Of a stretch of 29,528 nt of DNA, positions 1-29,528 are shown piece by piece; within the stretch, counting starts at the first letter, position 1; each line of letters starts with the position of its first letter. Source of the stretch: a virus. The notes beneath the pieces are model-generated. The model did not search any database and was not told where the DNA came from. It was given only the letters and a program-made list of their open reading frames with translations. The stretch lies in the IMG/VR virus record IMGVR_UViG_3300030060_007816, positions 1 through 29,528 of that record; one strand, written 5' to 3'. The position numbers and the translations under genes are program-made.

Positions 1-279
1 CGTTTTCTGAGCGTTTGCGGCAATCTGCGTTGCCATGTAAGATTTACCTGTCGATTGAAGACCGGCAATCTCTGTGATTTTGCCGACAGGAATGCCGGCA
101 ACTTGACCCTTACAGATAATGGAGTCTAGCCAACGTGAGCCGGTTGGAATCCATTCTTTAACAGAAGTCGGATTATCTCCTGTTAAATCGTGGGCCACGT
201 TCTGGCCCGCTTTTTTATTCACTAATTTCATTAGGTCTTGCATGTTAACACGACCTGCTTTTGCTTTGGCTCTAGCCAT
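1..279 (-). CDS. uvsX: UvsX/RecA-like recombinase, N-terminal 93 residues (cut by window edge)
   Basis: This is the start of a RecA-superfamily strand-exchange ATPase, which in T4-like phages polymerises on ssDNA with gp32 and UvsY to drive recombination-dependent replication. Seen: ATG at 279 preceded by a strong AGGAGG; a basic N-terminus; residues 42-72 with the W-(I/V)-P-T-G-S-x-x-L-D and G-K-I-T-E-I-A-G pattern typical of UvsX; and an intact Walker A loop GLQSTGKS at residues 73-80. The frame stays open to base 1, so Walker B, the DNA-binding loops and the C-terminus lie outside. It is the last gene seen in the transcription unit that begins with the SSB gene, which fits a recombination/replication operon. 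A cellular-type RecA is an alternative, but the short pre-Walker segment and phage context favour UvsX. The family call is confident; assignment as the T4 orthologue is inferred. Confidence 0.9.
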   Translation of the reverse strand, partial: MARAKAKAGRVNMQDLMKLVNKKAGQNVAHDLTGDNPTSVKEWIPTGSRWLDSIICKGQVAGIPVGKITEIAGLQSTGKSYMATQIAANAQKT

Positions 280-289
280 TTTGCCTCCT

Positions 290-326
290 AAAAAAGTGGC
301 ACCCATTAGCCGGGGTGCCAGCGGCT
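290..326 (-). promoter_or_regulatory. Pseudoknot/terminator-like RNA element copy 1 (upstream of uvsX)
   Basis: Read on the minus strand, AGCCG (326-322) can pair with CGGCT (312-308), and GGCACCC (319-313) can pair with GGGTGCC (304-298). The two stems interlock as an H-type pseudoknot with a 2-nt first loop (CT), no base between the stems and a 3-nt AAT last loop. The 7-bp stem alone is followed by ACTTTTTT, so the same element can also act as an intrinsic terminator or attenuator. It starts five bases after the stop of the lipoprotein gene and ends 18 bases before the uvsX start, directly 5' of the AGGAGG. Two more copies occur at 447-481 and 771-804. Confidence 0.7.
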
Positions 327-330
327 GCAG

Positions 331-432
331 CTATTCTGCGGTGTCTTCAACAGCCGTATCGGATGCTGTATCCTCTTCCTTCTCACAACCCATGCAGAGT
401 GTGAGAGCGAGGATCGGTGCGATGAAACGCAT
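331..432 (-). CDS. Very short predicted lipoprotein (33 aa)
   Basis: The product is 33 residues: a short basic N-terminus, a hydrophobic stretch and Cys16 in the setting LTLCMGC, which resembles a signal peptidase II lipobox although the -3 residue is Cys rather than Leu. The mature part would be only 18 residues, strongly acidic and rich in Asp/Thr/Ala. The start at 432 has a clear Shine-Dalgarno (AAGGAG) and the gene lies between two copies of the pseudoknot-like element, so it looks like a deliberately spaced cistron. Small phage lipoproteins can block receptors or DNA entry of competing phages, but nothing here shows that role and it is offered only as a possibility. Acidic, Asp/Thr-rich lipoprotein tails also occur in bacterial surface proteins. 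The ORF is convincing by its RBS, signal and stop placement; the function is unknown. Confidence 0.6.
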   Translation of the reverse strand: MRFIAPILALTLCMGCEKEEDTASDTAVEDTAE

Positions 433-446
433 TGTTTTGTCTCCTT

Positions 447-481
447 AAAAGTAGCACCCTTTAGCCGGGGTGCTAGCGGCC
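447..481 (-). promoter_or_regulatory. Pseudoknot/terminator-like RNA element copy 2 (upstream of the lipoprotein gene)
   Basis: The minus strand carries GGCCG (481-477) pairing with CGGCT (467-463, one G-U pair), and AGCACCC (474-468) pairing with GGGTGCT (459-453). Relative to copy 1 the outer pair of the 7-bp stem has changed from G-C to A-U on both sides, a compensatory change that supports the stem being real. The first loop is CT and the last loop AAA. ACTTTT follows, then AAGGAG of the next gene. It lies four bases after the stop of the 84-residue gene. Confidence 0.7.
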
Positions 482-485
482 TTTG

Positions 486-740
486 CTACTCAGTTGTCGT
501 TTCAGTAGCAGTGGTTTCCGTTGTGGTTGTGGGGGAATTTGCTTCTTCTGTAGAAGTAGTAGCGGAAACCTCGACGGTGGTGGCCTCTTCCACTGTTTCG
601 ACGGCAGGCGTGACTTCACTCACTTCCTCCGCGGGTGGCTCGACTGTGCACTGCCCGTATGCTGTCGCAATAACAAGTGCTCCTGCTACCACGCTAACTT
701 GGACCTTCCAGCGGGCCAACAATGATCTTAACCATTCCAT
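486..740 (-). CDS. Small exported or membrane-anchored protein with Thr/Glu-rich tail (84 aa)
   Basis: I do not recognise a family. Seen: an N-terminus with Arg/Lys up to residue 12, one hydrophobic segment at about residues 13-29, then a low-complexity acidic tail dominated by Thr, Glu, Val and Ala. The A-T-A at residues 25-27 could be a signal peptidase I site; Cys31 is not in a good lipobox (Gln at -1). The protein is therefore either secreted or anchored with its tail in the periplasm. The start at 740 is preceded by AAGGAG, and a CTATAAA box lies 17 bases upstream of it. It sits between the SSB and lipoprotein genes, each boundary marked by the repeated pseudoknot-like element. A spanin or superinfection-exclusion role would fit the topology but is not supported by any motif. 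Confidence 0.7.
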   Translation of the reverse strand: MEWLRSLLARWKVQVSVVAGALVIATAYGQCTVEPPAEEVSEVTPAVETVEEATTVEVSATTSTEEANSPTTTTETTATETTTE

Positions 741-770
741 AATATAATCTCCTTTCTTTATAGAATATGC

Positions 771-804
771 GGCACCCTATTCCTAAGCCGGGGTGCCGGC
801 GGCT
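771..804 (-). promoter_or_regulatory. Pseudoknot-like RNA element copy 3 (downstream of the SSB gene)
   Basis: On the minus strand AGCCG (804-800) pairs with CGGCT (790-786) and GGCACCC (797-791) pairs with GGGTGCC (777-771). The first loop is CC, the stems abut, and the last loop is 8 nt. Unlike copies 1 and 2 it is followed by GCATATTC rather than a T-run, so it cannot be a standard intrinsic terminator. That favours a structural or protein-binding role. It lies 12 bases after the SSB stop codon and 30 bases before the next start. Confidence 0.65.
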
Positions 805-816
805 ATCTAACAAGCT

Positions 817-1590
817 TTACTTAGTTGCCATCAATTCATCAAATGCTGCATCAACTGGATTAACAGCGGGCTCTTTATTATATTTGCTTGTCTCAGATGA
901 GCGAGACTCAGCGGAGGCACCACTCGCCAATTGTTCATCTAAGATGGCGTCAATTTGTTCGGGGGTCAGACGCTCAAAGAGTGAATCAATATCGGGGATG
1001 CCGTCTAGGAGGGCGGGGATGGCCTCAGTGTCCTCCAGTAGAGCAGATGTGCTTCGACGCATCTTGAGGCTTGTTTGTGGGTATGCACCCGGGGTTGTTG
1101 GTTTGGTATAAACCAACGAAATGTCAGTCCCTTCAAGGGTATCCGTAATATCACCATATTCTGGGTCAAGGATATAACCAAGAAGCAACTCGTACGCTCT
1201 CTTTCCGTATCCATAAACTTTGATACCTTCGGCTTCGCGACCACGCACCAGCACAGGTGAGTAATAACGGGCTCGGACAAAGAGAGACTTTGCAAGCTTT
1301 TTGGATTCTTCATCGTTTTGGTCACTTCCTTCTCGCCAAAGCTGAGAAGCAAAGTCACAAATTGGACAGCGCTCACCATAATTGCGCTTAGGGCATGTGA
1401 TAGCACCCTTGTGATCTCCTACATTATAGTGAAGATATACTTCCTTAAGGGGGTCACCATCTGCGGTAGGCACGATACGAATCGTCTGATCGCCTTCTTC
1501 TGGCTTAAACCATACGGAATTTCCATCCCCCTTGTCTTCACCTCTAAGTGAGGCGAGTTTCTTTCTCATTAGTTCCATATTAATAGACAT
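817..1590 (-). CDS. Single-stranded-DNA-binding protein, T4 gp32-like (257 aa)
   Basis: It coats ssDNA at the phage replication fork and supports recombination with UvsX. Seen: N-terminal basic stretch (residues 8-20, R-K-K-L-x-x-L-R) resembling the gp32 cooperativity region; a zinc-binding cluster with Cys66, Cys75 and Cys78 (C-x8-C-x2-C) and His54 or His60 as fourth ligand, close to gp32's H-C-C-C subdomain; and an OB-fold-sized core with many aromatic residues. T4 gp32 is 301 residues; the C-terminus here is shorter and only mildly acidic. I chose the ATG at 1590 because AGGAG precedes it; an in-frame start 16 codons further upstream lacks such a site and would lie between the promoter and this leader. 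It is the first gene of the unit that continues to uvsX. Confidence 0.9.
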   Translation of the reverse strand: MSINMELMRKKLASLRGEDKGDGNSVWFKPEEGDQTIRIVPTADGDPLKEVYLHYNVGDHKGAITCPKRNYGERCPICDFASQLWREGSDQNDEESKKLAKSLFVRARYYSPVLVRGREAEGIKVYGYGKRAYELLLGYILDPEYGDITDTLEGTDISLVYTKPTTPGAYPQTSLKMRRSTSALLEDTEAIPALLDGIPDIDSLFERLTPEQIDAILDEQLASGASAESRSSETSKYNKEPAVNPVDAAFDELMATK

Positions 1591-1620
1591 GTTTTTCTCC
1601 TTTTGTGTTAATAAAGTATA

Positions 1621-1635
1621 CTGTGCGTTCCACAG
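1621..1635 (-). promoter_or_regulatory. 5'-terminal stem-loop in the SSB mRNA leader
   Basis: CTGTG (1635-1631) and CACAG (1625-1621) form a 5-bp stem with loop GAACG on the minus strand. The predicted transcription start of the promoter at 1641-1669 falls at about 1634, so the stem would lie at the very 5' end of the mRNA. It is followed by an A/T-rich unstructured stretch into the Shine-Dalgarno. 5'-terminal stems protect phage mRNAs from decay, and T4 gene 32 has a structured leader used for autoregulation. The role here is inferred. Confidence 0.45.
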
Positions 1636-1640
1636 CATCT

Positions 1641-1669
1641 AATGTATCACTCTTGTTCTAGCTTGTCAA
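1641..1669 (-). promoter_or_regulatory. Sigma70-type promoter for the SSB-uvsX operon
   Basis: On the minus strand a perfect -35 TTGACA (1669-1664) is separated by exactly 17 bases from a -10 TACATT (1646-1641, four of six consensus bases) that carries an upstream TG as in extended -10 promoters. The -35 lies inside the last codons of the upstream tubulin-like gene and the -10 overlaps its stop. It is the best host-type promoter in the window, as expected for an early or middle replication gene placed behind late genes. Confidence 0.75.
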
Positions 1670-2507
1670 GAGTATTTTGTTGTATTGCGTTTGTGTGGGT
1701 AACGCAGAACCCAAAATCGTGCAGGTGTGTCTCCCAAATCCCGTATGAAACCTTGCGAAATGCATTTCTTGGTTTCTCTTTTAGGAGATCGACAATCTGC
1801 TTATGTAAACCGCTTTCCTTCTCAAGTCTATCTTGATTGATACAGATATAATAACATGTCTCGCGAGGCATGTCAAGCTCAAAAAGCCATTTTTCTGATA
1901 AAGTTTTTACATCTAAAATACCCAAAGTCCTAATACGATTAATATCTGAGGGTCTAGCCATTTGTCCAATTTCCGGTTCAGTGTGATTGAAAAAATTTAA
2001 ATAGTGCACACACGAAAAAATAGTGTGATTAAGCTTTTCATAATAGTTTTTAATTGATAAGCCTGAAATACTGCGTTCAATTTCAAGATTAGACAACACG
2101 GTTAATGATTTAAACAGCCCCGATCTAGCATATTCCTGTAGTACCCCAAACATCATATTTTCTAATAGCTTTGGGACACCCGTAAGCAAATCAATATCTG
2201 GTTTAACATAAAAAATTTCAATTTGTTTATCTCGCAATTGTTCTAAAATTCCTAGAGTATAATTTGAGCTATAGGAAGAGCCGACAATAAACACCTGCAC
2301 AGTTTCAGTTAACTCTTCAAAAAACTTATTTAAGTCTGGAATATTGTCCTCATAATCTTCTGGGTTTTCAAAAGCTTTTAGTTTTCGGGTATATTTAGTA
2401 TTTTTTTGTTTACTACCAAGTTGATAAACTTTATAATTATTTTTTTGAGTTTTGAAATTTTCAGCAATTGCTGATGCGGCATTACCTATTCCGATTATCG
2501 AAATCAT
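1647..2507 (-). CDS. Divergent tubulin/FtsZ-superfamily protein (286 aa)
   Basis: No close family is recognised, but the layout matches the tubulin/FtsZ fold from end to end. Residues 1-18 (IGIGNAASAIAENF) resemble the first strand and loop of FtsZ (G-x-G-G-x-G-x-N). Residues 71-100 give a strand, a loop and a helix where FtsZ has its GGGTGTG loop, but here the loop is GSSYSSNYTLG and lacks the glycines. Residues 101-145 follow the FtsZ order strand-K-P-helix-strand-N (VKPDIDLLTG, then TVLSNLEIE). Residues 250-275 (KVSYGIW...FGFCVTHTNA) resemble the last FtsZ strands ending in V-T-x-x-A. Phage relatives (PhuZ, TubZ) form filaments that position DNA or virus factories. The loss of the glycine loop means GTP binding is doubtful, and a scaffold or regulatory role is possible. 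Its start overlaps the polymerase stop (ATGA), so the two are translationally coupled. The fold assignment is by eye only. Confidence 0.55.
   Translation of the reverse strand: MISIIGIGNAASAIAENFKTQKNNYKVYQLGSKQKNTKYTRKLKAFENPEDYEDNIPDLNKFFEELTETVQVFIVGSSYSSNYTLGILEQLRDKQIEIFYVKPDIDLLTGVPKLLENMMFGVLQEYARSGLFKSLTVLSNLEIERSISGLSIKNYYEKLNHTIFSCVHYLNFFNHTEPEIGQMARPSDINRIRTLGILDVKTLSEKWLFELDMPRETCYYICINQDRLEKESGLHKQIVDLLKEKPRNAFRKVSYGIWETHLHDFGFCVTHTNAIQQNTLDKLEQE
1649..1673. repeat. Inverted repeat overlapping the SSB promoter
   Basis: ACTCTTG (1649-1655) and CAAGAGT (1667-1673) are perfect 7-base inverted arms separated by 11 bases. One arm covers half of the -35 box and the other lies in the spacer. 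It could be an operator, or an RNA hairpin at the 3' end of the upstream gene; no T-run follows, so it is not an intrinsic terminator. Confidence 0.4.
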
Positions 2508-3706
2508 AAATTTAACACTCCAATGTCCATATAATCTTTACCTGCTTTAAGGTTAGTAACAAACTTATCCAGCTTATTGTTAGAGAAAATCTCCTTAATC
2601 TCTGGTATAAGATACCTTTCTTGGTCGGGCATGTCAAGAACTATTTCGTCATGTACGATATGTGATACAAAAGTTTTTTTACCTTTCAAAAAATCGTCTA
2701 GAGCGACGGCTCTATCGTTTACTAAATCAGCAGTTGTACTTTGTACGATATAGTTAACTGCTTTGTATTCATCTACTTCGATTTTACGATCAAATATTGT
2801 TTGTATCATACCATCTTTATAATACTCTTGTAATAGAGTGTCGCGATCATAAAAAGATTCTTCAATTTTATTAGAATCTGGATTATACAGCCAAGAGAAA
2901 AAGAACGTTTTAGCTGATTCTCTGTCACCAATGCCCTTATTGGCGAAAACATTGGCCACGTTCCACTCGTGCACGTCACCGGGGGGTTGGGGTTTTTTTA
3001 ATAACCCTAAAACAGTTCTAGCCTCGGCACCATTATAGTCTAGTGATATAAACCAATCGTTATGGGGCTTTACAAGCGCTCTCAAGTCTTTAGGCATTGT
3101 TAACATAGGAAATGATCCGGGATATGTGGACAATCGGCCCGTGCGTGTACCAAAAATGTTATAATCTATATGTTTCGGGCCAGCAATTAATTTTTGTGCT
3201 GCTGTGCGATTACGCGATGAAGTAAACAGGGCACGCGCATTTTGGTTACTCACGTTCAAGTTTTGATATCTGATTTTGTACAACAATTTTTCAACTCTCA
3301 ATAAATGATCATATAGAGGCGTTTTGTTGTGCGTATCAAAAACATGCTCAGTGATTTTATTTTTAAGCTCTAGGAATGATAGCAAAAAATCATGAGGGAC
3401 TAAATCAAAAAAACAGTGTTCTCGAAAATTAACTTTTGCCAGCTCAAATGATTTTTTATAGGCATTCATTTTTTTCTCAAACTTGTTTAGATCAGCAATT
3501 AGGTGCTCAGGGCATGATTCTTTTAATGTCTTCCCTTGTGTTAAAAGCCAAGCATATTCAATTGTTTGCTCTTCTAAGAACCCTGAATACCTCCACGTCC
3601 TCATATTAGAAAGCGATTTAGGAAAATCACCCTCATCGAATATAAGCCGGCCATTGTAATATATGCCTATGCAATGTTTTTTATCATCAAGCGCTTGAAA
3701 ATACAC
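2504..3706 (-). CDS. Family A DNA polymerase, compact, without exonuclease domain (400 aa)
   Basis: This is a template-directed DNA polymerase of the Pol I family. All polymerase motifs are present: TGRLSTYP (residues 189-196); motif A with catalytic Asp223 and Glu228 (DYNGAEAR, replacing the usual DYSQIELR); motif B with R262-x3-K266-x3-F270-x3-Y274 in exact spacing; the helix with Gln322; and motif C HDE at 352-354. Phe270 at the T7/Taq ribose-discrimination position predicts preference for dNTP over ddNTP, as in E. coli Pol I. The roughly 150 residues before the core show no 3'-5' exonuclease motifs, so proofreading, if any, comes from another protein. It starts with GTG, one base overlapping the upstream stop (TAGTG). 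T4 itself uses a family B polymerase, so this is a notable replacement or additional enzyme. It lies immediately behind virion genes in the same direction. Confidence 0.93.
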   Translation of the reverse strand: MYFQALDDKKHCIGIYYNGRLIFDEGDFPKSLSNMRTWRYSGFLEEQTIEYAWLLTQGKTLKESCPEHLIADLNKFEKKMNAYKKSFELAKVNFREHCFFDLVPHDFLLSFLELKNKITEHVFDTHNKTPLYDHLLRVEKLLYKIRYQNLNVSNQNARALFTSSRNRTAAQKLIAGPKHIDYNIFGTRTGRLSTYPGSFPMLTMPKDLRALVKPHNDWFISLDYNGAEARTVLGLLKKPQPPGDVHEWNVANVFANKGIGDRESAKTFFFSWLYNPDSNKIEESFYDRDTLLQEYYKDGMIQTIFDRKIEVDEYKAVNYIVQSTTADLVNDRAVALDDFLKGKKTFVSHIVHDEIVLDMPDQERYLIPEIKEIFSNNKLDKFVTNLKAGKDYMDIGVLNL

Positions 3707-4902
3707 TATCGCCTCAGTAGTCTTTCCCTATTAGCATTATAACTTAAAGAGCCATCATAGTCAAATGTTTTAGATAAAATTCTTTCAAATATAGTCATGG
3801 CTACTAATGGCTCAGATTTAAAAATTTCATAAGTATCCCTGAATATTACTGATTTTTCATGTTCACTGAATTTGCTTTCTTCCTCATCGAACCTAATCGA
3901 CTGGTATATTTCCATTATTTTTTTATCGTCAACCTCTACCGAGAAGTCCTGAATTGTATAATTTTTAATTTTGCGCTCTGTTATTTTTTCACCTTGGGGG
4001 GTAATGTGGGTTACGGTTTTTACACGGCGAGTCCTGCTGTGTGAATATATTCGATATAGAAACCTTTTAAAATTATCATAATATGTAGTTGCTACTGGTG
4101 TATAACAATTAGTGATACACATATCACCGGAATTTATTCGAGAATCGTATTTAGACATTTTTTCAATCATGTGTGGGGAATTTAAATCAGCAATTATCCT
4201 GTTAGGCATGTTACTATCAACCATAAATCCATATGTTCTACAGGCATTTACAAAAAAATCCCAATTTGGACTTTGATAGAAATTATCATACTTGTCTTTA
4301 TCATTATTTGGATCCAACTTTGCAATATCGATAACTAAGCCACTAATATGCATTGGGCACGCAGTGCTCTTAACAAACGCAGGGAATGTAACCGGCCCAG
4401 ATTTAATTACATTTTTAATGTAAGGCATAATAAATTTTATAAATTGATCAAAATCATTAAATTTTTTGCTGTGATTTATAACAAGGTTATTGATTGCGGT
4501 TGATAAAGAGTCCAGCCTGTTGTTGTACAATGTTCTTGGGTCTTTATATCCAGCATGCGCCTTTAAATTGGACAAATTGGGGTCGCCGGGATCTATCTCA
4601 GCACTGGCCAATTTAGTTCTAAATTTTATTTGTAAATCTTTAAATGCATCTGCAACAAAATTAAACACCTTAATGTCTGATTCTCGGCTGCCGTTTGCTG
4701 GTAGACCTTTAAGTGTTAACACATTTTCGTTGAGAATTATCGGCTGAAAATAGCGGTCGGTGCGACCATACAATATTTTTTCTGCATAGGTAAAGTCGAC
4801 TAAATTTTGATGATCGGATTTTGAAACAATTTTAAAAAGTTGTTTTTTATTAAACAATTCCTTAATATCCTCATTCTTACTTCTTACAAAATACCTACTC
4901 AT
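3706..4902 (-). CDS. Conserved phage protein of unknown function, probable virion/baseplate component (398 aa)
   Basis: I recognise the general type (a protein seen beside baseplate genes of large marine T4-like phages) but not a function. Seen: a mixed alpha/beta sequence with a central region P-M-H-I-S-G-L-V-I-D-I-A followed by S-P-N-W-D-F-F-V-N-A-C-R-x-Y-G-F-M-V-D and R-I-I-A-D-L-N-S-P (about residues 180-250), which looks like a conserved core. A basic patch R-x-R-R-x-K lies near residue 290, and there is a Cys pair C-x3-C near 265. There is no signal peptide or membrane segment. The start overlaps the stop of the 1145-residue gene (ATGA at 4899-4902) and the stop overlaps the polymerase start, so it is translated as part of a coupled series. 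Role inferred only from position; an enzymatic role with the polymerase cannot be excluded. Confidence 0.8.
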   Translation of the reverse strand: MSRYFVRSKNEDIKELFNKKQLFKIVSKSDHQNLVDFTYAEKILYGRTDRYFQPIILNENVLTLKGLPANGSRESDIKVFNFVADAFKDLQIKFRTKLASAEIDPGDPNLSNLKAHAGYKDPRTLYNNRLDSLSTAINNLVINHSKKFNDFDQFIKFIMPYIKNVIKSGPVTFPAFVKSTACPMHISGLVIDIAKLDPNNDKDKYDNFYQSPNWDFFVNACRTYGFMVDSNMPNRIIADLNSPHMIEKMSKYDSRINSGDMCITNCYTPVATTYYDNFKRFLYRIYSHSRTRRVKTVTHITPQGEKITERKIKNYTIQDFSVEVDDKKIMEIYQSIRFDEEESKFSEHEKSVIFRDTYEIFKSEPLVAMTIFERILSKTFDYDGSLSYNANRERLLRR

Positions 4903-7900
4903 TTAGAACCTGTCCTTGGTCCGTTGTTGGCGCCGGATTCGGAGCCGGCTGATGGACTTTGCGTGGTTCTTTTACTACCATCTTTTCCTAGAATTTCAGA
5001 CTCAGTCATATCATCATTAGCATTATCAAGTTGCCCCTTTGCATATCCAATAAAATTTTCAATTTTGCTAAAAACAGTATCTAAATATTTAGTAGAAGCT
5101 GACTCTGCTCTTTCCCTCGACTGTGACTTGGGGCCCTCTGGGCCGTCGCCAAACAAGGTTTTACACACGTCGGCGCCTGTTTTTGGTTCCTTTGTAATCT
5201 CGGTATTACGGCTATCAGTAAAAGCTTTAATCCCAACAAGCGGATCTTGAATAAATTCACCACTTGGTAATTTTTCACCTTGCTCTTCGTTATTTTCTGC
5301 ATCGTGTCTTTTATCTTCCATCCAGCGGCCGTCTTGGATACAGATAATTCTGGTTTCCATTTTACCTTCTCCGAATGAGTGATGGACTTGGTTTATTTCA
5401 TAAAATCCGCCAATCCCAAGTCTATCAAGATTATACAATCCTTTAAAATTTGGGAAGGTATTCAAAGTCTGCTTACTCAAATACGGAGTAACACTCTGGG
5501 GAGCAATGTACACTTTTTGTCCGATGAATGCTTCTAAATTTGGAAAAGTAGTAAGCGTTGCATCAAAAATTTCATATATCTGAGAGGCCGTTTCATTACC
5601 GGCTGATTCTTGATTTTGTAGAATACGAACTGTTCTTAAACCTTCGATATCATTTCTTTGAAATTGAATATCTTTTACTATTCCGCGATCAAGACCTTGT
5701 TGAAAAACATGAACTCCGTTTTCAGTCATTCGCTCTGGAGTAGTTGGTAAACAATATTCTGCTTGACTTTGGTAAAAAACATGATAGTCATAAGTATTTA
5801 GCTTAGCTTTCCTCATAAATGTATTAGGCTTAGTAACAATGAGCGGCCTGTTTTCTTGTGGAACAGTCTCGTAAAGCAGCCCTTTACGGCCACCATATCC
5901 AGTCCGATGCAAGGTGAGAGGATCAGTATCAAATTCTAAATTATCTGGCGCGTAACCCATAATCGAATCTCCGTCAAACATCATCAATCTTCCCAAAGCA
6001 CCAGTATCAAAATAATTTTTGTCTCCCATCATAAAAGACCTAAGATATTCTGTTAAGAACTCATCTAAAAAATTAAATAACGGATATCTAGTCCGATCTT
6101 TCCCCTCGGTTGCGCCCGCCAGCCACGCATTAAAGTGGTTTAGTGCGATTGGCATATCCCCAATAGAGCATTGAACCTTTTTCCCACTAAAAAAATCTGG
6201 GATTAACACAGGACCAAGAACAACTCGATATCTCTTAAATTCTTCTGCTTTAGATTTTAAATCAGCTGCTATTTTACCGACTTTCTTATAATCAAGACCA
6301 GTTTTAATAAGTTGGTCTGAAAATGCTTCTCCCGTGGCGGCGCCGCCTACTTTCGCAACGCCCCCTATGTCTTTTGCAAAAGTATCTTTTATTGCATTTT
6401 CAGTCATATTAGTGGCATCGCCAACAATTGCATTAATTGCCGGTATCTTATAGATATCTGAAATGTTTTCTAGTATTACATTGATTAAATCACCAACATA
6501 GAAATAAGCTACCTGAGTCGAATTTGGATTTACAGCACAATCTCTGATGGCTGTTTGCTCTTCTTTTGGTTTGTCTTCCATTTGATTTTCAAATTCTTTA
6601 GATTGTTTTTCGTTAAATTCGCTACTTGTGATTGAAAAACCAGCGGTTGGATCTCCGGAGTCGAGCGTTTCGTCGGGAGTGTATGCAGAAAGAGCGTTTT
6701 TTAGCTCTTCAAAGCCAGCTTTAATTCTTTCAGCCAGCATAGGATCCATAGTTTTTCCGTCTTTTATAAGTTTATCTTGCGTTTGCCGATCTGCAGCGTT
6801 TTTTTCAAATGTATTGAATGCGTTATTATACGCTTCCATAGTTTTGGGCGGAATGTTAACATAATATATTTTACCTTTGTCACGCAACAAATCATTAATA
6901 AGTGTAAGTCTCTCTTTAAATTTTGAATTACCAATTGATAGCATTTCCTGTTTGTAAGCTGTAGCTGTTTTTGAATCACAACCAAGCGTGACCGCGTCTG
7001 GGACTAATTTTCTGTAAATATCATAGGTTATACTTTCTCTAGTTGATAACACATCAAACATTACGGGGTTTCTAAAAGAATTTTCGACAAATCCATCAAG
7101 CTCGATACTCAGTGTTATGCTGCCATCTTGAGCTATATCAAAGTTGTGTCCCACCGGGCCTAAGCACATAGATAAAGAGGAATGATCTGCTCCCAAACCA
7201 ATAGAATTACTATTAGCCACAACGCCCACATCAAAAATTAGTTTGAAGTTTAAATCATCAATAGTGCCGGGTGAAGGGGCGCCCACTGTTGTGTTTAATA
7301 TTCCATTACCAGTAGCTCGAAATGCTAAGTCGATAAATCGATAACTTAAATTTTTAGTTTCGGCTGTGTTTCCGCGTCGGGGTTTAAGCAATTCCTCCAT
7401 GCTACTAGCATACACAACTAAATTACCCTGAACTACTGAATGCATGGTAAACGGGTTGCCTTGTTGAAACGAGCAATCAAAAGATTTTATACCTACCCCA
7501 TAGCCGCGTTTTGATCCGCGGGACGACAACATATCTTCCAATTCTGTGCCTTCAATTCCAGAGGTACCAAAAACATACTCTACAACACGCTCATTTTGAC
7601 CCTTATCCGAAGCATCGCGATCGTTCGCTTTTGAAAATACTTTAAATATTTTTATTTTTGGAACCAAATTCGAAAGTGTTTCTGTGCTGGAATTTAAATA
7701 GCTTTGATACCCCGGACGCGCCGTCATGTAAGTTTTAAAAGTTGCGGGCTCCCCATAACATTGTATTACGGCGTTTGTTTCTTTCGGATTCATTACTGTG
7801 GGCATGTACGCGAACGGCATTTGATGCTTTAATGATCTAACAGTGTTGGTAATTACATCAGCGTCCTTACCTTTTTCTTCACCAAATTCTTCTAAATCTA

Positions 7901-8336
7901 AAACTTTTTCGTTACGGAGATTTATGAGATTCATTGCATGCATCAGCACAAAAGTTTGATCTGTGAAGCCTCTAATTTTTGGAAGCGTACGGTTCGCAGT
8001 TATGGTCATGGACTCAGACGGGATTTCCTTAGAGCGCTCTGCTGCAGCCGCTGCTGCGGCGGGGTCGCTTATCGTGCCTCCCCCTCTAGAATTATCTACC
8101 GGGTCAGCGTCAGGCGAGGTGGGCATTCCAAGTGCAGCCATAGCCGCATTCTGATCAAACGGTGGCGGTTCAGCAAGAGCAGCTGACACAGCTGCGTCAC
8201 CTGCCGCTCTTCTAGCCGCGGTATCAGCAGCAAAGTCGTCGCCGGAAGTTTCAACGCGGTCTGGAGCATCGGTGCTTAATGCTCCGCCCAGAGTTGGATC
8301 CATGTATGGCCCGCCCGCCAGATTAAGAAAATTCAT
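4899..8336 (-). CDS. Large baseplate/hub-like virion protein (1145 aa)
   Basis: This is a very long structural protein of the tail tip region. Seen: a low-complexity Ala/Pro/Asp N-terminus (residues 1-105); a conserved-looking core beginning near 120 with N-L-V-P-K-I-K-I-F-K-V at 223-233; several beta-rich stretches; a helical, Lys/Glu-rich portion around 505-590; and near residues 1010-1045 a segment Y-E-I-N-Q-V-H-H-S-F-G-E-G-K-M-E-T-R-I, the kind of strand pair seen in hub proteins of contractile tails (gp27/VgrG/gpD type). The C-terminal 120 residues are again low-complexity and charged. The ATG at 8336 has CAGGAG 11 bases upstream. It lies between the LysM wedge gene and the 398-residue gene. 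The hub assignment is an inference from the strand pattern and position; identity as a virion protein is fairly secure. Confidence 0.75.
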   Translation of the reverse strand: MNFLNLAGGPYMDPTLGGALSTDAPDRVETSGDDFAADTAARRAAGDAAVSAALAEPPPFDQNAAMAALGMPTSPDADPVDNSRGGGTISDPAAAAAAAERSKEIPSESMTITANRTLPKIRGFTDQTFVLMHAMNLINLRNEKVLDLEEFGEEKGKDADVITNTVRSLKHQMPFAYMPTVMNPKETNAVIQCYGEPATFKTYMTARPGYQSYLNSSTETLSNLVPKIKIFKVFSKANDRDASDKGQNERVVEYVFGTSGIEGTELEDMLSSRGSKRGYGVGIKSFDCSFQQGNPFTMHSVVQGNLVVYASSMEELLKPRRGNTAETKNLSYRFIDLAFRATGNGILNTTVGAPSPGTIDDLNFKLIFDVGVVANSNSIGLGADHSSLSMCLGPVGHNFDIAQDGSITLSIELDGFVENSFRNPVMFDVLSTRESITYDIYRKLVPDAVTLGCDSKTATAYKQEMLSIGNSKFKERLTLINDLLRDKGKIYYVNIPPKTMEAYNNAFNTFEKNAADRQTQDKLIKDGKTMDPMLAERIKAGFEELKNALSAYTPDETLDSGDPTAGFSITSSEFNEKQSKEFENQMEDKPKEEQTAIRDCAVNPNSTQVAYFYVGDLINVILENISDIYKIPAINAIVGDATNMTENAIKDTFAKDIGGVAKVGGAATGEAFSDQLIKTGLDYKKVGKIAADLKSKAEEFKRYRVVLGPVLIPDFFSGKKVQCSIGDMPIALNHFNAWLAGATEGKDRTRYPLFNFLDEFLTEYLRSFMMGDKNYFDTGALGRLMMFDGDSIMGYAPDNLEFDTDPLTLHRTGYGGRKGLLYETVPQENRPLIVTKPNTFMRKAKLNTYDYHVFYQSQAEYCLPTTPERMTENGVHVFQQGLDRGIVKDIQFQRNDIEGLRTVRILQNQESAGNETASQIYEIFDATLTTFPNLEAFIGQKVYIAPQSVTPYLSKQTLNTFPNFKGLYNLDRLGIGGFYEINQVHHSFGEGKMETRIICIQDGRWMEDKRHDAENNEEQGEKLPSGEFIQDPLVGIKAFTDSRNTEITKEPKTGADVCKTLFGDGPEGPKSQSRERAESASTKYLDTVFSKIENFIGYAKGQLDNANDDMTESEILGKDGSKRTTQSPSAGSESGANNGPRTGSK

Positions 8337-8354
8337 TTAATTCAAAACTCCTGA

Positions 8355-8696
8355 TTAATAATTTAACCCTAAAATATCTAACACGCTAGCTAAATTTACT
8401 GGAATCTCAATAAGATCTCCAAAAGACAAATCAGACTCAATTGGAACGGCATTATACCATGCTATGACCCACCAAAATGTTTCATCTCCGTAATATTTAT
8501 GAGCTAATTTATAATATCTATCGCCCAAGGACCATACGTGTGTATCTGCTGCGATGCCCATTCTTTCTTGAACACTTGGATTTTTAAGAATTGGCGTTTC
8601 ATAATGTCTAGCCACCTTAAGATTTCTTTTTTTTCTTAGATATTCATAGTATTTTTCACTATTGTTAAATCTTTTTACTCCCTTATATCTTCCCAT
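8355..8696 (-). CDS. LysM-type baseplate wedge protein, gp53-like (113 aa)
   Basis: A small baseplate component. Seen: residues 50-100 form a LysM-like module (T-x-x-W-S-L-G-D-R-Y-Y-K-L-A, then YGDETFWWVIAWYN, then the G-D-L-I-E-I-P ending), preceded by a basic N-terminus. Phage wedge proteins such as T4 gp53 and the LysM proteins of other contractile tails share this Y-G-D-x-x-Y/F-W-W-x-I-A-x-x-N signature. Here LysM serves protein-protein contacts inside the virion rather than peptidoglycan binding. T4 gp53 is longer (196 residues), so this is a minimal version. GGGAG precedes the ATG at 8696. Confidence 0.8.
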   Translation of the reverse strand: MGRYKGVKRFNNSEKYYEYLRKKRNLKVARHYETPILKNPSVQERMGIAADTHVWSLGDRYYKLAHKYYGDETFWWVIAWYNAVPIESDLSFGDLIEIPVNLASVLDILGLNY

Positions 8697-8707
8697 CAGT
8701 AATCTCC

Positions 8708-9742
8708 CTATTCATCATCGCCAAATGTTGGGATGTCACCCGCACTGTAGTATCCTGAACCTCCAAATGAAGTTATACTAGTGAAAAGTTTACCCATACC
8801 CCTAAGCGCCAGATTGTCTATAAATCTATTTTTTGCGGCTCGTTTTTGATCCTCGCGAGCTTGATTGGTACTCTCAAATTCAATTCTAGCTAGCACGTCA
8901 GAGGGATTCTGGTCGCTAACAACAGTGGGCAAATCCGGCGCGTTTGATAATATAATTTTATGCGGGAATGATTTTGACAGAGATTCGCCAGTGCTAGCAT
9001 CCCATCCTAAAGTTTCCTCATGTACAACAGTAAAACCCAACGTAACAGTCAAGCTTTGAGGTAATATAGTGTTTGCCTCTTTTTCAAATATTTGTATTTT
9101 GGTTAAATCAGAACGATAATTTATGCTCTCTATAGCCGCTATAACACCTAAACTTGGTGATGGCGCTGTTTTATAATTTAGAAGTGCTTCGGCGGGCGAT
9201 ACATCGCCAGCTAGCTGTTGTTGTTGTTTTTTGACTTCCCTAGGACTGTTACTGTTACTTGATACTGTGGCTCTTTCACTTGTGATTAAGTTCATCATTT
9301 TAACGCGCACAAGAGGCGATTGCCCTATAATTAAGCCCTCACCCATGGTGCTTTGAGTGTATGTTGGGTAAAGCATTTGAACAAGTTTTGACACTCTGCC
9401 CATATTTTCGTATGCTTCACCTACAGAGGCGGCAGGCACGTCAAAAGTGAGTTGTACTCTTCTAGAAGTACCGGCATAATTTTGGATCGGGTCAGTACGG
9501 CCATAAACCGTGGTTGGGGTCCACGAACAATTAAACCCCTCGCTATATTCTTTCACAAAGGCCTTAAAGTGAACAGTTTTTTGCGTTGCAATATGTTCGA
9601 AAGAAATTGTGTAGTGATGGAAATTTGCGTACGCGTCTGATAAATCTACGTGAACATCCTGACCAACGCCTTCATCGCGACCGTATTTTAAGCTACTGAA
9701 ATAATTAGTATCATCTGTTGGATCTCTTTTTTTGCCTGACAT
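8708..9742 (-). CDS. Baseplate/tail-tube junction structural protein (344 aa)
   Basis: I recognise a conserved phage structural pattern rather than a named gene. Residues 45-135 contain H-Y-T-I-S-F-E-H-I, then F-N-C-S-W-T-P-T-T-V-Y-G-R-T-D-P-I and R-R-V-Q-L-T-F-D-V-P-A-A-S, then a helix ending L-V-Q-M-L-Y-P-T-Y. This beta-sandwich followed by a helix is typical of proteins that cap or initiate the tail tube. A second beta region at 195-245 (SLGVIAAIESINYRSDL and onward) reads like another strand set with an E-A-N-T-I-L-P-Q-S turn. A Gln-rich linker lies near 165-175. It lies between the tape measure and the LysM wedge protein, where T4-like phages keep gp48/gp54-type junction genes. AAGGAG precedes the start. 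Function inferred from pattern and position. Confidence 0.7.
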   Translation of the reverse strand: MSGKKRDPTDDTNYFSSLKYGRDEGVGQDVHVDLSDAYANFHHYTISFEHIATQKTVHFKAFVKEYSEGFNCSWTPTTVYGRTDPIQNYAGTSRRVQLTFDVPAASVGEAYENMGRVSKLVQMLYPTYTQSTMGEGLIIGQSPLVRVKMMNLITSERATVSSNSNSPREVKKQQQQLAGDVSPAEALLNYKTAPSPSLGVIAAIESINYRSDLTKIQIFEKEANTILPQSLTVTLGFTVVHEETLGWDASTGESLSKSFPHKIILSNAPDLPTVVSDQNPSDVLARIEFESTNQAREDQKRAAKNRFIDNLALRGMGKLFTSITSFGGSGYYSAGDIPTFGDDE

Positions 9743-9757
9743 TAAAAACTCCTTGTA

Positions 9758-12148
9758 CTACCGTCTGCCGGTTAAAACGGGGGCGAGAAGAACATCGCCA
9801 ACCTTTCTTCTATCTAGATTAACATCGCCGGCTCGTCGAGCAAGGCTTGCATCAACACCAGCATTCGCTTCGCGTGCTATTTCTGTTCCTTCAACAATGC
9901 CGGCCTTGGCCGCATCCTTCATAGTGTCGTAAAGAGTACTACCAGCACCAAGTGTGGCATCGATAGCACTTGTTACTTTGGGCGCGACTTTCTGTTCAAT
10001 GACCGATTCTATTTTTTTAGCGCCCTTTGTTTCCATAAAAACGTTGGTGGCTGCAATTCTATCAATTTCAGCACGGCGAGCGGCGAGACGTCGGGAACGT
10101 TCACGATTTTCTCTGGTGTCATCCATGACGTCAAGCTGCATGCCTTCGCTGGTGCCCCTTATTGAATCTTGGATTGTTTTTGCCTTGTCGCCAATACCAA
10201 ATAAACCAACATCTACTAGTGGATCTAGGGCTCCCGCAAAACTGTCGAAAATGGACGCTATAGCGGAATTGACTAGCCCTTTCATCATATTAATAAATGC
10301 ATTTTTGGCCCAATCATAAGCCATTCCAAATGCATCTTTTACGTCATCTATGAAATCAAAAGAAAAATAATCTCTTATTGGGCCGAAAAAATGTAAATTC
10401 ATCTTACGGTAGCCCTCTATTCCTAATCTTTTAAGCACGTCGATGCCTTTATTAAAAAAATCTTGATCAAATCCTTTGTCTATTAAGTCTTGACGCAATT
10501 CCATAAATTTGGCTTTCAGTACATCAAATGTTTTTGTGACTCCCGCCATGATACCATCTTTACTAAAAACTTTTTTAATTTCTCCAAACTGATCGCTTAT
10601 CGAATATAATGCGCCTCCTACCATAATTGCTAATAAACCTTTAAGAGAAAACATATTGCTTACCATAGTGCCCGTAAATGTAGCTATCCCTTTGAATATT
10701 TCATACCCTTTTTGAACACCGTCAATATTGGCGACATTATACAGCATTGATATCCCACCAATCAATTTTTGATTTTTATTAACAAATGCAGAAGTTTGCT
10801 CAATTAAGCCGGCATTAAATTTTTCAAATCGACCTATTATTCCTGAACCTACTAAGCCCTCGAATGTGGCTCGTCCTGCTTGTTGAATATCCGAAACAGG
10901 CCTTTTGAAAGCATCAAATGCGTTGTTGACGACTTCGTCAAACCCTTTTAACCCAAAAGCTTCTTTTTTCATTTCTTCAAGCGTATATGTAGATTTTTCA
11001 ACCTGTTCTTCTAATTCTGTAATATCACCTGTTAGCAGCTTAATTGTTGTTGGAAGATCAGTGCCAAAAGTAGCGGCAAATTCTTTACCTAGTCTTCGGT
11101 TTTTGCCGGTCAATGACTCCATGGACATTCCGGCTGACTCCATACCTTCTCTGATGTATTCGGCTAATTCCGTTGGCGAATCAGCGAGTCTGTTAAGTGT
11201 TCGAGAGTCGAAAAACCCGCCTCCCAACATTGCATTTAACCTTTGGGCTGCGCGCTGAGCATCAGTAATACTATCAAATTTTCCTGCTATGTCTATAAGT
11301 TTACCTGTGCTTACACCTGTTGCTTTGGCCGCGGCTTGCATATTCATAAACTCTTTAACGCCATTTTTGCCCATACCAATAATTCTATCTTCAGCGTTCA
11401 AAAAATCTGCGGTTAACTGTTCTAGAGGTATTTCAAGGGCCCGGGCTGCACCTCTCATATCAACCAGAAGTCCTTGAGTTTCTTCCAAAGACATTCCTAG
11501 TCCCCGGGTGCCAATTTCCATAATTTTAGCTGACTGTTCAAATGATATTCCAAGCTCATTCATCAAAGCAACTGTTTGCCCAACAGAAAACTGTTGTTGT
11601 TTATTCAAGCGTGTAAATTCAATAAATCCGGATTGTAGGCTTTTTACAGCTTGCGCTGCTTCCTCGGATGTTACACCATACAGCCTTAATCTATCTGTTA
11701 AAGCTCCAATATTGCTAGCAAGTGCTGCGGACGCTCCTGTGGTTCTTTGGAACTCAACAGTGAGAGTGTCTAGTTTTTTTGCTTCATCCATTATCCCACT
11801 TATTAGACCAGCAAATTTAACAATCACTTTATCTACAGCATTTCCAAGCATATCCAATCCTGCCGATAAGCCGCTCATGGATATCGAAAGCAGGTCCGTC
11901 TCTCTGCGTTGATCTTTTAATGCATTTCTTGTTTGACGGGTTAGTGCTTCAACTTCTTTTAATTTTCTATTATAGGATGCACTATTTTTATCTAACAAAT
12001 CTAGTTCTTGTCTAGCTAGCTTAAGTTCGCGAGTATATTGGTCTAAATCTTGAGAACTTTGACTACCGGTTCCAGCAGTAACAGTGCCTTGATCGCGAAT
12101 TTGCGATAGTATCTGTTTGATTTGTTCTAATTCTGCTTCTGCCGACAT
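9758..12148 (-). CDS. Tail tape measure protein (796 aa)
   Basis: This protein sets tail length during tube assembly and is threaded through the lumen. Seen: an N-terminal coiled coil (residues 1-85, Leu/Lys/Glu heptads); a long helical region with the T-T-G-A-S and Y-G-V-T-S-E-E-A-A-Q-A pattern common in tape measures (about 135-170); hydrophobic stretches around residue 480-520 (MVSNMFSLKGLLAIMVGGAL) that may help membrane passage; and a basic, Arg-rich stretch near the C-terminus. At about 0.15 nm per residue, 796 residues would correspond to a tail of roughly 120 nm, slightly longer than T4. It lies directly after the candidate frameshifted chaperone gene, the expected order. The start at 12148 has only a weak GTAGGG Shine-Dalgarno. 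Confidence 0.9.
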   Translation of the reverse strand: MSAEAELEQIKQILSQIRDQGTVTAGTGSQSSQDLDQYTRELKLARQELDLLDKNSASYNRKLKEVEALTRQTRNALKDQRRETDLLSISMSGLSAGLDMLGNAVDKVIVKFAGLISGIMDEAKKLDTLTVEFQRTTGASAALASNIGALTDRLRLYGVTSEEAAQAVKSLQSGFIEFTRLNKQQQFSVGQTVALMNELGISFEQSAKIMEIGTRGLGMSLEETQGLLVDMRGAARALEIPLEQLTADFLNAEDRIIGMGKNGVKEFMNMQAAAKATGVSTGKLIDIAGKFDSITDAQRAAQRLNAMLGGGFFDSRTLNRLADSPTELAEYIREGMESAGMSMESLTGKNRRLGKEFAATFGTDLPTTIKLLTGDITELEEQVEKSTYTLEEMKKEAFGLKGFDEVVNNAFDAFKRPVSDIQQAGRATFEGLVGSGIIGRFEKFNAGLIEQTSAFVNKNQKLIGGISMLYNVANIDGVQKGYEIFKGIATFTGTMVSNMFSLKGLLAIMVGGALYSISDQFGEIKKVFSKDGIMAGVTKTFDVLKAKFMELRQDLIDKGFDQDFFNKGIDVLKRLGIEGYRKMNLHFFGPIRDYFSFDFIDDVKDAFGMAYDWAKNAFINMMKGLVNSAIASIFDSFAGALDPLVDVGLFGIGDKAKTIQDSIRGTSEGMQLDVMDDTRENRERSRRLAARRAEIDRIAATNVFMETKGAKKIESVIEQKVAPKVTSAIDATLGAGSTLYDTMKDAAKAGIVEGTEIAREANAGVDASLARRAGDVNLDRRKVGDVLLAPVLTGRR

Positions 12149-12167
12149 TGTTAATAAACCCTACAAT

Positions 12168-12175
12168 TAAATAGT
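12168..12175 (-). promoter_or_regulatory. ACTATTTA motif upstream of the tape measure gene (candidate late promoter)
   Basis: The minus strand reads ACTATTTA with its last base 20 positions before the ATG of the tape measure. The same spacing recurs at the histone-like and gp13-like genes. It also sits at the end of a short inverted repeat (AGTTAA-TT-TTAACT). Promoter identity is inferred from recurrence. Confidence 0.4.
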
Positions 12176-12194
12176 TAAAATTAACTTTTTATAG

Positions 12195-12419
12195 TCACTT
12201 AATGCCTAAACCGGGTGGAGGCGGGGGTTGATTTTGGGTTGTTAATTTTTGTGTATTGCCTGACGAGCTATTATTCATTGCTTCACGCTCAGCTTCCATA
12301 TGTTTAACAAGACGGTCAACAAACCAGTCTCTAAGACCAATCGGCAGGTTATAGGCTTCTGTAAACGACCATCCTCCAAAGTGTTTTAGAAAAAAGAATT
12401 GTTCATAAACACTCTCCAT
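12195..12419 (-). CDS. Downstream frame of the tail assembly chaperone (74 aa as independent ORF)
   Basis: This short ORF runs from just behind the gp26-family gene to the tape measure. Seen: an N-terminal F-F-x-L-K-H-F-G-G-W-S-F-x-E-A-Y-N-L-P-x-x-x-R-D-W-F segment, the aromatic helix pattern seen in second-frame tail chaperones (lambda gpT-type), followed by a Ser/Asn/Gln linker and a poly-Pro tail. Its own ATG at 12419 lacks a usable Shine-Dalgarno, but the frame is open upstream without a stop to the seven-U run at 12438-12444. A +1 or -2 slip there would join it to the preceding protein, giving about 362-363 residues. It may also be translated independently at low level. Confidence 0.7.
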   Translation of the reverse strand: MESVYEQFFFLKHFGGWSFTEAYNLPIGLRDWFVDRLVKHMEAEREAMNNSSSGNTQKLTTQNQPPPPPGLGIK

Positions 12420-12423
12420 ATAG

Positions 12424-13284
12424 TCACTGCTCAGGCCAAAAAAACTCCGCAGTAAGCGGCACCTCCATCACTTCTGTGTGGGAGCAGTTTTTACATACAA
12501 AATCAAGTTTTAATTTTATATTAGGAACAATATGTTTATATATTCCGCGCAAAAAAGCGGAATCTGAGGAAGGCAGGTTATCTGAAACATATTCAATCGC
12601 TTCTGGCGTGTTGTTCCCATTAACCGATGCAATCATATGTTTTAGTTGTGTGGTGACGATGCGATCTACGATCCCGTTGTCGTTCTTCTGTATTTGGTTG
12701 GCTAGCAACTTTTCGTCCTTCCCAACCAACAATCTAAGTGCTATATTCAATTGTGATTTTGGTAGCACCACAGAGAACGTTCCATTGTCGCTCATAGTGA
12801 TACCTTCCGGCAAATTATTTATTATTTCTGACGCAGTGGTTACTTCAGCGGTATTGAGATCGAAGTTATCACTTTGTTCTACAACGCAACTGGTGCATGT
12901 AATTTTTGTTTTATACACATTTCCGTATCCAGATACGCGTGTAGAAATTATAATTGCATTTCGATCGCCGACTAATAATGAATTTGGATCGATATTCTTA
13001 TTAACTATAATACTCTCTAGTAGCCTCTCCATAGCTACCCCATTCTGTAAAAGAGTGACCGAAGTGAGAATATCCTCTTCTTTGGCGGTCATTTGTTTTA
13101 TTTCAATAGTAGGCTGATTAAAAAGCGGATGGTCAGGAGCGTAATACTTACCCTCTGACGGTAACTTCACAAATTCAGTTGGAGCCACAAACGAAAAAAC
13201 ATTTGAATCAATTGCGGCTACCGGTGGGCTAGAATGTTCTGGAGTCGTATCTCCCATTCCAAGCCGATCTTTATTTCTAGACAA
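12424..13284 (-). CDS. gp26-family (T4 baseplate) protein, probable tail assembly chaperone (286 aa)
   Basis: Seen: a disordered N-terminus, then F-V-x-L-P-S-E-G-K-Y-Y and I-E-I-K-Q-M-T-A-K-E-E-D-I-L-T-S (residues about 38-76), a leucine-rich helix with L-L-E-S-I-I-V-N-K and a G-D-R-N-A-I-I-I-S-x-R segment, which together match the T4 gp26 baseplate family. Two C-x2-C pairs (near 131-134 and 266-269) suggest a zinc ribbon. T4 gp26 is 208 residues and is usually listed as a hub protein. Here the gene lies between the tube and tape-measure genes and is followed by a frameshift site, the classic place of the tail assembly chaperone that binds the tape measure. The start is TTG at 13284, chosen because GAGGTG lies five bases upstream. 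Family call firm; chaperone role inferred. Confidence 0.8.
   Translation of the reverse strand: MSRNKDRLGMGDTTPEHSSPPVAAIDSNVFSFVAPTEFVKLPSEGKYYAPDHPLFNQPTIEIKQMTAKEEDILTSVTLLQNGVAMERLLESIIVNKNIDPNSLLVGDRNAIIISTRVSGYGNVYKTKITCTSCVVEQSDNFDLNTAEVTTASEIINNLPEGITMSDNGTFSVVLPKSQLNIALRLLVGKDEKLLANQIQKNDNGIVDRIVTTQLKHMIASVNGNNTPEAIEYVSDNLPSSDSAFLRGIYKHIVPNIKLKLDFVCKNCSHTEVMEVPLTAEFFWPEQ
12438..12444 (-). other. Candidate programmed frameshift site (seven-U run)
   Basis: Four codons before the stop of the gp26-family gene the minus strand reads GAG-TTT-TTT-TGG. Seven consecutive T bases allow tRNA-Phe to re-pair after a +1 or a -2 slip. The new frame reads GGC CTG AGC AGT GAC TAT and then the ATG of the 74-residue ORF, with no stop between. 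No alternative Shine-Dalgarno serves that ORF. Direction of the slip cannot be decided from the sequence. Confidence 0.6.
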
Positions 13285-13331
13285 TTTACACCTCTAATTA
13301 ATTATAGTCTATTTAGTATTTTTATTGTAGT

Positions 13332-13946
13332 CTATTCTCTTGATATATCAAAAAAGAGATTGTCTGGGTTAACTATAGCTGAACCAACAGAATCAGTCTC
13401 AAGTTGAGCCCAGTCATAACGGAGCTTAAGCCTATATTCAGTTAATTCATCATTTCCATAAGCCAATGTAGCACCAAAATCAATTTCTTGAGCAAAAGCA
13501 TTCCATAACGTCCACGTTTCAATTGGTCTACCATCGGCATCTACTTGAACAATTTTAACTTGTCCAAGAGCGCCGGCAGCTCTTTGCTTCGACATGCTCT
13601 GCAGGTTGTTACTATCGGGAGTTACAGGGAGTTGGTAACCTGCACCTTGCATAATTCCAGCCAACGTAGCTGCAACATCTGGATCGCCGCCGGGGTCAAC
13701 CATTTTAATATCAACAGTGTTCCAGCTAATTTTGCCCGGATAATAATAAGTATGGTTCAAGTAATCATGTGATGCTTCCGCCAATGTAAATGTTGGCTTT
13801 TGCACGTCTTTTGCGTACCAGATCATAGGTCCGCCGTTTTGTTCACTGTTAATTCCAGTGATGGTGATATAAAATCTAAAATTTCTCTTTGGATCTCTCA
13901 GAAGATCGGCATCAGGATCTCCAAAGTTTGTTGACCAGAATGGCAT
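13332..13946 (-). CDS. Tail tube protein, gp19-like (204 aa)
   Basis: Monomer of the inner tail tube. Seen: N-terminus with D-P-K-R-N-F-R-F-Y-I-T-I (residues 18-29), then W-Y-A-K-D-V-Q-K-P-T-F-T-L and a Y-Y-Y-P-G-K-I-S-W-N-T-V-D-I-K-M-V-D-P motif (about 43-85), which match the T4 gp19-like tube family, and a C-terminal strand set (T-E-Y-R-L-K-L-R-Y-D-W-A). At 204 residues it is somewhat longer than T4 gp19 (163). It directly follows the sheath gene with a 42-base gap that contains a CTATAC box, and GGGAG precedes its start. Confidence 0.9.
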   Translation of the reverse strand: MPFWSTNFGDPDADLLRDPKRNFRFYITITGINSEQNGGPMIWYAKDVQKPTFTLAEASHDYLNHTYYYPGKISWNTVDIKMVDPGGDPDVAATLAGIMQGAGYQLPVTPDSNNLQSMSKQRAAGALGQVKIVQVDADGRPIETWTLWNAFAQEIDFGATLAYGNDELTEYRLKLRYDWAQLETDSVGSAIVNPDNLFFDISRE

Positions 13947-13988
13947 TAGTTATTTCTCCCTTTAATTTAACTAGTATAGTCAGTATTT

Positions 13989-16900
13989 TTAGTCGTCAAA
14001 TGATGCACCAGTGTTAGCAATAATGAAGTCAATTGCGATGAATTCAATTGCTCTAGCAGGCTTAATCATAATCTTAGCGTAAAGAATGTTCTGATCAATA
14101 AGATCAGGAGTTGTTGTGGTTTCGTCGAGAATAAGCTTATACTCGGTGACACCGTATCTCGTCTTAACGTTCGCCAAGAATGGCTCGATAAGACCCTTGA
14201 ATCTGTCCCAAGTTGCTTGAACGTTTTGTTCGAAAAGAACTTGAGTCGAAAGAACTGAAATTTGCTTCTTCAAGAATATTACCAATCTACGAACGTTAAT
14301 TCTATCGAGTGCTGAGCGGCGCATTTGGAGCGTTTTCTGACCAAATACTACGATTCCAGTCGATGGGAACGATGCGATTGGGTTGATATGAGCATCATAC
14401 AGCATATCTCTTTCTTTCGAAGAAAGTCTAGAGGACGCGTTTAAAATCGGAATACCAGCGGCGCCATCTGAGAGGCCTCCGCGGTTGAAACCGGCAGGAG
14501 CGAACCAAACATCAGACTTGGCTTGTGAAGAGCCGAACACACCCATCATTGCTACAGAAGGTGGAACCCATAAAGTTTGACCATTTACGGAATCTCTTGT
14601 TTGCACCCATGGATAGAATGTGCATGCGTAAGAATTATCAATTCTTCTTTGTCTTAAAGCTTGGACTGTTCCAATAACATTTCTATTAGCTCTAAGCGTT
14701 TTATCTTCTACATATTCTTCGGCAAACGGTGTGTAAACATTAGGCAGATCGATAACAGCAAGCGCATCACGCCTTTCTTGGCATAGATCCATTTGATAGT
14801 TAGATAATCCTTCGTGTGTTAGGCCCGGTACAGCCAGAACATTGAAGTCTAACAATTCAGGATCTGCTACAGTCTCTAATGCCTGTCTATACGTGTTAAA
14901 TTCATAACTGTTTGCTTTTGTACCAGCAGTGGCTATTTGAGTGTTGGCTAAGGGATCTGGTACCGTAATATCGAATCCATCAAAACCACCAAAGAATGGT
15001 GCTGCAAAACTATCATATCCTAAATCTATCAAACTACGGTAGTCATTTCCAGTTTGGGCTGTCCAACTTGTTGTCTCAGTGCGAGAGCCTGAAGTATAGG
15101 TAAATGCCGCGGCGCCGGAAACAACGTTATCTAAAGTAAAGACATCGGAGTAACCATCGATAATCTGACTGGCTTGCATACCAATAGCTGCACTTGCAGT
15201 CACAGCTAAACCTAATTTTGTAGGATCGTCTCCCTGACCAGCGAACAACATTCTATGTAAATCACCCAAGCCGGTTGCTGGGCGAGTGGATGTTGTGGTT
15301 CTTGAAGATCTCATACCAAACACCACATCAGTCCGATTGGTTACTTGACCGTCTGTATCCTTACTTACTAGTGAGAGGCTTGGGAATTTCAATGTTGCAC
15401 GTATACGGTTATCGGTTCCGACACCACCGCGAAGTGAATGATCGGAAACTGGGCCAAGACCACCCGCGAAGCCCGATAGTGTTGGCGCGGTGACAGTTTC
15501 GGTAGTAGCGATTGTGTTATTACCAGCAGTTCCACCCACAACCTGTGTTAAAGTGAGCGTAGCATCCGATATATCAACTTTAATTTTGTTAGCATGACCG
15601 TTTGCTGATTCAATACAGCGCTTAAGAGACGCGGCGATGAGGGCATTGGTGCCGGCATTGCGATCAAAGTGTGGAGGATCTACAGTAAGATCTTCAACAT
15701 CTTTGGCAAGATAGCCTTTCGACGTTCCGTCTGAGGATTGAATAGTAATTGTCTTGTTTACAACAAAGGCGCCATTTATCACTATACTTCCGACCGCTTT
15801 AATACTTGCAGGGGTCGCACCACCTACAATCGTCCCACCATCAGCAGTGATAACTGGACCCATACAGGTTTGCTTTGTTCGCTGTTTGTCGCCCAAAGAA
15901 CTTGTGACTGTTACATCTGCATATTTGGGCGGCAGGTAGAATCCGAAAGGCACCAACGCAGGATTGGTTGCGCCCGCTTCTACATCATCATTAAGTTCGA
16001 CGTATACATACCTAGAGTTGTTCTCATAGTCTCCATATCTGCGTAATCTTTGGTTTCCTTCATCCCAAGCAAGGTAAGCATCACCAATTCTTTTAGAAAT
16101 AAAGTTAGGCGAAGTTGGATCTAAATTGAGATTATCAAATCTTTCAAGGACTTGTGGATTAGAATCAGTATCTCCAAGTTTTCTAATAATAACCGAGAAT
16201 GAGCCATATTCTTCTTCTAAAGATGCTGGTCCTCTAATTCTATCAATTTGAACCTTTGCGTTCTTGTGAAGCCACTCACCATGGCCGCGGCCTTTCAGAC
16301 GGAAAAGTTTCTGCTGAGATTCAGGTTGGAATGCTGCCGCAGGACCGACATCCTGAGAGATGAACCAGCCTGCTTTTGCTTCCTGAGAACCGCCAGTGAC
16401 CCCTTTCATTCTCATCGGGCCCGTTGTTGGAGCGGTTGCGGAGCCAGTCCCGAGAGGAAGCATGACTCCAATTAATGGAGCCGAAACACTCGTTAAGTTG
16501 TCTCTGAGGAATTGTTCGTAAGTTTCTCCAAGCCAATAATCTTTTTCTGCTGAAGTTGGGTAAAACGATCCTGAACTTAGCAGGGTCGGGTTAGTACTAA
16601 TTTTCTTTCTAATAAAGTTTTGACTTCCATCGTCAAAGCTGATTGAGAAGTTTTCTGCGTTAGTTTCTACACCGTCAACTAATTTAGCATACTTAATCTT
16701 AAAGTTACCATTTGAGTCAGAATCAATAAATGTTCCGAGAGATGCAGTAGCAACGAGGTCACCGATTCCGACTGTTTCTTCATCGGTAGTTTGTATAACA
16801 GCACCACTGAGAAGCATTGTACCTTGATCGGCGTAGAAAACCGCTCCTAAGTGGAAGGAACCGGTTGCAGAGTCAATTGTTGCATCTGTTCTTGTGATAC

Positions 16901-17336
16901 TGGCTGAGTGTGCAACGAAAAGTCCGTATGCGCCACCGCCACGACGAGCTAAAGCATCAGCAGGGTTTCCATTGGTTTGCCAGCCACATTGACCGTCGCC
17001 GGTTGCGCTAGCGTCTTGTTGTCCCAACAAACGAATATATGTAAGAGGTGCTACATTCGCACGAAGGAATGCCTTAGCAGCATATGTACCATACATTGGA
17101 GATTGGTTGTTCCCATCACGATATACATCACCGCCGCCTTTGCCGGGGACGGTGTCCCCAAACTGCTCAACAAACTCTTGAAAACTGTTGACTGTTATTG
17201 GCTGCATGGCTAAGCCTTTTTGCGCGCGGCCGATGACCACAGGTCCAATGTTTGGTGGGGGCTCAGTAATAAACGATTCGTCTATTTCATTAATGAACAC
17301 ACCGGGGGATACGAACTTAAAGTTTTTAATTGACAT
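13989..17336 (-). CDS. Tail sheath protein, gp18-like, with inserted domains (1115 aa)
   Basis: Contractile sheath monomer that surrounds the tube. Seen: the sheath N-terminus S-P-G-V-F-I-N-E-I-D-E (residues 10-20) with G-P-V-V-I-G-R-A; and a long conserved C-terminal third containing V-F-G-Q-K-T-L-Q, R-I-N-V-R-R-L-V-I-F-L-K-K and the final strands, which interlock neighbouring sheath subunits. T4 gp18 is 659 residues; about 450 residues more are present here. Part of the surplus is a beta-rich module at about residues 515-627 with D-G-T-S-K, S-A-N-G-H-A-N-K and G-G-T-A-G-N-N-T-I ending in F-A-G-G, which also appears inside the 330-residue protein at 20434-21426. Such insertions usually decorate the outside of the sheath. 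GAGAGG lies ten bases before the start. Confidence 0.93.
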   Translation of the reverse strand: MSIKNFKFVSPGVFINEIDESFITEPPPNIGPVVIGRAQKGLAMQPITVNSFQEFVEQFGDTVPGKGGGDVYRDGNNQSPMYGTYAAKAFLRANVAPLTYIRLLGQQDASATGDGQCGWQTNGNPADALARRGGGAYGLFVAHSASITRTDATIDSATGSFHLGAVFYADQGTMLLSGAVIQTTDEETVGIGDLVATASLGTFIDSDSNGNFKIKYAKLVDGVETNAENFSISFDDGSQNFIRKKISTNPTLLSSGSFYPTSAEKDYWLGETYEQFLRDNLTSVSAPLIGVMLPLGTGSATAPTTGPMRMKGVTGGSQEAKAGWFISQDVGPAAAFQPESQQKLFRLKGRGHGEWLHKNAKVQIDRIRGPASLEEEYGSFSVIIRKLGDTDSNPQVLERFDNLNLDPTSPNFISKRIGDAYLAWDEGNQRLRRYGDYENNSRYVYVELNDDVEAGATNPALVPFGFYLPPKYADVTVTSSLGDKQRTKQTCMGPVITADGGTIVGGATPASIKAVGSIVINGAFVVNKTITIQSSDGTSKGYLAKDVEDLTVDPPHFDRNAGTNALIAASLKRCIESANGHANKIKVDISDATLTLTQVVGGTAGNNTIATTETVTAPTLSGFAGGLGPVSDHSLRGGVGTDNRIRATLKFPSLSLVSKDTDGQVTNRTDVVFGMRSSRTTTSTRPATGLGDLHRMLFAGQGDDPTKLGLAVTASAAIGMQASQIIDGYSDVFTLDNVVSGAAAFTYTSGSRTETTSWTAQTGNDYRSLIDLGYDSFAAPFFGGFDGFDITVPDPLANTQIATAGTKANSYEFNTYRQALETVADPELLDFNVLAVPGLTHEGLSNYQMDLCQERRDALAVIDLPNVYTPFAEEYVEDKTLRANRNVIGTVQALRQRRIDNSYACTFYPWVQTRDSVNGQTLWVPPSVAMMGVFGSSQAKSDVWFAPAGFNRGGLSDGAAGIPILNASSRLSSKERDMLYDAHINPIASFPSTGIVVFGQKTLQMRRSALDRINVRRLVIFLKKQISVLSTQVLFEQNVQATWDRFKGLIEPFLANVKTRYGVTEYKLILDETTTTPDLIDQNILYAKIMIKPARAIEFIAIDFIIANTGASFDD

Positions 17337-17456
17337 TTAGCAAATTCCTCTCTTTTGTTATAATTGCTCTGATGAATTATAAGCTAATCATGAGTAAATA
17401 GTAAATCTATCTTCAAAAGTCTTTAGATGTAGGAAGAAATTGGTAGGTTTCAGGAA

Positions 17457-18338
17457 CTATTTTATAAAAAAGTCTGGTTCTCCCGGAAGTGGTACACTTT
17501 CTCTAGGAAAAGTAAGCTCAACTACGTTTTCATCTATCCGCACTATTCTACGATCATCGTTATCACCTTCGCCGATTAAATAACCTAATACTTTTATGTT
17601 TATCTCAGAACCAAACATTCGAATATCTTCATTCAACGTTGCTACATTGTCGTTGGAAGTAAACCCTTGATCAATAAAGGCCTCATACACATGACCGTTT
17701 CTTCTCATAACAAAAGAGTTAATTTGGCCAGTTCTGGTAATAAAGGGAGATAACAATTCATTCATTTGTTGTTGATATTCCGTTTTAATTTTTATTTTAT
17801 AATTAACATTTACATATACTGGTATTGGAATCGATAAGGTTTGGATAACTATTTTTTTATTTATTCTCGGAAAGTTTTGTTGTCTTTTCGCGCCGGTGTT
17901 AGTTCTTGTTCCCGATGCTACCGCAAAATTTCTTGTTTTATCCTGAACAATTCTTTTCGCTATAATAAGCCGGCCGGTACGACCGTCGTATCTATCAGAA
18001 TATAATTGAGCTTGGAATCCTCCTTTTTTATTAGGATCTTTTCTGATTTCAGTTCTTTGTATGCTTATAAGCGGCAACTTGAGAGCACCAGAATCGTCTC
18101 GCAAATCTTTATTGTTTTTGATCTGAAACGCTCTTTCGGGCACCTGCCACAAAACATCAACTTTTTTACGACCTTCGTTTGTTGTAGCAAACAGCTCCAA
18201 ATCTTGTTTAAGCCATGAAGTAATAGCGTAATCAATATCTTCAATTTTAGATTCTAAAACTCCTATCTCTTTTAGGGTTATGGAGCCCGTAGCCGGTAAG
18301 TCAGGCAATTGAGCAAAATCAAAATTATTAGGTAGCAT
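17457..18338 (-). CDS. Tail terminator / sheath-stabiliser-like protein, gp15-like (293 aa)
   Basis: Probably closes the head-proximal end of the tail. Seen: residues about 45-100 with D-L-E-L-F-A-T-T-N-E-G-R-K-K-V-D-V-L-W-Q-V-P-E-R-A and L-P-L-I-S-I-Q-R-T; a central strand-rich region with I-P-I-P-V-Y-V-N-V-N-Y-K-I-K-I-K-T-E-Y-Q-Q-Q-M-N; then F-V-M-R-R-N-G. This matches a protein I know only as the gp15/gp3-type tail completion family of large T4-like phages. The start is taken as the ATG at 18338, preceded by AAGGGG with 7-base spacing, rather than the in-frame TTG one codon before. It overlaps the end of the upstream neck gene by 11 bases, so the two are coupled. Family assignment moderate. 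Confidence 0.7.
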   Translation of the reverse strand: MLPNNFDFAQLPDLPATGSITLKEIGVLESKIEDIDYAITSWLKQDLELFATTNEGRKKVDVLWQVPERAFQIKNNKDLRDDSGALKLPLISIQRTEIRKDPNKKGGFQAQLYSDRYDGRTGRLIIAKRIVQDKTRNFAVASGTRTNTGAKRQQNFPRINKKIVIQTLSIPIPVYVNVNYKIKIKTEYQQQMNELLSPFITRTGQINSFVMRRNGHVYEAFIDQGFTSNDNVATLNEDIRMFGSEINIKVLGYLIGEGDNDDRRIVRIDENVVELTFPRESVPLPGEPDFFIK

Positions 18339-18816
18339 CAAATAACCCCTTTCTTGCCTTCTTGGCTGTAGCTATTACTTCAAATGTTTGATCCACTTGG
18401 CCAAACAACTTGCGAGGACTTGAGAGTTTTGTAAGCTCATAATAATTATCGCCGTATAAAATAAAGTCACCTTCTCGGACAAACAAGTTCTGATCTTCGT
18501 TCAATCTACGTTTGTGAAACTTGACGGTTATAATGGAGTCAGCATCAATACCTACACCCTCCATATATTTGGTAGATTCTTCATCATACGCAACCAAAAC
18601 ATAGACCCGAACCGGCGATAGGAACGTTTTTTCTATCGCTTCCCCATATAAGTCGTGAAATTTAGTTCTTTCTAGATCTATGGCGTAGTAAAGAATGGCT
18701 TGACCAATAACATTTTCAATTAATTCATCATTTACTTGTTTTACTAGATCTCGCTCTTTTTTACCAAGAAATAGCGGCGGTGGAGGTTGATCTGGTCTTT
18801 TCCATTCATCTGACAT
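18328..18816 (-). CDS. Neck / head-tail joining protein, gp14-like (162 aa)
   Basis: A small head-tail connector component. Seen: a Pro-rich N-terminus (about residues 8-16); a long helix (K-K-E-R-D-L-V-K-Q-V-N-D-E-L-I-E-N-V-I-G-Q); Y-G-E-A-I-E-K-T-F; and a beta-barrel-like C-terminal half with V-K-F-H-K-R-R-L, D-F-I-L-Y-G-D-N-Y-Y-E-L and L-F-G-Q-V-D-Q-T-F. The G-D-x-I-x-Y-x-x-x-Y-Y-E-I pattern is what phage head-tail stoppers and neck proteins of the gp14 group show. It lies between the gp13-like and gp15-like genes, in the T4 order 13-14-15. No function beyond assembly can be read from it. Confidence 0.7.
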   Translation of the reverse strand: MSDEWKRPDQPPPPLFLGKKERDLVKQVNDELIENVIGQAILYYAIDLERTKFHDLYGEAIEKTFLSPVRVYVLVAYDEESTKYMEGVGIDADSIITVKFHKRRLNEDQNLFVREGDFILYGDNYYELTKLSSPRKLFGQVDQTFEVIATAKKARKGLFDAT

Positions 18817-18822
18817 TTAATA

Positions 18823-20097
18823 TTATCCTACAAAAATCGGTAATGGAGAGAATGCAAACGTCTTTGCCGTTGCATCAGCTTTCTCAGCGTCATATTTAAC
18901 AAGTTCTTTGTACTCAGTAGACGCCAATATTTCAGTTAGTTTTACTTTTAGTTCATCTTGTTCTGCTTTAGCTTGAGAGAGCAATTCGCTGTGATTTAGC
19001 GTAACTGATTCACCGGGAATAGGTATTGTGGTAAATTTGCCGCGGATTTGGCCAAGCATCTCTTTACAAAGTGCCAATGCATATTTACGAATCCACTGTT
19101 TGCCCATGGAATTGATGTTTTTATAGGGTATATTTTCATACGGAAGCGTATTCAGATTATTTACGCCCAATGTACCATCATCATATCCGGCACTGTCATC
19201 CGTAGAGTCTTCTTTAACATAAAAGTTAAACCAGATACGGAAGGGGTCAATCCCAAAGTCTTCCGGAGAAGGGTAAATCCTAAGTTTATTGTTTTTAATT
19301 TCATAAGAAAAATGAGATGTGCGAGTAAAAATGGAATCTTCATACATAATCGCCTGCATTTTGTTCTGCCATGTCGGGATTAGTTCAAATGTCGAGTCAT
19401 CTGAAAATTGACCGTACGTATTGAGGTTACCAACAACATTAATCCCGCCGTAGTACCCAAAAAATCTCCACATCGCTCTCGGAGTTTTATAAAAAACTCT
19501 AGTTACAAAAATTCTTTTCCCATCTATCTTATTGTGAAATGGTACACTATTTCCTGCGTCATCAGTGCCTGAACTTCCTGCGGTCTCAATAATACTTTGA
19601 AGATCATAATCTTGAACATTGCTAATTGGTTTAAACGAACCCGAATATATCGTTTTAGTACCGCCCAAACCAGTCTGCGACATAAGGCCATCCCCGACTC
19701 TCTGAGCATAACTGATTTGAAATCTTGGGACTCTTAAATTCGAACCAGTTGGTCGCACACGCCCAATTTGTTCGCCTTTATGGTTGAATGTGCCCGTTAC
19801 ATTACCAATTGAATCACCAAGTGCATTCTTACCTTGGTGTAAATTTACAATATATGAGTATTCTAGCACCGCTTCTTCATATGCAGAATAAACATTTGCT
19901 GGCGTTAACTCGATATCAACCACATCGCCACCAAGCTTCTTGTATACGTATGCAACTTGAAGTGAAGCGCCTGATATGAAATCAACTGACGCGGTGTACA
20001 TACCAAACGGTACAGCAGAAGCTACATCGTCTGTAGAACCTGTAGATGTTAGGATTACGGCACTTGTAGTTGACTTAGGTTTAAGGTTTGTTGGCAT
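18823..20097 (-). CDS. Neck protein, gp13-like (424 aa)
   Basis: Head-completion or neck protein that joins the packaged head to the tail. Seen: residues about 65-85 with a helix carrying A-Y-E-E-A-V-L-E-Y-S-Y, then a Gly/Ser-rich middle, the conserved-looking M-W-R-F-F-G-Y-Y-G-G-I-N segment near 210-225, L-R-I-Y-P-S-P near 270, and R-K-Y-A-L-A-L-C-K-E-M-L-G-Q-I-R-G-K-F, a helix ending in G-K-F typical of gp13-like neck proteins, near 335-355. T4 gp13 is 309 residues. The start has GAGGG seven bases upstream. A terminator just upstream (20136-20160) means that transcription must begin anew in the 39-base gap, where an ACTACTTA box is found. Confidence 0.8.
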   Translation of the reverse strand: MPTNLKPKSTTSAVILTSTGSTDDVASAVPFGMYTASVDFISGASLQVAYVYKKLGGDVVDIELTPANVYSAYEEAVLEYSYIVNLHQGKNALGDSIGNVTGTFNHKGEQIGRVRPTGSNLRVPRFQISYAQRVGDGLMSQTGLGGTKTIYSGSFKPISNVQDYDLQSIIETAGSSGTDDAGNSVPFHNKIDGKRIFVTRVFYKTPRAMWRFFGYYGGINVVGNLNTYGQFSDDSTFELIPTWQNKMQAIMYEDSIFTRTSHFSYEIKNNKLRIYPSPEDFGIDPFRIWFNFYVKEDSTDDSAGYDDGTLGVNNLNTLPYENIPYKNINSMGKQWIRKYALALCKEMLGQIRGKFTTIPIPGESVTLNHSELLSQAKAEQDELKVKLTEILASTEYKELVKYDAEKADATAKTFAFSPLPIFVG

Positions 20098-20116
20098 TAA
20101 TAGTCCCTCTATAAAC

Positions 20117-20124
20117 TAAGTAGT
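20117..20124 (-). promoter_or_regulatory. ACTACTTA motif between terminator and gp13-like gene (candidate late promoter)
   Basis: The minus strand reads ACTACTTA, ending 20 bases before the ATG and beginning 12 bases after the terminator stem. It is a one-base variant of the ACTATTTA boxes. If the terminator is efficient, the promoter of the neck-tail gene series must be in this short gap. Confidence 0.45.
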
Positions 20125-20135
20125 AAATTTCACAA

Positions 20136-20160
20136 CAAAACCCCCTGCGAATACAGGGGG
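20136..20160 (-). terminator. Intrinsic terminator after the histone-like gene
   Basis: CCCCCTG (20160-20154) pairs with CAGGGGG (20147-20141) around a 6-base loop, followed on the minus strand by TTTTG. It lies 35 bases after the stop of the histone-like gene. Confidence 0.85.
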
Positions 20161-20194
20161 CATGTTAATATCAAATATAATTTGTTAGTAACCT

Positions 20195-20350
20195 CTAATC
20201 TTTCTTTGATTTTGGGGCCTTTTTAGCTGCTGCTTTGGGACTCTTGCTCTTGGTGGCTGCTTTTTTAGCAGGAGCCTTTGCGGCAGCCTTTGGAGCAGGA
20301 GCAGCCGTTTTAGCTCTTTGAGCAGCTATTCTTCTAGCTTTGCCGGGCAT
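20195..20350 (-). CDS. Histone-H1-like basic protein (51 aa)
   Basis: The product is 51 residues made almost only of Lys, Ala, Pro, Arg, Ser and Thr, with the K-A-A-A-K-A-P-A-K-K and K-S-P-K-A-A-A-K-K-A-P-K type of repeats known from the C-terminal tails of eukaryotic histone H1 and from bacterial H1-like proteins. S-P-K resembles the histone H1 phosphorylation motif. It would bind and condense DNA; in a virion gene cluster it could be a packaged internal protein or act on host DNA. The start at 20350 has an AAAAGGAG site. The gene stands alone between two terminators and has its own ACTATTTA box, so its dosage is set separately from its neighbours. The composition is clear, but short low-complexity proteins cannot be assigned a family with certainty. 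Confidence 0.75.
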   Translation of the reverse strand: MPGKARRIAAQRAKTAAPAPKAAAKAPAKKAATKSKSPKAAAKKAPKSKKD

Positions 20351-20369
20351 AGTAATTTCTCCTTTTAGA

Positions 20370-20377
20370 TAAATAGT
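20370..20377 (-). promoter_or_regulatory. ACTATTTA motif between terminator and histone-like gene (candidate late promoter)
   Basis: ACTATTTA on the minus strand, with its last base 20 positions before the ATG and 12 bases past the upstream terminator. A transcript starting 6-7 bases downstream would have a leader of about 14 bases carrying the Shine-Dalgarno. Confidence 0.5.
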
Positions 20378-20388
20378 TTGTAATAACT

Positions 20389-20414
20389 AAAAAGCCCCCA
20401 TCTCTGGGGGCTTT
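20389..20414 (-). terminator. Intrinsic terminator after the 330-residue gene
   Basis: AAAGCCCCCA (20400-20391 arm) and its complement (20414-20405) form a 10-bp stem around a 4-base loop, followed on the minus strand by TTTTTAG within and just after the stem. It lies 20 bases after the stop of the preceding gene. Confidence 0.85.
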
Positions 20415-20433
20415 AAATTTTGTAATTGATAGA

Positions 20434-21426
20434 CTACAGATCGTCAGGTGCAACGTGACCAGTCAATCTGATAAGAAGCTTACCAGCAGTCAATGCATTT
20501 GGAATACCGCCACTAAAGTCAGTAATCGTTATTCCTGAAGCCGTATATCCGTCAACCAAGATATTGGCTGAGTTTTCTGCGGTCGTCGGAGTGGTTATGT
20601 CCCGGGTGACTGTAATTGTCGTGGATGTGCCATCAAGCGGTGATGCTGTGAAGTTTGCGTGATTGTTAATACCTCTAGCAATACCTTCAGAAAGCTTAGC
20701 TGTGTTATCTACCGAACCAATTCCAAATTTACCAGTTGATGTGGAACCAAAAGCGGTCCCAGAGTCAGCAACGAAATTAACCGGGGTCGTTCCATCAGCA
20801 GCTTTAAGCTGAAATGCCGTCATGCCGCTGATAACAGTAGCTACATCACTGACGCCGCTTACATCAATCGTACAAGATGCCCGCTTGGTGGTTTTATCGC
20901 CGGCAGTGAGATACAAATAAACACCACCGTTTGAAGCCAACACATTGTTATCGTATCTGGTAATTGTGTGTTCACCAAGATTAGTGTTTAACGCTTCAGA
21001 TATAGTTGCGACATTAGTAGGCGCATTTCCAAGATAACCATCGGCTCCCTTGGGGTCGCTGGCGTCTGTTCCATACGCAAGGTCAAAGTCGGTTAAAGTT
21101 CCGTCTGTGATTTGCTCTAAAACAACAGTTTCAACAGTTGTAACTACTCCAAAAACAGCCGTGGTCAAGTGAGCCAAATAACTGTCTTCCGTAGCAGAAG
21201 CTGGAGCGATACCAATTGGCGTATTAGCTGCTGTTGCTTGAGTGCTCAAGGTTTGCTTTGATGTTCCAAAGTCAAACACCAAGTCTGTTATTAACATTTG
21301 ACCAACACGATGCTGATCTGCTCGCACTAATGCTTTTGCTGCGACCGGCGAGACTCCGCATGAAATGATTGCACCAGCTTTTTCAACTGCTGCGATTCTT
21401 GCTCTAGATTTTCTTCTAACTCCCAT
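20434..21426 (-). CDS. Putative capsid-surface (decoration-type) protein, long paralogue (330 aa)
   Basis: Paralogue of the next upstream gene: both begin M-G-x-R-R-x-x-R-x-R, have E-K-A-G-A, H-R-V-G-Q and (D/L)-x-G-T-S-K in the same order within the first 57 residues, share A-H-L-T near 85, and end in P-D-D-L. The first 180 residues and the last 18 align with the short paralogue. Between them sits an extra beta-rich domain (about residues 200-308, with A-A-D-G-T-T, I-N-N-H-A-N-F and D-F-S-G-G) that resembles the insert in the tail sheath. Proteins with the E-K-A-G-x start and basic N-terminus occur downstream of capsid genes in marine T4-like phages; decoration of the head is the likely role but is inferred from position. 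AAGGAGG lies before the start, and a strong terminator follows. Confidence 0.65.
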   Translation of the reverse strand: MGVRRKSRARIAAVEKAGAIISCGVSPVAAKALVRADQHRVGQMLITDLVFDFGTSKQTLSTQATAANTPIGIAPASATEDSYLAHLTTAVFGVVTTVETVVLEQITDGTLTDFDLAYGTDASDPKGADGYLGNAPTNVATISEALNTNLGEHTITRYDNNVLASNGGVYLYLTAGDKTTKRASCTIDVSGVSDVATVISGMTAFQLKAADGTTPVNFVADSGTAFGSTSTGKFGIGSVDNTAKLSEGIARGINNHANFTASPLDGTSTTITVTRDITTPTTAENSANILVDGYTASGITITDFSGGIPNALTAGKLLIRLTGHVAPDDL

Positions 21427-21464
21427 TTTGTTTTCCTCCTTCTATGTAAGTATTAAAGTTCATC

Positions 21465-22049
21465 TTAGAGATCATCCGGTACGGCGAACCCGTAGATGTA
21501 GACGGTGATTTTACCAGCATCGTAATCACCAGCATCGGATCCGTCCGCGGACACATACAAATAGTATTCCGATCCAGAACCTTGATAAGTTGAAGCATTG
21601 TCGATTTCAAGCGATCGATCTTCTCCAACTCCATCTAAAGGCGTTGAAGCGTTGTTTACATCAACGGCGCCGGCAATTGAATCACCAGTGTCTTCAGCCG
21701 CACTACCTAGAGTAATGTTTACGCCTTTTCCGGTTGACGAAATGCTTGGAGCCTCCGTACAAACGGTACGAATTTCTGTTATGATGCCATATTTTGCTAT
21801 GGTAAGCTGGGTGAGGTGTGCTGCTTTTCCACTAACACCGCTAGCGAATCCGGCTGTACCACCGGAAGTAATAGTGCCTTTTGATGTGCCCAGATCTAAA
21901 ACTATCTCGGTAACAAGCTCTTGACCAACTCTGTGCTGCGTTGTTCGAGCAATCATTGGCGAGGCGCCGATGCCGGCTTCTGGATCAACGGTCGCACCTG
22001 CTTTTTCAATCGTATAAAGTCTTTTACGACCTAATCTTCTGTTTCCCAT
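21465..22049 (-). CDS. Putative capsid-surface (decoration-type) protein, short paralogue (194 aa)
   Basis: Short paralogue of the 330-residue protein, 38 bases upstream of it in the same unit. Residues 1-60 carry L-G-R-K-R-L-Y-T-I-E-K-A-G-A-T-V, T-Q-H-R-V-G-Q-E-L-V-T-E-I-V-L-D-L-G-T-S-K; the middle is Ser/Gly/Thr-rich; the C-terminus is Y-Y-L-Y-V-S-A-D-G followed by A-G-K-I-T-V-Y-I-Y-G-F-A-V-P-D-D-L. The two aligned strands before and after the point where the long paralogue has its insert (Y-L-Y-x-x-A, then A-G-K) suggest a beta-sandwich core with the insert in one loop. No membrane segment or enzymatic motif. Its position right after the major capsid gene suggests a head surface protein. 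AAGGAG precedes the start. Confidence 0.65.
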   Translation of the reverse strand: MGNRRLGRKRLYTIEKAGATVDPEAGIGASPMIARTTQHRVGQELVTEIVLDLGTSKGTITSGGTAGFASGVSGKAAHLTQLTIAKYGIITEIRTVCTEAPSISSTGKGVNITLGSAAEDTGDSIAGAVDVNNASTPLDGVGEDRSLEIDNASTYQGSGSEYYLYVSADGSDAGDYDAGKITVYIYGFAVPDDL

Positions 22050-22070
22050 AATATATTTTCTCCTTTATTA

Positions 22071-22193
22071 TTATGTTATTGCAATAACCCGCTTATTCAA
22101 TGATTGTACTCCAGCCACTTCGGAATACTCTCTTTCTAGGGCAGTGGCCTCGCCCAAGGAGAATAAAGTCAAGTTACAGTAAATAGTTTTCAT
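22071..22193 (-). CDS. Possible small protein (40 aa)
   Basis: An open frame of 40 codons fills most of the 257-base interval between the capsid gene and the next gene, and ends ten bases before that gene's AAGGAG. The sequence is non-repetitive (starts M-K-T-I-Y-C-N-L-T-L-F) with a mixed helical second half, and it is unlike a random frame in composition. Against it: no convincing Shine-Dalgarno (a GAG lies 13 bases upstream), and an ACTATTTA box overlaps codons 3-5. It could equally be a leader or untranslated region. No family recognised. Confidence 0.35.
   Translation of the reverse strand: MKTIYCNLTLFSLGEATALEREYSEVAGVQSLNKRVIAIT
22180..22187 (-). promoter_or_regulatory. ACTATTTA motif after the capsid terminator (candidate late promoter)
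   Basis: ACTATTTA on the minus strand, 60 bases after the terminator that follows the capsid gene and 131 bases before the next firm start. It overlaps the possible 40-residue ORF, so only one of the two readings may be right. Confidence 0.35.
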
Positions 22194-22246
22194 AAAGTCA
22201 AAATCTCAAAAAATTACCGGGGAAAATTTTTACCAGATCAACCTTT

Positions 22247-22280
22247 TTAAAAAACAAAAACCCCCCTGAAAACAGGGGGG
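22247..22280 (-). terminator. Strong intrinsic terminator after the major capsid gene
   Basis: CCCCCCTG (22280-22273) and CAGGGGGG (22268-22261) form an 8-bp G/C-rich stem around TTTT, followed by TTTTTGTTTTTT on the minus strand. It lies 26 bases past the capsid stop codon and fits the need for a highly expressed, discretely ended capsid transcript. Confidence 0.92.
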
Positions 22281-22306
22281 CTATGTTTGGTGTCAGTTTA
22301 ACTAAC

Positions 22307-24139
22307 TTACGCGCTAGTCGAACCTTGCTCACCTAAGAGTCCGCGGCAGACGACGAGACCGTACATATCAGGACGCACCATTTGCTTAGCATAGCGCGTC
22401 ATGACTCCCTTACGGGGCACGAAGTCTTCTGGTCCGAAGATCGTAGGAGTGGTTTGCAGTGGGACGTATGGAGCGTACACGTAACCGCTTTCAAGGAAAG
22501 AGTTACCGCGACGGCCAACGAGAATCACGTTGCGAAGGAAGTATGGGTCAACAATGACGTCAAACTTCTTGCTCAGTGAACCAACCTGAACTGCACCGAT
22601 GGAACCGGACTCATCGTCATGGGTGACGGAAGCACGGAATCCGCTAGTGAACTCAAGGATGTTAGCAACTTCAGGCGAACAAACGACGAAGTTAGCACCA
22701 CCACGAAGAGTCTTGCGGTGAATCTGAGCGGAGACATCGTTGATAGTTTCAACAAGAGTCTCGTACCACTCAGACACGGTACCGGTGAAGTCGGGAGCAG
22801 CCGAAGCAGCACCAAGCTCAGCACCAGTCTCGCGGTTCACAAACAGACCCGGAGCACGCGACCAGTAGTAGGTAGCGGCGGTTGCACCGTTAACGAGGTC
22901 GGCAAGGATTTCACGATCGATTTCAAGAGCAACTTGCTCCGAAAGGATGCTGGTCAACTCAACCTCTGCATCAAGGTTGTGGTAAGCGTTAAGGTCTTGA
23001 CCTAACTCTGGAGACCACTTAGCCTTGAGCTTCTTGGTTTGCGCTGTGACCGCAAGAGAATCGACCTTGATGTCAATCTCTGGGATCGCTCGGTTGTTCT
23101 CCAGTGGGAACAAGTTACCTGCTCCACCGACTGCACCAAGAGTTGACGACGCAACAAGCTTATCTGCAACTGGATATGTAACGTCTGCCTTGGCGATTGC
23201 AACAGCAAGGTTCGTAGCAGCAGTTGCGGTACAGTCACTACCAGTAGCTGTAAAGACAAACCGGATAGCTTCGCTAGCGGTCATAGCGTCCGCTGCGGCA
23301 ACCTTGTCGGTCAAACGACGAACTTGAGTAAGAGTAGGAGTCCCACTAAGACCATCAACGTCGGCAGATGCCAAGTTAGCAATCACGAACGTCGAAATGT
23401 TGTCGAAGTCGGCGATACCCTCGTCACTAAGAAACTTGGACTTGTGTGCGTCGATAACAACAACACCAAGAGAGCTATCGGTTGATGCTAAAAGATCAGC
23501 ATCGTACTGAATTTTCTTGGCATCAGCTTCAGAAACAGAACCATCAAGCAAGAATACGCGAGTCTTGACGTTCGCGTCTGCTGGAAGATCAATGTTGTTG
23601 CTACCAGATGGAGATGCGTATGCATAACCAACTGCACCGTCACGAAGTGGACCACCGAAGCCACCCTTGGTAGACGCATCAATCAAGTCAACGCCACCGG
23701 TGATTTCGGAAGCAACTTGGTTGGTACCGTAAATGGACTTATCTACAGTGTTTCCGAAGCGAGTGGTTTGATCCGCATCGGTTCCATCCCCAAGATCTCC
23801 TGAGAACGTGAAGTCCAAGAAGAAAATGAGGCCGGAAGGCAAACTCATTGGTTGGACAGAGACAAGATCGTTTGCGATCAAGCCTGCAAAAACGCGACGG
23901 ACAATAGGGAATGCAACGGCTGCGAAGCCCTCGACATCACCAGCGCCAATAGCGCTCGCCTCACGAAGTAGTTCCTTTGCTTGGTTTTCAAGCAAGCGTG
24001 CCATCGAGTTTCTTTGGTTGTCTCCATTGAGACCTTCAAGAAGCCCTGTCTTCTCCCACTTGGAAAGAAGAGCGGAACCTTCAGCACGCATATCACGATT
24101 GACAACTCCTTCGGTCAATCTTTCGATAATACTAGACAT
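22307..24139 (-). CDS. Major capsid protein, gp23-like (610 aa)
   Basis: Main shell subunit of the head. Seen: an N-terminal helical propeptide; then F-P-I-V-R-R-V-F-A-G-L-I-A-N-D and V-Q-P-M-S-L-P-S-G-L-I-F-F-L-D-F (residues about 77-112), which match the T4 gp23 signature; and a C-terminal third with F-V-V-C-S-P-E-V-A-N-I-L and Y-A-P-Y-V-P-L-Q, as in gp23-type HK97 folds. T4 gp23 is cut by the prohead protease after a (L/I)-x-E site at residue 65; here L-R-E60 followed by A-S-A-I-G is in the corresponding position (L-L-E51 is a second candidate). At 610 residues it is about 90 longer than gp23. The Shine-Dalgarno is a perfect AAGGAGGTGA. It directly follows the scaffold gene, as in T4. Confidence 0.95.
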   Translation of the reverse strand: MSSIIERLTEGVVNRDMRAEGSALLSKWEKTGLLEGLNGDNQRNSMARLLENQAKELLREASAIGAGDVEGFAAVAFPIVRRVFAGLIANDLVSVQPMSLPSGLIFFLDFTFSGDLGDGTDADQTTRFGNTVDKSIYGTNQVASEITGGVDLIDASTKGGFGGPLRDGAVGYAYASPSGSNNIDLPADANVKTRVFLLDGSVSEADAKKIQYDADLLASTDSSLGVVVIDAHKSKFLSDEGIADFDNISTFVIANLASADVDGLSGTPTLTQVRRLTDKVAAADAMTASEAIRFVFTATGSDCTATAATNLAVAIAKADVTYPVADKLVASSTLGAVGGAGNLFPLENNRAIPEIDIKVDSLAVTAQTKKLKAKWSPELGQDLNAYHNLDAEVELTSILSEQVALEIDREILADLVNGATAATYYWSRAPGLFVNRETGAELGAASAAPDFTGTVSEWYETLVETINDVSAQIHRKTLRGGANFVVCSPEVANILEFTSGFRASVTHDDESGSIGAVQVGSLSKKFDVIVDPYFLRNVILVGRRGNSFLESGYVYAPYVPLQTTPTIFGPEDFVPRKGVMTRYAKQMVRPDMYGLVVCRGLLGEQGSTSA

Positions 24140-24145
24140 TTTAAA

Positions 24146-24155
24146 TCACCTCCTT
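24146..24155 (-). promoter_or_regulatory. Perfect Shine-Dalgarno of the major capsid gene
   Basis: AAGGAGGTGA on the minus strand is complementary to ten bases of the usual 16S rRNA 3' end, six bases before the ATG. It is the longest ribosome site in the window and fits the most abundant virion protein. Confidence 0.85.
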
Positions 24156-24169
24156 TATACTTTATATGA

Positions 24170-25678
24170 TTATTTTATTCCAGCTAGTCTTTTCATCCGA
24201 TCTTGGAATGGATCGGACGCGGGCTCTTCTTTACGAGTTGCCCGAAGCACAGTGTTCCGTCGACCGATTGCTTCGCTCAGTGATTGTGGGCTCTTTTTAG
24301 GTTTAGCCTCCACTGTGCTTTGAAGTGTATCATAGATTGTCTTCGCTTCTGTGACTGAACCAGCGCCTGAAATAGCTTCGGCAATTTTATCTTTTTGCCG
24401 CTCATTCAAAGAGGTATTTCTTAACACACGGTTCGTGTATAACAGCCTAGCGTTCGAAAGGTTAGTGTCTTGAAGACCTTCCTTAAGTTCGCCTACGACT
24501 GCTTCGTATTCCGAAAGCTTTTCTGTAAGTTGGTTATTTTCGAATACCAACTCTTCTTGAGCTTTCTTCAAATCTTTCATTTCTTCTTCTACATCTGTAG
24601 AACGGCGATGAGCCATTTCTTTTTCCATTTGATAGACCTTGTCTTCAGCGCGACGGCCGGCCCAACCGGCAAGATCGGCGCCCATATCAACGGTAAGTTT
24701 TTCCATAATCTTGTTGAAGAGTTCATCTTTATCTACATCTTCAGACATTGCACCCATTATGCCGTCTAAGGCAGAATCAGCAACAGTCTCAGCAGCCTTA
24801 TCTTCAAGACTTTCATCTTCTTCTTGCTCTTCCTCAAGATCTAAATCCGGGATCTCTTCTTCGTTGACTTCATCTTCATCATCGTCAGAAACTGCATCTT
24901 TAGTTGCTTTGGCTGCATCAGAAACGTTATCGACTGCCTTTTCTACTTTATGGCCAGCGATTGCTCCCGGGATTCCACCTAGCATACCGCCGGCTACTGC
25001 TCCCATTACACCTTCGTCAACTTCTTCATCTTCGTCGTCACCCATAATTGCATCTTTAGCAGCTCCAACACCTTTAGCGGCCGCTCCGATACCGGCACCA
25101 GCGAGCTTGACCCCGCCTTTTGCGAGGGCGCCGGCGGTTTTGAGCGCTGCTCCTACTATTTCATCCAGCTCTTCTTCGTCTTCTTCATTCAAAAACTCGG
25201 AAAGATCGACTTCTTCGTCTTCGTCGATGGACTGCTTGAGCGCTTCGATGCTTTCTTGAAGTGCGCCAAGGTCGATTGTAAGCTGTTGACCTTCTCCACC
25301 GGCAGCAAAATCGCCTAAGTTTTGACCTTCTAAATCGCCAAAGTCATTAGTGGCGCCAAGTGGGATGTCTTCATCAGCCAAACCTTCTTCATCGGGTGTT
25401 GCTTCGGCGTCAAGGGGTTCTTCTCCTACTGGGGCAGCATCAAGGGCTGGCTCTTCAGCAGCTAGCGGGTCAGCAGCAAGAGGGTCAGCAGCAGCATCCA
25501 TGGCTGGGTCAGCCGGCGGTAACTCTCCACCTAGCTCATCTTCTTGTTCTAAAAGTTTCTGCAGAGTGTTCTTGACTTCTTCAGAATACTTTTCAATCAC
25601 GATGGTTTCAGCGTTTTTAAGTGCTGTCTCTCGTAATGCTTTTGCATCCACGATAGCTTCTTTCAATAAATTCGACAT
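24170..25678 (-). CDS. Prohead scaffold/core protein, gp22-like (502 aa)
   Basis: Internal scaffold on which the head shell assembles, later degraded by the prohead protease. Seen: an N-terminal helix; a long, extremely acidic Asp/Glu/Ala/Pro-rich region (residues 45-320); a coiled coil at about 345-405; and a C-terminal domain containing N-A-R-L-L-Y-T-N-R-V-L (409-419), N-E-R-Q-K-D-K-I-A-E-A-I and K-T-I-Y-D-T-L-Q, the signature of gp22-like scaffolds. T4 gp22 is 269 residues, so the acidic part is greatly expanded. Unusual are two Gly/Ala-rich, glycine-zipper-like hydrophobic stretches at 175-213 and 223-242 between acidic blocks. The gene stands immediately before the capsid gene. AGGAG precedes the start. 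Confidence 0.88.
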   Translation of the reverse strand: MSNLLKEAIVDAKALRETALKNAETIVIEKYSEEVKNTLQKLLEQEDELGGELPPADPAMDAAADPLAADPLAAEEPALDAAPVGEEPLDAEATPDEEGLADEDIPLGATNDFGDLEGQNLGDFAAGGEGQQLTIDLGALQESIEALKQSIDEDEEVDLSEFLNEEDEEELDEIVGAALKTAGALAKGGVKLAGAGIGAAAKGVGAAKDAIMGDDEDEEVDEGVMGAVAGGMLGGIPGAIAGHKVEKAVDNVSDAAKATKDAVSDDDEDEVNEEEIPDLDLEEEQEEDESLEDKAAETVADSALDGIMGAMSEDVDKDELFNKIMEKLTVDMGADLAGWAGRRAEDKVYQMEKEMAHRRSTDVEEEMKDLKKAQEELVFENNQLTEKLSEYEAVVGELKEGLQDTNLSNARLLYTNRVLRNTSLNERQKDKIAEAISGAGSVTEAKTIYDTLQSTVEAKPKKSPQSLSEAIGRRNTVLRATRKEEPASDPFQDRMKRLAGIK

Positions 25679-25770
25679 TCAATTGCTCCTAAATGGCAGT
25701 TATATACAAAATAAATAGTTTCTTTTGCATCAAAGTCCATTTTTACAGTATACTAGAGTTTAAAATTTAT

Positions 25771-27321
25771 TTAAGGGATGAGTTGATCAAACTCCCAAAC
25801 ACAAGTCACTATACAATCACCAGTAGAGCCCTGTGAGAAGTTTCCATTTCTAACTCCAACAAGGTCACCAGCATTATAATGTAATGAACCGGTCGTGGAG
25901 AAGGTCGCGTGTTTGTTATTACCGGACGGAAAGGTGCCGCTAAATGTTTCTACATCAACAGCGGCGCCTGAGTCTACTTCTTGTACGCCATCTGGGGCTT
26001 TTACTATAGTTAAGCTAAATGCACCGGGTTGCTCATTTTGTACTCTATATACTACTTTTACTAATCTTCCATCATGTGGTGCTATCATGGCATGCCTTTC
26101 ATCGGCATTTGCTTGCTCAACTACCGTAACAAACGGGATAAATGAACCATTTCCGGCTGATGCAAAATGGTGGTGTGTGTAGTATAATTGTTGTCCGCGG
26201 ATTTGACCCAGTGTGGTTAGAGAACCCGTAACAAAAGTGCTACCTGAAAGTGAAGTAGAACCAGTAACTGAGAGTGTGTGGGTTGGTACATTTGTTCCTA
26301 CACCAAGCCTGTTGGTAGTATCATTATAAAACAACTGTGACTCGCCACCAAACGAACCGCCGTTATTATACTGTACCTGCCCATCCGATCCCCCGGGGGA
26401 GCCGCCGGCAGAACCGTTGGCAGCGTTAGTAATTCTTCCTTGAGCATCAATCGTTATATCGGCATTAGTGTAAGAACCAGCGGATACACTGGTGTTATCT
26501 AGGTTAACTGTGACTGTGTCGGTTGCGGATGCGGCCGTGGTTATACCAGTACCTCCCGCAATATCAACAGTGTTTCCGTTTTCAATAGTTTGGTTTGAAC
26601 CGCCATCTGCTGAAAGTGTCCAACTAGACATCGTTCCGGCTGTACCGTTTGATGCAGCGGTTAACCTCCCTTGCGCGTCAACAGTAATTGAAGCCAAGGT
26701 GTAAGAGCCAGCACTCACTGAAGTATTATCTAGCGCAACAGTGACTGTATCGGTTGCGCCGGCGGTGCTCGTTAAACCTGTTCCGCCCGCTACTGTCAGC
26801 GTGTTTCCATTTGTGATTGCTTGTGAAGAACCACCATCAGCAGCTAAGGTAAAACCAGACATACCTCCACCAATCTCAACACCGTTAGCATAAAATGCGG
26901 ACGCAGAAATTGGATAAGAGCTTGAAATATTGTTGTCGCTAATGGTCAGTCTGGTATTTAAACCATTCGTACCAAACCGCATATTCTTGCTATTGTTAGA
27001 GTAATCAATCCAACCCTCACCATTGTTTGCGGCTGTAGCATATGTGAATCTAATCGTGCTAATGCTTGTGGGGCCCGAGGCGATTGTTGCGCCGCGGTGG
27101 CCTGACTGGTTTCCAATGACGAAATCATTTTTTCCCGCGGGATGGGCTGCTGGGGAAGAAGTCATTACGCCAACATGCGTGCCTGAAACTACCAACACCT
27201 GACTTCCACTTGCTTTTAAAGCTATGAAATCATTTTCAAAATCGATTTGTGTTTCTAGTGGATCTCCTTCGAATTTTATATCGCCGTGTTGTTGTGGTCC
27301 TTTCGAGCTATTATATGCCAT
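25771..27321 (-). CDS. Virion appendage / fibre-like protein with two tandem repeats (516 aa)
   Basis: A surface appendage protein. Seen: an M-A-Y-N start shared with the following 374-residue gene; a fibre-like beta region; two tandem copies of a 77-residue repeat (157-229 and 234-306), each with (L/A)-x-A-D-G-G-S, G-N-T-x-x-(V/I)-A-G-G-T-G and L-D-N-T-S-V-S-A-G-S-Y-T; then Y-N-N-G-G-S-F and L-G-V-G-T-N-V-P-T-H-T-L, a common fibre-tip phrase in phage and marine metagenomes; and a C-terminal domain of about 140 residues with A-P-H-D-G-R-L-V-K-V-V-Y-R and C-V-W-E-F-D-Q-L, which I know from structural proteins of marine phages. Whether it is a tail fibre or a head fibre is not decided: the gene lies next to the head genes. 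GGAGA lies before the start. Confidence 0.75.
   Translation of the reverse strand: MAYNSSKGPQQHGDIKFEGDPLETQIDFENDFIALKASGSQVLVVSGTHVGVMTSSPAAHPAGKNDFVIGNQSGHRGATIASGPTSISTIRFTYATAANNGEGWIDYSNNSKNMRFGTNGLNTRLTISDNNISSSYPISASAFYANGVEIGGGMSGFTLAADGGSSQAITNGNTLTVAGGTGLTSTAGATDTVTVALDNTSVSAGSYTLASITVDAQGRLTAASNGTAGTMSSWTLSADGGSNQTIENGNTVDIAGGTGITTAASATDTVTVNLDNTSVSAGSYTNADITIDAQGRITNAANGSAGGSPGGSDGQVQYNNGGSFGGESQLFYNDTTNRLGVGTNVPTHTLSVTGSTSLSGSTFVTGSLTTLGQIRGQQLYYTHHHFASAGNGSFIPFVTVVEQANADERHAMIAPHDGRLVKVVYRVQNEQPGAFSLTIVKAPDGVQEVDSGAAVDVETFSGTFPSGNNKHATFSTTGSLHYNAGDLVGVRNGNFSQGSTGDCIVTCVWEFDQLIP
26404..26853 (-). repeat. Two tandem 77-codon repeats in the fibre-like gene
   Basis: Codons 157-229 (26635-26853) and 234-306 (26404-26622) encode similar units, offset by 231 bases, with identical runs such as L-D-N-T-S-V-S-A-G-S-Y-T. 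The repeat number may vary between relatives. Confidence 0.8.
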
Positions 27322-27340
27322 TTATTGTTGTCTCCATTTA

Positions 27341-28465
27341 TTAGCCTATTTTATTGATGACATGCCATGTTTCGCCATCCGATTGTAAGGTTCGTGCAGA
27401 GTAATTAGATTTTAAAACCACAGAATCACTTAAATCAATCTTTGATTCTTCACAACATATCTCTACAGTGTTTGAATTAAGTTTATATCGATCGCTATTT
27501 GCTTTTTTAATAACAATTACTCGACCTTCGTTATTACATGGTGCTGGTAGCTGAACCGTTATTTTATTTTGAGATGAATCACACAAAATTGTATAATCGC
27601 TGTCCACTACTTGATAAACTGAATCTGACGTTTTAATAATATTATGGTAAACAGCTCCTTGGCAAACAAGCTTTTTGTTGGCTTGTATAACCTTGCCTTT
27701 GACCTTGCCCTCAACTTTTAATGTATCATCAGCTAAATCATAACTAAATTTGGGTGATGATTCAAATTCTTTGGTTCCCTTAAATTGTACAGAGCCCCTT
27801 GACCCAACAGCGTGTGGTACTTTTAAACTTAAATACCCATCGTATAAATTTCTTAAAGTAGTGCTATTAGTAGTATTCGATGAAATATCTGAAACTATCA
27901 ACAAGTCGTCATCGCTTAAGTTTTGGCCGCGGATATTAATAGGTTCTGACTTAGTAATATCTATGGCTAATTTACCTGACCTTATCCAAAGTCCCGATTC
28001 AGAATCTATTTTTAGCCCTATTCCCTCTTCGCCAACTGTGACGCAATCCGTTGAACTGACTTGTAGTGCCCCACGAACGTTTCGTAAACCATGAGAATAA
28101 TTTAAATATGTTGCGTCAATTTCACCGTTAAACTTATCAGTTGGTAAATTATGTAAACGCTCACCAGAACCAGCAAATGTTGAAGCTTCAATATTATGTG
28201 CGGATAAAACGTTATCTTTATAAGTTAAATTGTGGTGTGTTCTCGCAATACCATTTTCTTCAAAAGTTATAATTGCGTTTTTTGTTCCACCATTGATTCT
28301 TGTAATTGCTACGTCCTTCATAGTAGCACAAGGACTTTGTGCATCAGTATCCCAAAAAACACTAGCGCTTACTGTGTTCTTGAAAACTTTAACGCCTCCA
28401 ATTTCTTGATTGCCATGTTGGTCAACGGAACCTTCAACCATTCCTTTTAAAACATTATATGCCAT
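27341..28465 (-). CDS. Virion appendage / fibre-like protein (374 aa)
   Basis: Second appendage-type protein; shares the M-A-Y-N-x-x-K-G start and H-G-N-Q/H-G-D-I neighbourhood with the 516-residue protein, suggesting a common anchoring end. Residues about 110-190 are a beta-rich stalk with D-K-F-N-G-E-I-D-A, A-L-Q-V-S-S, G-L-K-I-D and I-N-I-R-G-Q-N-L. The C-terminal 90 residues carry Y-Q-V-V-D-S-D-Y-T-I-L-C-D, I-T-V-Q-L-P-A-P and G-E-T-W-H-V-I-N, a domain frequent at the end of tail-fibre and spike proteins of marine phages. No enzyme motif. The start has GAGGG six bases upstream. It lies between the Smr gene and the 516-residue gene and is likely co-transcribed with both. Confidence 0.75.
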   Translation of the reverse strand: MAYNVLKGMVEGSVDQHGNQEIGGVKVFKNTVSASVFWDTDAQSPCATMKDVAITRINGGTKNAIITFEENGIARTHHNLTYKDNVLSAHNIEASTFAGSGERLHNLPTDKFNGEIDATYLNYSHGLRNVRGALQVSSTDCVTVGEEGIGLKIDSESGLWIRSGKLAIDITKSEPINIRGQNLSDDDLLIVSDISSNTTNSTTLRNLYDGYLSLKVPHAVGSRGSVQFKGTKEFESSPKFSYDLADDTLKVEGKVKGKVIQANKKLVCQGAVYHNIIKTSDSVYQVVDSDYTILCDSSQNKITVQLPAPCNNEGRVIVIKKANSDRYKLNSNTVEICCEESKIDLSDSVVLKSNYSARTLQSDGETWHVINKIG

Positions 28466-28476
28466 TTTTTACCCTC

Positions 28477-28713
28477 TTATCCATAAATAGATTCATTTAT
28501 CGTTTTGTCTTGTATTATGTAGGCTCCGAAATTGCTGAAATGTTCTGGAAAATAATACATTTCGTATTTTTCCATCACTTCTTTTACTATTACTTTCATT
28601 TTGTGTGAGTTACCGGTAATAATTTTTATTGGAGTTTCGTTTGACAGTACAAACTCTTCTACTAGATTTCGGGCCTCATTGTGAGTTTTTCCGTGTAAAT
28701 CCAAAATCTTCAT
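28477..28713 (-). CDS. Small Smr-domain protein (78 aa)
   Basis: A stand-alone Smr (MutS2 C-terminal) module. Seen: L-D-L-H-G at residues 4-8, the family's signature; a helix (E-A-R-N-L-V-E-E-F-V); and I-K-I-I-T-G-N-S-H at 29-37, where the usual motif is T-G-x-G, here with Ser in place of the second Gly. Smr domains bind or nick branched nucleic acids, or cleave RNA. The domain is trimmed to its minimum and the second motif is altered, so activity is uncertain. The start is taken at 28713, beginning M-K-I-L-D-L-H-G; no Shine-Dalgarno is visible, and the preceding terminator and ACTACTTA box lie within 50 bases, so the mRNA may be nearly leaderless. It is odd among fibre genes. Confidence 0.7.
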   Translation of the reverse strand: MKILDLHGKTHNEARNLVEEFVLSNETPIKIITGNSHKMKVIVKEVMEKYEMYYFPEHFSNFGAYIIQDKTINESIYG

Positions 28714-28720
28714 ACCAAAA

Positions 28721-28728
28721 TAAGTAGT
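28721..28728 (-). promoter_or_regulatory. ACTACTTA motif between terminator and Smr gene (candidate late promoter)
   Basis: ACTACTTA on the minus strand lies in the 20-base gap between the terminator T-run and the start codon, and ends eight bases before the ATG. A transcript from here would be leaderless or nearly so, which agrees with the missing Shine-Dalgarno. Confidence 0.35.
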
Positions 28729-28733
28729 CTCAT

Positions 28734-28764
28734 AAAAAAGGATGCCCCCACAAGGGAGGCATCC
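28734..28764 (-). terminator. Intrinsic terminator after the partial fibre gene
   Basis: GGATGCC (28764-28758) pairs with GGCATCC (28746-28740), with further C-G pairs inside, followed by six T bases on the minus strand (28739-28734). It lies 31 bases after the stop of the preceding gene. Confidence 0.88.
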
Positions 28765-28795
28765 AAAAAATCCAACGTATGTCGGAAAGTGTATA

Positions 28796-29528
28796 TTACA
28801 CGATCTTCCAGTGGTTGTTAACAACGTATACCAAGGTAACAGCAGCGAATGGTGATTCGAGGATAAGTGCTTCGAGACCGTCCATTCTGTGATCGGCAGC
28901 ACCTTTATTAATGGTAATTGCTTTGGTAGCAGCGATATTGCCTGCTTTAACAGTAAGCGTGTCACCAACACTCGGGCTATTCGGCATTGTTACAGCAGCA
29001 TTATCAGTTATATCAGCAAAGTAGTTAGTACCAGCAGCAAGAGTGCCACCATCAGCAACTGAAGCTACTTCTCCGAGTGAACCAATTGTGAATGCTCCAG
29101 CGTCAGAAGCCGAGGCATCTCCACTTACAGCGCTAAAGATATATTTCTTAAGACGAGTCAGTGTAGACTTACGGTTAGCACCGGCGGCGCCATCATCAAC
29201 AAGGAAGAGGTCACCGTCAACAAGGTCAGCACCGATATCGGTAGAACCGTCGATGTCAAGTTTGTCAGCCTTAAGAGCACCATCAACAACAGAAGCGTTA
29301 ACAACTGCGTTAGCAGCAAGTTGGTCAGCACCGACTGCATCATCTGCAATCATTGCTTGCTCAACAGCATCGTTGCCGATAGTCACGACACCAGCGTTAG
29401 TACAGGTTACATCACCACTAAGAGCGAAAGAACTGTAATCAGATCCATCGGCAATTAAGAAGTGAGTATCGGTAGCAGCTAAAGAATCGTCGAAAAGAGC
29501 AATTTTAGCACCGGTGATTGCGTCATCG
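28796..29528 (-). CDS. Virion appendage / fibre-like protein, C-terminal 243 residues (cut by window edge)
   Basis: The frame is open from the right edge (first full codon at 29527) to the stop at 28796, so the N-terminus lies outside; a GTG at 29386 is in frame but only internal. Seen: I-G-N-D-A-V-E-Q-A-M-I-A-D-D-A-V-G-A-D-Q-L, a phrase of alternating Asp/Ala/Val heptads typical of trimeric beta-helical stalks; a linker with V-D-D-G-A-A-G; and a C-terminal domain with N-Y-F-A-D-I-T-D-N-A-A-V-T-M-P and W-K-I-V at the end, comparable in style to the end of the 374-residue protein. These features occur in fibre and capsid-associated proteins of marine phages. Role beyond structural is not visible. 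Confidence 0.75.
   Translation of the reverse strand, partial: DDAITGAKIALFDDSLAATDTHFLIADGSDYSSFALSGDVTCTNAGVVTIGNDAVEQAMIADDAVGADQLAANAVVNASVVDGALKADKLDIDGSTDIGADLVDGDLFLVDDGAAGANRKSTLTRLKKYIFSAVSGDASASDAGAFTIGSLGEVASVADGGTLAAGTNYFADITDNAAVTMPNSPSVGDTLTVKAGNIAATKAITINKGAADHRMDGLEALILESPFAAVTLVYVVNNHWKIV

Follow-up and report, generated by a model that had tools for sequence, protein, structure and literature searches.

Three near-identical RNA elements in successive gaps of the ssb-to-uvsX operon of a virus (IMG/VR record IMGVR_UViG_3300030060_007816, analysed over a 29,528-nucleotide stretch, the window) are real H-type pseudoknots, judging from the way both of their stems covary in related phages, where the knot appears to be under strong selection. 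The best explanation, to which we give a probability of about one half, is that each forms a knotted 3'-boundary element, in which a constant pseudoknot would serve as a 3' cap or hairpin stabiliser and the adjoining U-tract would set termination or read-through. The combination of a constant knot with an adjustable U-tract fits such an element better than it fits an operator of the downstream gene.

All of the features concerned lie on the minus strand. The ssb transcript seemingly starts from an extended -10 promoter (promoter-like TTGACA-N17-TACATT with TG before the -10, 1641-1669), which recurs in the relatives inspected. It is followed by a hairpin at the presumed 5' end of this transcript (1618-1638), whose sequence differs among relatives and whose pairs change together, with pairing retained. 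The ssb gene itself (817-1590, 257 aa) encodes a gp32-like protein of the zinc-binding type (PF08804, E 1.8e-13), and uvsX, of which only the 5' part is present (1-279) before it runs off the window, belongs to phrog_97 (RecA); both gene calls of the original prediction are therefore upheld. Between them lie an 84-aa gene (486-740), with a hydrophobic N-terminal segment and a Thr-rich tail, and a 33-aa lipoprotein-like gene (331-432, LCMGC). Pseudoknot 1 (771-804) follows ssb, pseudoknot 2 (453-481) begins 4 nt after the end of the 84-aa gene, and pseudoknot 3 (298-326) begins 4 nt after the end of the 33-aa gene, ahead of uvsX.

At each of these positions the parts occur in the predicted H-type order S1, L1, S2, S1', L3, S2', with an S1 of 5 bp, an S2 of 7-8 bp, an L1 of 1-2 nt, an L2 of 0 and an L3 of 8, 3 and 3 nt in the three copies. 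Pseudoknot 1 consists of S1 804-800/790-786 (AGCCG/CGGCU), L1 799-798, S2 797-791/777-771 (GGCACCC/GGGUGCC) and L3 785-778; pseudoknot 2 of S1 481-477/467-463 (GGCCG/CGGCU), L1 476-475, S2 474-468/459-453 (AGCACCC/GGGUGCU) and L3 462-460; and pseudoknot 3 of S1 326-322/312-308 (AGCCG/CGGCU), L1 321-320, S2 319-313/304-298 (GGCACCC/GGGUGCC) and L3 307-305. The AGCCG/CGGCT pairing that had been given for S1 thus holds for copies 1 and 3, but copy 2 opens with GGCCG, so that its outer S1 pair is G.U rather than A-U. As claimed, copy 2 has A-U in place of G-C at the outer end of S2. A 7-bp S2 with a 2-nt L1 is likewise found as described; in addition, a pair between the second base of L1 and the nucleotide just 3' of S2 is possible (C798-G770, U475-A452 and U320-A297 in copies 1 to 3), which extends S2 to 8 bp and leaves an L1 of 1 nt. 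That two copies have a T-run and one does not is also correct, but the runs had been assigned to the wrong elements: C-TTTTTT follows 326-298, before uvsX (U6 tract at 290-295, then an AGGAGG Shine-Dalgarno), C-TTTT follows 481-453, before the 33-aa gene (U4 tract at 447-450), and no run follows the ssb-proximal 804-771. The S2 hairpin and U-tract of pseudoknot 3 were also called as terminator-like, the sole such call among the window copies. When controls are scaled to the window, about 0.4 single knots with this score are expected in it by chance; three near-identical knots in three successive gaps, kept by relatives, are beyond chance, and the repetition of the knot inside the operon is borne out. 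No Rfam family reached its gathering score, and up to E 5 the search gave nothing relevant.

Evidence for the fold comes from SSB relatives, whose loci were chosen by SSB homology, together with a few pattern-found loci bearing the same SSB. Just 3' of the ssb stop, a strict finder places a knot in 101 of 113 relatives of at least 70% identity, vs 3 of 113 shuffled flanks. A relaxed finder places it in all relatives, a percentage that is biased towards structure because this finder demands pairing. When changes are counted on the SSB tree, the numbers of two-sided changes from one standard pair to another are 1, 2, 1 and 8 (about 12) for pairs 1-4 of S1 and 6, 9, 9, 4 and 3 (31 in total, with 0 breaks) for pairs 1-5 of S2; S1 pair 5 and S2 pairs 6-8 have weaker support. 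The covariation score is 0.323, vs 0.121 for shuffles and at most 0.10 for slid controls. Within the T4-like clade S2 varies freely while its pairing is kept (GGCAGAC, GGCACCC, GGCAGAG, GGCAUCC, GGUGCCC, GAGGCAU), and divergent variants, such as GAGGCAU/AUGCCUC in locus L443, retain the order of parts. These patterns, in which both stems covary, point to a pseudoknot rather than a plain hairpin, as had been proposed; the opposite pattern, a drifting S1 beside a preserved S2 and T-run, had been named beforehand as the one that would speak against the knot, and what is seen is covariation in S1 and drift in the T-run. Many copies could also form a competing hairpin, CUGG-CANN-CCGG, but the GGCAGAG clade has lost it and retains the knot.

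Among SSBs of the Microcystis phage Mel-JY01 type, which are about 30% identical to the window SSB, most lack the knot (9 of 78 flanks exceed the cut-off). Just after the SSB stop, the ssb-uvsX gap of loci of this type (L330, L334, L337, L342, L359, L370) holds a different structured stretch, GTGGGTGTTGAAG..AATAAAACCG..CCGGACACACCCAC, which is apparently another conserved RNA. In several more distant SSB genes (L344, L346, L372), plain strong terminators occupy the corresponding gap.

The U-tract behaves differently from the knot. At least 5 U in the 8 nt behind the stem are found in 70 of 93 ssb copies, where shuffles give a mean of 9.8 and a maximum of 18. A U-run of at least 4 is present in 20 of 21 copies without a gene within 60 nt vs 39 of 79 copies with one (Fisher p 1e-4), a p-value that is indicative only, because the thresholds used (10 nt, 60 nt, run of 4) were set after the sequences had been seen and because recombination may move the U-tract and the module together. 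In the CCCG clade the run is found in 14 of 14 copies with no gene behind and in 0 of 8 copies before uvsX. Of 15 context changes inferred on the SSB tree, 8 share their branch with a change in the U-tract, and each of these 8 goes the way that the link predicts; the link also holds in 11 of the 12 closest contrasting pairs. Near-identical SSBs carry different downstream modules, and the association could partly reflect recombination that swaps the U-tract and the downstream module as a unit. Of the copies that precede a gene, about half, knot 1 of the window included, have no U-run of 4, and several GC-rich phages retain the knot without any U-tract; because the knot persists in the absence of the tract, termination is not its sole role. 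Within that bound, the enrichment of the U-tract and its dependence on what follows lend backing, at the level of sequence, to the earlier alternative that the elements act as attenuators that graduate expression.

The knots are also placed consistently with respect to the gene before them. They mostly start 4-16 nt past the upstream stop (full range 3 to 28 nt), while the next start codon lies 8-130 nt beyond or is absent; what stands behind an ssb knot may be the 84-aa gene, uvsX, another gene, a promoter (directly behind in 6 of 100 copies) or a tRNA. At L099 and L161 a tRNA-like sequence starts directly behind the ssb knot. In 67 ssb-to-uvsX gaps, whose gene content is variable, knots remain at the joints: they follow 52 of 118 genes, ssb and many small genes among them, with most large inserted genes lacking one. 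In contigs of 131-203 kb the motif is found at the ssb locus, in 1-3 copies on the ssb strand, and one further pattern match in a 203-kb record (G011:111174) is without an S2 partner. This confinement argues that the motif is not a general terminator and rules out a generic terminator as the whole story. The terminator behind gp23 in the window (22288-22259) fits the knot geometry, but relatives have a plain hairpin there; 21 of 69 gp23 flanks scored with the loose finder, which is thus weak on strong hairpins. Behind this terminator, at about 22110-22180 on the minus strand, many relatives share a conserved noncoding stretch, ACTTGA..TTATTCTCCTTTGGGCGAGGCCACTGCCC.

The same knot occurs, with nearly the same sequence, in unrelated phages. 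An exact search with a 15-base core yielded many further contigs, whose sequence identity is partly by construction because the core itself seeded the search. A podovirus-like family was gathered by its gp11-like (tail-protein-like) protein alone, with query proteins from pattern-found loci, so that the family was entered via a knot-bearing member; upstream of the gp11-like gene, 51 of 51 distinct flanks have a knot, vs 0 of 51 shuffles, and the 2 flanks that scored on another pairing contain the same core. The consensus, CCCG-CU-GGCAGAC-CGGG-N4/5-GUCUGCC, is almost invariant while protein identity drops to 61%, a constancy that suggests recognition of the primary sequence, which a plain cap or terminator would not need. 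From the resemblance to T7 gp11, we tentatively take this family to be podoviral and the genes upstream of its knot to be capsid genes. A blastn search of the phage collection with two 33-nt probes gave no close copy. A weak blastn match led to an isolate, Xanthomonas phage XAJ2 (L629, 1498-1525), with a knot upstream of a recombinase and an SSB; its S1 is AAGCG/CGCUU, changed on both sides, and its S2 is GGCAGAC/GUCUGC. Bacterial genomes, scanned with the seeded core pattern, gave mainly a Bradyrhizobium RNA, a multicopy species (L253, L263, L264 and other genome loci) that opens with the knot core and continues with a CU-rich stretch and a terminator. At L264 (Parvibaculum) the RNA with the knot core adjoins a match to RF00519 (suhB/mmgR).

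Several other functions have to be weighed against a 3' boundary. One of the two functions suggested in the original prediction amounts to a translational operator, in which SSB would nucleate on the knot, spread over the A/U-rich stretch and block the downstream ribosome site. The window SSB is indeed of the gp32 family, and the order of parts, a knot and then an A/U-rich ribosome site, is that of T4 (PMC535899, PMC3014915). The knot, however, is 3' of ssb and close to the upstream stop; the ssb leaders inspected have a promoter and a plain hairpin, and finder matches in ssb upstream flanks (22 of 97) are mostly one shared TGGG..CCCA sequence from one clade. Moreover, a promoter or tRNA frequently lies behind the knot, which is equally conserved beside unrelated genes in the podovirus family and other phages, and SSB control of the downstream cistrons is accordingly very unlikely. 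Binding by a conserved protein of the host or the phage, one that recognises both sequence and fold (an antitermination or ribosomal protein, for instance), would explain the near-invariant podovirus consensus and the recurrence of the core beside ssb, in other phages and in the Bradyrhizobium RNA. It is nevertheless improbable, given that the S2 sequence is free to change in the T4-like clade if pairing is kept and that the apparent spread comes partly from the selection inherent in core-seeded scans.

A pure stability or processing element, which would block 3'-to-5' exonucleases, perhaps after an RNase E cut in the U-rich stretch, and would not terminate transcription, is unlikely. It would account for the retention of the knot where the U-tract is lost, and T4 gene 32 mRNA itself combines high stability with an RNase E cut close to the stop codon (PMC3014915); in addition, when the podovirus copy is compared with Rfam, the top match below threshold is to SorX (E 0.013), a 3'-UTR sRNA processed by RNase E (PMC6238624). 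What such an element leaves unexplained is the enrichment of the U-tract and its intactness where a new transcript starts behind. The variable gene content between constant knots, the different modules behind near-identical SSBs and the promoter behind some knots would suit a DNA-level module boundary, that is, short repeats enabling recombinational swaps of the genes between ssb and uvsX, as proposed for PeSLs. Recombination, however, requires identity and not pairing, while compensatory changes in both stems demand an RNA (or single-strand) fold, which makes this highly improbable. A knot placed 5-9 nt behind a UAG corresponds to the arrangement in known readthrough signals, and TAG is the most frequent stop here. 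Yet recoding of the stop codon directly upstream can be almost dismissed, since the spacing between stop and knot runs from 3 to 28 nt, all three stop types are present, and some copies have a second in-frame stop ahead of the knot. A ToxI-like antitoxin RNA was rejected because the copies are not tandem.

The 3'-boundary element is supported by the fold, as seen in covariation, by the position 3' of genes, and by the U-tract with its tie to what follows. Under this model, the mRNA would fold a compact coaxial H-type pseudoknot right behind the stops of ssb and the two small genes, and the knot would stabilise the S2 stem and cap the preceding coding region on its 3' side, halting 3'-to-5' decay or read-through. 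With an intact U-tract, the S2 stem and the tract would terminate transcription; with an interrupted one, RNA polymerase would continue into the next gene. In the window, ssb has a putative promoter of its own, and knot 1, with no U-run, would permit read-through, whereas knot 2 has a U4 and knot 3 a U6; with this series, we infer that expression would fall stepwise between ssb and uvsX. The knot would then probably cap and meter mRNA 3' ends and not act as an on/off switch of the next gene. If this reading of the U-tract is true, phages have a modular 3' end, with separate evolution of the fold and of the strength of termination; naturally occurring pairs whose main difference is the U-tract are already at hand. 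More broadly, and more doubtfully, the copies may belong to a phage RNA family absent from Rfam, a pseudoknot of 28-38 nt that unrelated lineages (T4-like, podovirus and others) would place at the 3' side of their mRNAs, where it would resist nucleases or bind a conserved factor while the adjacent U-tract is evolutionarily tuned for read-through.

Among known systems, T7 Tphi is an intrinsic (Rho-independent) terminator between capsid gene 10 and gene 11. Like such terminators, the knots provide a GC-rich stem after a stop and, in most copies, a U-tract, and the podovirus copies share with Tphi a position just upstream of a gp11-like gene; unlike them, the loop is bound into a covarying, conserved pseudoknot, which outlasts loss of the U-tract. 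SorX (RF02784) is an sRNA that RNase E releases from a 3'-UTR in Rhodobacter (PMC6238624). It resembles the phage knot in being a 3'-UTR structure whose first stem is similar and is followed by ACC, but SorX is released by RNase E in a host, and the podovirus copy scores 19.4 bits against a gathering score of 46.6 bits. PeSL cassettes of T4-like phages (Arbiol 2010; Comeau 2014) are stem-loop and early-promoter elements between shuffled small genes (cited in PMC4503421). Window-type knots may be comparable in that they, too, lie between shuffled genes. To our knowledge, PeSLs have not been described as pseudoknots. The nearest published repeated pseudoknots by Ssb genes are those of STAXI RNA (RF01728), in which a pseudoknot without known function is repeated two or three times (PMC2864571); STAXI is enterobacterial and tandem, with UUCG loops and repeats that are not separated by genes, unlike the window knots, and its Rfam model gave no match at the gathering score or up to E 5. 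The closest parallel in fold is the autoregulatory pseudoknot of T4, T2 and RB69, which lies in the gene 32 5' leader and is bound by gp32 (PMC535899, PMC3014915), and which a 2010 review considered to be perhaps the only viral pseudoknot in translational autoregulation (PMC3014915). Both are small H-type knots with coaxial stems, a link to a gp32-family SSB and an A/U-rich ribosome site behind; the window-type knot, however, is found 3' of ssb instead of in its 5' leader, is repeated, and has counterparts beside unrelated genes. The same kind of fold is thus tied to SSB genes at the opposite end of the message, with strong covariation and at more than 100 environmental phage loci.
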